This document shows, piece after piece, positions 1 through 64,000 of a stretch of 64,000 nt of DNA. The notes beneath the pieces are model-generated. The model had not been told where the DNA came from and searched no databases. It saw only the letters and a program-made list of their open reading frames with translations. This DNA is from Actinoplanes nipponensis (GTDB lineage: Bacteria > Actinomycetota > Actinomycetes > Mycobacteriales > Micromonosporaceae). Location: NCBI RefSeq assembly GCF_016862275.1, contig NZ_BOMQ01000089.1:1-64000 (forward strand), read 5' to 3'. The translations under genes were made by a program, and so were the position numbers. Within the stretch, counting starts at the first letter, position 1. Each line of letters begins with the position of its first letter.

Positions 1-159
1 TACGGCACCGAGTTCACCGGCGACGGCCGGGCAGTTGACCGTGGGGGCGGTGGCCTCGGCGGCCGACGCCACACCCAGGCCGACGCCGACGAGTGCCACG
101 GCGACGGCGCCGACGCCGGCGATCTGCCAGCGCCTGGCGGGAGTACGGGAGCGATTCAT
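1..159 (-). CDS. Secreted protein, N-terminal fragment (runs off the window)
   Basis: Only the first 53 codons are inside the window. The ATG at 159 opens a basic stretch (MNRSRTPARRW), a hydrophobic segment rich in Ala, Val and Gly and an Ala-x-Ala type cleavage region (ASAAEA), so this is a Sec-type signal peptide. The mature part begins with Thr-Val-Asn-Cys-Pro. Not enough remains to name a family. It lies 78 bases downstream of the GAF regulator on the same strand, but nothing links the two functionally. Confidence 0.6.
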   Translation of the reverse strand, partial: MNRSRTPARRWQIAGVGAVAVALVGVGLGVASAAEATAPTVNCPAVAGELGAV

Positions 160-237
160 TCTGTCGCCTGAGCCTTCCTGTCGTAGGACCTCAGCCCTCA
201 GTACGGAAGCGCTCCCACTCCGGATCAATAATTTTTC

Positions 238-1407
238 TCAGGAGTTGATCTCCAGGCTGACCCCGGGCGCCAGCCGGTACGGGTTGGTCGCCACCAGGGC
301 GCCGATCACCCGCCGCAGCCGGGAGACCTCGGCCCGGACGGTGACCACGTGCGCGCCGTCGCCGTACAGGGCCTGGCTGAGGCGTCCGGCGCTGAGCCCG
401 GCCGCGCCCGCGCCGTGCAGCAGGGTCAGGATCTCCGCGTGCCGCCGGGTCAGCGGCGTCCGCCAGAGTGTGTCCGGCCCCGCCACCGACAGCACCGGCG
501 GCCCGGTGCGGTCCAGCCGCGCCCGCAGGCCGTGCGCCGGTCCGGCCGGGCGCACGATCCAGCCCTCCGGCAGCCGCTCCGGCAGGCACAGGCCCAGGCC
601 CGGCACGGCCAGGGCGGTGGCCGCGCGGGGCACGGCGATCCGGTCCCGGACGGCCACGCCGGCGTTGTGCGCGACCCAGCCGTGGTCGTCGACGACGAGC
701 AGCGGGCCGGTGGCGGTGCCGGCGATGTGCTGGGCGCGGCGGCGCAGCCGGTCCAGCCGGGCCGCGTGGTGGCGCCACAGCTGCGACTCGGCCAGCCGTA
801 CGCCGGTCTCGACCAGGGCCGCGATCGCCGGGTGCAGGGTCAGCGCCGGCCCGCTGACGTCGACGATGCCCAGCAGGTCGCCGGTCACCGGATCGTGGAT
901 CGGGTGGGCGCTGCAGTACCACGCGTGCTGGGCCTGCTCGAAGTGCTCGGCGGAGAAGAGCTGCACCGGCGCGCCCTCGACCAGCGCGGTGCCGATGGCG
1001 TTGGTGCCCACCGTGGACTCGGTCCAGGTCGCACCCGCGCCGAAGCCCAGCGCGTCGGCGCGGCGCAGCACGGCCGGGCCGCCGACCCGCCACAGCACCA
1101 CCCCGTCGGCGTCGGTCACCACCAGCAGCGCGACGTGCCGGATGACCTGGGCCAGCTCGTCGATGACCAGGTGCAGCGGGGACGCGCGGCGGCGGCGTTC
1201 CACCTCGCCGGGGTCCAGCGGGTCGCGCGCGTTGGCGCCGTCCGGGTCGAGCCCGGTCCGCAGCACGCGCGACCAGGAACGGGCGACCACCGGCCGGGGC
1301 CGGACCCGGGTGCTGCCGCCGCCGAGCACGGCGTCGTGCACGCGGACGAGCTCGCGGGCGTGCCGGGACAGGTCGGTGCCGGGCCGGACCGCGCTCAGCT
1401 CGCCCAC
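238..1407 (-). CDS. GAF-domain transcriptional regulator (AcoR-like sensor, C-terminal winged helix)
   Basis: 389 aa. Residues about 70-190 resemble the GAF sensor of AcoR-type regulators (WTESTVGTNAIGTALVEG, then a HAWYCSAHPIHDPVTG stretch). There is no sigma-54 AAA+ domain. The C-terminal 85 residues (TRRHAEILTLL, VTVRAEVSRLRRVIGAL) look like a winged-helix DNA-binding domain, as in actinobacterial GAF regulators beside oxidoreductase genes. The GTG start at 1407 has a GGAGG at about 1415-1419. The gene is divergent from the flavin monooxygenase remnant, with 116 bases between starts, so that gene is the likely target. The effector is unknown. Confidence 0.8.
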   Translation of the reverse strand: MGELSAVRPGTDLSRHARELVRVHDAVLGGGSTRVRPRPVVARSWSRVLRTGLDPDGANARDPLDPGEVERRRRASPLHLVIDELAQVIRHVALLVVTDADGVVLWRVGGPAVLRRADALGFGAGATWTESTVGTNAIGTALVEGAPVQLFSAEHFEQAQHAWYCSAHPIHDPVTGDLLGIVDVSGPALTLHPAIAALVETGVRLAESQLWRHHAARLDRLRRRAQHIAGTATGPLLVVDDHGWVAHNAGVAVRDRIAVPRAATALAVPGLGLCLPERLPEGWIVRPAGPAHGLRARLDRTGPPVLSVAGPDTLWRTPLTRRHAEILTLLHGAGAAGLSAGRLSQALYGDGAHVVTVRAEVSRLRRVIGALVATNPYRLAPGVSLEINS

Positions 1408-1523
1408 GCCCGGCCTCCTCCCGACCCGGCGAGCCTAACTCGCTTGCTGTGACCGCCGCCACACGCGATGCAACATGGTGCAACCCTGGCGCGGGCCCGT
1501 CCCCCGGTCGTGTGCTGGCAGGC

Positions 1524-3082
1524 ATGACAGCGACACGACAGCGGGTGCAGGACTGGCTCACGGCCTTCGAGGGCGCGCTGCGCGACCGGGACGTCCCGCG
1601 GGCAGCCGCCATGTTCGACGCCGGCGGCTTCTGGCGCGACCTGGTCGCGTTCTCCTGGAACATCACCACGGTGGAGGGCCCCGACGGCGTCGCCGACCTG
1701 CTCGCCGCCCGGCTCGACGACGTGGATCCGCGCGGCTTCGCGCTCACCGGGGAGCCCACCGAGGCCGACGGCGTCACCGAGGCGTGGCTGCGCTTCGAGA
1801 CCCGGGTCGGCCGCGGCACCGGCCACCTGCGGCTGCGCGACGGCCGGGCGTGGACCCTGCTGACCACCCTGCGGGAGCTCAAGGGCTTCGAGGAGCGCCG
1901 CCCGATGGGCGTCGAGCACGAGCTGCGGCCCGGCCGCCGCTCGTGGCGGGAGGAGCGGGAGGACGAGGAGCGGACCCTGGGGTACGAGCGCCAGCCGTAC
2001 GTCGTGATCATCGGTGGCGGGCAGGGCGGCATCGCCCTCGGCGCCCGGTTGCGCCGGCTCGGCGTGCCGGCGCTGGTGCTCGACCGCCACGACCGCCCCG
2101 GCGACCAGTGGCGCGGGCGCTACAAGAGCCTCTGCCTGCACGACCCGGTCTGGTACGACCACCTGCCCTACCTGCCGTTCCCGCCGAGCTGGCCGGTGTT
2201 CGCGCCCAAGGACAAGATCGCGGACTGGCTGGAGATGTACACCCGGGTGATGGAGGTGCCGTACTGGTCGCGGGCCGAGGTGCGCTCCGCGCGTTTCGAC
2301 GCCGGCAGCGGCACCTGTGCGGCGCGCTGTGGGAGCACGACGCCGACGTGACGATGGTGCAGCGCTCGTCCACGCACATCGTCAAGTCCGCGTCGCTGAT
2401 GGAGATCGGCCTGGGCCCGCTGTACTCCGAGGAGGCCGTGGCGGCGGGGGTCAGCACCGAGCGGGCCGACCTGATCTTCGCCTCGCTGCCGTACCGGATC
2501 ATGCACGAGTTCCAGATCCCGCTGTACGAGCAGATGGCCGAGCGCGACCGCGAGTTCTACGCCCGCCTGGACAAGGCCGGCTTCCGCCACGACTGGGGCG
2601 ACGACGGCTCCGGGCTGTTCATGAAGTACCTGCGGCGGGGCTCGGGCTACTACATCGACGTGGGCGCCGCCGACCTGGTCGCCGACGGCCGGGTCAAGCT
2701 GGTGCAGGGCCAGGTGGACCACCTGACCGAGACGTCGGTGGTGCTGGCCGACGGCACCGAGCTGGCGGCGGACCTGGTCGTCTACGCCACCGGCTACGGC
2801 TCGATGAACGGCTGGGTCGCCGACCTGGTCGACCAGGAGACCGCCGACCGGGTGGGCAAGGTGTGGGGGCTGGGCTCGGACACCACCAAGGACCCCGGCC
2901 CGTGGGAGGGCGAGCAGCGCAACATGTGGAAGCCGACCCGCCAGCCGCACCTGTGGTTCCACGGCGGGAACCTGCACCAGTCCCGGCACTACTCGCTCTA
3001 CCTGGCCCTGCAGCTCAAGGCCCGCTACGAGGGCCTGCCGACGCCGGTCTACCGGCTGGCCGAGGTGCACCACCCGAGCTGA
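1524..3082 (+). pseudogene. Flavin-containing monooxygenase, broken by internal deletion and frameshift
   Basis: The 5' part (ATG 1524 to about 2320) encodes an NTF2-like N-terminal extension, then the FAD-binding Rossmann motif VVIIGGGQGGIALGARLRRL and an FMO-like stretch ending in ARFDAGSGT. Homology resumes in another frame at about 2318 with ALWEHDADVTMVQRSSTHI and runs to the TGA at 3082. In family members of about 600 aa these points are separated by some 70-80 residues that include the NADPH-binding Rossmann motif and the FMO fingerprint. Here that segment is missing and the frame changes, so no functional enzyme can be made unless the bases were lost in assembly. An in-frame GTG at 1449 is an alternative start, but 1524 matches the family N-terminus better. 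Confidence 0.8.
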
Positions 3083-3091
3083 CCGGAACGC

Positions 3092-3118
3092 GCCGGGCCT
3101 GCGACGGGCAGGCCCGGC
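3092..3118. terminator. Intergenic hairpin between convergent genes
   Basis: Perfect 11-bp arms (GCCGGGCCTGC and GCAGGCCCGGC) around a 5-base loop, between the monooxygenase remnant and the convergent DUF3349 gene. There is no T-run. It is probably a bidirectional terminator. Confidence 0.7.
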
Positions 3119-3130
3119 CGCCGGCCGCGG

Positions 3131-3454
3131 TCAGCCGGCCTCGGGCGGATCGGCCAGCGGCCAGCCGCCGGCCGCCAGCCGCGCCGAGACCCGCACGACG
3201 TCCTCGGGGGTCGCCTGCTGCAGCATCGCCGCGGAGATCATCTGCTCGATGTCCGCGGTGCTGATCGGGTCGGCGCCGGCCAGCACGGACCGTTCCGCCA
3301 GGTCCACCGCGATCCGGCGGACCTCGTCCTCGGTGAGCTTGCGGCGCAGCACACCGAGCAGGGCCACGTAGTCCCCGCGGGGCACGCCGGCCGGATACCC
3401 GGCCCGCAGCCACTCCACGGCCCGGGTCAGGAAGTTCGCGCGGAGGTCGCCCAT
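3131..3454 (-). CDS. DUF3349 domain-containing protein
   Basis: 107 aa, all one small domain. The N-terminus FLTRAVEWLRAGYPAGVP, the middle YVALLGVLRRKLTEDEV and the C-terminal DVVRVSARLAAGGWPLADPP are typical of the actinobacterial DUF3349 family, small helical proteins with no known reaction. The start is the ATG at 3454, just after the stop of the small membrane protein remnant (3463). The order PiT transporter, small membrane protein, DUF3349 on one strand suggests a phosphate-transport-linked operon. Confidence 0.85.
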   Translation of the reverse strand: MGDLRANFLTRAVEWLRAGYPAGVPRGDYVALLGVLRRKLTEDEVRRIAVDLAERSVLAGADPISTADIEQMISAAMLQQATPEDVVRVSARLAAGGWPLADPPEAG

Positions 3455-3462
3455 GGCGGCGG

Positions 3463-3761
3463 TTACTTGTCCACGATCGCCGGGAACACGTGCGCGAAGC
3501 TCAGCGTCTTGCCGAACCCGCCGGCCACGATGTACGCCAGGCCCAGCAGGATGCCGAGCACCACGACCCCGAAGAGGACGTAGCCGGCGACCGTGCCGGC
3601 CGGCCGGGTCGTCGCCCCGGTCACGCCCGACTCGTGCACCTCGGCGTCGCGGCCCGCGCCGTAGGCCAGCGAGCGGATCCCGAGCGCGAAGCGGCGCCCA
3701 GCAGCAGGCCGGCCAGCAGGACCTTCCAGGCGCCCTCCAGGGCGAATCCCAGGTTGTGCAC
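3463..3761 (-). pseudogene. Small membrane protein of the PiT operon, frameshifted
   Basis: The GTG at 3761 sits behind an AGAGGAG site and starts MHNLGFALEGAWKVLLAGLL, a first membrane helix. At about 3697 the reading frame must change to continue with FALGIRSLAYGAGRDAEVHE and a second helix (VAGYVLFGVVVLGILLGLAY) before the TAA at 3463. Uncorrected, translation from the GTG continues out of frame. A few residues that join the two parts in relatives appear to be missing. The gene lies 13 bases after the phosphate transporter, so it is probably an accessory membrane protein of that operon. A true mutation and a sequencing or assembly error cannot be told apart here. Confidence 0.7.
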
Positions 3762-3774
3762 GGCGGGGCTCCTC

Positions 3775-5001
3775 TCAGCTCGCGGTGGCGGCGGGCACGG
3801 GCTCGGCGGCCGCGGGGGCGCCGTCCCAGTCGTCGTTGACGTTGTGGTGGTCGACCCGCTCCCGGCGCGACCGCAGGTACATGAGGCCGGCCAGCGCCAC
3901 CAGGATCGCGAAGATGACGATCGAGCCGGCCAGGCCGCCGCCGAGCAGGTCGCCCACCCACCACATCGCGGCGCCGACCAGCGCGGCGGCCGGCAGCGTG
4001 ATCAGCCAGGCGGCGACGAGCCGGCCGGCCACCCGCCAGCGCACCTGCGCCCCGGGCCGGCCGACCCCCGAGCCCAGGATGGAGCCGGTCGCCACGTGCG
4101 TGGTGGACAGCGCGAAGCCGAGGTGGCTGCTGGCCAGGATCACCGTGGCCGACGCCGAGTCGGCCGCGAGGCCCTGCGGCGGGGCGATCTCGACCAGGCC
4201 CTTGCCGAGGGTCCGGATGATCCGCCAGCCGCCGAGGTAGGTGCCGAGCGCGATCGCCACCGCGCAGGCGGCCTTCACCCAGAACGGGATGGCGCCGGTG
4301 TCGGTCCAGTCGCCGGCGGCGATCAGCGCCAGCGTGATGACGCCCATGGTCTTCTGCGCGTCGTTGGTGCCGTGCGCGAGGGAGATCAGCGAGGCGCTGC
4401 CGATCTGCCCCCAGCGGAACCCGTTCTCGGTGTACCGCCGGGCGACGCCGACGGTGACCCGGTAGACCAGCCAGGTGCCGGCCGCGGCGACCACGCCGGC
4501 GATGACCGGCGACATGAGCGCCGGCAGGATCACCTTGCCGACGACGCCGTCGAGCTTGCTGCCGTCGCCGGTCCAGTTGACCCCGGCCCAGCCCAGCCCG
4601 GCGATGCTGGCGCCGATGAGGCCGCCGAACAGCGCGTGCGAGGAGCTCGAGGGCAGGCCGAGCAGCCAGGTCAGCAGGTTCCAGACGATGCCGCCGACCA
4701 GCCCGGCCAGCACGATCAGCAGCAGCGCCGTGCCGCCGTCGGCGAGCAGCTCCGGCCGGGGGCCGCCGGTGGAGCCCTGGATCTTCACCACGGCGTTGGT
4801 GACGGTGAGCGCGACCTCGACGGAGAGGAAGGCGCCGACGAGGTTGAGGACGCCGGAGAGCGCGACGGCGACCTTGGGCCGCAGAGCCCCGGTGGCGATG
4901 GAGCCGGCCATCGCGTTGGCGGTGTCGTGGAACCCGTTCGTGAAGTCGAACCCCAGGGCCGCGATGACCACCAGGGCGAGAATCACGGAAGTGTCAGTCA
5001 C
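3775..5001 (-). CDS. pitA: Low-affinity inorganic phosphate transporter, PiT family
   Basis: 408 aa from the GTG at 5001. It has about ten hydrophobic segments and the two duplicated PiT signatures: GFDFTNGFHDTANAMA near the N-terminus and SLAHGTNDAQKTMGVI in the middle. The SSSSHALFGGLIG and LSTTHVATGSILG motifs also fit. The family takes up phosphate, usually as a metal-phosphate complex, driven by protons. The tail after the last helix is acidic and poorly conserved. It is first in a minus-strand group with the small membrane protein and DUF3349 genes. An upstream ATG at 5067 is open in frame but adds a non-family sequence, so 5001 is preferred. Confidence 0.92.
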   Translation of the reverse strand: MTDTSVILALVVIAALGFDFTNGFHDTANAMAGSIATGALRPKVAVALSGVLNLVGAFLSVEVALTVTNAVVKIQGSTGGPRPELLADGGTALLLIVLAGLVGGIVWNLLTWLLGLPSSSSHALFGGLIGASIAGLGWAGVNWTGDGSKLDGVVGKVILPALMSPVIAGVVAAAGTWLVYRVTVGVARRYTENGFRWGQIGSASLISLAHGTNDAQKTMGVITLALIAAGDWTDTGAIPFWVKAACAVAIALGTYLGGWRIIRTLGKGLVEIAPPQGLAADSASATVILASSHLGFALSTTHVATGSILGSGVGRPGAQVRWRVAGRLVAAWLITLPAAALVGAAMWWVGDLLGGGLAGSIVIFAILVALAGLMYLRSRRERVDHHNVNDDWDGAPAAAEPVPAATAS

Positions 5002-5309
5002 ACGCAGATGGTGACGGTCCGGATCAAGGAGCAACAGAGGCAGACGGCAACACGTTCGAAATATCACCCGGGGATGCGGCCCCGCCCACTGACAGCCCGT
5101 AAGCGGAGAGTGACGCTACCGGCTGGTCACGAACATCGGCCGTACGGTCCGGGTGATAGGTCCGTTCGTCGCACGTACCGCAGCTCAGCGCATCGACGGC
5201 GATCTTCGTCCGAACATGGCACGACGCCGCACCCCCACAATCCCGCTGTCCACAGAGAGTAGTGATCAGAGGCCCGGCACGGAGGGCCCGACCACGAGCA
5301 GGAGAACCG
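5002..5309. other. Divergent intergenic region
   Basis: 308 bases between the phosphate transporter and the sigma-factor operon. It should hold promoters for both. I see short palindromic CCGTACGG at about 5139-5146 but no convincing repeated PHO-box, riboswitch or small gene. Confidence 0.4.
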
Positions 5310-5579
5310 GTGGAGCACATCAGCGGAGAGCTGCTCAGCGCAGCCCTGGCGGTCACGGGCGGACTCGGAGTCAGCGGGCTCGTCCGCACCTGGATCCGGC
5401 ACCGCACGCGGTTGCAGACGGAACGGGAGCGGTCGGTGCGCACCGCCGCCCGGGCGGCCGGGCTGGCCCGCCTCGCCCGGCGCCCGGGCACGGTACGCAT
5501 CGACGAGCGGGACACCGACGGCCACCGTGTGGTGGAGCTGCGGGGACCGTCCGCCACGACATCACGGGACGCCGCGTGA
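5310..5579 (+). CDS. Small hypothetical protein with one membrane helix
   Basis: 89 aa from the GTG at 5310, which has AGGAG 6-7 bases upstream. The N-terminus (GELLSAALAVTGGLGVSGLV) is a probable single membrane segment. The rest is basic, with an Arg-rich stretch and an acidic C-terminal part. Its TGA overlaps the start of the sigma factor, so the two are translationally coupled. It could anchor or modulate the sigma factor, but it shows no zinc-binding anti-sigma motif (HxxxCxxC). Function unknown. Confidence 0.6.
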   Translation: MEHISGELLSAALAVTGGLGVSGLVRTWIRHRTRLQTERERSVRTAARAAGLARLARRPGTVRIDERDTDGHRVVELRGPSATTSRDAA

Positions 5580-6139
5580 GCATGCCGGAACAGCCGGCGA
5601 CCGAGGCCGGTACCCTGCGCGACAGCGCCCTGGACGCGAGTTTCACCGGCTTCTTCATCCGCAACCACCTCGATGTCGAGACCTTCCTCCAGCGGCTGGA
5701 AGCGGACCGGGGCATGGTCGAGGACGTGTCCCAGGAGGCCTTCATCGCCATCCGCGCGAAGTGGCAGGACGTCCAGCACTACGACGATCCCCGGGCGTAC
5801 GTCATGGGCGCCGCCCGCAACATCCTGCGCCGGCACCAGGCCCGGCGTGGCCGCACGCCGACCCTGTTCTTCGACGACCTCAGCATGCCGGAGATCGCGG
5901 CGCCGGAGACCCCCCGGGAGGCGGCCGACCGGCTCGCCGGCTGGATCCAGCTGCTGCCGCCCCGGATGGGTGAGGTCATGAGCCTGACCCACGACGGGGT
6001 GCCGGACCGGACGATCGCCCGGCTGCTCGGGATCTCCCACAACACGGTCCGGGAGTACAAGGTGGAGGGCCGCCGCAAACTGCTGCAGCTCGCCCAGGAC
6101 GACGGCTTCGTCGTCCCGGCGGGCAGGAGGCGCAAGTGA
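5576..6139 (+). CDS. RNA polymerase sigma factor, ECF-like (sigma-70 family)
   Basis: 187 aa from the GTG at 5576 (an ATG follows at 5582). Region 2 is visible as DVSQEAFIAIRAKWQDVQHY followed by DDPRAYVMGAARNILRRH. Region 4 is LLPPRMGEVMSLTHDGVPD, then the helix-turn-helix RTIARLLGISHNTVREYKVE. There is no region 3 and no C-terminal SnoaL domain. The start overlaps the preceding small membrane protein and the stop overlaps the PAS-EAL gene, so three proteins are made from one coupled transcript. The target promoters cannot be deduced. Confidence 0.85.
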   Translation: MSMPEQPATEAGTLRDSALDASFTGFFIRNHLDVETFLQRLEADRGMVEDVSQEAFIAIRAKWQDVQHYDDPRAYVMGAARNILRRHQARRGRTPTLFFDDLSMPEIAAPETPREAADRLAGWIQLLPPRMGEVMSLTHDGVPDRTIARLLGISHNTVREYKVEGRRKLLQLAQDDGFVVPAGRRRK

Positions 6140-7986
6140 ACCTCGACGACATCATCGAACTCGCCGCGGCCCGGCAGCCGTCGGCTCTGGACCGGGCCCG
6201 TGGCCGCCGCGCCGCCGAGCGGGTGCTCCGGGAGTACGCGGAGGCGACCGCCGAGGGCCGCAACCTGCTCGGCGACCTCGACGTCGAGGACGTGCTGGCG
6301 CCCCACGTGGACGAGGCCGCCCGGATCAGGCGGACCGCGGAGTCGGCCCAGGCCGGCTGGGTGCAGTGGGACGCCGCCACGGGCGGGCTGACCTGGTCCG
6401 ACGAGATGTCCCGCCTGTTCGGCTACCCGGCGGTGGCCACCCACGTCGCCCGGGACGTGCTGCTCAACGGCATCCACCCGGACGACCGCGACCGGGTGCG
6501 GCAGGCGGTCGAGCGGGGCTGGACCCGCCGGGCCCCGACCGACGTCACGTTCCGGCTGCTGCGGGCCGACGGCACCGTCCGGTACGTGCAGTGCCTGGTG
6601 GAGCTGCTCAGCCCGGACGGCCGGAACCCGACCGGGATCATCGCCACCGGGCACGACGTCACGCGCCGCGAGCTGGACCGCCAGCAGCACACCCGGCGGC
6701 TGCGCCGGGACCGGCTCAACGGCGCGGACCACGGTCATCGCCCGGTCGCGCAGTGCCCGGTGGACCGGGAGACCTTCCTGCGGATGGTGGACCGGGCCGC
6801 CGGCAGCGGACCGGGCGCGCTGCTGGTGATCACGGTCGAGCCCGCCGGGTCGCTGCCCGCCGGGCGGGCCGACCAGGTCACCAGGACCGTCGCGGGCGTC
6901 CTGAGCCGCGTCGTGCCGGACACCGACTTCGCCGGCATGCTGTCACCGGCGGAGTTCGGCGTCTTCTTCCACGACCTCGAGACGGCGACCGCCCAGGCGA
7001 CCTCCGTGCACCACCAGCTCACGCTCACCACCGCCGGCGGCGTGCGGCTGCGGGCCCGCAGCGGCCTGGTGGCGTGCACCGGCGAGGTGCCGGTGAGCGG
7101 TCACGACCTGCTGCTGGACGCGATGTGGGCCGGGCGCGAGGGCCACCGCGGGCGGCCCTCGGCGCTGTCCGTCCTGGCCGGGCCGCGGTCCGCCCGGGCC
7201 CGGACGGACGCGGTGCGCATGGAGGTCGGCGCGGCGATCCGCTCCGGCCGGCTGCGCCTGCACGCCCAGCCGATCCTCGACCTGGCCCTGAACGAGATCA
7301 ACCGGTACGAGATCCTGCTCCGGGTGCTCGACGAGGCGGACCGGCCCCAGCCGCCGGCCACCTTCCTGGCGATGGCCGAACGGGGCGCGGACATCGTGGC
7401 CGTCGACCGGTGGGTGGTACGGCAGAGCCTCGCGGTGATCGGGTCGGGTCCGCAGACGGCGCACTACCAGATCAACCTCTCCGGCCGTACGCTGTCCGCC
7501 CCCGGCCTCGCCGACTTCGTGCTGCGCGCCCTCGACGAGCACGAGGTGGACCCGCGCATGATCACGTTCGAGGTCACCGAGTCGGCCGCGATCGGGGACC
7601 TGCCCGCCGCCGTGGTCTTCGCCCAGGCCGTCCGGCGCCGGGGGTGCGAGCTGGCGCTCGACGACTTCGGCACCGGGTACTCCTCGCTGTCGGTGCTGCG
7701 CCGGCTGCCCGTCGATCAGCTCAAGATCGACGGCAGCTTCGTCACCGGTCTCACCCGGTCCCCCTTCGACCGGATCACGGTGCAGGCCGTCGTGGGCATG
7801 TGCCAGGCGCTCGGCATCCGTACCGCCGCGGAGTCCGCGGAGGACGCCGCGACCGTCGAGCTGCTGCGGACGATCGGCGTCGACTTCGTGCAGGGATACG
7901 CGGTCGCCCGGCCGCGGCCGCTGCCCGTGCCGATCGTCGCGCCGCGGCGCGACGGGCCGGCCTTCCTCGACCGCGCCACCGGCTGA
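6136..7986 (+). CDS. PAS-EAL cyclic-di-GMP phosphodiesterase-like protein
   Basis: 616 aa, soluble. The N-terminal 60 residues are helical, residues about 64-178 are a PAS domain (WDAATGGLTWSDEMSRLFGYP, then a PAC-like IIATGHDVTRRE), and about 210-345 resemble a degenerate GGDEF domain with no GGDEF motif. About 360-605 are an EAL domain. EAL catalytic features are mostly kept: EILLR instead of EALLR, FEVTES, DDFGTGYSS, LKIDGSF, an AESAED glutamate and QGYAVARP. It may therefore hydrolyse c-di-GMP, or only bind it. The GTG start has GGAGG at 6126-6130 and overlaps the sigma-factor stop, suggesting that a PAS signal, c-di-GMP and the sigma factor act in one circuit. Confidence 0.85.
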   Translation: MNLDDIIELAAARQPSALDRARGRRAAERVLREYAEATAEGRNLLGDLDVEDVLAPHVDEAARIRRTAESAQAGWVQWDAATGGLTWSDEMSRLFGYPAVATHVARDVLLNGIHPDDRDRVRQAVERGWTRRAPTDVTFRLLRADGTVRYVQCLVELLSPDGRNPTGIIATGHDVTRRELDRQQHTRRLRRDRLNGADHGHRPVAQCPVDRETFLRMVDRAAGSGPGALLVITVEPAGSLPAGRADQVTRTVAGVLSRVVPDTDFAGMLSPAEFGVFFHDLETATAQATSVHHQLTLTTAGGVRLRARSGLVACTGEVPVSGHDLLLDAMWAGREGHRGRPSALSVLAGPRSARARTDAVRMEVGAAIRSGRLRLHAQPILDLALNEINRYEILLRVLDEADRPQPPATFLAMAERGADIVAVDRWVVRQSLAVIGSGPQTAHYQINLSGRTLSAPGLADFVLRALDEHEVDPRMITFEVTESAAIGDLPAAVVFAQAVRRRGCELALDDFGTGYSSLSVLRRLPVDQLKIDGSFVTGLTRSPFDRITVQAVVGMCQALGIRTAAESAEDAATVELLRTIGVDFVQGYAVARPRPLPVPIVAPRRDGPAFLDRATG

Positions 7987-7988
7987 CC

Positions 7989-8019
7989 GGGGCCGGTGCC
8001 CGCTGCGGGCACCGGCCCC
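7989..8019. terminator. Bidirectional hairpin terminator
   Basis: 14-bp perfect arms (GGGGCCGGTGCCCG and CGGGCACCGGCCCC) with a 3-base loop, directly between the converging stops at 7986 and 8024. Confidence 0.85.
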
Positions 8020-8023
8020 GCCC

Positions 8024-9325
8024 TCAGAACGCCTCGGCGTCGGCCGTGCGGATCGCGTCGACCAGGATGGCCAGGCCCTCGCGGGCCTCGTCGTCGGTCA
8101 GGGTCAGCGGCGGCCCCATCCGCAGCACGTTGCCGTACAGGCCGCCCTTGCCGACCAGCAGGCCGCCCTTGCGGCACTCGTCGAAGACCCGCAGGGTCGC
8201 GGCCGGGTCCGGCTCCGTCGTGCCCGGACGGACGAACTCGATGCCGATCATCAGGCCGCGGCCCCGGATCTCGCCCACGATCCCGGCGTCGCCGACCGCC
8301 GCGCGCAGGCCGTCCAGCAGGATCGTGCCGGTGCGCTTGGCGTTGGCCTGCAGGTCGTGGTCGAGCACGTAGTCCAGGACCGCGTTGCCGGCGGCGGTCG
8401 ACACCGGGTTGCCGCCGAAGGTGGAGAAGCTGGTCGCCGGGACCGCGTTGACCAGCTCGGCGCGGCCGACGACCCCGGCCAGGGCGAAGCCGTTGCCGAT
8501 GCCCTTGGCGAAGGTGATCAGGTCCGGCTGCACGCCGTGCGCCTGGTAGCCCCAGAAGTGGTCGCCGGTGCGGCCCCAGCCGGTCTGCACCTCGTCGGCG
8601 ATCAGCAGGATGCCGTGGTTGTCGAGCTCCTTCTTCAGCGCGCCGAGCAGGCCGTCGGGGGCGTGCACGAAGCCGCCCACGCCCTGGATCGGCTCGGCGA
8701 TCAGCGCCGCCACGTCGCCCGAGGTGGTGGTGGCCAGCACCTCGCGCAGGTCCTCGACCGCCGCGTCGATGTGCTCGGCGTCGGACAGGCCCTTCATCCG
8801 CCCGCGCAGGCGGTCGCCGGAGCTGAGCCAGGACACCGAGACCGGGCTCAGCGCGCTCGCCGACCAGCTGCGGTGACCGGTGATCGCCATCGCCGCGAAC
8901 GAGCGGCCGTGATAGCTGTTGCGGACGGCCAGGATCTGGTTGGACCGCCGGTGGTTGGTGGTGAACAGCAGCGCGGCCTCGTTGGCCTCGGTGCCGGAGT
9001 TGGTGAAGAACACCCGGGCGTCGGGGATGCCGGAGAGCCGGGCGATCTTCTCGGCCAGCTCGACCTGGCGGCGGATCAGGTACAGCGTGGAGCTGTGCAC
9101 GATGCCGGTGGCCAGCTGGCGTTCCACCGCCTCGCGGACCTCGGCGATGTCGTAGCCCAGCATGTTGGTCAGCACGCCGCCGAAGAAGTCCAGGTAGCTG
9201 CGGCCGTTCGCGTCGGTGACACGCCGGCCGGAGCCGCTCACCAGCTCGATCGCGTCGTCGCCGTAGTAGGTCGTCACCCAGGAGGGCAGCACGGCCTGGT
9301 GCCGGGCGAGCAGGTCATCGGTCAT
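8024..9325 (-). CDS. Class III aminotransferase, probably beta-alanine/aminoisobutyrate transaminase
   Basis: 433 aa, PLP fold-type I, class III. It shows the substrate-side GTEANEAALLF motif, the PLP aspartate in LLIADEVQTGWGRTG and the Schiff-base lysine in ITFAKGIGNGF. The closest recalled relatives are AGXT2-like transaminases. The ATG at 9325 has GGAG just upstream. It follows the MocR regulator by 17 bases in the same direction and faces the pyrimidine operon across the divergent promoter. In that context it likely converts beta-alanine (or 3-aminoisobutyrate) to malonate (or methylmalonate) semialdehyde for the dehydrogenase at 13196. The exact acceptor (pyruvate or 2-oxoglutarate) is not readable. 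Confidence 0.85.
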   Translation of the reverse strand: MTDDLLARHQAVLPSWVTTYYGDDAIELVSGSGRRVTDANGRSYLDFFGGVLTNMLGYDIAEVREAVERQLATGIVHSSTLYLIRRQVELAEKIARLSGIPDARVFFTNSGTEANEAALLFTTNHRRSNQILAVRNSYHGRSFAAMAITGHRSWSASALSPVSVSWLSSGDRLRGRMKGLSDAEHIDAAVEDLREVLATTTSGDVAALIAEPIQGVGGFVHAPDGLLGALKKELDNHGILLIADEVQTGWGRTGDHFWGYQAHGVQPDLITFAKGIGNGFALAGVVGRAELVNAVPATSFSTFGGNPVSTAAGNAVLDYVLDHDLQANAKRTGTILLDGLRAAVGDAGIVGEIRGRGLMIGIEFVRPGTTEPDPAATLRVFDECRKGGLLVGKGGLYGNVLRMGPPLTLTDDEAREGLAILVDAIRTADAEAF

Positions 9326-9342
9326 GGGGTTCTCCAAAGGGG

Positions 9343-10779
9343 TCAGCGCCAGCCCCGCGGGTGCGGGCGGGTACGGGAGCCGCTGCCGCGCGCGGTCGCG
9401 CCGGCGGCGGAAGCCAGGACGGCGGCCAGCGCGTCGAAGTCGTCGCGGACCAGGCCGGCGGTGACCCGGACGTGGTCGGCGCCGAGCGGGGTGACCTCGA
9501 AGGGCGCGCCGGGGGCGACGGCGATGCCGTGGGCGGCCAGCGCCAGCATGGCCATCTGCTGGTCCTCGACGGTCAGCCACAGGTTGATGCCGTCGGCGGC
9601 GGTCGCGGTGGCGCCGTGGGCCGCCAGCGCGGACAGCAGGGCGGCGCGGCGGTGCGCGTACGTCTCCCGGGCGCGGGCCACCTGGGCCACCGCGGCGTCG
9701 TCGGTCAGCAGGTCGAGCAGCACGGCCTGCAGCAGGCGGCTGGACCAGCCGGGCCCGAGCAGCCGCCGGTCGTTGATCGCGGTCACCAGCGGCGCCGGAC
9801 CGGCCAGGGCGGCCAGGCGCAGATCGGGGCCGTGGCTCTTGGAGAAGCCGGCCACGTGCACGGTGCGGTCCGGCAGCCGGGTGCCCAGGCTGACCGGCGG
9901 CGCGGTGGCGACGTCGCCGGCGTGGTCGTCCTCGACGACGGTCACCTCGGGGTAGGCGGCCAGCGCGTCGGCGAGCTCGCCGGCCCGGCGCGCGGTCATG
10001 CTGACCCCGGTCGGGTTGTGCGCCCGGGGCTGCAGGTAGACCGCGACCGGGTCGTACGTGCGCAGCGCCTCCCCCAGCGCGTCCGGGCACATGCCGTGGT
10101 CGTCCATGGGCACCCCGACCACGGTCGCGCCCACCGTCTCGAGCAGGTCGAGCACGGGCGGGAAGGCCGGGTTCTCCACCAGCACGTGGTCGCCGAACCG
10201 GACCAGGGTGGCGGTCACCCGGTCCAGCGCGTCGAGGGCGCCGTCGACCACGGTGAGGTGGTCGGGCAGGTACGGCCAGCGCTGCCGCAGCACCCGTTCC
10301 AGCGGGGGCAGCACGGCCACGTCCAGGTAGCTGGTGGTGAGCCGGGCGTCGCCGATCCGGCGGAGCGAGTCGGTGACGCCGGGCAGCAGGTCGTGGTCGG
10401 GCACGCCCGTGGAGAAGTCCCGGGCCATGCCCGTCTGCAGGCCGCTGAGCTGCGCGTACCGCAGGCGCCGCCGGGGCAGCACCGGGGCGGCGACGAACGA
10501 GCCGGACCGCCCGCGGGTCTGGATCGCCCCGGCCCGGCTCAGGCTGCGCCAGGCCTCGCTGACCGTGGTCGGGCTGACCCCGAGCCCGCGGGCGACGTCG
10601 CGCACGGTGGGCAGCCGCGCGCCGACCGGCAGGTCACCGGCGGTGACGAGCCGGCTGACGGCCGCGGCGATCCCCCGGGCGCTGCGGTCCTCCACCGCGC
10701 CCGTGATGAGCCCAAGCAAATTGACGACTCCGAAACATTTGGTAACAGCTGAGTAATTGTCCGCTCTGGGTTGTGTCAT
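9343..10779 (-). CDS. MocR/PdxR-type GntR regulator with aminotransferase-like domain
   Basis: 478 aa. Residues about 35-105 are a GntR winged helix (LPTVRDVARGLGVSPTTVSE). The rest is a fold-type I aminotransferase-like effector domain with the NPTG motif, an EDDH aspartate and a PLP-lysine region, GFSKSHGPDLRLA. Such proteins sense PLP or a PLP-amine adduct. The gene is divergent from the pyrimidine operon, with 125 bases between starts, and is followed by the aminotransferase, so it is the probable local regulator. A GATGAC direct repeat in the shared promoter is a candidate site. Confidence 0.88.
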   Translation of the reverse strand: MTQPRADNYSAVTKCFGVVNLLGLITGAVEDRSARGIAAAVSRLVTAGDLPVGARLPTVRDVARGLGVSPTTVSEAWRSLSRAGAIQTRGRSGSFVAAPVLPRRRLRYAQLSGLQTGMARDFSTGVPDHDLLPGVTDSLRRIGDARLTTSYLDVAVLPPLERVLRQRWPYLPDHLTVVDGALDALDRVTATLVRFGDHVLVENPAFPPVLDLLETVGATVVGVPMDDHGMCPDALGEALRTYDPVAVYLQPRAHNPTGVSMTARRAGELADALAAYPEVTVVEDDHAGDVATAPPVSLGTRLPDRTVHVAGFSKSHGPDLRLAALAGPAPLVTAINDRRLLGPGWSSRLLQAVLLDLLTDDAAVAQVARARETYAHRRAALLSALAAHGATATAADGINLWLTVEDQQMAMLALAAHGIAVAPGAPFEVTPLGADHVRVTAGLVRDDFDALAAVLASAAGATARGSGSRTRPHPRGWR

Positions 10780-10813
10780 TAGTGTGCTCCATCATCAGCC
10801 CCTGGTGTCAAGC

Positions 10814-10833
10814 GATGACCTGGGGACGATGAC
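10814..10833. promoter_or_regulatory. Candidate MocR operator (direct repeat) in the divergent promoter
   Basis: GATGAC occurs at 10814-10819 and 10828-10833, 14 bases apart. Just upstream is an imperfect inverted repeat (CCCCTGGTGTCA and TGACCTGGGG). MocR proteins commonly bind repeats near divergent promoters. Assignment to the adjacent regulator is inference. Confidence 0.4.
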
Positions 10834-10904
10834 AGCGGGTGGACGGACGATCACAATCGTGGGGTGACCCACGCCACCACTGAGCTCAGAGAGGGGCCAC
10901 CGCG

Positions 10905-11744
10905 ATGAGCAACCTCATCCGAGCCGCCCTCGTCCAGACCAACTGGACGGGCGACAAGGAATCGATGATCAAGGCGCACGAGGACTACGCTCGCGACGCC
11001 GCCGCCCAGGGCGCCAAGGTGATCTGCTTCCAGGAGCTGTTCTACGGCCCCTACTTCTGCCAGGTCCAGGACAAGGCGTTCTACTCCTACGCCGAGTCCG
11101 TACCGGGCCCCACCACCGAACGTTTCCAGGCCCTGGCCGCCGAGCTCGGCCTGGTGATGGTCCTGCCGATGTACGAGCAGGAGCAGCCCGGCGTCCTCTA
11201 CAACACCGCGGCCGTCGTGGACGCCGACGGCACGTACCTCGGCAAGTACCGCAAGCACCACATCCCGCAGGTCAACGGCTTCTGGGAGAAGTTCTACTTC
11301 CGCCCCGGCAACCTGGGCTACCCGGTGTTCGACACCGCGGTCGGCAAGGTCGGCGTCTACATCTGCTACGACCGGCACTTCCCCGAGGGCTGGCGGGCGC
11401 TGGGCCTGAACGGCGCGCAGATCGTCTTCAACCCGTCGGCGACCAGCCGCGGCCTGTCGTCGTACCTGTGGCAGCTGGAGCAGCCGGCCAGCGCGGTCGC
11501 CAACGAGTACTTCATCGGCGCGATCAACCGCACCGGCGTCGAGGAGCTCGGCGACAACGACTTCTACGGCCAGTCCTACTTCGTCGACCCGGAGGGCAAG
11601 TTCGTCGGCGCGGTCGGCGACACCCACAACCCGGAGCTGATCGTCCGCGACCTGGACCTGGACCTGCTCGCCACCGTCCGCGACCGCTGGCAGTTCTACC
11701 GCGACCGCCGCCCGGACAGCTACGACGGGCTGGTGACCCCGTGA
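10905..11744 (+). CDS. Beta-ureidopropionase (N-carbamoyl-beta-alanine amidohydrolase), nitrilase superfamily
   Basis: 279 aa. The Glu-Lys-Cys catalytic triad of the nitrilase superfamily is visible: Glu in VICFQELFYGPYF, Lys in YRKHHIPQ and Cys in YICYDRHFPEGWR. The family hydrolyses N-carbamoyl amino acids to the amino acid, CO2 and ammonia. Position directly before dihydropyrimidinase makes N-carbamoyl-beta-alanine the natural substrate, though D-carbamoyl amino acids from hydantoins are possible. The ATG at 10905 follows GAGAGGGG. The stop overlaps the GTG of the next gene. Confidence 0.88.
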   Translation: MSNLIRAALVQTNWTGDKESMIKAHEDYARDAAAQGAKVICFQELFYGPYFCQVQDKAFYSYAESVPGPTTERFQALAAELGLVMVLPMYEQEQPGVLYNTAAVVDADGTYLGKYRKHHIPQVNGFWEKFYFRPGNLGYPVFDTAVGKVGVYICYDRHFPEGWRALGLNGAQIVFNPSATSRGLSSYLWQLEQPASAVANEYFIGAINRTGVEELGDNDFYGQSYFVDPEGKFVGAVGDTHNPELIVRDLDLDLLATVRDRWQFYRDRRPDSYDGLVTP

Positions 11745-13186
11745 CCCCGTCCAACCGCCCCGCCGCCGCCCTTGACCGGACTGAAGGCAGCTACCTGATC
11801 AAGGGCGGCACGGTCGTCGGGCCGACCGGGGCCTCCCCCGCTGACGTGCTGGTCGACGGCGAGACCATCGCCGCGATCTTCGCGCCCGGCCGCGGCCCCG
11901 GCGATGTCGAGACCGTCGACGCCACCGGCAAGTACGTCATCCCGGGCGCGGTCGACGCGCACACCCACATGGAGCTGCCGTTCGGCGGCACGCACGCCAG
12001 CGACACCTTCGACACCGGCACCCGGGCGGCGGCGTTCGGCGGGGTCACCACGATCATCGACTTCGCCGTCCAGCGCTACGGCGAGGTGGTCCAGGACGGG
12101 CTGGCCGCCTGGCACGCCAAGGCCGAGGGCAACTGCCACATCGACTACGGCTTCCACATGATCCTGGGCGGCGTCACCGACGAGTCGCTCAAGGCCATGG
12201 ACCAGCTCGTCACCGACGAGGGCATCTCCAGCTTCAAGCTGTTCATGGCCTACCCGGGGGTGTTCTACAGCGACGACGGGCAGATCCTGCGCGCGATGCA
12301 GAAGGCCCGCGACAACGGCGCCATGATCATGATGCACGCGGAGAACGGCCCGGCCATCGACGTGCTGGTCAAGCAGGCCCTGGAACGCGGCGAGACGGAC
12401 CCGGTGCACCACGGCCTGACCCGCCCGCAGGAGCTGGAGGCCGAGGCCACCAGCCGGGCCATCTGGCTGGCCAGCGTGGCCGCGGACTGCCCGCTCTACA
12501 TCGTGCACCTGTCCGCCTCCAAAGCCCTCGAACAGGTCGCGGCGGCCCGGGACCTGGGCCGCAACGTGTTCGCCGAGACCTGCCCGCAGTACCTGTACCT
12601 GACGCTGGAGGACCAGCTGGGCGCGCCGGGCTTCGAGGGCGCCAAGTGGGTCTGCTCGACCCCGCTGCGCAGCAAGCACGAGAGCCACCGGGCCGACCTG
12701 TGGCGCGGGCTGCGCACCAACGACCTGGCCGTGGTCTCCACCGACCACTGCCCGTTCTGCATGAAGGACCAGAAGGAGCTGGGCCTGGGCGACTTCTCCA
12801 AGATTCCGAACGGCATCGGCAGCGTCGAGCACCGCGTCGACCTGCTCTACCAGGGCGTGGTCGACGGCAAGCTGTCGCTGGCCCGCTGGGTGGAGACGAT
12901 CGCCACCACCCCCGCCCGGATGTTCGGCCTGTACCCGCGCAAGGGCGTCATCGCCCCCGGCTCGGACGCCGACATCGTGCTCTACGACCCGAACGGGCGG
13001 ACCCGGATCAGCGCGGCCACCCATCACATGAACATGGACCACTCGGCCTGGGAGGGCTGGGAGATCGACGGCCGGGTCGACACCGTCATCTCCCGCGGCA
13101 CGGTCGTGGTCCGCGGCGACCAATACACCGGACGCAAGGGCCACGGCCGCTACGTCCGCCGGGGACTCTCGGACTACCTGGTCTAG
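11741..13186 (+). CDS. hydA: Dihydropyrimidinase / hydantoinase
   Basis: 481 aa cyclic amidohydrolase that opens dihydrouracil, dihydrothymine or hydantoin rings. Metal-site motifs are intact: DAHTHMELP (two His), FKLFMAYPG with the lysine that is carboxylated to bridge the two metals, MMHAEN, IVHLSAS and STDHCPF (Asp). The GTG at 11741 overlaps the ureidopropionase stop, giving translational coupling. The C-terminal VVVRGDQYTGRKGHGRYVRR is typical of bacterial dihydropyrimidinases. Confidence 0.92.
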   Translation: MTPSNRPAAALDRTEGSYLIKGGTVVGPTGASPADVLVDGETIAAIFAPGRGPGDVETVDATGKYVIPGAVDAHTHMELPFGGTHASDTFDTGTRAAAFGGVTTIIDFAVQRYGEVVQDGLAAWHAKAEGNCHIDYGFHMILGGVTDESLKAMDQLVTDEGISSFKLFMAYPGVFYSDDGQILRAMQKARDNGAMIMMHAENGPAIDVLVKQALERGETDPVHHGLTRPQELEAEATSRAIWLASVAADCPLYIVHLSASKALEQVAAARDLGRNVFAETCPQYLYLTLEDQLGAPGFEGAKWVCSTPLRSKHESHRADLWRGLRTNDLAVVSTDHCPFCMKDQKELGLGDFSKIPNGIGSVEHRVDLLYQGVVDGKLSLARWVETIATTPARMFGLYPRKGVIAPGSDADIVLYDPNGRTRISAATHHMNMDHSAWEGWEIDGRVDTVISRGTVVVRGDQYTGRKGHGRYVRRGLSDYLV

Positions 13187-13195
13187 GAGGCCACC

Positions 13196-14676
<1,481 letters not shown>

Positions 14677-14680
<4 letters not shown>

Positions 14681-15681
14681 CGGCCATGGACATCGGCGTC
14701 GTCCTGCAGTGCGACCCGCCCGCCATGGAGGTGGTGGAGTGGGCGCGCAAGGCCGAGGAGCTGGGTTACAGCCACGTGTGGACGTTCGACTCGCACGTGC
14801 TGTGGCAGGAGCCGTTCGTCATCTACAGCAAGATCCTCAGCGACACCGAGCGGGTGATCGTCGGTCCGATGGTCACCAACCCGGGCACCCGGGACTGGAC
14901 CGTCATCGCCGCCCAGTTCGCCACCCTCAACGAGATGTACGGCAACCGCACGATCTGCGGCATCGGCCGGGGCGACTCGGCCCTGCGGGTGCTGGGGCTG
15001 CCGCCGAACACCCTCGGCGAGCTGCGCGAGAGCATCGGCGTCGTCAAGGGCCTGGCCAGCGGCGAGAAGGTGACGGTACGCGGGCAGGAGCTGCAGTTCG
15101 CGTGGGCGCCCGACAGCCGGCTGGACGTGTGGGTGGCGGCGTACGGGCCCAAGGCCCTGGCCCTGACCGGCGAGGTGGGTGACGGCTACATCCTGCAGCT
15201 CGCCGACCCGGACATCGCGGCCTGGATGATCGCGGCGGTGCGCCGCGCCGCCGCCCGCGCGGGCCGCGACCCGGACGCCATCAAGTTCTGCGTCGCGGCC
15301 CCGGCCTACGTCGGCGACGACCTCGCGCACCAGCGCGACCAGACCCGGTGGTTCGGCGGCATGGTCGGCAACCACGTCGCGGACATCGTCGCCCGCTACG
15401 GCGCCGACGGCGCCGTGCCGCAGGTGCTGACCGACTACATCAAGGACCGGCAGGGCTACGACTACGCCGAGCACGGCCGGGCCGGCAACAGCCACACCGC
15501 GTTCGTGCCGGACGAGGTGGTGGACCGGTTCTGCATCCTCGGCCCGGTCGGGAACCACCTCGAGCGGCTCGAGCGGCTGCGGGCCCTGGGGGTCGACCAG
15601 TTCGCGGTCTACCTGCAGCACGACGGCAAAGAGGCGACGCTGCGGGCCTACGGCGAGAAGATCATTCCGGTGGTCCGGTGA
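14677..15681 (+). CDS. Luciferase-like (LLM class) F420-type oxidoreductase of pyrimidine loci
   Basis: 334 aa (GTG at 14677 overlapping the previous stop, or ATG at 14686). It is a TIM-barrel flavoprotein-like enzyme of the bacterial luciferase superfamily: MDIGVVLQCDPPAMEVVEWA, a conserved SHVWTFDSHVLW segment and a CGIGRGDSALRVLGLPP loop. I recall a subfamily (TIGR03842) found next to dihydropyrimidinase in actinobacteria, with F420 as predicted cofactor. The reaction is not established in what I can see. As the only redox gene between importer and dihydropyrimidinase, it is a candidate for the ring-reduction step. Confidence 0.8.
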
Positions 15682-16520
15682 GGCGTGTCCTGAGCGCCCT
15701 GATCGGGCTGGTGGTCCTGGTTGCCCTCTGGGAGGGCTACAAGGCCGTCGGCAACCCGGACGGGACGGTGCTCCTCGGCGTCCGCATCCTGCCCCGGGCC
15801 GACGACCTGTCCATGCCGCACGTGTGGGACATGCTGACCCGGCTGGGCCGCCCGGAGCTCACCGGCGGCCGGCCGGTCTGGCGGGTGGTGCTCAGCGCCG
15901 GCCTGTTCACGCTGGGCATCACCACGCTCGGCTTCGCGGCCGGCGCGGTGATCGGCTTCCTGCTGGCGGTGGCCATGCAGCGGTTCCGGCTCGTCGAGCG
16001 GGGGCTGCTGCCGTACGTGATCCTGTCGCAGACCGTGCCGCTGGTCGCGCTGGCCCCGCTGATCGCCGGGTGGGGCGGCACGATCTGGCCGGAGTGGATG
16101 ACGGTCGCGGTCATCGCCGCGTACCTGGCTTTCTTCCCGGTCGCCGTCGGCATGCTGCGCGGGCTGCAGTCGCCGCAGGCGGCCGGGGTCGAGCTGATGC
16201 GCAGCTACGCCGCCGGGTGGTGGCGCACCCTGGTGAAGCTGCGCCTGCCGGCGTCGCTGCCGTACCTGTTCCCGGCCCTGCGGCTGGCCGGCGCGGCCGC
16301 CGTCGTGGGCGCGGTGGTCGGTGAGATCTCCACCGGCACGCGCGGCGGCATCGGCCGGCTCATCATCGAGTACTCCCGGGAGGCGACCAGCGATCCCGCC
16401 AAGGTCTACACCGCCATGCTCGGCGCGGCCCTGCTCGGGCTCGTCGTCGCCGCCCTGGTCAGCCTGCTGGAACTGCCGCTGATGCGGCACCGACGACGTG
16501 TCTCGGTGGTGACGATGTGA
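15678..16520 (+). CDS. ABC importer permease (nitrate/sulfonate/pyrimidine type)
   Basis: 280 aa from a GTG that overlaps the oxidoreductase stop. About six hydrophobic segments and the permease EAA-like loop (MRSYAAGWWRTLVKLRLPASLP) place it in the SsuC/TauC/ThiX-like permease family. It is one of two permeases that flank the ATPase, implying a heterodimeric membrane pore. Its stop overlaps the ATPase start. Confidence 0.85.
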   Translation: MRRVLSALIGLVVLVALWEGYKAVGNPDGTVLLGVRILPRADDLSMPHVWDMLTRLGRPELTGGRPVWRVVLSAGLFTLGITTLGFAAGAVIGFLLAVAMQRFRLVERGLLPYVILSQTVPLVALAPLIAGWGGTIWPEWMTVAVIAAYLAFFPVAVGMLRGLQSPQAAGVELMRSYAAGWWRTLVKLRLPASLPYLFPALRLAGAAAVVGAVVGEISTGTRGGIGRLIIEYSREATSDPAKVYTAMLGAALLGLVVAALVSLLELPLMRHRRRVSVVTM

Positions 16521-17299
16521 CGGCCGTGGCCCTCACCAACGTGTCCAAGGTGTTCAACCCGGGCCGGCCCGACGAGGTCGTCGCCCTGTCCGGCATCGAC
16601 CTGACGATCGGCCACGGCCAGTTCGTCTCGCTGATCGGCCCGTCCGGGTGCGGCAAGAGCACCCTGCTGCGGCTGATCGCCGACCTGATCCCGGCGACGG
16701 CCGGGACGGTCGAGGTGGCCGGCAAGCCGGCCTCCCGGGCCCGGCTGGACCAGGAGTACGGCATCGCGTTCCAGCAGGCCGGCCTCTTCGAGTGGCGCAC
16801 CGTGCAGCGCAACGTGGAGCTGCCGCTGGAGCTGCGCGGCGCCTCCCGGGCCGAGCGCCGGGCCCGGGCCGCCGAGATGCTGGCGCTGGTCGGGCTGGCC
16901 GACTTCGCCGGGCACTACCCGGCCCAGCTCTCCGGCGGCATGCAGCAGCGGGTCGCGATCGCCCGGGCGCTGGCGGTGCACCCGCCGCTGCTGCTGATGG
17001 ACGAGCCGTTCGGCGCGCTCGACGAGATGACCCGGGAACGGCTCCAGGCCGAGCTGCTGGCCATCTGCGCCAAGACCGGCACCAGCACGGTCTTCGTCAC
17101 GCACTCCATCTCGGAGGCGGTCTTCCTGTCGAACCGGGTCGTGGTGATGTCACCCCGTCCGGGCCGGATCACCGCGACCGTCGACGTCGACCTGCCCGCC
17201 CGCGACGACGCCGCCCGGCAGTCCCCGGCGTACTTCGACGCGATCACCGAGGTCCGCCGCGCCCTGCGGGGCGACGCCGCGGCGGCGGCCACCTCATGA
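16517..17299 (+). CDS. ABC importer ATP-binding protein
   Basis: 260 aa. Walker A is GPSGCGKST, the Q-loop is in IAFQQAGLFEW, the signature is LSGGMQQRVAIARAL, Walker B is LLLMDEPFGALD and the H-loop is VFVTHSISEA. These match the SsuB/TauB/ThiZ group that pairs with NMT1-like binding proteins. Overlapping start and stop codons couple it to both permeases. Confidence 0.93.
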   Translation: MTAVALTNVSKVFNPGRPDEVVALSGIDLTIGHGQFVSLIGPSGCGKSTLLRLIADLIPATAGTVEVAGKPASRARLDQEYGIAFQQAGLFEWRTVQRNVELPLELRGASRAERRARAAEMLALVGLADFAGHYPAQLSGGMQQRVAIARALAVHPPLLLMDEPFGALDEMTRERLQAELLAICAKTGTSTVFVTHSISEAVFLSNRVVVMSPRPGRITATVDVDLPARDDAARQSPAYFDAITEVRRALRGDAAAAATS

Positions 17300-18060
17300 G
17301 GTCGCTGCTGCGGGTCGCCCCTCCCGTGCTGGTCGGCATCGCCGCCCTGATCGGGTGGGAGCTGCTGGTCTCGCTGGGCCGGATCGCGCCGTTCATCCTG
17401 CCGGCGCCGTCGGCGATCGGGCACGAGCTGGTCGCGCAGCGCGGCAACGTCTGGGACGCGGCGCTGGCCAGCGGCCTCAACGCGTTCATCGGCCTGGCCT
17501 GGGGCACGGCCGCGGGGGTGCTGGCGGCCATGGCGGCGAGCCGCTTCCGGCTGCTGTCCGAGGTGTCGATCCCGCTGGCCGCGGTGGCCAACGCGCTGCC
17601 GATCATCGCGCTCGCCCCGATCCTCAACAACATGTTCGAGTCGACCTCCAGCGTGCCGCGCCGGCTGGTCGCCGGGATCATCGTGTTCTTCCCGGTCTTC
17701 GTCAACACCCTGCGCGGTCTGCGCGAGGTCGACCCCACCCACCGGGAGCTGATGACCAGCTACGCGGCGGGCGGCTGGACGTTCACCCGGCTGGTCCGGC
17801 TGCCCGGCGCGCTGCCGTTCGTGTTCACCGGCCTGCGCCAGGCGTCGTCGCTGGCCGTCATCGCCGCGGTCGTCGCCGAGTACTTCGGCGGGCTGCAGAC
17901 CGGGCTCGGCTCGCGGATCACTTCCGCCGCCGCGTTCACCGCCTACCCCCGGGCCTGGGCCTTCGTGGTCGGCGCCTGCCTGCTCGGACTGCTCTTCTAC
18001 CTGGCCACGCTCCTGCTGGAGCGGATCGTCATGCCCTGGAAAACCCGACTGCTCTCTTGA
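17296..18060 (+). CDS. ABC importer permease, second subunit
   Basis: 254 aa, starting ATG at 17296 inside an ATGA overlap with the ATPase. It has about six membrane segments and the coupling loop MTSYAAGGWTFTRLVRLPGA. It belongs to the same family as the permease at 15678 but is clearly diverged from it, so the two probably form a heterodimer. Confidence 0.88.
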   Translation: MRSLLRVAPPVLVGIAALIGWELLVSLGRIAPFILPAPSAIGHELVAQRGNVWDAALASGLNAFIGLAWGTAAGVLAAMAASRFRLLSEVSIPLAAVANALPIIALAPILNNMFESTSSVPRRLVAGIIVFFPVFVNTLRGLREVDPTHRELMTSYAAGGWTFTRLVRLPGALPFVFTGLRQASSLAVIAAVVAEYFGGLQTGLGSRITSAAAFTAYPRAWAFVVGACLLGLLFYLATLLLERIVMPWKTRLLS

Positions 18061-18071
18061 GGAGTTCCGCA

Positions 18072-19208
18072 GTGAAGAAGCGCCTTCTCCCCGCCGCCGT
18101 TCTCGCCACCGCCCTGGCCCTCACCGGCTGCGGCACGGCGGACACCCCTTCGACACCGACCCCGGGCGCCAGCGGCGCCCTGACCCCGATCAAGCTCCAG
18201 CTGCAGTGGTTCTACCAGGCCCAGTTCGCCGGCTACATCGCCGCGGTGGACCAGGGTTTCTACCGGGAACAGGGCCTCGACGTGCAGCTGCTCGAGGGCG
18301 GCGTGGACATCGTGCCGCAGACCGTGCTGGCGCAGGGCAAGGCCGACTACGCGGTGGCCTGGGTGCCCAAGGCGCTGGCGTCCCGCGAGCAGGGCGCCGG
18401 CATCACCGACGTGGGGCAGATCTTCGCGCGGTCCGGCACGTACCAGGTGGCCTGGAAGGACAGCGGCATCACCAAGGCGGCCGACCTCAAGGGCAAGAAG
18501 GTCGGCAACTGGGGCTTCGGCAACGAGTTCGAGCTGTTCGCCGGCATGACCAAGGCCGGGCTGGACCCGGGTAAGGACGTCACCCTGGTGCAGCAGCAGT
18601 TCGACATGCAGGCGCTGCTCAAGAAGGAGATCGACGCCGCCCAGGCGATGAGCTACAACGAGTACGCCCAGCTGCTGGAGGCCAAGAACCCGGCGACGGG
18701 CGCGCTCTACCAGCCCGGGGACTTCAGCGTCATCGACTGGAAGACCGAGGGCTCGTCGATGCTGCAGGACGCGGTGTGGGCCAACACCGACAAGCTCAAC
18801 GACCCGGCGTACCAGCAGCAGACGGTGAAGTTCCTGGCCGGCACGATCAAGGGCTGGGCGTACTGCCGGGACAACGCGCAGGCCTGCCGTGACCTGGTGG
18901 TGGCCAAGGGCTCGAAGCTGGGCAAGAGCCACCAGCTCTGGCAGATGAACGAGGTCAACAAGCTCATCTGGCCGGCGGCGGGCGGCATCGGCGTGATCAA
19001 CGACGCCGACTGGAAGCAGACGGTGGAGCTGTCGCTGACCACGAAGAACCAGACCGGCGACACCGTGCTGACCAAGCAGCCGGAGGGCCTGGCCTTCACC
19101 AACGACTACATCCAGCAGGCGCTGACCCGGGCCAAGGCGGCCGGCGTGGATGTGAACGGCACGTCGTTCCAGCCGCAGACGGTGACGCTGACCGCCGGCG
19201 GCGCCTAG
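18072..19208 (+). CDS. ABC importer substrate-binding lipoprotein, NMT1/THI5-like
   Basis: 378 aa. A lipoprotein signal ends in ALTGC, with the lipidated Cys near residue 20. The mature protein begins LQLQWFYQAQFAGYIAA and continues DQGFYREQGLDVQLLEGG, the hallmark of NMT1/THI5-like periplasmic binding proteins that bind pyrimidine-type ligands (thiamine precursors, riboflavin, hydroxymethylpyrimidine). This agrees with a pyrimidine or hydantoin import role for the operon. The GTG at 18072 is preceded by GAGGAG. It is the last gene before a strong hairpin at 19258. Confidence 0.9.
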   Translation: MKKRLLPAAVLATALALTGCGTADTPSTPTPGASGALTPIKLQLQWFYQAQFAGYIAAVDQGFYREQGLDVQLLEGGVDIVPQTVLAQGKADYAVAWVPKALASREQGAGITDVGQIFARSGTYQVAWKDSGITKAADLKGKKVGNWGFGNEFELFAGMTKAGLDPGKDVTLVQQQFDMQALLKKEIDAAQAMSYNEYAQLLEAKNPATGALYQPGDFSVIDWKTEGSSMLQDAVWANTDKLNDPAYQQQTVKFLAGTIKGWAYCRDNAQACRDLVVAKGSKLGKSHQLWQMNEVNKLIWPAAGGIGVINDADWKQTVELSLTTKNQTGDTVLTKQPEGLAFTNDYIQQALTRAKAAGVDVNGTSFQPQTVTLTAGGA

Positions 19209-19257
19209 GCATACTGATCATGAGCACCGGCACGACGCGTCGATCTCGGACATGAGT

Positions 19258-19304
19258 AGACCTCCGGCCAGGGGAAGCGCGACACTTCCCCTCGCCGGAG
19301 GTCT
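19258..19304. terminator. Long bidirectional terminator hairpin
   Basis: Arms of 19 paired bases per side with one C:C mismatch (AGACCTCCGGC and AGGGGAAG pairing with CTTCCCCT and GCCGGAGGTCT), 7-base loop. It separates the end of the pyrimidine operon from the convergent gene at 19353. Confidence 0.9.
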
Positions 19305-19352
19305 GCATGACCGGCAGGACAGCCGCCGCGCCGGACCCGGCTGCCGGATCGC

Positions 19353-20120
19353 CTACAGCGCGCTCAGCCGCGCGGCCAGGGCCACCGCGGTGACATCGCC
19401 CTCGCGCAGCCGGGCCGCGGCGTCCGTCTCCCCCAGGCTCATCAGCCGGTGCGCCGCCGTGGCGATCAGCGCCTCGTTGCCGCCCAGCAGCTTGCGGGCC
19501 AGGTTGGCCTGCAGCGGGGTCAGCTCGGCGTACGCGCACTTGTCCAGCGCCGTGATGGTGTCCTCGTCCAGGGTGCCGGCCAGGGCCCGCTCGGTGACGA
19601 TCCGCAGCAGCCAGGACGGCCACCAGCTGTACCGGCCGATCAGGTGGCCCGATCGGACGGCCTCGCGCGGGTTCTGCCCGCCCTCCAGCAGGCGCAGGGC
19701 CATCGGGATGTCGAAGCGCTCCAGGCGCAGCGCGGTGACGAACAGCCGTTGCAGGCGCTTGGCGTCGACCAGGCGCTCGGCCGCCGCGGCCGCCGCCGCG
19801 TACTCGCCGCGCAGCGCCTGCTCGAGGATCGCCGCCTCGTCCGTGGCGATCGCCGCGCCCGTGGAGCGCTCGCGGATCCGTTCCAGGGTGCGCGACAGCC
19901 GCTCGGTGGCCTCCCGCGCCTGCTCGGCCCGCTCGGCGCTGGCCGGGCGCTCCAGGTAGCGGACCACCGTGTCCGCGGCGATCTTGACCTCGCGGCGCAG
20001 CAGGGGTGCCCTGATGTGCGGGCCGATCAGGTCGCTCAGGCCCTCCACCAGGTAGGCGGCGTCGAAACGGTCGGACGCTTCGAGGAACTGCGCCCACCAC
20101 TGCTCCAGGTGCACCCCCAC
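19353..20120 (-). CDS. Hypothetical protein, mostly helical
   Basis: 255 aa, no signal peptide or membrane segment. The sequence is Ala, Leu, Arg and Glu rich and predicted to be all-helical, with a duplicated feel (several ERxAxxAR stretches). I do not recognise a family. It starts at the ATG at 20120, downstream of and on the same strand as the sugar-dehydrogenase gene (94-base gap), and ends at the strong bidirectional hairpin. It has normal codon bias, so it is a real gene. Confidence 0.6.
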   Translation of the reverse strand: MGVHLEQWWAQFLEASDRFDAAYLVEGLSDLIGPHIRAPLLRREVKIAADTVVRYLERPASAERAEQAREATERLSRTLERIRERSTGAAIATDEAAILEQALRGEYAAAAAAAERLVDAKRLQRLFVTALRLERFDIPMALRLLEGGQNPREAVRSGHLIGRYSWWPSWLLRIVTERALAGTLDEDTITALDKCAYAELTPLQANLARKLLGGNEALIATAAHRLMSLGETDAAARLREGDVTAVALAARLSAL

Positions 20121-20214
20121 GGCTACCAGGGTGACGCAGACGGGCCGCCGATGCGGCCGGAACGGCCGAGGTCACCGCCGTCGGGTGACGGCGGTGACCC
20201 CGGGGGTGCGTGAC

Positions 20215-22302
20215 TCAGCCGGCGGACGGGGTCAGCACGACCTCGTCCGAGCCGGATTGCGGCGGGGCGCCGGAGTCCGTGTACGACGCCACGAACACCG
20301 CGGTCAGGCCCTCGGCGCCGGTGTGCCCGCCGTCGAGGAACGTGGGGATGGAGCCGGCGCAGCCGGTGGCCGTGGACAGCGGATGACCGTGCTGGGCGTG
20401 GCCCAGGATGTAGGTCACCGTCACCCGGGAGCAGTCGACCGGCTGGTCGTCGACCACCGTGACCGTGTAGTTCACCGTGTCACCGAACTCGAACGGCTGA
20501 TCCGGGCCGGGCGTGGTGGTCAGGGTGACCTGCGGGGCCGCCGTACCGACCGGGAGCAGCAGCTCCGCCGAGGCCCAGCGGCCGGTCGGGTCGGTCACCT
20601 TCAGCACGGGCCGGTAGTTGCCGTTCTCGGTGAACGTGTGGACCGCGTTCGGCTGCCGGGAGTCGACGATCCCGTCGGCGTCGAAGTCCCAGGCGTAGCG
20701 CAGGCTGTCGCCGTCGGGGTCGGTGGTGCCGGCGCTGGAGAACGTCACGGTCAGCGGCGCCTCGCCGAGCGTCGGCGTGGCCGTGATCTTCGGGATCGGG
20801 GTGCGGTTGCCGCGCACGTAGTCGATGCGCGCCAGTTGCGCCTCCGGGTTCTCGGAGAAGTAGCCGTCGCCGTACTCGAGCACGTAGAGCGCGCCGTCCG
20901 GACCGAACTCCAGGTCCATCGGGTTGTCGAAGACGATCGACGGCAGCACCTGGCGGATCGCGGCGACCTCGTTCGCCGGGCCCAGGGTGAACTCCTGCAC
21001 GTAGTCGCGGGTCCACTCGTAGAACAGCGGCTTGCCGTCGTAGTACCGCGGCCACTTGGTCGCGGACCGGTTCCCGGCGTCGAAGTGGTACGCCGGCCCG
21101 CCCATCGGGCCGATGCCGCCGGTGCCCAGTTCGGGGAACTCGGCCGAGGCGCCGTAGGAGTAGACGACCTCCGCCTTCTCCACCGGCGGCAGCTTGCGCC
21201 GGCCGGTGTTGTGCGGCGACTCGTTCACCGGCGCGGCGCAGTTGAACGGCGCGCCGGAGGTCTTGGTGGCGAAGTCGTAGTCGACGTACGGCAGGTCGGG
21301 CGTCACGCAGTACGGCCAGCCGTAGTTGGCGGGCTTGTCGATGGCCATCCAGCGCCCGTGCCCGGCCGGTCCGCGCGCGGGGTTGGGGCTGTTCGCGTCG
21401 GGTGAGTAGTCGGCCATGTACACGACGCCGGTCTTCTCGTCGACGGCGAAGCGGAACGGGTTGCGCAGGCCCATCGCATAGATCTCCGGGCGGGTGTACG
21501 CCGTGCCCGGCTTGAAGAGGTTGCCCTTCGGGATGGTGTAGCTGCCGTTGGCCCCCACCTTGATCCGCAGCAGCTTGCCCCGCAGGTCGTTGGTGTTGGC
21601 CGCGGTGCGCTGGGCGTCGAAGGCCGGGTTGCGCCCGGCCCGCTCGTCCAGCGGCGCGTAGCCGTCGGAGGCGAACGGGTTGGTGTCGTCGCCGGTGGAC
21701 AGGTACAGGTTGCCCCGGCCGTCGAAGTCGATCTTGCCGCCGACGTGGCAGCAGATGCCCCGGTCGGTGCCGACCTCGAGGATCTTCTGCTCGGTGGCCA
21801 GGGCCAGGGTGTTGCCGGTGAGCTTGAAACGCGACAGCCGCATGACGCCCTTGAACCGGGCGAAGTCGGCGGCGGTGCCCGTCTCGGGCGCGTCACCCTC
21901 GTTGACCGCGGGCGTCGCCGGGTCGTCGGCGGGCGTGTTCAGCGGCGGCGAGTAGTAGATGTAGACCCACTTGTTCCGCGCGAAATCCGGGTCGATCGCG
22001 ACGCCCTGCACACCCTCCTCGTCGTGCTGGTAGACGGGGATCTTCGCGGCCAGGACGTTGCGCCCGCTCCTCGGGTCGTTGATCCGGACCTCGCCGGTGC
22101 GGGCGGTGTGCAGCACCCGCCGGTCGGGCAGCACGGCCAGCGCGATCGGCTCGCCCGGGAAGTCGTCGAGGGTCACCTTCTGGAAATGGGCGTCGGCCGG
22201 TGGCTCGGCCGGGGCGGCTGCGGTGGCCGCGCCGGCCGGGACGGTCAGGGCGGTCGCGACGAGAGCCAGCACGGGTACGGCGTGCAGCAGGGTCTTCCTC
22301 AT
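20215..22302 (-). CDS. Secreted PQQ-type sugar dehydrogenase with PKD domain
   Basis: 695 aa. A signal peptide (residues 1-29) ends near ATAAA. Residues about 40-485 are a glucose/sorbosone dehydrogenase beta-propeller (DFPGEPIALAVLPDRRVLHT, GICCHVGGKIDFDGRGNLYL, YGWPYCVTPD, GPDGALYVLEYGDGYF). Residues about 500-590 are a PKD-type domain (FSSAGTTDPDGDSLRYAWDF), followed by another extracellular beta-domain. The family oxidises aldoses with PQQ, but cofactor use is not proven by sequence. It follows the Tat-exported isomerase by 13 bases, forming a two-gene extracellular sugar operon. Confidence 0.85.
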   Translation of the reverse strand: MRKTLLHAVPVLALVATALTVPAGAATAAAPAEPPADAHFQKVTLDDFPGEPIALAVLPDRRVLHTARTGEVRINDPRSGRNVLAAKIPVYQHDEEGVQGVAIDPDFARNKWVYIYYSPPLNTPADDPATPAVNEGDAPETGTAADFARFKGVMRLSRFKLTGNTLALATEQKILEVGTDRGICCHVGGKIDFDGRGNLYLSTGDDTNPFASDGYAPLDERAGRNPAFDAQRTAANTNDLRGKLLRIKVGANGSYTIPKGNLFKPGTAYTRPEIYAMGLRNPFRFAVDEKTGVVYMADYSPDANSPNPARGPAGHGRWMAIDKPANYGWPYCVTPDLPYVDYDFATKTSGAPFNCAAPVNESPHNTGRRKLPPVEKAEVVYSYGASAEFPELGTGGIGPMGGPAYHFDAGNRSATKWPRYYDGKPLFYEWTRDYVQEFTLGPANEVAAIRQVLPSIVFDNPMDLEFGPDGALYVLEYGDGYFSENPEAQLARIDYVRGNRTPIPKITATPTLGEAPLTVTFSSAGTTDPDGDSLRYAWDFDADGIVDSRQPNAVHTFTENGNYRPVLKVTDPTGRWASAELLLPVGTAAPQVTLTTTPGPDQPFEFGDTVNYTVTVVDDQPVDCSRVTVTYILGHAQHGHPLSTATGCAGSIPTFLDGGHTGAEGLTAVFVASYTDSGAPPQSGSDEVVLTPSAG

Positions 22303-22315
22303 TCGGCTGTCCCCT

Positions 22316-23233
22316 CTAGAACCGGAGGTTGTCGAGGTACCGGAAGCCGACCTCCGCGGTGGTCAGCGCGTCGGCCGGGGTACGCGGCGGACTGCCCGCG
22401 TCGTCACGTTCCACGATGTACTCCACGAGTCCCGCCTCGCGGGAGTGCTCGAAGATCCGGCCGAAGTCGATCAGGCCGGCGCCCGGGTCCTCGAAGCTGC
22501 CGGAGACGGCCAGGTCCTTGACGTGCACCTGGCGGATCCGGCCCCGGTTGGCGTGGATCAGGTCCACCGGGTCGTGCGCGCCGCGGAACGCCCAGTACAG
22601 GTCCACCTCGAGGTGCACCAGCCCGGGGTCGGTCTCCCGGGTCAGGATGTCGTAGCCGGTGCGCCGGCCGCCGTCCTGGGGCAGGAACTCGTTGTGGTGG
22701 TTGTGGTATCCGAAGCTGAGCCCGGCCCGGCGGGCCAGCGCGCCGGCCTTGTTGAGGTCCCGGGCGAAGGCCCGGTAGACCGAGCCGTCGCGGATGGGCT
22801 GGCCGTTCGCGCCGGTGCCGAAGTACGGGTGCACGATGTACTTGTTGCCGACGATCAGCGCGTCCTCGAGCGCGGCCTGCCAGGTGGAGGCGTTGAACGG
22901 CTGCGGGATGCCGACGTGGCCGGAGGTGGCCCGCAGCCCGGCGGCGTCGAGCGCGGCCCGGAACTCGGTCGCGGTCCGGCCGACGAAGCCGGCGTGCTCG
23001 ACGCGGGTGTAACCGATCTCGGCCAGCTCGGCCAGGCTGGCCGGCAGGTCGATGGCGAGCTGGTTGCGCAGCGTGTAGAGCTGCACGCTGATCTTGTCGC
23101 GGGGCACTCGCGCGAGCCTGCGCCCGCCCGCCTCGGCGGGCGAGGCGAGGACGGCGGAGGCGCCGACCGCGGCGGCGCCGGCTGCGGCGGCGCCCAGAAG
23201 ATGACGGCGGCTGACGGTGGACTCGTTCTGCAT
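22316..23233 (-). CDS. Tat-exported sugar phosphate isomerase/epimerase-like protein
   Basis: 305 aa from the ATG at 23233. The N-terminus STVSRRHLLGAAAAGAAAVG is a twin-arginine signal. The rest is a xylose-isomerase-like TIM barrel: SVQLYTLRNQL, RVEHAGFVG, SFGYHNHHNEF, HLEVDLYWAFRGAHDP, QVHVKDLAV, with His, Glu and Asp ligands for a divalent metal. Secreted members of this family are common beside ThuA and PQQ-type sugar dehydrogenase genes in sugar degradation loci. An in-frame ATG at 23281 would add 16 residues before the twin arginines and is less likely. Confidence 0.85.
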   Translation of the reverse strand: MQNESTVSRRHLLGAAAAGAAAVGASAVLASPAEAGGRRLARVPRDKISVQLYTLRNQLAIDLPASLAELAEIGYTRVEHAGFVGRTATEFRAALDAAGLRATSGHVGIPQPFNASTWQAALEDALIVGNKYIVHPYFGTGANGQPIRDGSVYRAFARDLNKAGALARRAGLSFGYHNHHNEFLPQDGGRRTGYDILTRETDPGLVHLEVDLYWAFRGAHDPVDLIHANRGRIRQVHVKDLAVSGSFEDPGAGLIDFGRIFEHSREAGLVEYIVERDDAGSPPRTPADALTTAEVGFRYLDNLRF

Positions 23234-23513
23234 CGCTTGCACTGCCTCCCGGTCGGTGGTGCGGGAATGACGAGGGCACACGGCATCGGCCGCTCGGGCT
23301 GCGGCTCGCCGAGCCGTCCGCCTCGTCGGAGCACTTTTGCTGCATCGAAGTCGTTCGCTTGCTGATGTTAATGGTTTGTTTCGCTCAAGTGGCCAAAAGA
23401 ATCTTCGAAATATTCAAAAGTTTGGCTCTACGAGCGGTAAGACGCCGCCAAAGCCGCGGATCCGGCCGATGTGGACACACCCGGCATCGGCCGAACCTGC
23501 GGCCCGGGCGGGG
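23234..23513. promoter_or_regulatory. AT-richer promoter region of the secreted sugar operon
   Basis: The stretch around 23341-23440 is distinctly AT-richer than the rest of the window and lies upstream of the isomerase gene. TTCGCT is repeated at 23354 and 23380 and a TTCGAAATATTCAA motif lies near 23405. No operator family can be assigned with confidence. Confidence 0.35.
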
Positions 23514-25817
23514 TCAGGCGATGATCGCGGTGCGCTGCGCGGCGAGCAGCCGGCCGAACTCCTCGCCCGGCATCGGCCGGGCCAGGTGATAGCCCTGCCC
23601 GAGGGTGTAGCCGAGCAGCCGCAGCTGCTCAGCCTGCGCCTCGTTCTCGATGCCCTCGGCCACCGCGTCCAGGCCCAGCGCGTGCGCCAGCTGGATGACC
23701 GCGCGGGCCACCGCCTGCCGGGCGTCCCGGCCGCCGGCCGCGGCGTCGTCGATCTCGATGCCGTCCACGAACGACTTGTCCAGCTTGACGATCGAGGCCG
23801 GGAACGAGCGCAGCAGGCTCAGCGACGACTCGCCGGTGCCGAAGTCGTCCAGGGCCAGCGCGACGCCGAGCCGGTCGAGCTCGTGCAGCGTGCGCGAGAC
23901 CTGGCTGCCGCGCAGCACCGCCGACTCGGTCAGCTCCAGCACCAGGCGGTCCGGGGGCAGCCCGAACTCGGCCAGCGTGCTCAGCACGTCGCCGACGAAG
24001 TCGGGGTCGTGCAGCTGCCGGGCCGAGACGTTCACACCGGGCTTCTGGATCGCCTCGGGGCCGAACTCGGCCCACCAGGCGACCGTCTGGCGGCACGTCT
24101 CGCGCAGGACGAAGCGGCCCAGCTCGACGATGAGCCCGGTGCGCTCGGCGACCGGGATGAACTCGGTCGGCGGGACCGGTCCGCGCACCGGGTGGTCCCA
24201 GCGCACCAGCGCCTCGGCCCCGATGATCTTGCCGTCGTCCAGGCCCACCACCGGCTGGTAGACGACCCGGAACTCGCCCTCGTCCAGGCCCCGGCGCAGC
24301 TCGCCGCCGAGCTGGATGTGGGCCAGGATCGGCTCCTCCATACCGGGCACGTAGCGCACGTAGCCGGCCTTGCCGTGCCCCTTGGCGGCGTACATGGCGA
24401 CGTCGGCGTCGCGCAGCACGCTGTCCAGCGTCGCGCCCGGCGCCGCGGTCGCGATGCCGATGCTGGCCTGCACCAGCAGCCGGTGCTCGCTGATCGGCCG
24501 GGTGAGCGCGTCCAGGATGCGCTGGGCGACGGTCTCCCCCACGGTGGCGCCGCCGGTGAGCAGCACGGCGAACTCGTCGCCGCCGATACGCACCGGCAGC
24601 CCGTCGGCGCCGCAGTGCTCGCGCAGCACGTCGGCCACCGCAACCAGCAGGTGGTCGCCCACGTCGTGGCCCAGCGAGTCGTTGACCGTCTTGAAATCGT
24701 CCAGGTCGACCAGCAGCACGGTCGCCGACGCGCCGGTGACCAGCGCGGCGTGCAGCACGCCGCGGAACCGCGACCGGTTGGCCAGGCCGGTCAGGCTGTC
24801 GTGGCTGACCTCGTGCTGCAGCCGTACCTCCTGGCCCCGGATGCCCTCGAGCAGCCGCTTGTTGTCGCGGAAGGCCACGAACTGCCGCACCGCGACCAGG
24901 ATGCTGACCAGCACCGCGGCGGCCAGCGACACGCGCCCGGGCCAGTGCAGCCCGCCGGCGGCCACGGCCAGCAGCGGCAGGTCCACCGCCGTGATCGCCA
25001 GGTACGGCAGCAGCGGCGAGGACCGGCGGGACCCCCGGCGGCCGACCAGCGTGGCCCGGGCCTGGGCCCGGACCGCCAGGGTGAGCAGCACGGGCGCGAG
25101 CGGCAGCACCACCGCCTGCGACGGCACACCCCCGGCGTTGCCGAACGTGGTGGCCAGCACGGCCACCCCCACGGCGGTCAGGCCCATCCCGGCGACCAGC
25201 CGCATCGCGGTGCGGTCCACCGGCCCGTCCCCGAGGTAGGAGACCTTCGTGACGCCGCCGATGGTGAGCAGGAACGCCAGCCCGACCAGCGACAGCGTCT
25301 GCGGCGCCCACCGTTCGTCGGCGGTCACCATCGGCGCGAGCCCGAAGTGCCAGAGCACCGTGGCGCAGCCCAGGAACGCCACCAGCCGGTCCAGGTTCAT
25401 CCGCCACCGCTCGGCCGGGTCCATCGCGCCCACCGGCACCCGGGCGACGGCCCACATGGCCAGCGCGAAACCCAGGCCGATGCAGCCGGCGGCGGTCAGC
25501 GTCATGTCCGGCGGCATGTCGCCCACCGAGCGTCGGGCGGCGTTGACGGCCATCAGCACGTAGCCGACCGTCATGGCCGAGGCGGCGATCAGCAGGGTGA
25601 GCCAGAAGCGGCCGGCCGTCCGGTCGCCGCGGACGGTGCGCCACAGCTGGAACAGCGCCGCCACCGCGAAGCTTCCGCCCAGCGGCACGGCCAGGTAGGC
25701 GATCGCCACGTGCCCGGCGCCCACGGTGCGGAACAGCACGAACCACAGCCAGCTGGCCAGGGCGAGGCCGACGGTGATCCACACGTAGCGTGCGGGCGCA
25801 CGGGTGTCCTCGGCCAT
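23514..25817 (-). CDS. Membrane GGDEF-EAL cyclic-di-GMP enzyme
   Basis: 767 aa from the ATG at 25817. The first 325 residues carry about 9-10 hydrophobic helices (a MASE-like sensor region). Residues about 345-500 are a GGDEF domain with an intact IGGDEFAVL active site and DLDDFKTVNDSLGHDVGD. Residues about 515-760 are an EAL domain with AEALVRWDHP, NVSARQLHD, LELTES, DDFGTGESSLS, VKLDKSFV, AEGIEN and GQGYHLARP. Both active sites look competent, so it may make and degrade c-di-GMP under control of a membrane signal. It is single, and divergent from the HAAS protein. Confidence 0.9.
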   Translation of the reverse strand: MAEDTRAPARYVWITVGLALASWLWFVLFRTVGAGHVAIAYLAVPLGGSFAVAALFQLWRTVRGDRTAGRFWLTLLIAASAMTVGYVLMAVNAARRSVGDMPPDMTLTAAGCIGLGFALAMWAVARVPVGAMDPAERWRMNLDRLVAFLGCATVLWHFGLAPMVTADERWAPQTLSLVGLAFLLTIGGVTKVSYLGDGPVDRTAMRLVAGMGLTAVGVAVLATTFGNAGGVPSQAVVLPLAPVLLTLAVRAQARATLVGRRGSRRSSPLLPYLAITAVDLPLLAVAAGGLHWPGRVSLAAAVLVSILVAVRQFVAFRDNKRLLEGIRGQEVRLQHEVSHDSLTGLANRSRFRGVLHAALVTGASATVLLVDLDDFKTVNDSLGHDVGDHLLVAVADVLREHCGADGLPVRIGGDEFAVLLTGGATVGETVAQRILDALTRPISEHRLLVQASIGIATAAPGATLDSVLRDADVAMYAAKGHGKAGYVRYVPGMEEPILAHIQLGGELRRGLDEGEFRVVYQPVVGLDDGKIIGAEALVRWDHPVRGPVPPTEFIPVAERTGLIVELGRFVLRETCRQTVAWWAEFGPEAIQKPGVNVSARQLHDPDFVGDVLSTLAEFGLPPDRLVLELTESAVLRGSQVSRTLHELDRLGVALALDDFGTGESSLSLLRSFPASIVKLDKSFVDGIEIDDAAAGGRDARQAVARAVIQLAHALGLDAVAEGIENEAQAEQLRLLGYTLGQGYHLARPMPGEEFGRLLAAQRTAIIA

Positions 25818-26099
25818 GCTGAAAGCATCGGCGGTGAACGGCCCGGATGTAGCAAAACCCGGCGCCGCGGGACTCGTCGCAGCATCCCCGTGATCCACCG
25901 GACCAGGCTGCCGGACGAACGGCCCCTCGACCATCCGCGAAACGGACTATCGCCCCACCCGGGCCCGGGCCGCCCACCGGGGCCGGATCGGCCGAAAGGC
26001 AGAGAGCCGGCCGGGGGATCGGCCCCGGGCCAGATGTGCGCCGGGGCGGACCGCCGCGATGCTGACTGCACTTGTCGCGCTCAGCTCAGGGGGATCCGG
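25818..26099. other. Divergent intergenic region
   Basis: 282 bases between the GGDEF-EAL gene and the HAAS protein gene. It must contain both promoters. I see no strong hairpin, repeat or small gene. Confidence 0.3.
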
Positions 26100-26729
26100 A
26101 TGACGGCCGTACCGCACCACCACGACACCACGCCGCTGGCGCACACGGACGTGCTCGTCCTGGACTATCTGGCCGCGCTCTGGGGCGCCAGCGAGGACCT
26201 CGAGCCCGGCCTGCGCGACGAGCTCATGACCACCGTCGCCGACTACATCGCGATGCGGCGCACCTCGGTGGCCGACCCGCTGGAGGACCCGCGGCACATC
26301 CTGCACCGGCTGGGCCCGCCGGAGGCGCTCGCGGCCGCCGCCCGGCGCGGCCGGATGCCGGCCCACCTGCGGCGCCCGGCCGCGCCGGCGCCGCTGCCGC
26401 CGCCCGCCGCCGGCACGTCCAGCGCCCTGGAGTACGCCGGGATAGCCCTGATCACCGCCGGCTCGGTGGTCATGCCGGTGATCTGCCCGCTCGCCGGGCT
26501 GCTGCTGGTGTCCGGCTCGTCGCGGTGGAGCCCGGCGCAGAAGACCGCGGCCTGGGTGCTGGCCGGGCTGCCGGTGCTGCTGGGCTTCGTGCTGACGCTG
26601 GTCGCGATCGCCGTGGGCGGCGGCGGGGGCGGCGAGGCGCTGCTGCTGGCGTACGTGCTGATGGTCGGCGGCGCGATCATCGCCGGCCTGTCCCTGCTGC
26701 CCGGTCTCGCGGCGCGCCGGCACTACTGA
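26100..26729 (+). CDS. HAAS-domain membrane protein
   Basis: 209 aa from the ATG at 26100. The N-terminal 90 residues (VLDYLAALWGASEDLEPGLR, DELMTTVADYIAMRR, DPRHILHRLGPPEALAAAAR) resemble HAAS/DUF1700 helical domains usually encoded beside PadR regulators. The C-terminal half has about four membrane helices. No PadR gene is adjacent, so any regulatory partner is elsewhere. Function unknown. Confidence 0.7.
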   Translation: MTAVPHHHDTTPLAHTDVLVLDYLAALWGASEDLEPGLRDELMTTVADYIAMRRTSVADPLEDPRHILHRLGPPEALAAAARRGRMPAHLRRPAAPAPLPPPAAGTSSALEYAGIALITAGSVVMPVICPLAGLLLVSGSSRWSPAQKTAAWVLAGLPVLLGFVLTLVAIAVGGGGGGEALLLAYVLMVGGAIIAGLSLLPGLAARRHY

Positions 26730-26742
26730 GCCCGACGCCGGC

Positions 26743-26766
26743 CGGGGCCCGCGCCGACCGGCCCCG
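26743..26766. terminator. Short GC hairpin between convergent genes
   Basis: 7-bp arms (CGGGGCC and GGCCCCG) with a 10-base loop between the stops at 26729 and 26767. It is a weak candidate terminator. Confidence 0.4.
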
Positions 26767-27168
26767 TCAGTCGGCGGTGGGCTCCCGCAGGGTCGCCCCG
26801 GCCAGCACGGCCAGGGCCAGCGCGGAGTGCGCCGGCAGCACGCCGAGCAGCGGGAAGGTGCTGTCGAAGAGGAAGCCGGCGGCCAGCGCGGCCACCGTCC
26901 CCGCGGCGATGGACAGCGCGCCCGCGACGGCCGCCCGGGCCACGCCGGTGGTGCCGCGCAGCACGGCCACCACGCCGGCGAGCGCGGCGGCCAGGGCGAA
27001 CAGCACCACGGCCCGGGTGGCCGGGACGCCGAAGACGGCCGCGCGGCCGATCTGCGGCACGCCCGAGCTGAGCGCGGCGACCAGCGGCAGCTCGACCAGC
27101 GGCGGCAGCAGCCAGGCCAGCATGGTCACCCAGCGCAGGGTGGCGGCGCCCGCCGGTGTTCCCGTCAT
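26767..27168 (-). CDS. Small multi-pass membrane protein, unknown function
   Basis: 133 aa from the ATG at 27168, with GGAGGCGG upstream. About four hydrophobic helices of Ala, Leu, Val and Gly cover most of the length. No catalytic motif is visible and I do not recognise the family. It lies 45 bases downstream of the ROK regulator on the same strand and may be co-transcribed with it. Confidence 0.6.
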   Translation of the reverse strand: MTGTPAGAATLRWVTMLAWLLPPLVELPLVAALSSGVPQIGRAAVFGVPATRAVVLFALAAALAGVVAVLRGTTGVARAAVAGALSIAAGTVAALAAGFLFDSTFPLLGVLPAHSALALAVLAGATLREPTAD

Positions 27169-27213
27169 GTAGCCGCCTCCGTCATCGCCTGCGGGCCGGG
27201 CTCCAGTGTCCAC

Positions 27214-28455
27214 CTACCCCGCAACCCCGGCGTTCAGCGGGTCGGCGAGCAGCCGCTCGAAGGCGAGCTCGGCCGCGCCGACCAGGGCGGCGTTGCGGCC
27301 CAGGGCGGCGGCGCGCAGCTGCACGTGCTCGCGGGACGCCGGCAGGGCCATCGCGTCCAGCCGGCGGCGGACGGTGCCCGCGCCGGCGGCGTACACCTCG
27401 CGCAGCGACCCGCCGAAGACCACCAGGTCCGGGTTCACCACGTTGACCAGGTTGGCCACCCCGAAGCCGAGCCAGTCGGCGACCTCCCGTACCGCCGCGC
27501 GGGCCGCCGGCTCGCCGCCCACCGCGGACCGCAGCACCTCCAGCACCGCGGCCCGGTCCCCCGGGTCGCGCCCGGCCCGGCGCAGCAGCGCGCCCTCGCC
27601 GACCTCGGTCTCCCAGCAGCCGCGGGACCCGCAGCCGCAGCGCGGGCCCTGCGGGTTGACCACCATGTGACCGACCTTGCCCCCGCGGCCCCGGTGCCCG
27701 GCCACCAGCCGGCCGCCGGTGATGATGCCGGCGCTGACGCCGAGGTCGCCGTGCAGGTAGACCAGGTCGTCGACGCCCGCGGCCACCCCGCGGACGTGTT
27801 CGGCGAGCGCGGCGACGTCGGCGAGGTCGCCGGTGGCGAAGCGGGGCCCGGCCAGCTCGGCGCCGAGCACGTCGCCCAGGGTCTCGTCGGTGGCGCCGAT
27901 GCGGATGCGGCCCTCGGCGTCGCGGCTCGTGTCGGCCACCGCGACGGCGCCGCCGATCACCAGCGCGCCGGCGTCGACCGCGTCCGCCATGGCGCGGACG
28001 AGGCCGGCCAGCGGCGCCACGGCGTCGAGGACCGGCATGCCGGGCGGGCGGCGCGTCTCGCGCAGGTCGAGGATGCGGCCGCCGAGGCCGATGCGGGCGG
28101 CGCGCAGCCGGTCGGCCTCGATGCTCAGCGCGTACGTGTGGACGCGGCCGGAGCGGGGGCTGACCACCAGCGAGGGCCGGCCGGCGCGGCGGGCGCCGGT
28201 GGGCGCCTCGGCCTCCTCGGTGACCAGCCCGGCGGCGGCCAGGTCGGCGGCGAGCGTCCCGATGGTGCTGCGGTTGAGCCCGAGCCGGGCGGTGAGCTCG
28301 GCGCGCGAGGTCGGCCCGTGCACGTGCACGTGCCGCAGGACGGCGCCCAGATTCTGCCGGCGGATCTCCTCCTGGCTGGCGACCGGGGCCGCGGGCAGCG
28401 GGGTCTCCGCCGGGCGCCCGGCCCGGGGCAGGCCGGACCGTACGGGTGTCACCAC
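27214..28455 (-). CDS. ROK-family transcriptional regulator (sugar-responsive)
   Basis: 413 aa. Residues about 28-85 are a winged helix (TSRAELTARLGLNRSTIGTL). The remainder is a ROK sugar-kinase-like domain with [20 protein letters not shown] and the zinc motif CGCGSRGCWETEVG preceded by GHM. The kinase active-site signature is not obvious, as in XylR/NagC-type repressors. The GTG at 28455 has an excellent AAGGAGG site. It lies downstream of a sugar ABC operon on the same strand, separated by a strong hairpin, so it has its own promoter. It is the probable regulator of that importer. Confidence 0.88.
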   Translation of the reverse strand: MVTPVRSGLPRAGRPAETPLPAAPVASQEEIRRQNLGAVLRHVHVHGPTSRAELTARLGLNRSTIGTLAADLAAAGLVTEEAEAPTGARRAGRPSLVVSPRSGRVHTYALSIEADRLRAARIGLGGRILDLRETRRPPGMPVLDAVAPLAGLVRAMADAVDAGALVIGGAVAVADTSRDAEGRIRIGATDETLGDVLGAELAGPRFATGDLADVAALAEHVRGVAAGVDDLVYLHGDLGVSAGIITGGRLVAGHRGRGGKVGHMVVNPQGPRCGCGSRGCWETEVGEGALLRRAGRDPGDRAAVLEVLRSAVGGEPAARAAVREVADWLGFGVANLVNVVNPDLVVFGGSLREVYAAGAGTVRRRLDAMALPASREHVQLRAAALGRNAALVGAAELAFERLLADPLNAGVAG

Positions 28456-28514
28456 GGGACGACCTCCTTCCGGTACGGGTTCATTGTCCGTTATGTCGGC
28501 GCCGGCACGACGAA

Positions 28515-28543
28515 GGGTCCCCGGAGACGGACTCCGGGGACCC
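28515..28543 (-). terminator. Terminator of the sugar ABC operon
   Basis: 12-bp perfect arms (GGGTCCCCGGAG and CTCCGGGGACCC) with a 5-base loop, 26 bases after the binding-protein stop at 28569. Confidence 0.85.
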
Positions 28544-28568
28544 CAGGACCTCAGGTGCTATCCAGTCG

Positions 28569-29669
28569 TCAGGACTTGGTCAGCGGCGCGAGCTTCGGGT
28601 CGTTCGCGTACGCCTCGGCCGCGTTCGCCTTGGTGACGGCGACCGGCGGGAGCAGGAAGGTGTCGACGACCTTGCTGCCGTTGTTGTAGGACTTCTGGTC
28701 GTTGACCTGCGGGGCGTTACCGGCCTGCAGGGCCTTGACCATGTTGATGGTCTCCTTGACCAGGGTGCGGGTGTCCTTGTTGATCGTCATGTACTGCTCG
28801 CCGGCCATGATCGACTTGATCGACTCGACCTCGGAGTCCTGACCGGTGACGACCGGGACCTTCTTGCCGGCGCTCTTGATCGAGGTGATGATCGCGCGCG
28901 CCAGGGTGTCGTTCGGGGAGAGGACGCCGTCCAGCTCCTTGCTGCCGTAGGTCGAGGTCAGCAGCTGGTCCATGCGGGCCTGCGCACCCTCGGCCTTCCA
29001 GCCCTGGATGGCGGTCTGCTTGACGTCGGTCTGCTTCGAGGCGACGACGACGTTGCCCTTGTCGATCTCCGGCTTGAGCACGTCCATCGCGCCGTTGAAG
29101 AAGACACCGGCGTTGTTGTCGTCCGGCGAGCCGGAGAACAGCTCGATGTTGTACGGGCCGGCCGGCTTCTTGGCCTTCATGCCGTCCAGCAGGGCCTGGC
29201 CCTGGAGCTGGCCGACCTTGAAGTTGTCGAACGCGACGTAGTAGTCGAGGTCCGGCGTGTTGGTGATGAGGCGGTCGTACGCGATGACCTTCGCGCCGGC
29301 GGCGTGCGCGGCGGCGACCTGGGTCGACAGCTGCGCGGCGTCGGTCGCGCCGATGACGATGACCTTCGCGCCCTTGGTCACCATGGCGGTGATCTGCGCC
29401 TGCTGGTCGGCGACCGTGGTCGACGCGCCGGCGTACTGCACGTCGCTCTGGAAGCCGGCCTCCTTCAGGCCGTTGGTGAACAGGTCGCCGGCGAGAACCC
29501 AGTTCTCCGAGGTCTTGGCCGGCAGGGCCACACCGATGAGGGAGTTGGCCGCGAAGCCCTTGGCCGGGGCGTCCGAGCCGGACTCCTCGTCGCGGCCGCC
29601 GCCGCAGGCCGTGAGGGCCAGCATCGAGATGGCGCCGATGGCCACCGTCTTGGCAAAGAATGTACGCAT
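28569..29669 (-). CDS. chvE: Multiple-monosaccharide ABC binding lipoprotein (ChvE-like)
   Basis: 366 aa. Lipoprotein signal with the lipobox ALTAC (Cys near residue 22). The mature protein matches periplasmic-binding-protein type 1 sugar receptors of the ChvE group: LIGVALPAKTSENWVLAGD, VIVIGATDAAQLS, VIAYDRLITNTPDLDYYVAF, ELFSGSPDDNNAGVFF. In Agrobacterium, ChvE works with GguAB in uptake of several aldoses. The gene is the last of the three in the operon and is terminated by the hairpin at 28515. Confidence 0.9.
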   Translation of the reverse strand: MRTFFAKTVAIGAISMLALTACGGGRDEESGSDAPAKGFAANSLIGVALPAKTSENWVLAGDLFTNGLKEAGFQSDVQYAGASTTVADQQAQITAMVTKGAKVIVIGATDAAQLSTQVAAAHAAGAKVIAYDRLITNTPDLDYYVAFDNFKVGQLQGQALLDGMKAKKPAGPYNIELFSGSPDDNNAGVFFNGAMDVLKPEIDKGNVVVASKQTDVKQTAIQGWKAEGAQARMDQLLTSTYGSKELDGVLSPNDTLARAIITSIKSAGKKVPVVTGQDSEVESIKSIMAGEQYMTINKDTRTLVKETINMVKALQAGNAPQVNDQKSYNNGSKVVDTFLLPPVAVTKANAAEAYANDPKLAPLTKS

Positions 29670-29723
29670 GGGGGGGTGTTGCCCTTCTTCAGAGGTGAAA
29701 CGGGTGAGAGGGGTCGGTGGCCG

Positions 29724-31019
29724 TCAGCCGGACACCGTTGTCGTGGCGGGCTCGCGCTCCGCTTCCGACGTAGCCGGAGCGGCGGATGCCTCCCGGCGGA
29801 AGGGGCGCATCAGGCTTCCGATGATCGAGAAGCGCCCCTGGCTCTTGTTGTAGACGTCCAGCGCGACCGCCAGCAGCAGCACCAGGCCCTTGATGATCTG
29901 CACCCGGTCGGTGCCGACGCCCTGCAGCTGCAGCCCGTTGTTGAGCACCGCCATGACCAGACCACCGACGATCGAGCCGCTGATCGTGCCGATGCCGCCG
30001 GACACGGCCGCCCCGCCGATGAAGACGGCGGCGATGGCGTCCAGCTCCCAGCCGTTGCCGTCCTGCGGGCCGGAGGCCGCCGAGCGGGCCACGAAGATCA
30101 TGCCGGCCAGCGCGGCGAGCACGGACATGTTCATCATGACGAAGAAGTTGACCCGCCTGAGCTTGACGCCGGAGAGCTCCGCCGCCCGCGAGTTGCCGCC
30201 GACCGCGTAGATGTGCCGGCCACCGGCGGTGTTGCGGGTGTAGAAGGAGTACAGCAGCACCAGCGCGACCAGGATGATGCCGGAGACCGGGAAGCTGGTG
30301 CCGACGCGGCCGCTGGCGAAGCGCAGCGCCGCGAAGGCGATCACGCCGACCATCACGGCCAGGCGCAGGATCGAGACCCACAGCGGGCCGGCGTCGGCGT
30401 CCATCTCGTGCCGGGTGCGGCGCGACTGCAGCTCGCGCCAGATCACCGCGACGCAGGCGGCCAGGCCCAGCAGCAGGGTCAGGTTGTTGTAGCCGGTGTT
30501 GGGACCCACCTCGGGCAGGAAGCCGGAGCCGATCACCCGGAAGCCCTCCGGCACCGGGATGGTGTTGGCGTTGCCGATGAACTGGTTGCCGCCGCGGAAC
30601 AGCAGCATGCCGGCCAGCGTCACGATGAACGCCGGCACGCCGATGTAGGCGACCCAGAAGCCCTGCCAGGCGCCGATGGCGGCCCCGATGAGCAGGCCGA
30701 ACAGGATGGCCACGGGCCAGGGCAGGTCCCACTCGGCCATCGACTTGGCGACCAGGATGCCGGCGAACGCGGCCACCGAGCCGACCGACAGGTCGATGTG
30801 GCCGGCCACGATCACCATCAGCATGCCGATGGCCAGGATCAGGATGTAGGAGTTCTGCTGGAACAGCGCGATCAGGTTGTCCGATCGCAGCGTCAGCCCG
30901 TCCGTCAGGAACTGGAACAGCAGGACGATCGCCACGAGCGTGAAGATCATGCCGAACTGGCGGGCGTTGGAGGTCGTGCCTCCGAACAGGTTCTTCTGAA
31001 GGTCCTTGAATCGGCTCAT
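29724..31019 (-). CDS. mmsB: Multiple-monosaccharide ABC permease (MmsB/GguB)
   Basis: 431 aa, about ten membrane segments. It is a branched-chain/ribose-type permease with the longer central insertion typical of the GguB/XylH branch. Clear segments include [41 protein letters not shown] and [19 protein letters not shown]. Its ATG overlaps the ATPase stop (ATGA). It forms the pore of the importer with MmsA and the ChvE-like receptor. Confidence 0.9.
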
Positions 31020-32563
31020 CGGGTCTGCATCTTCTTCGTCGAGGTCATCTGCTTCATGAGGGTCTCCGGGTCCGCGTCCTGGCGAGGGATGTCGCCGGTG
31101 ATCTGGCCTTCGAACACGGTGTAGATGCGGTCGCAGAGCCCGATCAGCTCGGGCAGCTCCGAGGAGATGACGATGACGCCCTTACCCTGGTCGGCGAGCC
31201 GCTGGATGATGCCGTAGATCTCGTACTTCGCGCCCACGTCGATGCCGCGGGTGGGCTCGTCCAGGATCAGCAGGTCCGGGTCGGTGAACATCCACTTCGC
31301 CAGGACGACCTTCTGCTGGTTGCCGCCGGAGAGCTTGGAGACGCCCTCGTCCACCGTGGGAGCCTTGGTGCGCAGCTCCTTGCGGTACGCCTCGGCCGCC
31401 TGGTACTCGGCGACCTCGTCGAGGACGCCCCGCTTGGTGATCTTGGACAGCTTGGCGGCCACCGTCGACGTCTTGATGTCGTCGAGCAGGTTGAGGCCGA
31501 TCGCCTTGCGGTCCTCGCTGACGTAGGCCAGGCCGTGGGCGATCGCGTCCGCCACCGACTTGAGCACGATCTCCTTGCCGTCCTTGATGATCGTGCCCGA
31601 CTCCCAGACCCCGTACGAGCGGCCGAAGACGCTCATCGCGAGCTCGGTGCGCCCGGCGCCCATCAGGCCGGCGAAGCCGACGATCTCGCCGCGGCGGACC
31701 ACGAAGCTGGAGTTCTTGCAGACCTGGCGCTCGGCGGAGATCGGGTGCCGCACGTTCCAGTCGCGGACCTCGAAGAACACCTCGCCGATCTTGGGCGTGT
31801 GGTCGGGGAAGCGGCTGCTGAGCTCGCGGCCCACCATGCCCCGCACGATGCGGTCCTCGTCGACGCCGTCGGCCTTGACGTCGAGCGTCTCCACCGTCCT
31901 GCCGTCGCGCAGGATGGTGATCTGGTCGGCGATCGACTCGATCTCGTTGAGCTTGTGCGAGATCATGATCGAGGTGATGCCCCGCTCGCGGAAACCGCGG
32001 AGCAGGTCGAGCAGGTGCCGGGAGTCCGCCTCGTTCAGCGCGGCGGTGGGCTCGTCCAGGATGAGCAGCTTGACGTCCTTGGCGAACGCCTTGGCGATCT
32101 CCACCAGCTGCTGCTTGCCGACGCCGATGTCCTTGATCAGGGTGTCCGGGTTCTCGCGCAGGCCCACCCGGGCCAGCAGCTCGCGGGCCTGGCGCTGGGC
32201 GGACTTCCAGTCGATCGCGCCGCGGCGGCGGGGCTCGTTGCCGAGGAAGATGTTCTCGGTGATCGAGAGCTCCGGGATGAGCGCGAGCTCCTGGTGGATG
32301 ATCACGATGCCCGCGCGCTCGCTGGCGCGGATGTCCGAGAAGCGGGTCTGCGCACCCTGGTAAACGATGTCACCGTCGTACGTGCCGTACGGGTAGACCC
32401 CGCTGAGCACCTTCATCAGCGTGGACTTGCCGGCACCGTTTTCACCGCAGATGGCGTGGATCTCGCCGGCGCGCACCACCAGGTTGACGTCGGAGAGGGC
32501 CTTGACTCCGGGGAACTCCTTGGTGATGGAACGCATCTCCAGGAGGATCGGCGCGTCACTCAT
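31016..32563 (-). CDS. Multiple-monosaccharide ABC ATPase, two nucleotide-binding domains (MmsA/GguA)
   Basis: 515 aa from the ATG at 32563, the tandem ATPase of sugar importers. Domain 1: Walker [10 protein letters not shown], signature region [14 protein letters not shown], Walker [12 protein letters not shown]. Domain 2: a variant P-loop [10 protein letters not shown], as usual for this family, signature [15 protein letters not shown] and Walker [13 protein letters not shown]. It is the first gene of the sugar operon, and its promoter region holds a candidate ROK operator at 32628. The same gene symbol mmsA is also used for the unrelated dehydrogenase, so none is given here. Confidence 0.92.
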
Positions 32564-32627
32564 CGCTCGCACCACCTCGCCAACGTCATGGATGCCTCCG
32601 GGAGGGGTCTGGCTTTCACATGGTTTT

Positions 32628-32642
32628 GTTGTCGAAGGCAAC
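32628..32642. promoter_or_regulatory. Candidate operator of the sugar ABC operon
   Basis: GTTGTC and GGCAAC arms (one mismatch) around GAA, 65-79 bases upstream of the ATPase start on the minus strand. The spot is suitable for the ROK repressor encoded downstream. The link is inferred from context only. Confidence 0.4.
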
Positions 32643-32707
32643 CTATTCAGAGCGGAAGACGCTGCGCAAGTTTCTAGATCACCGAACAGGTAACAATCCG
32701 GCAATAA

Positions 32708-32740
32708 ACAGCCGGGGCGTGCGATGCACGCCCCGGCTGT
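32708..32740 (-). terminator. Rho-independent terminator of the mmpL gene
   Basis: 15-bp perfect stem (ACAGCCGGGGCGTGC and its complement) with a 3-base loop. On the minus strand it is followed by a T-rich TTTATTG tail, 17 bases after the mmpL stop. Confidence 0.92.
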
Positions 32741-32756
32741 CCCTGCCCCGCTCCGT

Positions 32757-34940
32757 TCAGACGGTGACCGGCTCCCGGCCGGGCTCGTCGGCGAGCTCCG
32801 CGCGCAGCCGCTCGCCCTCGATGTCGACGTTCGGCAGCACCCGGTCCAGCCAGAGCGGCAGCCACCAGGCGGACCGGTCGAGCAGCGAGATCACCGCCGG
32901 CACGATGGTCATCCGCACCACGAAGGCGTCGATCGCCACGCCGATGGCCAGCGCGAAGCCCATCGACTTGATCACCGGGTCGTCCAGCAGGACGAAGCCC
33001 GCGAAGACCGACGTCATGATCAGGGCGGCGGCGGTGACCACCCGGGCACCGTGCCCCATGCCGCTGACCGTGGCCTCCTGCGCGGTCTCGCCGTGCACGA
33101 AGTCCTCACGCATCCGCGACACCAGGAACACCTCGTAGTCCATGGCGAGACCGAAGAGGATGCCGATCAGCAGGATGGGCAGGAAGCTGATCAGCGGCCC
33201 GGGGGTGTCCAGGCCGACCAGCCCGGCCAGGTGTCCCTTCTGGAACACCAGCACGGTGATGCCGAACGTGGCCCCGACGGTGAGCAGGAAGCCGAGCGCG
33301 GCCTTGACCGGCACCAGCACGGACCGGAACACCAGCATCAGCAGCAGCACCGACAGGCCGACGACCAGCAGCAGGTAGACCGGCATGGCGTCGGAGAGCT
33401 TCTCGGACACGTCGATGCCCACGGCGGTCTGGCCGGTCAGCGCCACGTCCGCGCCGCTCACCCCGGCCACCCGGTCGCGTACCTCGTGCACCAGGTCCTC
33501 GGTGGCCGCGTCGGTCGGGCCGGTCCGCGGCAGCACGCCGAGCAGCGCGGTGCGCTGGTCCCGGCTGAGGTTGGGCGGGGTCACCGCGAGCAGGTCCGGG
33601 GTGCCCTGCAACAGCTGGGTCACCTGCTGCACGGCTGCGGCGGTCCGCTGCGGGGAATCGCCGGAGACCACCAGGGCCAGCCGGCCGTTGAAGCCGGGGC
33701 CGAAGCCCTGGGTGATCAGGTCGGCGGCGTCCCGGCCGGGCGTGCCGACCGGCCCGGCGCCCGCGCCGGGCAGCGCCACCCGCATGTCGGCGGCCGGCAG
33801 GGCCAGCGCGCCCAGCCCCAGCACGCCGACCAGGATGACCGGGATCCGCAGCTTGATGATCATCCGGGCCCAGCGGAAGCCGAAGCCCTCGGTGGGCTCG
33901 GCGTGCGCGGCCGAGCGGGTCGCCCCGGCGCGCAGCCGGCGCGGCAGCACCCGCTGCCCGGCGAACCCGAGCAGGGCCGGCAGCAGGGTGATGGCGACCA
34001 GCACGGCGACCGCGACGGTGCCCGCCGCGGCCAGGCCCATGACCGTCAGGAACGGGATGTCCACGACGGCCAGGCCGGCCAGCGCGATGACCACGGTGAC
34101 GCCGGCGAACACGACGGCGGAGCCCGCGGTGCCCACCGCGCGGGCGACCGCCTCCTGGGGCGCCAGGCCGTCGACGAGGTTCTGCCGGTGCCGGGAGGTG
34201 ATGAACAGCGAGTAGTCGATGCCGACCGCGAGGCCCAGCATCAGCGCGAGCACCGGCGCGGTGCTGGTCAGCGTGACCACGCTGCTGAGCGCGAACAGGC
34301 CCGCCATGCCGGCGCCGACGCCGATCAGCGCGTTGAGCATGGTCATGCCCGCGGCGACCAGCGAGCCGAAGGTGACCACCAGGACGACCAGGGCGATGAT
34401 GACGCCGATGCTCTCGGTGCCGCCGACCTCGGGCTCGGAGTTCATCACCTCGCCGCCGTGCTCGACGCGCAGGCCGGCGGCCTCGGCGGCCTGCCCGCTG
34501 CGCTCGTACGCGGTGCGCTGCTCGTCGGTGACCTCGTCGGCCCGGGTGGCGAACTGCACCTGGATCAGCGCGTACCGGCCGTCCGGGGAGAGCGCCTTGG
34601 CGGCGAACGGATCCACCGCGCCCAGCACGCCGGGCAGCGCCGACGCCTCCTTGACCAGCCCTTCGACCGCCGGCTTGAGCGCGGCATCGGCCAGGGTCCC
34701 GCCGGCCGGCGCGGCCACCACGATGGTGCCGGTCGCCCCGCTGGCCTCCGGGAACTCGCGCTGCAGGGCGTCGATCGCGCGCTGCGACTCGGTGCCGGGC
34801 ATGGTGAAGTCGCTCGACGACGGGCCCTTGAAGGCCAGCGCCGCCCCGCCCAGCGCGGCGAGCAGCACCAGCCAGAGCACGACCACGAGCTTGCGGCGCC
34901 GGAACGAGGCCCGGCCGAGGCGGTACAACAGGGTTGCCAT
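32757..34940 (-). CDS. MMPL-family (RND-type) transporter
   Basis: 727 aa with the MMPL layout: an N-terminal helix ([19 protein letters not shown]), a large extracellular loop, a helix bundle, a second large loop and a second bundle, about 12 helices in all. Key stretches are [20 protein letters not shown] and [20 protein letters not shown], which carry the Asp-Tyr pairs used for proton coupling in this family. It exports lipids or drugs. The gene starts one base after the tetR stop, so the two form an operon, and it ends at a strong terminator. The substrate is unknown. Confidence 0.92.
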
Positions 34941-34941
34941 G

Positions 34942-35484
34942 TCAGTCCTTGGATCGGGGGGTGAGCAGGGCGCGCCTCGCCACGGCGATCAGGGCGGTGC
35001 GCAGGGTCTCGTCATCGGGCTTGTCGATGGCGACGGAGCAGATGCCGGCCAGCAGGACCTCGGCCGCGATGCGGTCGACCGGGTCGGTCGAGCCGGCCGC
35101 GAAGGCGGCGCACAGGTTCTCGATCATGGGCTGGGCGTCGGCGAAGGCCGGCGTCCAGAGCACATCCAGCGAGCCGTAGTAGATGAGCCCGGCCTCCCGG
35201 CGGTACCGCAGCACCAGGTCGACGAACCCGTCGATGGCCGCCGCGCGCGCCGCCTCGCCGTCGAGCGTCTCCAGCCGGGCGGTCAGCTCGGCCAGCTCGG
35301 CGGCGGCCGGCGCCACCAGGGCGGCCAACATGGCCTCCTTGCTGTCGAAGTGGTAGAGCAAGGTCGCCTTGGAGCAGCCCACCTCCGCGGCGATGTCCTG
35401 CAACGAGGCGCCCTTGAAGCCGGCGCGGGAGAACAGCTCCGCGGCGGCGGCGAGGATCTCGTCGCGGGTACTGGTACGGGCCAT
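34942..35484 (-). CDS. TetR-family repressor of the mmpL operon
   Basis: 180 aa from the ATG at 35484. The N-terminal helix-turn-helix is classical: [20 protein letters not shown], then [20 protein letters not shown]. The C-terminal ligand-binding part is helical and unassigned. An in-frame ATG at 35496 would add four residues. Two near-identical palindromes lie 15-50 bases upstream, which implies autoregulation of tetR-mmpL and an exporter induced by its substrate. Confidence 0.93.
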
Positions 35485-35498
35485 GCCCACCAGCATGC

Positions 35499-35533
35499 CT
35501 GACCGATCGGTCAGAAGCTGGCCGATCGGTCAG
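35499..35533. promoter_or_regulatory. Double TetR operator
   Basis: CTGACCGATCGGTCAG at 35499-35514 is a perfect 16-bp palindrome. CTGGCCGATCGGTCAG at 35518-35533 differs at one base. They are 19 bases apart, directly upstream of the tetR start. This is the strongest operator in the window. Confidence 0.88.
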
Positions 35534-35557
35534 TCGAGTGATCCAGGTAACGCCGCG

Positions 35558-36790
35558 TCACACCGAGGCGAGGTACCGCTCGGCCGCCTCCGGGGCCAGG
35601 AACCACTCCTCGAGGTCCGCCGGGTCGCAGAAGCCGTCGGCGAACCGGGTCGCCACCACCGGGTTACCCGCCGCCGCGCCGAGAATGCGCTGCACGTGCG
35701 GCGGAAGCGGCTGCAGCATCGCGTTGGTCCAGTCCGTCACCGGGCGTGCGGTCGAGGACCAGAACGCCTCGGCGGTGGCGCGCATCCACCCCTCGTCGAA
35801 CGGCCGGCCGCCCCGCTCACGGATCGCGGCCCGGTAGGCGGTGGCGCACTTCGCGGCCGTGTTGCTGCCCTGGCCGGTGATCGGGTCGTTGGCCACCACC
35901 ACGTCGGCCATGCCCAGCACCACGGCGTCGCCGTCCAGCCGGGCCACCGGCTCGCGCACCACCGGCGCGAACCGGCCGTACAGGGTGGCCCGGTCGTCGG
36001 TCAGCTCGACGGCGCCCGCGCGCTCGGCCACCCACGGCACGTACCGGGAGGCCAGCTCCAGGGTGGTCGCCAGGTGCTCCCCGGGCCCGATCGGGCCGGG
36101 ACCGGCCCACCGGTCGAGCGGGCCGCCGGGCACGGCCTCCCAGAAGAGGATGTCGCACGGTCCGGAGAGGGTCAGGGCGGGGACGACGACCAGCTCACCG
36201 AGCCCGGGTACGGCGTGGAAGCCGATGTGCGGCGCCGGGAAGTCCGGATCGGGCGCCAGGCCGTGCACGTAGGCGACGGCGAGCGCCCGCTGCGGCGCGT
36301 CGTGCACCGACCGCCGCGGGTCCCGCGCGAAGACGGACACCAGATCGCCCTTGCCGGCGGCCACCACGGTCAGGTCGTGGCGGGCGGCGAGGTCCGCCAA
36401 CTCCCCCGTACCGACCGCGCGGTACTCGACCGTCACCCCGCGCCGCTCGGCCAGCTCCAGCCAGGCCGCCATCTTGAGCCGCTGGTCGACGCTCTGGCCG
36501 GGCCGGCTGAGCCGGGCGTTGAAGGCCAGGGCCGGGGGGCCGGGCGGCGCGGACAGGGTGACCCGGAAGCCCTCGAAGGCCGGCGCCCGGCCTTCCCAGA
36601 GGTCCAGGCCGAGGGCGCGCTCGGTCTCCAGCGCGTCGTGGAACATGCCCTGCGTGCTCAGCGGGCGGCCGGCGCGCAGGTCGTCCGGCGTCCGGGCGGA
36701 GACGAGCGTGACGTCGTAGCCGTCCGCGCGCAGGCCGAGGGCGAGCTGGAGACCGGACTGGCCGGCGCCGACGATCAGGATCCTGCGCAT
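35558..36790 (-). CDS. StyA-like FAD monooxygenase (styrene/indole monooxygenase group)
   Basis: 410 aa from the ATG at 36790. The N-terminal ILIVGAGQSGLQLALGLR is the FAD-binding dinucleotide fold. Further family-like features are RPLSTQGMFHDALETERALG, LTVVAAGKGDLVSVFARDP and a GMADVVVANDPITGQGSNTA stretch near the flavin. Styrene/indole monooxygenases use FADH2 supplied by a separate flavin reductase. No reductase gene is adjacent. The gene follows a MarR regulator by 24 bases on the same strand. The natural substrate could be an aromatic or toxic alkene but is not readable. Confidence 0.82.
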   Translation of the reverse strand: MRRILIVGAGQSGLQLALGLRADGYDVTLVSARTPDDLRAGRPLSTQGMFHDALETERALGLDLWEGRAPAFEGFRVTLSAPPGPPALAFNARLSRPGQSVDQRLKMAAWLELAERRGVTVEYRAVGTGELADLAARHDLTVVAAGKGDLVSVFARDPRRSVHDAPQRALAVAYVHGLAPDPDFPAPHIGFHAVPGLGELVVVPALTLSGPCDILFWEAVPGGPLDRWAGPGPIGPGEHLATTLELASRYVPWVAERAGAVELTDDRATLYGRFAPVVREPVARLDGDAVVLGMADVVVANDPITGQGSNTAAKCATAYRAAIRERGGRPFDEGWMRATAEAFWSSTARPVTDWTNAMLQPLPPHVQRILGAAAGNPVVATRFADGFCDPADLEEWFLAPEAAERYLASV

Positions 36791-36814
36791 GATCAACACA
36801 CTACACAAAGGGGA

Positions 36815-37228
36815 TTATTCGCGCAGTTGGCGCAGGATGCGGGCCAGCTCGGCGCGGTCCACCCCGCTCAGGCCGGCGAAGAAGCGCTCGGCGGTGGCGT
36901 GCCGGGCCTCGCGGATGGCGTCCCCGATCGCCGTGCCGGCCGGCGTCAGGTGCAGCAGGGTCGCCCGGCGGTCGGCCGGATCGGGGGCGCGCTCGACCAG
37001 CCCGCGCTGCTGGAGATCGTCCACGACCTCGGTGGCCGAACGGGGCGCGATGCGCAGGTGCTCGGCCAGGGCGCCCGGGCGCATCGGGCCGTGCCGCAGC
37101 AGCACGGTCAGGGCCCGGCTGTGCGAGGGCGAGACGTGCAGCGGCTCCAGCGTCTCCTTGGTGAGGTGCCGCAGGCTGCGGGCGACGGCCCAGAACAGCT
37201 CGGCCAGGTTCTCGTCCGCGGGCTGCAC
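36815..37228 (-). CDS. MarR-family regulator
   Basis: 137 aa from the GTG at 37228. The winged helix is clear: HSRALTVLLRHGPMRPGALA, then EHLRIAPRSATEVVDDLQQR, with the wing at RAPDPADRRATLLHLTPAG. It is transcribed ahead of the StyA-like oxygenase and away from an ABC exporter. The shared 83-base promoter carries a 21-bp near-perfect palindrome, so it probably controls both sides in response to a small aromatic compound. Confidence 0.9.
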   Translation of the reverse strand: MQPADENLAELFWAVARSLRHLTKETLEPLHVSPSHSRALTVLLRHGPMRPGALAEHLRIAPRSATEVVDDLQQRGLVERAPDPADRRATLLHLTPAGTAIGDAIREARHATAERFFAGLSGVDRAELARILRQLRE

Positions 37229-37255
37229 GGGAATACCGTACCAGGGGTTGCGGTT

Positions 37256-37276
37256 GTTCCCTCATGATGAGGTAAC
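37256..37276. promoter_or_regulatory. MarR operator palindrome
   Basis: Arms GTTCCCTCAT and ATGAGGTAAC around one central base, with a single mismatch over 10 bp. The site lies between the divergent marR (start 37228) and ABC exporter (start 37312) genes. An overlapping GAGGT/ACCTC near-repeat follows. Confidence 0.8.
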
Positions 37277-37311
37277 CTCAGCAATCTCCGTACCGGAAGA
37301 AGGTCCCGCTC

Positions 37312-39081
37312 TTGGCAGTCCGCACCCCCACCGTCACCGCCGCCGAGAAGAAGCAGGCCCGCGAGGTCTCCCTGCGCCGCATCGGCCGGCTCTTCCGCGC
37401 CCACCGGTTGCAGCTCGCCGTGGTCACCGCGATCATCGTCGCCTCGTCCGTGCTGGCCATGGCGTCGCCCTTCCTGCTGCGCGAGGTCATCGACCGCGCG
37501 CTGCCGCAGCAGGACCGCACGCTGCTGGCCTGGCTGGTCGCCGGCATGGTGGCCGTCGCCGCCGTCACCTCCGCGCTCGGCGTCGTCCAGACCTGGATCT
37601 CCACCACCGTCGGCCAGCAGGTCATGCACCGGCTGCGCGTCGACGTCTTCACCCACCTGCACCGGCAGTCCATCGCGTTCTTCACCCGCACCCGCACCGG
37701 CGAGGTGCAGTCACGCATCACCAACGACATCGGCGGCATGCAGGCGGTGGTCACCTCCACCGCCACCTCGATCGCCTCGAACCTCACCACCGCCGTCGCC
37801 ACCGCGGTCGCCATGGCCGCGCTGTCCTGGCAGCTCTCCCTGGTCTCGCTGGTCGTCCTGCCCCCGGCCGTCCTGCTCACCCGCCGGGTCGCCCGGATGC
37901 GCAAGGAGATCACCGCCCGGCGCCAGCGCGAACTCGCCGACCTCAACGTCACCGTCGAGGAGGGACTGTCGATCAGCGGAGTGCAGCTGAGCAAGACCAT
38001 GGGCACCGGCGCCGCCCTGGTCGAACGGTTCACCGCCTCCTCCACCCGGCTCATCGACCTCGAGCTGCGCTCGGAACTGGCCGGCCGCTGGCGGATGGCC
38101 GCGATGAGCATCATCTTCGCCGCCATCCCGGCGCTCATCTACCTCAGCGCCGGGCTCCCGCCGACCGCCGGCACGCTGAGCATCGGCACCCTGGTCGCCT
38201 TCACCGGACTGCAGGCCGGACTGTTCCGGCCACTGATGGGCCTGCTCGGCGTCGGCGTCTCGCTGACCAGCTCCCTGGCCCTGTTCGCCCGCATCTTCGA
38301 ATACCTCGACCTGCCGGTCGACGTGGACGACCCGGCCACGCCGGTGCCCCTGCCCCGGCCGGTCCGCGGACACCTGCGCTTCGAGGACGTCACCTTCACC
38401 TACCCCGGCAGCGAGACCGCGGCGATCGCCGGCGTCTCCCTCGACGTGCCGGCCGGCACGTCGCTGGCCCTGGTCGGCGAGACCGGCTCCGGCAAGAGCA
38501 CCCTCGCCGCGCTGATCGCCCGCCTCCACGACCCGGCCGCCGGCCGGCTCACCATCGACGGGATCGACCTGCGCGACCTGCGGCTGAGCGACCTGGCGAG
38601 CGTGGTCGGGGTGGTCAGCCAGGAGACCTACCTGCTGCACACCACGGTGCGCGAAAACCTGCGGTACGCCCGCCCCGACGCCACCGACGCCCAGATCGAA
38701 CAGGCCGCCCGCGCGGCGCAGATCCACGATTTGATCGCCGGGCTGCCGGACGGCTACGACACGGTGGTCGGCTCCCGCGGCCACCGCTTCTCCGGCGGCG
38801 AGAAGCAGCGCATCGCCATCGCCCGCACGCTGCTGCGCGACCCCCGCATCCTGGTGCTGGACGAGGCCACGAGCGCGCTGGACACCTCGACCGAGCGGGC
38901 GGTGCAGCGGGCCTTCGACGAGCTGGCCCGGGGACGGACGACGGTGACCATCGCGCACCGGCTGTCGACCGTGCGGGACGCCGACCAGATCGCGGTGGTG
39001 GATCACGGTCGGATTCTGGAGTCGGGGAGTCATGCGGAGCTGGTTTCGGTTGGGGGACGGTACGCGGCGCTGGCTGCCTAG
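37312..39081 (+). CDS. ABC exporter, half-transporter with fused ATPase
   Basis: 589 aa from a TTG start at 37312 with GAAGG upstream. Residues about 1-325 are the exporter membrane domain with six helices (DRALPQQDRTLLAWLVAG region). Residues about 345-580 are the ATPase: Walker A VGETGSGKST, signature FSGGEKQRIAIARTLL (Phe replaces Leu), Walker B ILVLDEATSALD and H-loop TIAHRLSTVRDAD. It would work as a homodimer exporting drugs or lipids. It is under the same divergent promoter as marR. Confidence 0.92.
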   Translation: MAVRTPTVTAAEKKQAREVSLRRIGRLFRAHRLQLAVVTAIIVASSVLAMASPFLLREVIDRALPQQDRTLLAWLVAGMVAVAAVTSALGVVQTWISTTVGQQVMHRLRVDVFTHLHRQSIAFFTRTRTGEVQSRITNDIGGMQAVVTSTATSIASNLTTAVATAVAMAALSWQLSLVSLVVLPPAVLLTRRVARMRKEITARRQRELADLNVTVEEGLSISGVQLSKTMGTGAALVERFTASSTRLIDLELRSELAGRWRMAAMSIIFAAIPALIYLSAGLPPTAGTLSIGTLVAFTGLQAGLFRPLMGLLGVGVSLTSSLALFARIFEYLDLPVDVDDPATPVPLPRPVRGHLRFEDVTFTYPGSETAAIAGVSLDVPAGTSLALVGETGSGKSTLAALIARLHDPAAGRLTIDGIDLRDLRLSDLASVVGVVSQETYLLHTTVRENLRYARPDATDAQIEQAARAAQIHDLIAGLPDGYDTVVGSRGHRFSGGEKQRIAIARTLLRDPRILVLDEATSALDTSTERAVQRAFDELARGRTTVTIAHRLSTVRDADQIAVVDHGRILESGSHAELVSVGGRYAALAA

Positions 39082-39206
39082 GGGTTTTCGGGTTGCGGCT
39101 TCTTTGTGGGTTCGGGGTGGCGTTCAGCGTTCCGCTTCTGCTTTCTGGCTCCCGCGACCACACCAGCCGGTTGACGCAATGCCGCTCCGCTTGACCGACC
39201 ACCCAG

Positions 39207-39273
39207 CAATCTTGGTGAGCTACGGCCCCGATAGCGCTCCGGGTGCCACAAGATCCGGGGCGAGCGCCCGAAA
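39207..39273 (+). repeat. Dispersed 67-bp element, copy A
   Basis: Begins CAATCTTGG and contains CTACGGCC, CCACAAGATCCGG and a terminal GCGCCCGAAA. It is about 76% identical by hand alignment, with no gaps, to copy B at 39446. ATCTTG near the start and CAAGAT inside make it a potential hairpin. Confidence 0.75.
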
Positions 39274-39445
39274 TGCCGGGAAGGATAAGCGTCACGCGGA
39301 GGCGAAGACAAGCGGAAGCAGACGCGAAGGGCCAGAGGAAGCCGACGCCCACAAGCTACCGAACCGAGTGCAGCAGGGATCCGACGCGGACGCAAGAAAC
39401 CGTCGGCGGAACCACGTCCGTCCTTCTCCGCCCCCGCCCCCGCAA

Positions 39446-39512
39446 CGATCTTGGAAAACTACGGCCACGTGAACGCCCTGGCCGCCACAAGATCCGGCAC
39501 GAACGCCCGAAA
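39446..39512 (+). repeat. Dispersed 67-bp element, copy B
   Basis: Begins CGATCTTGG and shares CTACGGCC, CCACAAGATCCGG and CGCCCGAAA with copy A in the same order and spacing. GATCTTG and CAAGATC form an inverted pair about 36 bases apart. Confidence 0.75.
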
Positions 39513-39720
39513 GCGACAGTGGTGGACCACAAGACGAGAGGACGTCGACGCGGAGGGTGAGCAGAGCCGAACCCACGCGGGCGCGGCTGCGGAAGAAGGC
39601 GGAAGCTGACAAGGGATGCCGGCGCAGCAGCGCTTGCGGAAGGCCAAGCCAGCCGAGGGAGGCTCACATGGGGGCGGCGGAATGCGAAGGGAAAGCGGTA
39701 GCAGTCGCCGGGAGAACAGT

Positions 39721-39909
39721 AAGCGAAAGCCGACCCCGGCGGACAGAACGCGGAAACGACCCCGGCCGGGTAGAAAGGCAAAACCGACCCCCGGCGGGTA
39801 GGAAGCAAAGCTAACCCTGGCGGCAGGAAGACAAACCGACCCCGGCGGGCAGAAAGACAAACCGACCCCGGCGGGCAGAAAGACGAGCCGACCCCGCGCG
39901 GGCAGGAAG
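39721..39909 (+). repeat. 26-bp tandem repeat array
   Basis: About seven copies of a unit with core CCGACCCCGGCGGGCAG. The copies at 39830-39855 and 39856-39881 are identical; outer copies are diverged. The unit length is not a multiple of three, so it is not a protein repeat. There are no spacers of unique sequence, so it is not a CRISPR array. Confidence 0.85.
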
Positions 39910-40030
39910 CGGAAACCGATCCGAAAGCGAGCGGCGAAGGGCGACCGGCGCGGGTGCAAACGGAGGCGGAGACCGGAAACCGCCGCACACGCGGAAGACA
40001 AGCGGCCCAGCACCCCCCACCCCACAGGCT

Positions 40031-40394
40031 CCGCACAACCGCCGCTCACCGGACCCGGACGCCCCGACCGCCGGTTCCGGCCGGCCGGCCCGGATCCTGG
40101 TGGTGGACGACGAACCGGCTCTCGCCGAGTTGCTGACGATGGCGCTGGGCTACGAGGGCTGGGACGTCCGCAGCGCCGGGACCGGCGCCGAGGCTGTCCG
40201 GGTCGCGGCCGAGTTCGGGCCCGATGCCGTCCTGCTGGACGGCATGTTGCCGGACCGGGTGTGGGGCGGCTCGTTCGGCGGCGCTGGTCGGGCTCTCGCT
40301 GACGTGCCTGCGGCGCAAGGTCGACGGTGACCGTGCGCCGCTGCTGCACGTCGTCGGGGACGCGGGTTACCTGATCGCCGCGTCGGTGGGCTGA
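40031..40394 (+). pseudogene. Response regulator remnant (OmpR/PhoB type)
   Basis: The N-terminal receiver part is clear from about 40085: ARILVVDDEPALAELLTMAL, then VRVAAEFGPDAVLLDGMLPD, with the acidic pair and phospho-acceptor Asp. It ends near 40255. In a different frame the extreme C-terminus of an OmpR winged helix follows (CLRRKVDGDRAPLLHVVGDA, then GYLI) up to the TGA at 40394. About 100 residues between them, the rest of the receiver and most of the DNA-binding domain, are absent. No start codon with a ribosome-binding site is evident, and no sensor kinase is nearby. The left edge is approximate. Confidence 0.8.
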
Positions 40395-41758
40395 GCGGCC
40401 GGCGACGGCGCCGCGGCCGCGTCGGCGCGGCGGCGTTCGAACGGGTCGCCGTACGCGCGTACCGCCGCCCGGGCGTACGCCTGCTGGAAGGTCGCCACCC
40501 GCTCGGAGCGGCCCCGGCCCAGGAAGCTGACCGCCCAGTGCAGCACCGCGGTGACCCTGTTCTTGAAGCCGACCAGGTAGAGCAGGTGCACCGCCAGCCA
40601 CATCAGCCAGCCCAGGAACCCCGAGACCCGCAGCTTGCCGACGCTGGCCACCGCCGAGAACCGGGAGATGGTGGCCATGCTGCCCTTGTCGAAGTACTTG
40701 AACGGCTTGGCCGGCTCCTTGCCGGCCAGCCGGCGCTTGATCTGGTCGGCGGCGTACCGGCCGCTCTGGATGGCCACCTGGGCGACGCCGGGCAGCTGGT
40801 TGAGCGAGAACATGTCGCCCACGGCGAAGATCTCCGGGTGCCCGGGCAGGGTGCAGTCCGGGTTGACCTTGATGCGGCCGGCCCGGTCGGTCTCGACGCC
40901 GGCCGCCTCGGCGAGCTTGCGGGACAGCGGCGGGGCGGCCACCCCGGCGGCCCACATCTTGGTCATCGACTCGATGCGCTGGTGCCCGCGCTTGGTCTCC
41001 ACCTCGATGCCGGTCGCGTCCACGTCGACCACCTTGGTCTCCAGCTCCACCTCGACGCCGAGCAGGTGCAGCCGGCGCAGCGCGCGGGTGGAGAGGTGGT
41101 CGCCGAAGGTGTTCAGCACGGCGGGCAGCGCGTCGATCAGGATGATCCGGGCCCGGCGCGGGTCGATGTGCTTGTACTGCCCGGGCAGGGTGCGGTGGGC
41201 CAGCTCGGCGATCTGGCCGGCCATCTCCACGCCGGTCGGGCCGGCGCCGACCACCACGAACGTCATCCAGCGGTCGGCCTCGGCCGGGTCGCTCTGCAGG
41301 TCGGCCAGCTCGAAGGCGCCGAAGATGCGGGCCCGCAGTTCGAGGGCGTCGTCGATGCTCTTCATGCCGGGCGCGTGGTCGGCGAAGCCGTCGTTGCCGA
41401 AGTACGACTGGGACGCGCCCGCCGCCACGATCAGGGTGTCGTACTCGACGGTGTAGTCGATGCCGGGCGCCTCGACCGCGACGGTGCGCGCGGCCACGTC
41501 GACGTCGCGGACCCAGCCGAGCTTGACGTCGACGTTGTCCTGGCGGCGCAGGATCTCCCGGATCGGCGGGGCGATCTCGCCCTCGGAGAGGATGCCGGTG
41601 GCCACCTGGTAGAGCAGCGGCTGGAAGAGGTGGTAGGCGGTACCGTTGATCAACGTGACGTCGACCTCGGCCCGGCGCAGCGACTTCGTGGCGAAGAGCC
41701 CGCCGAAGCCGGCTCCGACGACCACTACCCGGTGCCGGCGATCAGATCGTTCAGGCAT
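40367..41758 (-). CDS. ndh: Type II NADH dehydrogenase-like FAD oxidoreductase
   Basis: 463 aa from the ATG at 41758. Two Rossmann folds are intact: VVVVGAGFGGLFATKSLRR for FAD and FVVVGAGPTGVEMAGQIAEL for NAD(P)H. Also typical are TAYHLFQPLLYQVATGILSE, the GHPEIFAVGDMFSLN flavin motif, and a C-terminal amphipathic membrane anchor (GWLMWLAVHLLYLVGFKNRV). The family passes electrons from NADH to quinone at the inner face of the membrane without pumping protons. Its 3' end overlaps the response-regulator remnant on the other strand by 28 bases. Confidence 0.9.
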   Translation of the reverse strand: MPERSDRRHRVVVVGAGFGGLFATKSLRRAEVDVTLINGTAYHLFQPLLYQVATGILSEGEIAPPIREILRRQDNVDVKLGWVRDVDVAARTVAVEAPGIDYTVEYDTLIVAAGASQSYFGNDGFADHAPGMKSIDDALELRARIFGAFELADLQSDPAEADRWMTFVVVGAGPTGVEMAGQIAELAHRTLPGQYKHIDPRRARIILIDALPAVLNTFGDHLSTRALRRLHLLGVEVELETKVVDVDATGIEVETKRGHQRIESMTKMWAAGVAAPPLSRKLAEAAGVETDRAGRIKVNPDCTLPGHPEIFAVGDMFSLNQLPGVAQVAIQSGRYAADQIKRRLAGKEPAKPFKYFDKGSMATISRFSAVASVGKLRVSGFLGWLMWLAVHLLYLVGFKNRVTAVLHWAVSFLGRGRSERVATFQQAYARAAVRAYGDPFERRRADAAAAPSPAAQPTDAAIR

Positions 41759-41809
41759 CACAGTCTCCGCATGTCGTGGTCGGCGTGTCCGTACGGTATC
41801 AACGACGTG

Positions 41810-43306
41810 ATGGAAACTTCCTTCTTGCTGTTCCCGGGCCGTCACCACGTCCTTACCCGCTTCCAGGCCGACTACCTGCGGCGGTGGCCAGGTGTGACCA
41901 TTGTCTGGGCGGTGACGTCGGCGAACCACGAGAACACGAAGCGTAACCCGGTGCCGTACCACCGCCGCGAGGCCGCCATCGAGCGTTTCAGCGTGCTCGC
42001 CGGCCTGCGCTCGGTCGTGGTGCCGGTGTTCGACACCGCGCCCACCGACCGCTTCGCCGAGGTGACCCTCAAGACCATCACCGTGGCCACCGGCCTGGAG
42101 CTGACCCCGGCGAACACCGTGGTGGCCTGCTCGACCCCGGTCGCCGGGCTCTACGCGGCGCTGGGTTTCCGGATCGCCGGTGTGGAGGCCGAGTCGGAGC
42201 CGGTGCCGGCCCGGCCCTGGGACGTGCTGCTGCGGCTGGCGGCGGGCGACGAGGGCTGGCGTGAGCTGGCCCACCCGGCGACCGCCGACGTCTTCGACCG
42301 CTACCGGCTGGTGGAGAGCGTGCGCACGGTCGTCAACGACCCGGTGGTCGGCGACGAGGGCGGGCTGACGGCGACCCGCAACTACCGGACGTACGTGGAG
42401 GCGTTCGCCGACAGCGCGGCCCGCAAGTGGCAGCAGGTGGAGCAGCACGTGCGCCCGGGCCGGATCGTCGACATCGGCTGCGGGGCCGGCGCGGTGCTGG
42501 AGCTGGCCGACCGGGAACCGGCGCTGCGCGAGAGCGACCTGATCGGCGTCGAGGTCGCCCGGCACCTGTACGAGGAGTGCGTGCACAAGAAGGCGCAGGG
42601 CGTGTTCGCCAACGCCAACGTGTTCTTCTACCGCCGCAACGTGCTCGGCGGCGCCATCTTCCCGCCGCGCTCGATCGACACCACCCTGACGTTCGCGCTG
42701 ACCCACGAGATCTGGTCCTACGGCGACCGCTGGGCCTCGTTGCGCCGGTTCGCGCAGGCCATCTACGACCACACCGCGCCCGGCGGCGTCTGGATCAACA
42801 GCGACGTCTGCGGTCCGGACGGCCGCGACCGCCCGGTCCGCCTGACCCTGGACGACACCGACGGGGACAATCCGCCCGCCCCGCGCACGGACCTGGCCGG
42901 CCTGTCCGCCGCGCAGGTCGCCGCCTACGTGGGCGGCCTGTCGACCCGGGCCCGGCTGGAGCAGTTCGCCGTGGACTTCCGCTTCCCGTTCCGGCACTCC
43001 CCCGCCGGCGCCGCGGTCGAGCTCACCCTGGGCGCGGCCATGGACTTCCTGACCCGCAAGGACTACGCCGACAACTGGCTCTCCGAGGTCCAGGAGCAGT
43101 TCTGCGGCCTGGAGTACGCCGACTGGAAGTCGCTGCTGGCCGACGTCGGTTTCGAGGTGGACCCGGCCTCCGGCACGTCCCGCAACGACTGGATCATCGA
43201 CAACCGGATCGCCCCGACCGCCACGCTGAGCACGGTGGACGGCCAGCCGCTGGACTGGCCGGTCACCCACGTCCTGCTGGTGGCCCGGCGGCCGTTCAAC
43301 ACCTGA
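41810..43306 (+). CDS. Fusion of nucleotidyltransferase-like domain and SAM methyltransferase
   Basis: 498 aa from the ATG at 41810 (a GTG at 41807 and an ATG at 41771 are also in frame). Residues about 1-200 begin FLLFPGRHHVLTRFQADYLR and contain TSANHENTKRNPVPYHRREA, which looks like an NMNAT/cytidylyltransferase-type phosphate-binding motif. Residues about 215-420 are a class I methyltransferase: GRIVDIGCGAGAVLELADRE, then VEVARHLYEECVHKK and FALTHEIWSYGD. The methyltransferase call is firm and the N-terminal call is tentative. The gene is divergent from ndh and its stop abuts the convergent acyl-CoA synthetase. Substrate unknown. Confidence 0.7.
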   Translation: METSFLLFPGRHHVLTRFQADYLRRWPGVTIVWAVTSANHENTKRNPVPYHRREAAIERFSVLAGLRSVVVPVFDTAPTDRFAEVTLKTITVATGLELTPANTVVACSTPVAGLYAALGFRIAGVEAESEPVPARPWDVLLRLAAGDEGWRELAHPATADVFDRYRLVESVRTVVNDPVVGDEGGLTATRNYRTYVEAFADSAARKWQQVEQHVRPGRIVDIGCGAGAVLELADREPALRESDLIGVEVARHLYEECVHKKAQGVFANANVFFYRRNVLGGAIFPPRSIDTTLTFALTHEIWSYGDRWASLRRFAQAIYDHTAPGGVWINSDVCGPDGRDRPVRLTLDDTDGDNPPAPRTDLAGLSAAQVAAYVGGLSTRARLEQFAVDFRFPFRHSPAGAAVELTLGAAMDFLTRKDYADNWLSEVQEQFCGLEYADWKSLLADVGFEVDPASGTSRNDWIIDNRIAPTATLSTVDGQPLDWPVTHVLLVARRPFNT

Positions 43307-45184
43307 TCAGTCGGTGAGGATGGGCCGCAGGGCGTCCAGGACGGCCGGGTCCTCGATGGTGGAGGGCACCGCTTCCGGGACCCCGTCGGCGATGCCGCGC
43401 ATGGTCCGGCGCAGGATCTTGCCCGAGCGGGTCTTCGGCAGCCCCGGCACCACGTCCACCCGGCGCAGCGCCGCCACCGGGCCGATCCGGTCGCGGACCA
43501 TCGCCACCAGTTCGGCGCTGAGCTGTTCCGGCTGCCCGGCGAAGCCGGCCTTGAGCACCACGAAGCCGCGGGGCAGCTGGCCCTTGAGCGGGTCGTGCAC
43601 CCCGATCACGGCGCACTCGGCGACCGCCGGGTGCGCGGCCAGCACCTCCTCCATGGCGCCGGTGGACAGGCGGTGGCCGGCCACGTTGATGACGTCGTCG
43701 GTGCGGCCCATGACGTACAAGTAGCCGTCGGCGTCGAAGCGGCCGCCGTCGCCGGTCAGGTAGTTGCCCGGGAACGCCGACAGGTAGGAGCGCACGTACC
43801 GCTCGTCGTCCTGCCAGAGCGTCGGCAGGCAGCCGGGCGGCAGCGGCAGGCCGATGACGATCGAGCCGTCCTCGCCGGGCGGCACGTCGGCGCCGGACGG
43901 GTCCACCACCCGGACCCGGTAGCCGGGCACCGGCACCGACGGCGAGCCGGGCCTGGTCGGCAGCGTCTCCAGGCCGCGCGGGCTGGCGGCGATCGGCCAG
44001 CCGGTCTCGGTCTGCCACCAGTTGTCGATCACCGGTACGCCCAGCCGCTCCCCGGCCCAGGCGTACGTCTCCGGGTCGAGGCGCTCCCCGGCCAGGAACA
44101 GCAGCCGCAGGCTGGACACGTCGTGCCCGGTCAGCAGCTTGCCCTCGGGGTCCTCCTTCTTGACCGCGCGGATGGCGGTCGGCGCGGTGAACATGACGTT
44201 CACCCGGTGCTGGGCGACGACCCGCCAGAACGCCCCCGCGTCCGGGGTGCCGACCGGCTTGCCCTCGTACAGCACGGTGGTGGCGCCGGTGAGCAGGGGC
44301 GCGTACACGATGTAGGAGTGGCCGACCACCCAGCCGACGTCGGACGCGGCCCAGAAGACGTCGCCCGGGCCGGCCGCGAAGATCGCGCTCATCGACCAGC
44401 GCAGCGCCACCGCGTGCCCGCCGTTGTCGCGGACCACGCCCTTGGGGCGCCCGGTCGTGCCGGAGGTGTAGAGGATGTAGAGCGGGTCGGTGGCCGCCAC
44501 CGGCACGCACTCCGCCGGCTCGGCCGCCGCGACGGCGTCGGCCCAGGCCACGTCGCGGCCCGGGGTGAGGTCGGCGAGCAGCTGCGGGCGCTGCAGGATC
44601 ACGCAGTGCGCCGGCTGGTACGTGGCCAGCTCCAGGGCGCGCGCGAGCAGCGGCTGGTACTCGACGACCCGGGACGCCTCGATGCCGCAGGAACTGGCCA
44701 CGATCACCGTGGGGTGGGCGTCGTCGATGCGGGCGGCGAGCTCGGCCGCGCCGAAGCCGCCGAAGACGACGGAGTGGACCGCGCCGAGGCGGGCGCAGGC
44801 CAGCATGGCGATGACCGCCTCCGGGATCATCGCCATGTAGATGACCACCCGGTCGCCCGGACCGACGCCGAGACGGCGCAGGGCGCCCGCGAACAGCGCC
44901 ACCTCGTCGCGCAGCTCGCGATAGCTGTACGTGCGCACGGTCCCGGTCACCGGGCTGTCGTGGATCAGCGCCGCCTGCTCGCCCCGCCCGGCCGCGACGT
45001 GCCGGTCGAGGGCGTTGTGGCAGGTGTTGAGGCGGGCGTCGGGGAACCACCGGTAGATCGGCGCGGCCCCGTCGTCCAGGATGCGCCCGGGTGGGCTGTC
45101 CCAGTCGATGGCCTCGGCGGCCTCCCGCCAGAAACCCTCGGGGTCGCGGAGACTGCGCTCGTACGCCTGCCGGTAGTCACCCAT
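43307..45184 (-). CDS. prpE: Propionyl-CoA/acetyl-CoA synthetase, AMP-forming
   Basis: 625 aa. The N-terminal ACS-type domain begins YERSLRDPEGFWREAAEAID. The ATP-binding motif is YILYTSGTTGRPKGVV, followed by VIDNWWQTETGWPI, LTGDGGRFDADGYLYVMGRT and the C-terminal acetylatable lysine in LPKTRSGKILRR. The length and the PrpE-like DNGGHAVALRWSM stretch favour propionate over acetate, but acetate use is possible. The stop is directly adjacent to the methyltransferase stop on the other strand, with no space between. Confidence 0.85.
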   Translation of the reverse strand: MGDYRQAYERSLRDPEGFWREAAEAIDWDSPPGRILDDGAAPIYRWFPDARLNTCHNALDRHVAAGRGEQAALIHDSPVTGTVRTYSYRELRDEVALFAGALRRLGVGPGDRVVIYMAMIPEAVIAMLACARLGAVHSVVFGGFGAAELAARIDDAHPTVIVASSCGIEASRVVEYQPLLARALELATYQPAHCVILQRPQLLADLTPGRDVAWADAVAAAEPAECVPVAATDPLYILYTSGTTGRPKGVVRDNGGHAVALRWSMSAIFAAGPGDVFWAASDVGWVVGHSYIVYAPLLTGATTVLYEGKPVGTPDAGAFWRVVAQHRVNVMFTAPTAIRAVKKEDPEGKLLTGHDVSSLRLLFLAGERLDPETYAWAGERLGVPVIDNWWQTETGWPIAASPRGLETLPTRPGSPSVPVPGYRVRVVDPSGADVPPGEDGSIVIGLPLPPGCLPTLWQDDERYVRSYLSAFPGNYLTGDGGRFDADGYLYVMGRTDDVINVAGHRLSTGAMEEVLAAHPAVAECAVIGVHDPLKGQLPRGFVVLKAGFAGQPEQLSAELVAMVRDRIGPVAALRRVDVVPGLPKTRSGKILRRTMRGIADGVPEAVPSTIEDPAVLDALRPILTD

Positions 45185-45227
45185 GCAGCGATGGTGACCA
45201 CCGGCAGGCCCGTACGTCTAGAGCCGA

Positions 45228-48200
45228 TCAGCCCTGCACGAACACCGCCGTGGTCCGGGCCGGGACGGTGAAGGTGCCGGTGGCCCGGTCGAACGATCCC
45301 GCGTCGCGCTGCAACGGGTGCGGGGTCACGTTCGCGCCCTTGAGCGCCGCGACGGTCTGGGTCGCCGCCGCCGGGGTGGCGTTGAAGACGACCGTGACCG
45401 ACCTCCAGCGGCGGTCGAGGCCGCGCCCGTCGAGCCGCATGGTGATCACGCCGGGGGTCTCCGCGGCGCCGGAGAGCGGGAACGACAGCCGCTTCTGCAC
45501 CTCGGCCGCGGTCCGCAGGCCGAACACCGGCGACGATCGGCGGATCGCCAGCAGCTCCCGGTAGCGGGCGTCGGCCAGGTTCACCGCGTCGCAGCCGGGC
45601 ACCAGCTTCTCCTCGGCCAGCAGCGGCTTGGCGTACGGCCACTTGCTCTCGTTGTCCACCGCGGGGGGCAGGCCGCGGCCGAAGCCGTTGCCCTTCGCGC
45701 AGTCCCAGGTGATCTGGTTGAACCAGTCGCCGGAGTTGAACGAGTTGCGGTCCAGCGACTTGGAGCGCAGCCGCTCGCTGCCCGCGGTCACGAAGCCCAC
45801 GCCCTGCCCGAGGGCGGTGGTGGCCAGGGCCACGGACTGCATCTTGGCCCGGTCCACCGCCGAGGTCCCCGCCGGCAGCTTGTACGCCAGCGCGTCGTAC
45901 AGGATCTCGTTGTCGTGCGCGTCGACGTAGGTGATCGCCTCGCCGGGCGCCGCGGTGTAGCCGGCCGGGGCCCCGTTGTAGTCGATCTGGTCGCCGGTGA
46001 CGGCCGTGCCGGCCGACCCGGTGAACCGGTACTTGGCCAGGTTGCCGGTCAGCCCCACCTTGATCAGGTCCTGCTGGTGCAGCAGCCGGGCCTTCTGCTC
46101 GGCGGCGGTGCCGTTGGCCGGGTCGCCGTTCGGGTCGGTGAACAGCCCGGAGCCGAAGCCCTGGATGCGCGGGTTGTCGTCGAACGGGCCGCCGCCGCGC
46201 ACCGCGTCGCGGAGCCGGTCGTTGAAGGTGCCGATTCCCGTGCCGGCCATGTTCCGCTGGGTGGCCTGCACGAAGCGGGCGTCGCCGGCCACCTCGCCGA
46301 AGTCCCAGCCCTCGCCGTACAGGTAGATGCTCTTGCCGTCGACGCCGTCGCGGGCGACCGTCAGCCGGTCGAGCGCGGCCCGCACGGCCAGGATGTTGGC
46401 CTTGGGGTGGTGGCCCATCAGGTCGAAGCGGAAGCCGTCGACCTTGTACGCCTTGGCCCAGGTGACCAGCGAGTCCACGACGAGCTTGCCCATCATGGTG
46501 TGCTCCGGCGCGGTGTTGGCGCAGCAGGTGGAGTTGGCCACCGTGCCGTCCTCCAGCAGCCGCTGGTAGTAGCCGGGCACGATCTGGTCGAGCACCGAGT
46601 GCGGGTCGGTGCCGGCCGCCGAGGTGTGGTTGTAGACGACGTCCATGACCACCCGCAGACCGCTGGTGTTGAGCCCGGCGACCATCTCCCGGAACTCGCG
46701 GGTCCGGGCGTCCGGGTCGACGGCGTAGCCGCCCTCGGGGGTCGTGTAGTGCAGCGGGTCGTAGCCCCAGTTGTAGCCGTCCTCGGCGGCCACGGCGGCG
46801 ACGCACTTCTGCTGCTCGGCGGAGTCCCGGGGCAGCGCGGGCAGGTCGCAGGCGGGCTGCTGCTGGTCGGCGCGCTTCTCCGGGATGGTGGCGAAGTCGA
46901 AGACCGGCAGCAGGTGCAGGTGGGTGGTGCCCGCGGCGGCCAGCGCCTTCAGCTGCTTCATGCCGGCGGTCCGCGGGTCGGTGAAGGCCTCGTACGTGCC
47001 GCGCTCGGCCGCCGGGACCGTGCTGTCCGCGATGGAGAAGTCCCGCACCGACAGCTCGGAGACCTGGAGCTTTCCCGGGGTGTACGCCGGCTTGCGCAGC
47101 CTGTCCCAGCCGGCCGGCTTGTTGTCGGACAGATCCGCGATCCGGGTGTGCGTGGAGTCGGCCGACAGGGCCACCGAGTACGGGTCGGTGACCGAGGCGG
47201 TGACGACCTTGTTCGCCGCGGGCTGCCAGGCGGTGACCCGGTAGCGGTAGAACTTGCCCTTCCAGCTGCGGTCACCGCGGACCGACCACACGCCGGTGCG
47301 CGCGTCCCGGGCCATGGCGACGGTCCGGGCGGCCGCCGCCGGGGTGTCGGACAGCTCCAGCGACACCGTCCGGGCGGTGGGCGCCCACACGGCGAGGGTG
47401 GGCCGGCCGCCGCGGAAGGTCGCGCCGAGCTGGGCCCTGGCCGCCGGCGCGTACACGTCGTCGAGGGCGCCGGCGGTCTGCACCCCGGTCGCCGCGAGCA
47501 GCTTGCCCTCGGCGTCGCGCTCGGTGACCGCCACCTGGCCGCGCAGCACGTCCTTGAGCTTGGACAGGTCGCGCAGCCGGAAGGCCGGGTACTGCCACAG
47601 GTGCGGGTTGGCCTGCCGCTGGGCCTCGGTCAGGCCGTTGCGCCGGGCGTCGAGGCGGATGCTGCCGTGCGCGCCGGCCAGCTCCCCGTCCACGATGCTC
47701 AGGCCGCCCTCGGGCGCGTAGACCAGGTCGTAGACCCGGCCGTCGGTGCCGGCCCCGACCGGCTCCAGCGAGCTGCCCAGGCCGGTCTTCCAGGCGATGG
47801 TCGCCCGGTCGATCCAGACGGCGGCGGACCTGGTCAGGTCGGCGACACCGCCGCCGGCCCGGCGCACCACGGGCAGCAGCCGATCCGGTACGCCGGACAG
47901 CAGCCACGCCTCCCGCCCGGTCGTGGCGAAGTCCAGCCGCTGGTCGTCGGGCAGGTCCTTGGCGTCGCCCTTGTGGATGATGTAGTTGAGCCCGGTGGCC
48001 CCGGCGGCCAGCGGCACCCGGAACGTCACGCCGAACTTGTCGGTCGCGGCGGGCTGCAGCGGCGCGGACCACTCGGTCGGGTTGGCGGCGCCGTCCCACA
48101 CGTGCAGGCCCCAGCCGGCGTAGTCACCGTCGGCGCGGCGGTAGTGCAGCACCGCCGTGTTCGGGTCCTGCTGCGCGGCCGGCCCGGTGGTGACGATCGC

Positions 48201-50639
48201 CGGGTCGCCCTGCTTGAGCCAGATCTCGGGCGTCTTCGTGGGATCCAGGAAGCGGTCCGCGCCGACGTCCTTGACGCCGTTGGAGTCCACCACGATGAAG
48301 CCGACGTTCCTGGCGCCGGGCTTGAGCTTGACCCAGGCGAACCGGCCGTACGCGTCCACCCCGTCGAACGGCTGCCCGGCCGGCCAGGTGGTCGTGCTCT
48401 CGACGTCGCCGAAGGCGTACAGGCCCCAGCCGTCGTAGTCGCCGGCCGGCCGGTTGTAGTGCACGATCGCGTAGTCGGGTCCGGCGGTCACCGGGGGCGT
48501 GCCGACCTTGATCGAGGTGCCGCTCACGGCCAGCCGGCCCCGGCCGTCGCGGACCACCGCCTTGTACCGCACCGGCGTGCCGCCGGCCAGGCCGGTCAGG
48601 TCGTGGAAGATCCGGTACGGCGCCTTGTCGGCGGTGCCGAGCAGCCGCCACGGGCCGGCGCCGACCTGCGCGGCGAAGGTGACCGTGGCCAGCGGGTCGC
48701 CGGTGGTCGTCGCGGTCAGCTCGGTGCGGGTGGGCACCAGGGCGCCGGGCGCGGTGAGCTTCACGGTGGGGGCGGCCGCCGCCTGGGCGATCGGCTTGGC
48801 CGCCCGGTAGACGACCGAGGACAGGGCCGGGACGGTGACGGTCAGCTTGCCGTCCGCGCCGGTGGCCGCCGCGCCGGTGGCTCCGTAGAGGCCGGCGAAG
48901 GAGGCACCCGGCGTCCACGTGTCCAGCGTGACGGTCTGCGCGGTCGTGGCGTTGTTGACCGCGACCACGTACTCGGTGCGGGACTTGCGGTCGATCCGGG
49001 AGGTGGCGAAGACGCCGGGGCCGTCGGCCGCGTACCGGTCGACCTGCAGGCCCGTGGTCAGGGCCGGGTGGGCCCGGCGCAGCTCGGCCAGTTCGCCGAT
49101 CGTGCGGTAGAGCGGGTGCGAGGTCTCGTAGTTGTCGACGGCGTGGGTGCGGTCGGTGCCGAGCAGGTCGTCGTCGAGGTAGTCCGCCGACTTGCTGGCG
49201 AACATGTCCTGCCGCGCGTCCTTGTCGCCGCCGGGGCCGGTGAAGCCCTGCTCGTCGCCGGAGTAGATCACCGGCTGGCCGCGGGTGAGGAACATCAGCT
49301 CGTGGGCCAGCTGGTCGCGGCGCAGGTGGGTGGCCGGGTCGGTGCCGCCGGCGGCGATGAACGAGCCGATCCGGCCCATGTCGTGGTTGCCCAGGAAGGT
49401 GGGCAGCCGGTCGGCGCCGGTGTCGGCGGTGGTGTAGAGGTCGTCCGCGGCGTACAGGCCGGACAGTGCCTTGGCCGAGCCGCCGTCGGCGGCGAACGTC
49501 TTGGCCGCGGCCTGGAAGGAGAAGTCCAGGGTGGCGGGCAGGCCGCCGCGGCGCACGTAGGTGGACTCGATCTCCTGGTCGGCGCTGTAGACCTCGCCGA
49601 ACATGAAGAAGTCCTTCTTGCCGGCCTGGCGCGCGGCCTTGTCGATGCCGGCGGCGAACTGCGGCCAGAAGGCCAGGTCGGTGTGCTTGACGGTGTCGAG
49701 GCGGTAGCCGTCGATGCCGGTCCGGGCGATCCAGTCGCCGTAGATCTTGGTCATCCCGGCGACGACCTCGGGGCGCTCGGTGAACAGGTCGTCGAGGCCG
49801 AAGAAGTCGCCGTACTCGCTGTTCTCGCCGACGAACGTCGAGTCGCCGCGGTTGTGGTACATCGTCGGGTCGTTGAGCCAGGCGGGCTTCTTGACGCCGC
49901 GGTCCTTCGCGTCGATCACCGGCGTGTACGGGAACGACTGGTCGTTCAGCTTCGGGAAGGCCCGGCTGCCGTCGGCGTAGTTGCGGTCCTCGAACTCGCG
50001 GCCCTGGGCGTCCTGATAGGGCGAGGTGGCCTTGTCGATGTAGTCGTATTTGTTCTCGGCGTACTTGATGACGTCGGCGGTGTGGTTGACGATGATGTCC
50101 AGGTAGATCTTCATGCCGCGCTTGTGCGCCAGCCGGACCAGCCGCTCCAGGTCGGCGTTGGTGCCGAAGTGCGGGTCGACCTGGGTGAAGTCGGTGATCC
50201 AGTAGCCGTGGTAGCCGGCCGAGATGTCCGAGCCGCTGCCCTGCACCGGGCGGTTCTTGAAGACCGGGGCGAGCCAGATCGCGGTGGTGCCCAGCCCCTG
50301 GATGTAGTCCAGCCCGTTGATGATCCCCTGCAGGTCGCCGCCGTGGTAGAAGCCCTTGTCGGCCGGGTCGAAGCCGGTGGCCAGCCGGTCGCCGGGCAGC
50401 CGGCCGGTGTCGTTGGACCTGTCGCCGTTGGCGAAGCGGTCCGGCAGCACGAAGTAGAACTGTTCCGAGGGGGCGGGCGCGTCGAAGCCCCAGCCCGCGA
50501 GGGCGGCGGCGGTGGGCTCGGCGATGGGCTCGGCGGTGCCGGCGGCGCGGGCCGGGCCGGCCGCGGCGACGCTGAGCAGCATGGCCAGGACGACGGTCCA
50601 GACGACGATCAGCCGCCGTCTGAGCAGGAGGGTTTCCAC
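45228..50639 (-). CDS. Secreted amylopullulanase with two GH13 catalytic domains
   Basis: 1,803 aa from a GTG. Signal peptide at residues 1-33. First GH13 domain about 55-570: region [13 protein letters not shown], nucleophile Asp315 in GYRLDTVKH, acid Glu349 in FMFGEVYS and Asp420 in FLGNHDMGR. About 720-920 hold two carbohydrate-binding PUD/CBM41-like repeats ([18 protein letters not shown] and [18 protein letters not shown]). Second GH13 domain, pullulanase type, about 1180-1700: [12 protein letters not shown], Asp about 1404 in GFRFDLMGH, Glu about 1441 in YLYGEGWDF and Asp about 1571 in YVDAHDNE. Both active sites look intact, so one enzyme can cut alpha-1,4 and alpha-1,6 bonds in starch or pullulan outside the cell. 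Confidence 0.92.
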
Positions 50640-50695
50640 ATTGAGGCCTTCCGATGGCGGGGCGACGACGCACGCTAACCCCCGGCGGCCGGGTC

Positions 50696-50711
50696 CTGCA
50701 AGACCTTGCAG
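50696..50711. promoter_or_regulatory. MalR-type (LacI family) operator between glucan genes
   Basis: CTGCAAG, two bases, CTTGCAG: a perfect inverted repeat in the divergent promoter of the amylopullulanase and the GH13 glucosidase. CTTGCAG elements are known at maltose- and glucose-controlled amylase and malE promoters of Streptomyces. The regulator itself is not in this window. Confidence 0.75.
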
Positions 50712-50751
50712 AAACTGTCAAGCAATTTCACCGCCGCGAAGGGGAAACATT

Positions 50752-52299
50752 GTGGACATGAGCGACGCCGTCTATCAGATCTACCCGCGCTCCTTCGCCG
50801 ACGCGGACGGCGACGGCGTCGGCGACCTGGCCGGCCTCACCGCCCGCCTGGACCACGTCGCCGGCCTCGGCGCCGCGGCGATCTGGCTGACGCCGTTCCA
50901 GCGGTCCCCGCAGGCCGACCACGGCTACGACGTCAGCGACTACACCGACGTCGACCCCCTCTTCGGCGACCTGGCCGCCTTCGACGTCCTGCTGGCCCGG
51001 GCCCACGAGCTCGGGCTGCGGGTGCTCATCGATGTCGTGCCCAACCACTGCTCGGCCGCGCACCCGCTGTTCCGGGCCGCGCTGGCCGCGGCGCCGGGCA
51101 GCCCGGCCCGCGCCCGGTTCCACTTCGCCGACGGCCGCGGCCCCGGCGGGGCCCGGCCGCCCAACAACTGGCCGAGCGTGTTCGGCGGGCCGGCCTGGAC
51201 CCGGATCACCGAGCCCGACGGCCGGCCCGGCCAGTGGTACCTGCACCTGTACGCCAGCGAGCAGCCGGACTGGAACTGGCGCGACCCGCGGACCGCGCCG
51301 TTCTTCGACGAGGTGCTGCGCTTCTGGTTCGACCGGGGCGTGGACGGGCTGCGCATCGACGTGGCCCACGGCCTGTTCAAGGCGCCCGGGCTGCCGGACC
51401 TGCCCGCCGGGACGGTCCCCGAGCCGATGCGGCTGCGCGGCAACCCGCTGGCCTGCGACCAGGAGGAGGTGCACCACGTCTACCGGCAGTGGCGGGGGCT
51501 GGCCGACTCGTACGACCCGCCGCGCGTCCTGATCGGCGAGGTCAACCTGGCGCCGGACCGCGCCGCCCGCTACGTGCGCCCGGACGAGCTGCACCAGGCG
51601 TTCGCCTTCGCGTTCGTGACCGCGCCGTGGGACCCGCACGTGTGGGCCGCCACGGGAGCCGACCTGCTGTCGCACGCGAACGGGACCGCGCCGGTGACCT
51701 GGGTGGTGGAGAACCACGACGTGCGCCGCGCCGTCACCCGCTACGGCGGCCCGGCCCGGGCCCGCGCCGCGATCCTCGCCGTGCTCGCCCTGCCCGGCGC
51801 GGCGTACCTCTACCAGGGCCAGGAGCTCGGGCTGCCCGAGGTGGACGTGCCCCCGGCGGCCCGCCAGGACCCGGCCTGGGCCCGCGGCGGCGCGTCCCGC
51901 GACGGCTGCCGGGTGCCCCTGCCCTGGCGCCGCGACCCGGCCGGTGCGTACGGCTTCTCCCCGCCCGGCGCGATGCCGCCGTGGCTGCCGGTCCCGCCCG
52001 GCTGGGGCGAGCTGTCGGTCGAGGCGCAGGCGGCCGACCCGGCGTCCACCCTGCACCTGACCCGGCGCGCGCTGCAGCTGCGGCGCGCGCTGCCGGCCGC
52101 CGACACCGTGCGCTGGTCGGTCACCGGCGACGGGCTGCTGCTGGCCGAGCGGGGCTGCGGCGTCACCCTGGCCGTGGCGATGGGGGACACCGACGCCCGG
52201 CTCCCGGACGGCGAGGTGCTGCTGGCCAGCGGGCCGCCGCCGCGGGACGGCATGCTGCCCCGCGACACCGCGGCCTGGCTGCGGACGGCGGCGGACTAG
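50752..52299 (+). CDS. Intracellular GH13 alpha-glucosidase (oligosaccharide hydrolase)
   Basis: 515 aa from the GTG at 50752, which has GAAGGGG at the right distance (the ATG at 50758 is an alternative). No signal peptide. Motifs: AVYQIYPRSFADADGDGVGD, region I VLIDVVPNH, nucleophile Asp in GLRIDVAHG, acid Glu in VLIGEVNLAP and Asp in VVENHDVRR. These match bacterial alpha-glucosidase/oligo-1,6-glucosidase proteins that split imported malto-oligosaccharides. It is divergent from the amylopullulanase under a shared operator, so starch is cut outside and its oligosaccharides inside. No maltose importer is present here. Confidence 0.9.
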   Translation: MDMSDAVYQIYPRSFADADGDGVGDLAGLTARLDHVAGLGAAAIWLTPFQRSPQADHGYDVSDYTDVDPLFGDLAAFDVLLARAHELGLRVLIDVVPNHCSAAHPLFRAALAAAPGSPARARFHFADGRGPGGARPPNNWPSVFGGPAWTRITEPDGRPGQWYLHLYASEQPDWNWRDPRTAPFFDEVLRFWFDRGVDGLRIDVAHGLFKAPGLPDLPAGTVPEPMRLRGNPLACDQEEVHHVYRQWRGLADSYDPPRVLIGEVNLAPDRAARYVRPDELHQAFAFAFVTAPWDPHVWAATGADLLSHANGTAPVTWVVENHDVRRAVTRYGGPARARAAILAVLALPGAAYLYQGQELGLPEVDVPPAARQDPAWARGGASRDGCRVPLPWRRDPAGAYGFSPPGAMPPWLPVPPGWGELSVEAQAADPASTLHLTRRALQLRRALPAADTVRWSVTGDGLLLAERGCGVTLAVAMGDTDARLPDGEVLLASGPPPRDGMLPRDTAAWLRTAAD

Positions 52300-53132
52300 C
52301 CCGCGGCCGCCTCCTGCTCCCGCTCGACCTGCTGGTTCCACTCGCGCTTGCTCGACTGCCAGCCGTCCTCGTTCAGGCCGCGCCGCCAGTAGCCCGAGAT
52401 GGACAGCCGGCTCATCGGCAGGCCGTGCTCGACCCGCAGCAGCGCCCGCAGCTCCTTGACGAAGGCGGCCTCGCCGTGCACGAACGCGTGCACCTCCCCC
52501 GGCGGGAAGGCGAGCCCGCGCACGGCCGCCACCAGCGCCTCGCCCACCGGCCGGCCGGCGCGGTGCAGCCAGGTGATCTCGGCGTCGCCGGGGCTCTCCA
52601 GCTTCTGCTCCTCGGCGGCGTCCTCCACCTCGATGAACGCCCTCACGGTCGCGCCGGCGGGCATGCGCTCGAGGGCCGCCGCGATCGCCGGCAGGGCGCT
52701 CTCGTCGCCGGCCAGCAGGTGCCAGCCGGCGTCCGGGTCCGGCGCGTAGCCGCCGCCGGGGCCCTGGAAGCGGACGGGGTCGCCGACGCGCGCCGCGGCG
52801 GCCCACGGCCCGGCGACGCCCTCGTCGCCGTGCACCACGAAATCGATCCACAGCTCCGGCACCTCGGGCCGCCAGCGGCGCACCGTGTACGTGCGGACCA
52901 GCGGCTGCTGCTCGCGGGGCAGGGTCTGGCGGATCACGGCGAGGTCGAACGGCTCCGGATACGCCACGCCCGGCCGCGGGAACAGGATCTTGACGTAGTG
53001 GTCGGTGTACGCCCCGGCGTCCAGCCCGGCCAGGCCGGCGCCGCCCACCACGATGCGGACCATGTGCGGGCTGAGCTGCTCGACCCGGGTGACCTGCCCG
53101 ACCCTCGCCGCCCTGACCGGCCTGTCGGCCAT
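52296..53132 (-). CDS. Siderophore-interacting protein (FAD-dependent ferric-siderophore reductase)
   Basis: 278 aa. Typical SIP family features: RVEQLSPHMVRIVVGG, the FAD-binding RTYTVRRW, DFVVHGDEGVAGPWA and a C-terminal YWRRGLNEDGW. The enzyme reduces ferric siderophores to release iron in the cytoplasm. It starts 12 bases after a small membrane protein on the same strand. A probable iron box lies 31-47 bases upstream. Its TAG overlaps the TAG of the convergent glucosidase gene by three bases. Confidence 0.92.
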   Translation of the reverse strand: MADRPVRAARVGQVTRVEQLSPHMVRIVVGGAGLAGLDAGAYTDHYVKILFPRPGVAYPEPFDLAVIRQTLPREQQPLVRTYTVRRWRPEVPELWIDFVVHGDEGVAGPWAAAARVGDPVRFQGPGGGYAPDPDAGWHLLAGDESALPAIAAALERMPAGATVRAFIEVEDAAEEQKLESPGDAEITWLHRAGRPVGEALVAAVRGLAFPPGEVHAFVHGEAAFVKELRALLRVEHGLPMSRLSISGYWRRGLNEDGWQSSKREWNQQVEREQEAAAG

Positions 53133-53144
53133 GACATCACTTCC

Positions 53145-53714
53145 CTACCGGCTCGTCGTGCCGGTAAGGCTATCCTCACGACGGCCGGGCCGGGCCACGG
53201 CCAGCGGGAGCAGGGCCACGAGCACCAGCGCCGAGCCGACCGGCAGCAGGTCGAGGTCGGCGCCGATCGCCACGAAGCCCACCAGCACCGCGACCGGGCT
53301 CCAGAACGGCAGCCGGCCCGCCCGGACCAGCCGGACGAGCAGCACCAGCAGGCCCACCTGGAACAGCGCCGGCCCGATCAGGTCGAGCGCCTCCGGCAGC
53401 GGCGCCGCGTTGTGGAAGTCCGCGAAAAGGTCGCCGGTGATGACCCAGAGGAAGCAGGCCCCGCCGAACAGCACGGCGGCCGTGGCCGCCTCGACGAGCA
53501 CCCGGGACGCCGTGGCGGCGGGGCGGTCCAGGCGGCGCAGGGCCACGGCGAACACGGCGAACAGCACGATGGCGGTGAAGAAGGCGACGTGCCCCACGTC
53601 CCAGGCGGGGCCGTTGTGCCGGTCCCCGTCCAGGCCGTCGACGACACGCAGCAGGCCGTAGACGAGCATGAGGGCCGGGGCGGTGCAGGCGCAGAATCTG
53701 ACGAGTCTCGGCAT
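53145..53714 (-). CDS. Multi-pass membrane protein, unknown function
   Basis: 189 aa from the ATG at 53714. Six or so hydrophobic segments (ALMLVYGLLRVVDGLDG, VAFFTAIVLFAVFAVALRRL, VGLLVLLVRLVRAG). A DGDRHNGPAWDVGHVAF loop near the N-terminus is the only polar stretch. No family recognised. It is upstream of the siderophore-interacting gene and its 3' end contains the iron box of that gene. Confidence 0.65.
   Translation of the reverse strand: MPRLVRFCACTAPALMLVYGLLRVVDGLDGDRHNGPAWDVGHVAFFTAIVLFAVFAVALRRLDRPAATASRVLVEAATAAVLFGGACFLWVITGDLFADFHNAAPLPEALDLIGPALFQVGLLVLLVRLVRAGRLPFWSPVAVLVGFVAIGADLDLLPVGSALVLVALLPLAVARPGRREDSLTGTTSR
53163..53179 (-). promoter_or_regulatory. Probable IdeR/DmdR iron box
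   Basis: On the minus strand, GTGAGGATAGCCTTACC closely resembles the actinobacterial iron box (TTAGGTTAGGCTAACC type). It lies in the 3' end of the membrane protein gene, 31-47 bases before the siderophore-interacting protein start, which fits iron-repressed transcription of that gene. Confidence 0.7.
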
Positions 53715-53811
53715 GAGCTCAGCCTGCCGCCGGGCGAGCGCGCCCCACATCGGGGAATGACCCCGACGGCACCCCGAGAGTCGTGGCAGGGTGTCCGCAG
53801 AGGAGGGTGCG

Positions 53812-54000
53812 ATGAGTGAGGAGCTGGCGCGGTTGCGCCGCTGGGAGGAGTCCGGCGCCACCTGGCGGGTGCTGGTCCGTACCCCGGAGTCCGTGGAGAT
53901 CGCGCTGCTGACCTGCGACGCGGGCGAGGAGGTCGACCGGCTGCGCAGCGCCGACCCGGCCGTGCTGGCGCACGTCGACGCCCGGGACGAGGCGGAGTAG
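53812..54000 (+). CDS. Small conserved hypothetical protein
   Basis: 62 aa, starting ATG at 53812 with AGGAGG upstream. Sequence MSEELARLRRWEESGATWRV, then CDAGEEVDRLRSADPAVLA: acidic, soluble, one compact alpha/beta fold expected. I recall similar very short proteins in Micromonosporaceae, but no function is known. It is divergent from the membrane protein gene at 53145. Confidence 0.65.
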   Translation: MSEELARLRRWEESGATWRVLVRTPESVEIALLTCDAGEEVDRLRSADPAVLAHVDARDEAE

Positions 54001-54037
54001 CCGCCCCGGGCTGGACCGGGTTTGCGAGGATCGGGCG

Positions 54038-55096
54038 ATGTCGCGTCCGCCGTCCGTGGTGCAGGAGCGCCCGGCCGAGGTGGCGCGCCGGGGCGGTGGG
54101 CCGCGGTGGTTGCGGCTGGTGGCCGTCGGGGCCGCGGTCGTCACGCTGGCCGTCGTCGGTCTGCGCGGGCGGCTGCCCGACCCGGGCGAGTTCCTCGCCG
54201 CCCTGGCCGGGGCCGGGTACGGCTGGGTCGCGCTGGCCGCCGCGTTGCAGGTCGTGTCGCTGCTGGCGTTCGCCCGGCAGCAGCAGCACCTGCTCGGCAA
54301 CCTGGGTGTCCGGCTGCGGGTCCGGCGCCTGCTGGCCATCACGCTGGCCCGGTCGGCGATGTCGATCAGCCTGCCGGCCGGGGCCGCCGTCTCCACCGGG
54401 TACGCGATCAGGGAGTACCGCCGGGCCGGGGTGCCGCGGCGGGTCGGCGCCGCGTCGGCGGTGGTGTCCGGGCTGGCCTCCCTCGGCGGGCTGACCCTGC
54501 TGTACGTGGTCGGCGGCGCGGGGGTGGTGGCCCGCGATCCGGGCAGCTACCTGAGCTGGCGCCCGCCGGCGGTGGTCGCCGCGCTGGCCGCGCTGACCAC
54601 GGCCGGCGTCGTGCTGGGCCGGCGCTTCGCGGCGCGTCCGGGGCGGGCGCCCGCCGGCGGGGAACCGGCGTGGGCGGGCGGGGCCGGGCGGCGGGCCGGC
54701 CGGCTGCTGACCTCGGCCCGGGGCGCCTGGCGGGCCGGGGCCGGCCTGCGGGCGCGGGACTGGGCGGTGGCCCTGGCCTACGCGGCGGTGAACTGGCTGA
54801 CCGACCTGCTCTGCCTGGCCGCGGCCACCCGGGCGCTGGGCCTGCCGGTGGGAGTGACCACTTTGGCCGGGATCTACCTCGGTGTGCAGATCGTCCGGCA
54901 GGTGCCGCTGACCCCGGGCGGCGTCGGGGTCATCGAGACCGCGCTGGTCGCCGGGCTGACCGCGAGCGGGGCGACCGCGGTCCCGGCGGCGGCCGCCGTG
55001 CTGATCTACCGGCTGCTCTCCTGCTGGCTGATCATCCCGGCCGGCGGCGCCGCGGGCCTGGCGCTGCGCCGGGCGCACACCGTCACGCCCCGCTGA
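54038..55096 (+). CDS. Flippase-like membrane protein (YbhN/UPF0104 family)
   Basis: 352 aa, about eight membrane segments with long Ala, Val and Leu runs. Signature-like stretches are RRLLAITLARSAMSISLPAG, AAVSTGYAIREYRRAGVP and VRQVPLTPGGVGVIETALVA. These match the lysylphosphatidylglycerol synthase transmembrane/flippase-like family (AglD2/YbhN). No synthetase domain is fused, so it is probably a lipid-linked transport or flip protein. The substrate is unknown. Confidence 0.8.
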   Translation: MSRPPSVVQERPAEVARRGGGPRWLRLVAVGAAVVTLAVVGLRGRLPDPGEFLAALAGAGYGWVALAAALQVVSLLAFARQQQHLLGNLGVRLRVRRLLAITLARSAMSISLPAGAAVSTGYAIREYRRAGVPRRVGAASAVVSGLASLGGLTLLYVVGGAGVVARDPGSYLSWRPPAVVAALAALTTAGVVLGRRFAARPGRAPAGGEPAWAGGAGRRAGRLLTSARGAWRAGAGLRARDWAVALAYAAVNWLTDLLCLAAATRALGLPVGVTTLAGIYLGVQIVRQVPLTPGGVGVIETALVAGLTASGATAVPAAAAVLIYRLLSCWLIIPAGGAAGLALRRAHTVTPR

Positions 55097-55160
55097 GATC
55101 GGCCATCGCCACGGAAACAGTGATCTCAGGTCTTGTCTGCTGCGGATTCGGTGAAAAGAT

Positions 55161-55173
55161 GTCTCCGCGAGAC
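55161..55173. promoter_or_regulatory. Inverted repeat upstream of the aldehyde dehydrogenase
   Basis: GTCTC, CGC, GAGAC: a perfect 5-bp inverted repeat 24-36 bases before the ATG at 55197. It may be an operator for the Lrp regulator encoded at 59373, but the motif is short. Confidence 0.3.
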
Positions 55174-55196
55174 GTGATATCTCAGTGGGAGGCCGG

Positions 55197-56636
55197 ATGA
55201 GCACCACCAAGCGCGTGCTGACCAATTTCATCGGCGGGGCGGCGGCCGAGCCGGCCGACGGCCGGTACGAGGACCTGATCGACCCGTCCACGGGCGAGGT
55301 CTTCGCGGCCGCGCCGGTGTCGGGGCCGGCGGACGTCGACCGGGCGATGCAGGCGGCCGCCACGGCGTTCGAGACGTGGCGGGACACCACCCCGGGCGAG
55401 CGGCAGCGGGCCCTGCTGCGGTTCGCCGACGCGGTGGAGGCGCGGGCCGACGAGCTGGTGGCGGCCGAGTCGCAGAACACCGGCAAGCCGCTCGGCCTGA
55501 CCGCGAGCGAGGAGCTGCCCCCGGCCGTCGACCAGATCCGGTTCTTCGCCGGCGCCGCGCGGCTGCTCGAGGGCCGGTCGGCCGGGGAGTACCTGAGCGG
55601 CTACACCAGTTACGTGCGGCGCGAGCCGGTCGGCGTGTGCGCGCAGGTGACGCCCTGGAACTACCCGCTGATGATGGCGGTGTGGAAGCTGGCCCCGGCG
55701 CTCGCGGCCGGCAACACCGTGGTGCTCAAGCCGTCCGACACCACGCCGGTCACCACGGTCATGCTGGCCGAGATCGCCGCGGAGTTCCTGCCCCCGGGCG
55801 TGCTGAACGTCGTCACCGGCGACCGCGACACCGGCCGGGCCCTGGTCGCGCACCGGACCCCGCGGATGGTGTCGATCACCGGTTCGGTCCGCGCCGGCAT
55901 GGAGGTGGCCTCGACCGCGGCCGCCGACCTCAAGCGGACGCACCTGGAGCTGGGCGGCAAGGCCCCGGTGGTGATCTTCGACGACGCCGACGTCGAGGCG
56001 GCCGCCGCCGCGATCGCCGAGGCCGGCTACTTCAACGCCGGGCAGGACTGCACCGCGGCGACCCGGGTGCTGGCCGCCCCCGGCGTCTACACCGACTTCG
56101 TGGCCGCGCTGGCCGAGCAGGCCCGGGGCACCCGCACCGGCGCGCCGGACGACGAGGACGTGCTCTACGGCCCGCTGAACAACGCGCGCCAGCTGGAGCG
56201 GGTCGGCGGCTTCATCGACCGGCTGCCCGGGCACGCCAGCCTGGAGGCGGGTGGCGCCCGGGTCGGCGACCGCGGCTACTTCTACTCCCCCACGGTCGTC
56301 TCCGGACTGCGGCAGAGCGACGAGATCATCCAGGACGAGGTGTTCGGGCCGGTCATCACCGTGCAGCGGTTCACCGACGAGGACGAGGCGGTGGCCTGGG
56401 CCAACGGCGTCGAGTACGGCCTGGCGTCGTCGGTGTGGACCCGTGACCACGGCCGGGCGATGCGGATGACCCGGCGGCTGGACTTCGGCTGCGTCTGGGT
56501 CAACTGCCACATCCCGCTGGTCGCGGAGATGCCGCACGGCGGCTTCAAGCACTCCGGTCACGGCAAGGACCTCTCCGTGTACGGCCTGGAGGACTACACC
56601 CGGATCAAGCACGTCATGCACAGTCTCGAGGGCTGA
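55197..56636 (+). CDS. 4-aminobutyraldehyde dehydrogenase (polyamine pathway)
   Basis: 479 aa from the ATG at 55197 with GGGAGG upstream. NAD(P)-dependent aldehyde dehydrogenase: [47 protein letters not shown] and catalytic Cys in [12 protein letters not shown]. Together with the Gly-Lys-Asp-Leu-Ser-Val-Tyr C-terminal motif this points to the PatD/Prr type, which makes 4-aminobutyrate from 4-aminobutyraldehyde. GabT follows 3 bases later. Betaine aldehyde or other amino aldehydes remain possible. Confidence 0.85.
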
Positions 56637-56639
56637 GCG

Positions 56640-57926
56640 ATGCCGAGTTCCGAGGAGCTGCACAAGCGCCGCCACGCCGCGGTCGCCCGGGGCGTCACCT
56701 CGATGGTGGCGTCCTACGTGGACCACGCCGCGGGCGGCAGCCTGCACGACGTCGACGGCCGGGAGTGGATCGACTTCGGCTCCGGCATCGCGGTGACCAG
56801 CGTCGGCAACGCGGCGCCGCGGGTGGTGGCGGCCGTGCGCGAGCAGGTCGAGCGGTTCACCCACACCTGCTTCATGGTCACGCCGTACGAGTCGTACGTG
56901 GCGGTGTGCGAGCAGCTGGCCGCGCTGACGCCGGGGACGTTCGACAAGCGGGCGGCGCTGTTCAACTCCGGCGCCGAGGCGGTGGAGAACGCGGTCAAGG
57001 TCGCCCGGCACGCGACCGGGCGGCAGGCGGTGGTGGTGTTCGACCACGCGTACCACGGGCGGACCAACCTGACGATGGCGCTGACCGCGAAGTCGATGCC
57101 GTACAAGCACCGGTTCGGGCCGTTCGCGCCGGAGGTCTACCGGGCGCCGATGTCGTATCCGCTGCGCGACGGCGGGCTCTCCGGCGCGGAGGCGGCGGCC
57201 CGGGCGATCGACGTCATCGAGAAGCAGGTCGGCGCGGCGAACGTGGCGGCGGTGCTGATCGAGCCGATCCAGGGCGAGGGCGGCTTCGTGGTGCCGGCTC
57301 CCGGCTTCCTGCCCGCCCTGTCCGCGTGGGCGCGGGAGGCCGGCGCGGTGTTCATCGCCGACGAGGTGCAGACCGGCTTCTGCCGTACCGGATCCTGGTT
57401 CGCCTGCGCCGACGAGGGCGTGGAACCGGACCTGGTCACCACGGCCAAGGGGATGGCCGGCGGCCTGCCGCTGGCCGGCGTGGTCGGCCGGGCCGAGCTG
57501 ATGGACGCGGTGCACCCGGGCGGGCTGGGCGGCACGTACGGCGGCAACCCGATCGCCTGCGCGGCGGCGCTGGCGGCCATCGAGACCATGCACGAGCTGG
57601 ACCTCAACGCGGCGGCGAAGCGCCTCGAGGCGCAGTTCATGCTGCGGCTGACCGCGCTGGCCCAGGGCGACCCGGGCATCGCCGAGGTGCGCGGCCGGGG
57701 CGCGATGCTGGCGCTGGAGCTGGTCAAGCCGGGCTCGCTGGAGCCCGATCCGCTGCGCACGGCGGCGGTGGCCCGGGCCTGCCACGCCGCCGGGCTGCTG
57801 GTGCTGACCTGCGGCACCTACGCCAACGTGCTGCGCTTCCTGCCGCCGCTGGTCATCGCCGAGGAGCAGGTGGCGCGCGGCCTGGACATCCTGGCGGAGT
57901 CACTGCTCGCGCATCTGCCAGGGTGA
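56640..57926 (+). CDS. gabT: 4-aminobutyrate aminotransferase
   Basis: 428 aa. Class III aminotransferase: FNSGAEAVENAVKVAR, HAYHGRTNLTMALTAK, the Asp in VFIADEVQTGFCRTG and the PLP lysine in TTAKGMAGGLP. Sequence and position after an aminobutyraldehyde dehydrogenase favour 4-aminobutyrate to succinate semialdehyde. No succinate-semialdehyde dehydrogenase gene is in the window. Its 3' end overlaps the convergent gene at 57900 by 27 bases. Confidence 0.9.
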   Translation: MPSSEELHKRRHAAVARGVTSMVASYVDHAAGGSLHDVDGREWIDFGSGIAVTSVGNAAPRVVAAVREQVERFTHTCFMVTPYESYVAVCEQLAALTPGTFDKRAALFNSGAEAVENAVKVARHATGRQAVVVFDHAYHGRTNLTMALTAKSMPYKHRFGPFAPEVYRAPMSYPLRDGGLSGAEAAARAIDVIEKQVGAANVAAVLIEPIQGEGGFVVPAPGFLPALSAWAREAGAVFIADEVQTGFCRTGSWFACADEGVEPDLVTTAKGMAGGLPLAGVVGRAELMDAVHPGGLGGTYGGNPIACAAALAAIETMHELDLNAAAKRLEAQFMLRLTALAQGDPGIAEVRGRGAMLALELVKPGSLEPDPLRTAAVARACHAAGLLVLTCGTYANVLRFLPPLVIAEEQVARGLDILAESLLAHLPG

Positions 57927-59099
57927 GCCGTACGCGGTGAGCAGGTCGAGGAAGGGCACGGCGTCGAAGGCCTCCGGGCCGAGGACGCCGGCCCCCTGCC
58001 ACACCCCGGTGGCCAGCAGCTCCAGGGCGACGATCGGGTTGACCGCGGTCTGCCAGACCACCGCCTGGGAGCCGTACTCGCGCATCGACCACTCGTTGTC
58101 GACGACGTGGTAGAGGTACACCTCGCGGGGCTCGCCGTCGCGGCCGGTCCCGCTGACCAGGGTGCCCGCGCAGGTGCTGCCGGTCATCCGGTCGCCCAGG
58201 CCGGCCGGGTCGGGCAGGCAGGCCGCCACGACGTCGCGCGGTGACACCTCCACGCCGCCGACGCGCACCGGCGCCGTCCGGTCCAGGCCCAGCTTGTGCA
58301 GGGTCTTCAGCACGTCGATGAACTCCTTGCCCAGCCCGTACTTGAAGGTGACCCGCCGGGCGTCGACCCAGCGCGGGATGAGCAGCACCTCCTCGTGCTC
58401 GACGTGCACGCACTCGACCTCGCCGATGCCGCCCGGGAAGTCGAAGACCTCCGGCTCGCTGAGCGGCTCGGTGGTGAACCAGCCGCGCCCGGCCTCCCAG
58501 ATGACCGGCGGGTTCAGGCACTCCTCGATGGTGGTCCACACCGAGAACGAGGGCGCGAAGTCGTAGCCGGCCACCACCAGGTTGCCGCCGTCGCGGATGC
58601 CGATCTCGTCGATGCGGGAGAAGAGGTGGTCGGCCGCGTACCGGGCGAACACATCGGACAGGCCGGGCTCCACGCCCATCCCGACCAGCGCCAGCAGGCC
58701 GGCGTCCCGCCAGTCGTCGGCCGCGGCGAACTGCTCGTCGCCGAGCTTCACGCCGGTGCGGGAGAACGGCTCGTCGGGGTGCGGGTGCGACAGCGACATC
58801 GCCATGTCGATGTAGTGCGCGCCGGCCCGGCGGGCGCCGTCGAAGATCGGCATGACGAACCGCGGGTCGACGGCGTTCAGCACGTGGGTGATCGCGTGCT
58901 CGCGGCAGAGCGCGGCCACAGCGTCCGCCGACGAGGCGTCGACCCGGGCGGCGACGAAGCCCTCCCGCCCGGCCACCGCGGCCTGCGCCCGGGCGAGATC
59001 GTGGTCGGCGACGACGAACACCTCGTGGAAGTCGCGGCGGGCGGCGATCCCGGCGGCGGCCGAGCCCACCCCGCCGGCGCCGACGAGCAGTACGCGCAT
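57900..59099 (-). CDS. Saccharopine dehydrogenase-like NAD(P) enzyme
   Basis: 399 aa from the ATG at 59099. The N-terminal Rossmann motif is VLLVGAGGVGSAAAGIAA and the catalytic-fold stretch ITHVLNAVDPRFVMPIFDGA plus HYIDMAMSLSHPHPDEP match the saccharopine/carboxynorspermidine dehydrogenase superfamily. The C-terminal region (STCAGTLVSGTGRDGEPREV) is the second domain. In a polyamine context it might be carboxynorspermidine-type or lysine-6-dehydrogenase-type; I cannot choose from sequence. It faces the polyamine Lrp gene across a 273-base region and converges on gabT. Confidence 0.75.
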   Translation of the reverse strand: MRVLLVGAGGVGSAAAGIAARRDFHEVFVVADHDLARAQAAVAGREGFVAARVDASSADAVAALCREHAITHVLNAVDPRFVMPIFDGARRAGAHYIDMAMSLSHPHPDEPFSRTGVKLGDEQFAAADDWRDAGLLALVGMGVEPGLSDVFARYAADHLFSRIDEIGIRDGGNLVVAGYDFAPSFSVWTTIEECLNPPVIWEAGRGWFTTEPLSEPEVFDFPGGIGEVECVHVEHEEVLLIPRWVDARRVTFKYGLGKEFIDVLKTLHKLGLDRTAPVRVGGVEVSPRDVVAACLPDPAGLGDRMTGSTCAGTLVSGTGRDGEPREVYLYHVVDNEWSMREYGSQAVVWQTAVNPIVALELLATGVWQGAGVLGPEAFDAVPFLDLLTAYGSPWQMREQ

Positions 59100-59372
59100 G
59101 ACAAGCCCTTCCTGCACTGAAAACGTGTTGCGATCACGCTATCGCGACGGAAACACTTGTCAATGGTCCAAGATTCTGCGATAAACGCAGTCAGCAGGGT
59201 TACCCCCCACCCACCGGAAGCCAGTCCCATGACCACAGCGTCACCGCCCCGTCACCGCATCCGGCCGCCGCTCCACAGAGCACGGTCGGCCCCGCCACGG
59301 AATCGCGGGAGCCGCCGGAATGCGCCGACGGATTCCGTTGCCATCCGCCGGTCCGCACGCCAGAATCGCTGC
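59100..59372. promoter_or_regulatory. Divergent promoter region with several short inverted repeats
   Basis: Between the saccharopine-type gene and lrp. Contains GCGAT/ATCGC (around 59130), CTGCG/CGCAG with ATAAA between (59176-59190), and CGGAAT/ATTCCG (59316 and 59332). The CGGAAT motif also occurs at 59298. They are candidate Lrp sites; none is proven. Confidence 0.4.
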
Positions 59373-59828
59373 GTGACGGACCTGGCGCTCGACGACGTGA
59401 ACAAGCAGATCATCGAACACCTGCAGCGTGACGGACGGATGTCCTACGCCGGGCTCGCGAAGATCATCGGGTTGTCCGAGGCGGCCGTGCGCCAGCGCGT
59501 CCAGCGGCTGCTCGACGGCGGGATGATGCAGATCGTCGCGGTCACCGACCCGCTGATGCTGGGCTTCGCCCGCCAGGCGATGGTCGGCGTCAAGTGCGTC
59601 GGCGACATGCGCGCGGTCGCCGAGCAGCTCGCGGCGATCCCCGAGGTCGACTACGTGGTCATCTGCGCCGGCGGCTACGACCTGCTGGTGGAGCTCGTCT
59701 GCACCGACGACGAGCACCTGCTGAGCCTGCTCAACGAGGCCATCCGCGCGGTGCCGGGGGTAACCGGCACCGAGACGTTCATGTACCTGAAGCTCGCCAA
59801 GCAGACCTACGCATGGGGGACACGATGA
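59373..59828 (+). CDS. Lrp/AsnC-family regulator
   Basis: 151 aa from the GTG at 59373. HTH: DDVNKQIIEHLQRDGRMSYA, then GLAKIIGLSEAAVRQRVQRL. RAM ligand-binding domain at about 75-145 (VGVKCVGDMRAVAEQLAAIP). The stop overlaps the ATG of the aminotransferase, so it is first in a transcript with the aminotransferase and probably the FAD oxidase, and it likely senses an amine or amino acid made by them. Confidence 0.9.
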   Translation: MTDLALDDVNKQIIEHLQRDGRMSYAGLAKIIGLSEAAVRQRVQRLLDGGMMQIVAVTDPLMLGFARQAMVGVKCVGDMRAVAEQLAAIPEVDYVVICAGGYDLLVELVCTDDEHLLSLLNEAIRAVPGVTGTETFMYLKLAKQTYAWGTR

Positions 59829-61195
59829 CCGAAGACCTCTCCGGGTCCGCCCGGGACCACCTCTGGATGCACTTCACCCGGATGTCGTCGTACACCGGCG
59901 CGCGGGCCAGCGAGGTGCCGGTCATCGTGCGCGGCTCCGGGCCGTACATCTGGGACCAGAACGGCAAACGCTACCTGGACGGGCTGTCCGGGCTGTTCGT
60001 GGTGCAGGCCGGGCACGGCCGCGGCGAGCTGGCCGACGCGGCCGCCAAGCAGGCCTCCGAGCTGGCCTACTTCCCGCTCTGGTCCTACGCGCACCCGACC
60101 GCGGTGGAGCTCGCCGAGCGGCTGGCCGGGCTGACCCCCGGCGACCTGAACCGGGTCTTCTTCACCACCGGCGGCTCCGAGGCGGTGGAGAGCGCCTGGA
60201 AGCTGGCCCGCGGCTACTTCAAGCTGACCGGCAAGCCGATGAAGACCAAGGCCATCTCGCGGGCCATCGCCTACCACGGCACCACCATGGGCGCGCTGTC
60301 GCTGACCGGGCTGCCGCTGATCAAGCAGGAGTTCGAGCCGCTGGTGCCGGGCGCGCTCAAGGTGCCCAACACCAACTTCTACCGGCGCCCGGACGAGTCC
60401 ATGAGCGAGGAGCAGTTCGGCATCTGGGCCGCCGACCGGATCGCCGAGGCCATCGAGTTCGAGGGCCCCGACACGGTGGCCTGCGTGTTCCTGGAGCCGG
60501 TGCAGAACGCCGGCGGCTGCTTCCCGCCGCCGCCCGGCTACTTCCAGCGGGTCCGCGAGATCTGCGACCGCTACGACGTGCTGCTGGTCTCCGACGAGGT
60601 GATCTGCGCGTTCGGCCGGCTCGGCGAGTACTTCGGCTCCACCCGGTACGGCTACACCCCCGACATCATCACCTGCGCCAAGGGCCTGACCTCGGGCTAC
60701 GTGCCGCTGGGGGCGATGATCGCGTCCGAGCGGCTGATCGCGCCGTTCCTGACCGGCGGCAACTCGTTCTCGCACGGCGTCACCTTCGGCGGGCACCCGG
60801 TCGCGTCCGCGGTCGCCCTGGCCAACCTCGACATCTTCGAGCGCGAGGACCTCAACGGCCACGTCCGGGCCAACTCGGCGCTGTTCCGGTCCTATCTGGA
60901 GCGGCTCAGCGACCTGCCGATCGTCGGCGACGTCCGCGGCGACGGCTACTTCTTCGGCATCGAGCTGGTCAAGGACAAGGCGACCAAGGAGACCTTCGAC
61001 GCCGACGAGTCCGAGCGGCTGCTGCGCGGCTTCCTGTCCAAGGCGCTGTTCGAGGCCGGGCTGTACTGCCGGGCCGACGACCGCGGCGACCCGGTGATCC
61101 AGCTGGCTCCCCCGCTGGTCTGCACCGAGGAGCACTTCGCCGAGATCGAGCACACCCTGCGCGGCGTGCTCACCGAGGCGTGGACCAAGCTCTGA
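59825..61195 (+). CDS. Polyamine/omega-amino acid:pyruvate aminotransferase
   Basis: 456 aa, class III. It matches the SpuC/omega-transaminase branch: WMHFTRMSSYTGARASEVPV, FFTTGGSEAVESAWKLARGY, VSDEVICAFGRLGEYF, PLP Lys in TCAKGLTSGYVPLGAM. Such enzymes transfer an amino group from putrescine, cadaverine or other omega-amines to pyruvate. The ATG overlaps the lrp stop (ATGA). The product would feed the aldehyde dehydrogenase at 55197. Confidence 0.85.
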   Translation: MTEDLSGSARDHLWMHFTRMSSYTGARASEVPVIVRGSGPYIWDQNGKRYLDGLSGLFVVQAGHGRGELADAAAKQASELAYFPLWSYAHPTAVELAERLAGLTPGDLNRVFFTTGGSEAVESAWKLARGYFKLTGKPMKTKAISRAIAYHGTTMGALSLTGLPLIKQEFEPLVPGALKVPNTNFYRRPDESMSEEQFGIWAADRIAEAIEFEGPDTVACVFLEPVQNAGGCFPPPPGYFQRVREICDRYDVLLVSDEVICAFGRLGEYFGSTRYGYTPDIITCAKGLTSGYVPLGAMIASERLIAPFLTGGNSFSHGVTFGGHPVASAVALANLDIFEREDLNGHVRANSALFRSYLERLSDLPIVGDVRGDGYFFGIELVKDKATKETFDADESERLLRGFLSKALFEAGLYCRADDRGDPVIQLAPPLVCTEEHFAEIEHTLRGVLTEAWTKL

Positions 61196-61217
61196 GCCGA
61201 CCCGCGGCGGAAAACCC

Positions 61218-62531
61218 ATGACAATTCACGATGTGAGCCCCTCCTTCTGGCTGTCCGCCCTCGGTGAGCCGAGGGCGGCCCGGCCGGCGCTGCCCGGCGA
61301 CCGCAGCGTGGACGTGGCCATCGTGGGGGCCGGGTACACCGGGCTGTGGACGGCGTACTACCTGGCCCGGGCCGATCCGTCGCTGCGCGTCGCGGTGCTG
61401 GAGGCGCGGTACGCCGGCTTCGGCGCGTCCGGGCGCAACGGCGGCTGGTGTTCCGGGCTGTTCCCGGTGCCGGTGGGCGCGCTGGCCCGCCGGCACGGCC
61501 GCGACCAGGCGGTGGCCATGCACCGGGCGCTGGCCCGGACGGTGGACGAGGTGGGCCGGGCCGCCGCGGCCGAGGGCATCGACTGCGACTTCGCCAAGGG
61601 CGGCACGGTCGCGCTGGCCCGCTCCGCCGCCCAGCTGCGCCGCGCCGAGGCCGAGGCCGCCGAGGCGCGGGAGTACGGCCTGGACGTGACGCTGCTGGAC
61701 GCGGCCGCGGCCCGGGAGAGGTGCGGGGCCGCCGGGGTGGTCGGCGGCACGTTCAGCCCGGACTGCGCCGCCCTGCAGCCGGCGGCGCTGGCGCGCGGGC
61801 TGGCCGCGGCGGTCGAGCGCCGCGGCGTCACGATCTACGAGGGCACCCGGGCCCTGCGGCTGGCCCGCGGGTCGGTGGTCACCGACCACGGCACGGTACG
61901 CGCGGACGTCGTGGTCCGCGCCCTGGAGGGCTACACCGCCGCGCTGGCCGGGCACCGGCGCGCCCTCGCCCCGGTGTACTCGCTGATGATCGCCACCGAG
62001 CCGCTGCCGGACGAGGTGTGGCAGCGCATCGGCCTGGCCCGGCGCGAGACGTTCACCGACCACCGGCACCTCATCGTGTACGGCCAGCGCACCGCCGACG
62101 ACCGGCTGGCGTTCGGCGGCCGGGGCGCGCCGTACCACTTCGGCTCGCGCGTGCGCACGGCGTACGACCGGGAGCCGGCGGTCTTCGCGGCCCTGCGCCG
62201 GGCGCTGACCGACCTGTTCGGCATCGACCCGCCGCTCGCGTACCGCTGGGGCGGCCCGCTGGGCATCCCCCGCGACTGGATGCCGTCGGTCGGCCTCGCC
62301 GACGGCCTGGGCTGGGCCGGCGGTTACGTCGGCGACGGCGTCGCGGCGGCCAACCTGGCCGGGCGCACCCTGGCCGACCTGATCACCGGCACCGACTCCG
62401 AGCGCACCCGGCTGCCCTGGACCGGGCACCGGTCCCGGGGCTGGGAGCCCGAGCCCCTGCGCTGGTTGGGCATCAACGCCGCGCTGCGCGGGACGGCCCT
62501 GCGCGACGCCTGGGAGATCGCCCGGCGATAA
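61218..62531 (+). CDS. FAD-dependent amine oxidase (PuuB/OrdL-like)
   Basis: 437 aa. DAO-type fold: DVAIVGAGYTGLWTAYYLAR at the N-terminus, then GASGRNGGWCSG (FAD binding, conserved in gamma-glutamylputrescine oxidases) and GYVGDGVAAANLAGRTLADL at the C-terminus. The likely role is oxidation of a glutamylated or free polyamine, giving an aldehyde for the dehydrogenase upstream. It follows the aminotransferase by 22 bases. No gamma-glutamylputrescine synthetase is visible nearby, so the substrate is uncertain. Confidence 0.83.
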   Translation: MTIHDVSPSFWLSALGEPRAARPALPGDRSVDVAIVGAGYTGLWTAYYLARADPSLRVAVLEARYAGFGASGRNGGWCSGLFPVPVGALARRHGRDQAVAMHRALARTVDEVGRAAAAEGIDCDFAKGGTVALARSAAQLRRAEAEAAEAREYGLDVTLLDAAAARERCGAAGVVGGTFSPDCAALQPAALARGLAAAVERRGVTIYEGTRALRLARGSVVTDHGTVRADVVVRALEGYTAALAGHRRALAPVYSLMIATEPLPDEVWQRIGLARRETFTDHRHLIVYGQRTADDRLAFGGRGAPYHFGSRVRTAYDREPAVFAALRRALTDLFGIDPPLAYRWGGPLGIPRDWMPSVGLADGLGWAGGYVGDGVAAANLAGRTLADLITGTDSERTRLPWTGHRSRGWEPEPLRWLGINAALRGTALRDAWEIARR

Positions 62532-62599
62532 GTCTGCGGAGCGCCGCGACCCTGCCGATGGTGAGGCCCGACAGTCAGCGACGACGACAGGGGTTCACC

Positions 62600-62836
62600 A
62601 TGGCAGTCGAGGCCATCGGCTCGACCGATTCCGGCACCGTCACCGCGCGGACGGAGTTCCAGCGCGTCCAGCTGAAGCTGGCGGAGGACCTGGCGGCCAA
62701 GGCCGCCGAGAAGGTCGCGGCCAAGGACAAGGCGGTCCTCACCCGCAGCGAGAACGACGCCCTGCACGAGCGCCAGACCGGCACCGGCGCCGCGGACATC
62801 GGCCGGCTGGGCACCGCGCTGGACACCGTGGTCTGA
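62600..62836 (+). CDS. Small hypothetical protein, Lys/Ala rich
   Basis: 78 aa, ATG at 62600. Middle part is a charged helix (FQRVQLKLAEDLAAKAAEKV) likely forming a coiled coil. No signal or membrane segment. I do not recognise a family. It lies 68 bases after the PuuB-like gene, with only a weak GGGG before the start. Confidence 0.5.
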   Translation: MAVEAIGSTDSGTVTARTEFQRVQLKLAEDLAAKAAEKVAAKDKAVLTRSENDALHERQTGTGAADIGRLGTALDTVV

Positions 62837-62840
62837 CGTC

Positions 62841-62854
62841 TTGTGTTGACACAA
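62841..62854. promoter_or_regulatory. Palindrome overlapping a -35-like TTGACA
   Basis: TTGTGTTGACACAA: 6-bp arms around TG, containing TTGACA at 62846-62851. It lies 24 bases before the YtrA-type palindrome at 62878, so regulator binding could block this promoter. Confidence 0.45.
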
Positions 62855-62877
62855 TTCGGCTGACCTGACACGCTTGC

Positions 62878-62899
62878 TTGTATCAAGTGATTGATACAA
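62878..62899. promoter_or_regulatory. YtrA-type GntR operator
   Basis: Perfect 9-bp arms TTGTATCAA and TTGATACAA separated by four bases, just before the membrane-protein start at 62912. The YtrA-type regulator encoded at 63742 in the same operon is the likely binding protein (autoregulation). Confidence 0.8.
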
Positions 62900-62911
62900 G
62901 GAGGATGTCGC

Positions 62912-63745
62912 GTGCCTGTGTTCGCCCGAGCGATGCTGGTGCTGCTCCTGCTCGGCACCGCGGCCCTCGTGGTGGTGCGGGCCCTCTGGCCGCTCACCGT
63001 GCCGGCGCCGGCGACCCGCCGCCGCGACCCCGCGCTGAAGTGGCGGCTGGCCGGCATCGTCGCCGGCGCCGCCGCGGCGCTCGTCGCCGTCCGGATCCCG
63101 GAGGCGGGTCGCGGGGACCTGCTGGCGGCGCCGGTCTTCGGCATGGGCGTCTTCGCCGGCGCGCTGACCGGCGAGCTCACCCGCGGTCGACCGGCCGGCG
63201 CGGTCCGCCGCGCCGGGCTCCGGGTCCGCCGCACGCTCGACTACGTGCCGAGGGCGCTGGGCACGGGCGTCACCGTGTCCACGGTGGCCCTGTTCGCCCT
63301 CGCGACCCTCACCACCAGGACCGGCGCGCCGGAGGCCGGCGGCCGCGTGCTGGCCTGCCCCGGCGGGACCCGCGGACCCTGGCCCGGTGCGTACTACACG
63401 GTCCCGGCCCTGGCCGCCGTCGTCGCCGGGCTCGCCCTGGCGGCGTTCACGCTGCGCCGGGTGGTCCGCCGGCCGCAGGCCGCCGAGCCGGCCACCGCCG
63501 ACGACGCGCTGCGGCGGCGTTCCGCCGAGGTCGTCACCGCCGGGACCGGCGTGCTGGTGCTCGTGCCGCTGACCGGCATCGCGCTGACGGCCGGGCTCCT
63601 GCTGCAGAGCAGCGAGGTGACCTGCGGGGCCGGCTGGTGGGACGGCGCCGGCCAGGCGCTGACGGCCCTGGGCTTCCTCGCCTTCGCGTTCGCCGCCTGG
63701 TACGGCGCGTGCCTGCTCCTGCCGGGCAAGCGGGCCCGCGCATGA
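62912..63745 (+). CDS. Membrane protein controlled by the YtrA-type regulator
   Basis: 277 aa from a GTG at 62912 with AAGGAGG 8 bases upstream. About six to seven membrane helices (MLVLLLLGTAALVVVRALWP at the N-terminus, LTALGFLAFAFAAWYGACLL near the end) and a Cys pair in extracytoplasmic-looking loops (CPGGTRGPWPGAYYT; VTCGAGWW). Family not recognised. Its stop overlaps the regulator start. YtrA regulators usually control membrane transport or stress proteins. Confidence 0.7.
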   Translation: MPVFARAMLVLLLLGTAALVVVRALWPLTVPAPATRRRDPALKWRLAGIVAGAAAALVAVRIPEAGRGDLLAAPVFGMGVFAGALTGELTRGRPAGAVRRAGLRVRRTLDYVPRALGTGVTVSTVALFALATLTTRTGAPEAGGRVLACPGGTRGPWPGAYYTVPALAAVVAGLALAAFTLRRVVRRPQAAEPATADDALRRRSAEVVTAGTGVLVLVPLTGIALTAGLLLQSSEVTCGAGWWDGAGQALTALGFLAFAFAAWYGACLLLPGKRARA

Positions 63746-64000
63746 ACGAGCCGCCGCAGCTGAGCGTCACGACGACCGACCCGACGCCGCCCTACGAGCA
63801 GGTGCGCCGGCAGCTCGCCGCGCTGATCGGCAGCGGAGCCCTGCCCCCGGACGAGCGCCTGCCCCCGTTGCGGCAGCTGGCCGGCGACCTCGGCCTGGCG
63901 GTGGGCACGGTGGCCCGGGCGTACCGGGAGCTCGAGGCGGCCGGCCTGGTCGTCTCCCGCCGCGGCGGCGGCACCCGGGTGGCCGGCCCCCCGGCCCGGC
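63742..64000 (+). CDS. GntR-family regulator, YtrA type (truncated by the window edge)
   Basis: 86 codons are present. Winged helix: PPYEQVRRQLAALIGSGALP, then LPPLRQLAGDLGLAVGTVAR and AYRELEAAGLVVSRRGGGTR. This is the compact YtrA subfamily (about 120 aa in full). ATG overlaps the membrane-protein stop (ATGA). Confidence 0.88.
   Translation, partial: MNEPPQLSVTTTDPTPPYEQVRRQLAALIGSGALPPDERLPPLRQLAGDLGLAVGTVARAYRELEAAGLVVSRRGGGTRVAGPPAR

Follow-up and report, generated by a model that had tools for sequence, protein, structure and literature searches.

Reductive pyrimidine catabolism starts with a PydA-type Fe-S flavoenzyme. A gene cluster of Actinoplanes nipponensis raises the question of which enzyme takes this first step when genes for later steps are clustered and none for PydA is among them. 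An earlier note on the window (the whole stretch of 64,000 nucleotides analysed here) had put forward a luciferase-like protein of the LLM superfamily, called LLM below, as a replacement for PydA, with F420H2 or FMNH2 as reductant. We consider it likely that LLM is an F420H2-dependent uracil/thymine reductase standing in for PydA, that is, for dihydropyrimidine dehydrogenase working in the reducing direction. Gene content, linkage, the pattern across genomes and the predicted fold were observed; from these we infer the reaction and its substrate, which way the electrons flow and what the neighbouring genes do.

A pyrimidine gene cluster without PydA

The features of the window around LLM are the following.

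8024..9325, minus strand: class III aminotransferase, candidate beta-alanine/3-aminoisobutyrate transaminase (NCBIfam matches of the omega-transaminase type, every one shown being under its cut-off)
9343..10779, minus strand: divergent MocR-like transcriptional regulator (best NCBIfam match NF012025, PtsJ-like MocR, 250.5 bits, under the cut-off of 573)
10905..11744, plus strand: CN-hydrolase amidase, candidate beta-ureidopropionase by its solved relatives and TIGR03381 (244.5 bits, under the cut-off of 410.25)
11741..13186, plus strand: HydA, dihydropyrimidinase (TIGR02033, 548.5 bits, cut-off 393.25)
13196..14680, plus strand: CoA-acylating (methyl)malonate-semialdehyde dehydrogenase, MMSDH (TIGR01722, 678.2 bits, cut-off 448.5)
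14677..15681, plus strand, likely start ATG 14686: LLM, candidate F420H2-dependent uracil/thymine reductase (TIGR03842)
15678..16520, plus strand: ABC transporter permease (PF00528), in GTGA overlap with the LLM stop
16517..17299, plus strand: ABC transporter ATPase (PF00005)
17296..18060, plus strand: second ABC transporter permease (PF00528)
18072..19208, plus strand: NMT1/THI5-like substrate-binding protein, candidate pyrimidine binder (PF09084, 111.3 bits)

Eight of these genes, from the CN-hydrolase to the THI5-like binding protein, form a plus-strand run from 10905 to 19208. The nearest solved relatives of the CN-hydrolase are N-carbamoylputrescine amidohydrolase and beta-ureidopropionase, and those of HydA are D-hydantoinase/dihydropyrimidinase. 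With HydA over its TIGR02033 cut-off, the operon carries the dihydropyrimidinase expected of reductive pyrimidine degradation. Weak PDB sequence relatives of the substrate-binding protein include THI5 and a formylaminopyrimidine-binding protein. Homologues of the MocR-like regulator adjoin several related operons.

The earlier note had described an operon that covers all steps after the first, contains an importer and lacks a PydA/PreA-type gene. The importer is there (ABC permease, ATPase and permease with the THI5-like binding protein, 15678-19208), and no PydA/PreA-type gene is found among the genes of the run. HydA, the amidase and MMSDH are also in place, but the transaminase lies outside, on the minus strand behind the divergent regulator. 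MMSDH, too, is a redox enzyme, so that LLM is not the sole redox protein, as had been claimed, but the sole one that has no step assigned to it. Upstream of the cluster, the stretch 6136-7986 (plus strand) matches PAS and EAL-type c-di-GMP phosphodiesterase families, and downstream of it 20215-22302 (minus strand) has a weak match to the glucose/sorbosone PQQ-dependent dehydrogenase family.

Family and predicted fold of LLM

The assignment of the protein to the LLM superfamily holds. PF00296 (216.7 bits) is the sole Pfam domain found in it, and in the NCBIfam scan it scores 576.9 bits against the curated cut-off of 295.45 for TIGR03842, which makes it a member of this family, typed by NCBIfam as a hypothetical equivalog. 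The open frame begins with a GTG at 14677 that overlaps the MMSDH stop codon. Many relatives are 331 residues long, matching a start at ATG 14686, so LLM probably starts there and may not overlap MMSDH; at the other end, the GTGA overlap at 15678 is present in the sequence. The earlier description of a gene embedded by overlapping codons is thus secure for its downstream side only. Where the best 120 matches carry an organism name, it is mostly that of Actinoplanes or a close relative, and no LLM relative was found in a scan of viral contigs. The TIGR03842 family has invariant residues of its own, W222, F223, N229, H230, Y258, D259, Y260 and H263.

The predicted fold of LLM is closest to those of solved F420 enzymes, Mer among them, and FMN enzymes also occur among its solved relatives. 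Mer (methylenetetrahydromethanopterin reductase, TIGR03555) is the closest solved protein in sequence and fold, and it shares F420-dependent hydride transfer with the activity proposed for LLM. LLM itself does not qualify as a Mer: it scores 104.9 bits for TIGR03555 (cut-off 348.7) and 128.6 for NF002619 (cut-off 276), and Glu6 of Mer, which we take to be catalytic and which is mutated in 8qq8, is replaced by V6 in LLM, all 44 family members in the alignment having V, C or T at this position.

RutA, which opens the uracil ring oxidatively with FMN, has the same kind of fold. LLM could be a RutA-like oxygenase or an accessory step, uracil being reduced by an unlinked enzyme or dihydropyrimidines or hydantoins being imported, but we find this very improbable. 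RutA ranks well below Mer and the other F420 enzymes in the fold comparison, and no RutA model is among the 24 NCBIfam matches of LLM (E<=0.001), so a RutA-type oxygenase was rejected. Moreover, the oxygenase product of a pyrimidine ring would not be a HydA substrate, the F420-reducing enzymes encoded in related clusters imply a reductive use, and the exclusion between LLM and PreA described below would call for another reason.

No PreA in the genome, and a probable supply of F420

A pydA-like gene elsewhere in the genome would, according to the earlier note, speak against the replacement if growth on pyrimidines were lost on its deletion only. No such gene was found in the 8.95 Mb genome of A. 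nipponensis (stated completeness 100). Two places in this genome match PF01180 (DHO_dh). The one over the cut-off is PyrD, the quinone-dependent enzyme of pyrimidine biosynthesis (NF003652, 461.5 bits, cut-off 267); the other, a weak match, is a nitronate monooxygenase (PF03060, 247.3 bits). The PreA model NF006183 gave no match in this genome at E<=1e-60, and it did match the positive controls, E. coli and Deinobacterium chartae. LLM is not a PydA/PreA in its own right either: PF00296 is its only domain, and NF006183 is not among its NCBIfam matches.

Genome-wide, 17 other LLM-type places were listed, 7 of which were scanned with NCBIfam. RutA is not one of the families shown for these 7 (E<=1e-40), and one place encodes an F420-dependent glucose-6-phosphate dehydrogenase (FGD, 473.9 bits, cut-off 420). 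CofH is found over its cut-off within an open frame of 840 residues, which fits a fused FbiC. Since CofH and FGD are both over their cut-offs, A. nipponensis is probably able to make and reduce F420.

LLM, HydA and PreA across genomes

If LLM takes the place of PydA, genomes with LLM should have HydA and mostly lack PreA. The co-occurrence survey suggested by the earlier note came out in this way. Among 296 genomes of the actinobacterial phylum (HydA counted at E<=1e-90), LLM occurs in 62, HydA in 91 and PreA in 2. HydA accompanies LLM in 61 of 62 genomes, against 30 of the 234 without LLM (Fisher p 3.8e-39), and counted by genus it is found in 37/37 LLM genera against 22/156 others (p 1.3e-24), all p values of the survey being too small as they ignore the shared descent of the sampled genomes. 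PreA is in none of the 62 LLM genomes, an absence that is not telling in a phylum where PreA is too rare. PreA is in fact absent from 90 of the 91 HydA genomes, and TIGR03842, where present, is a candidate for the missing uracil-reductase gene of actinobacteria.

The 30 actinobacterial HydA genomes without LLM comprise one with PreA (G196) and 29 with neither. These 29 must use HydA otherwise or have another uracil reductase; because they make up 29 of the 91 HydA genomes, HydA alone is no proof of uracil reduction.

The second sample consists of 293 genomes from the order of Marinomonas aquiplantarum, in which HydA lies about 10 kb from LLM. With PreA counted at E<=1e-80 and HydA at E<=1e-110, LLM is found in 15 genomes, PreA in 23 and HydA in 35. 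HydA is present in 14 of the 15 LLM genomes and PreA in none, LLM and PreA never sharing a genome. The 35 HydA genomes divide into 14 with LLM, 16 with PreA, 5 with neither and 0 with both (p 9.7e-6, to be read with the same reservation about shared descent). An operon devoted only to hydantoins was rejected, as it leaves this alternation of LLM and PreA unexplained. The replacement of PydA by LLM is supported by genomic context.

A third set was led by the Leisingera homologue. It comprises the best 80 of at least 594 loci matching the corresponding alignment and is not a random sample; 50 of its genomes, three of them shared with the LLM genomes of the Marinomonas order, were searched for PreA, CofH and HydA. 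HydA was found in 49 of these 50 genomes from the best 80 of at least 594 loci, in 48 over the cut-off. The predicted absence of PreA, complete in the LLM genomes of the first two samples, did not extend to this set, in which 4 of the 50 (best 80 of at least 594) have PreA over its cut-off: two Leisingera, Limimaricola and Aquamicrobium. Each of the four has two HydA matches, a number also reached by 11 of the other 46. In 3/4 one HydA is less than 3 kb from PreA, and in 3/4 another is within 8 kb of cofH of the F420 cluster. To judge from this arrangement, the four look like carriers of two parallel pathways, one for each first enzyme. Five more of the 50 genomes (best 80 of at least 594) have matches under the PreA cut-off, from 142 to 219 bits. 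The 219-bit match, in Motiliproteus, spans positions 1-402 of 422 and may come from a distant PreA. In P. denitrificans DSM 413, no PreA match was found at E<=1e-40.

Gene neighbourhoods of LLM

We compared 141 LLM neighbourhoods: 80 from the Leisingera-led set, 60 actinobacterial and one from a Streptomyces plasmid. Proteins of the window, Leisingera, Paracoccus and E. coli served as queries. The LLM tree holds the window and 135 of the 141 loci, six (L088, L129, L175, L177, L185 and L188) being left out for length, score or stops. Numbers of loci with each neighbour were:

61 actinobacterial and Streptomyces-plasmid loci: HydA 48, amidase 56, NCS1 28, ABC importer parts 18, aminotransferase 43, MMSDH 16
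Leisingera-led loci (best 80 of at least 594): HydA 40, amidase 44, NCS1 18, ABC parts 18, aminotransferase 20, MMSDH 19, transhydrogenase 9

PreA/PreT was found in none of the 141 neighbourhoods (tblastn, E<=1e-8). The stretch examined is without HydA in 40 of the 80 Leisingera-led loci (best 80 of at least 594) and in 13 of the other 61, counts that include contigs or stretches ending early. The hydrolase near LLM is of the CN or the Zn type, and the importer is NCS1 or ABC; this variation argues for a link of LLM with the pathway rather than with a single operon passed on by descent. Position is the ground on which the Zn-hydrolase and the aminotransferase near LLM are given their putative functions.

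Association of LLM with F420 genes

Outside actinobacteria, LLM is surrounded by genes for F420 synthesis and F420 import, and for this reason we favour F420 over FMN as its cofactor. On plasmids of Leisingera and Paracoccus alcaliphilus, LLM directly follows cofG-cofH-cofD-cofC-cofE-npdG. Across the Leisingera-led loci (best 80 of at least 594), the five synthesis genes CofG, H, D, C and E and the NADPH:F420 reductase NpdG all lie on the LLM strand in 35, and NpdG is less than 400 nt upstream of LLM in 46. The 35 full F420 loci contain HydA in 14 cases (21 are without), an amidase in 20 and an importer in 16. On the Leisingera plasmid, genes for pntAB, aminotransferase, Zn-hydrolase, hydA and a nucleobase transporter of the NCS1 type diverge from the F420-npdG-LLM unit. 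Judged by its gene content, this module could make NADPH, hand it to F420, reduce the pyrimidine and break down what results. An F420 operon of this type, LLM included, is found in P. denitrificans DSM 413 (L093), where Zn-hydrolase, HydA and NCS1 are its neighbours. NpdG and FGD reduce F420, and LLM is therefore expected to consume F420H2, i.e. to reduce its substrate.

Two further observations were made on these operons. In L048 (16405-25956) and L126 (Paracoccus alcaliphilus, Poseidonocella), the F420-LLM operon adjoins isochorismatase-family, SDR and 'isochorismate synthase' genes and not hydA. Under the label Nocardioides marinus, the contig of L089 has an F420 operon like that of Leisingera, with a 98% identical LLM, probably a contamination of that assembly.

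CofH is present in 42 of the 50 genomes searched from the Leisingera-led set (best 80 of at least 594). The 8 without it include two Devosia genomes, one Pelagibacterium, 3/3 Chloroflexi and one cyanobacterial MAG. Predicted genes for F420-0 import and one resembling CofE are present in 9/9 Devosia-type loci (L134-L139, L143, L147, L163), and an FGD homologue in 8/9. In Devosia L134 (1302-11002), the importer binding protein (427.3 bits, cut-off 392.4), one permease (445.9, cut-off 437.35) and FGD (506, cut-off 420) are over their cut-offs, and the adjoining importer ATPase (330.9) is under that of 372.4. These loci are likely F420 salvage units, on the evidence of their predicted genes. The two Devosia and the Pelagibacterium have HydA in the genome and not beside LLM; in Devosia it is on a different contig or unlinked.

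In the CofH-less Chloroflexi and cyanobacterial MAG neighbourhoods tested, no F420-0 importer was seen near LLM, and the use of F420 by LLM is less certain in these organisms. HydA, MMSDH and CN-hydrolase are nevertheless each retained beside LLM in 10 of the 12 Chloroflexi-type loci (L149-L155, L157-L161). Together with the FMN enzymes among the solved relatives of the fold, this would fit an LLM that reduces pyrimidines at the same point of the pathway with FMN, or with either cofactor, at any rate in Chloroflexi. We regard this as unlikely, given the full F420 sets with NpdG on the LLM strand, the Devosia-type group in which LLM is accompanied by genes for F420-0 import and in most cases by an FGD homologue, and the closest folds being those of F420 enzymes.

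Proposed pathway and substrate

According to the F420H2-dependent reading, LLM would transfer a hydride from F420H2 to the C5=C6 bond of uracil or thymine, giving dihydrouracil or dihydrothymine. Ring opening by HydA and cleavage by the amidase would lead to beta-alanine or 3-aminoisobutyrate, from which the transaminase would take off the nitrogen, and MMSDH would yield acetyl-CoA or propionyl-CoA. The F420H2 could come from the F420-dependent glucose-6-phosphate dehydrogenase in A. nipponensis, from NADPH:F420 reductase in proteobacteria (with transhydrogenase in some), and from glucose-6-phosphate dehydrogenase together with an imported F420 precursor in Devosia.

Uracil or thymine would fit better as substrate than hydantoin or a barbiturate, because MMSDH is found in some loci and the importers are nucleobase or THI5-like transporters. 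The HydA relatives do include hydantoinases, and a luciferase-family F420 enzyme has been proposed for a purine ring, yanthine, in Chloroflexota (PMC12507026). LLM might accordingly be an F420H2 reductase that feeds HydA with another cyclic imide or nucleobase, such as a modified pyrimidine or a purine-derived ring. We give this little credence: the MMSDH and transaminase by many loci suit the dihydrouracil/dihydrothymine route, and LLM and PreA substitute for each other among the HydA genomes of the Marinomonas order.

Relation to known systems

In the proposed pathway, HydA, the candidate beta-ureidopropionase, the candidate transaminase and the semialdehyde dehydrogenase correspond to those of the Pyd pathway, and the first enzyme is replaced. 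LLM resembles PydA/PreTA in its proposed reaction, in its position upstream of dihydropyrimidinase and in its alternation with PreA among HydA genomes. The two share no domain: PydA/PreTA (NF006183) has the PF01180 fold, FMN and Fe-S and uses NAD(P)H or ferredoxin, whereas LLM is a PF00296 protein with F420 as candidate cofactor. A ferredoxin-dependent PydA is described in PMC7332683. Our literature search, which had most subscription papers outside its scope, found no catabolic F420 uracil reductase.

The nearest precedent for the chemistry lies in antibiotic biosynthesis and not in catabolism. In the biosynthesis of dihydro-mureidomycin and napsamycin, which are uridyl-peptide antibiotics, the reduction of uracil at C5-C6 depends on the putative F420/FMN oxidoreductases SSGG-03002/NpsU, according to gene disruption and NMR data in PMC10714638; the same text reports 42 homologues and enzyme assays that gave no product. 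Their likeness to LLM is one of description, and they would act on a uridyl-peptide or its precursor. A candidate F420 'yanthine reductase' has been put forward in PMC12507026, on the ground of gene context, for the uric-acid clusters of Chloroflexota, and it is likewise similar by description: a luciferase-family F420 enzyme would act on a nucleobase ring instead of a DHOD-like enzyme, in that case in a purine pathway.

On the strength of gene context and distribution, the proposal that the LLM enzyme takes PydA's place in these clusters stands. If the reaction holds, the novelty lies in the enzyme and its cofactor: a known step of a known pathway is then carried out by a protein unrelated to PydA that relies on another cofactor. 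The LLM route seems to be in use across many actinobacteria and marine proteobacteria, and perhaps in Chloroflexi. In M. smegmatis, a reductive uracil pathway is reported for which not all genes had been identified (PMC4617892). It is somewhat more probable than the contrary that LLM represents a second, independent catabolic uracil/thymine reductase in Actinomycetota, Alpha- and Gammaproteobacteria and, by context, Chloroflexi, that marine proteobacteria (Leisingera, Paracoccus, Marinomonas, Halomonas, Marinobacter, Vibrio) keep their F420 operons chiefly for LLM, and that Devosia imports the precursor. This would give F420 a possible role in marine proteobacteria. On the F420H2-dependent reading, P. 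denitrificans should depend on F420 when uracil or thymine is its nitrogen source. Trace F420 is reported in P. denitrificans and Oligotropha (PMC8498797).
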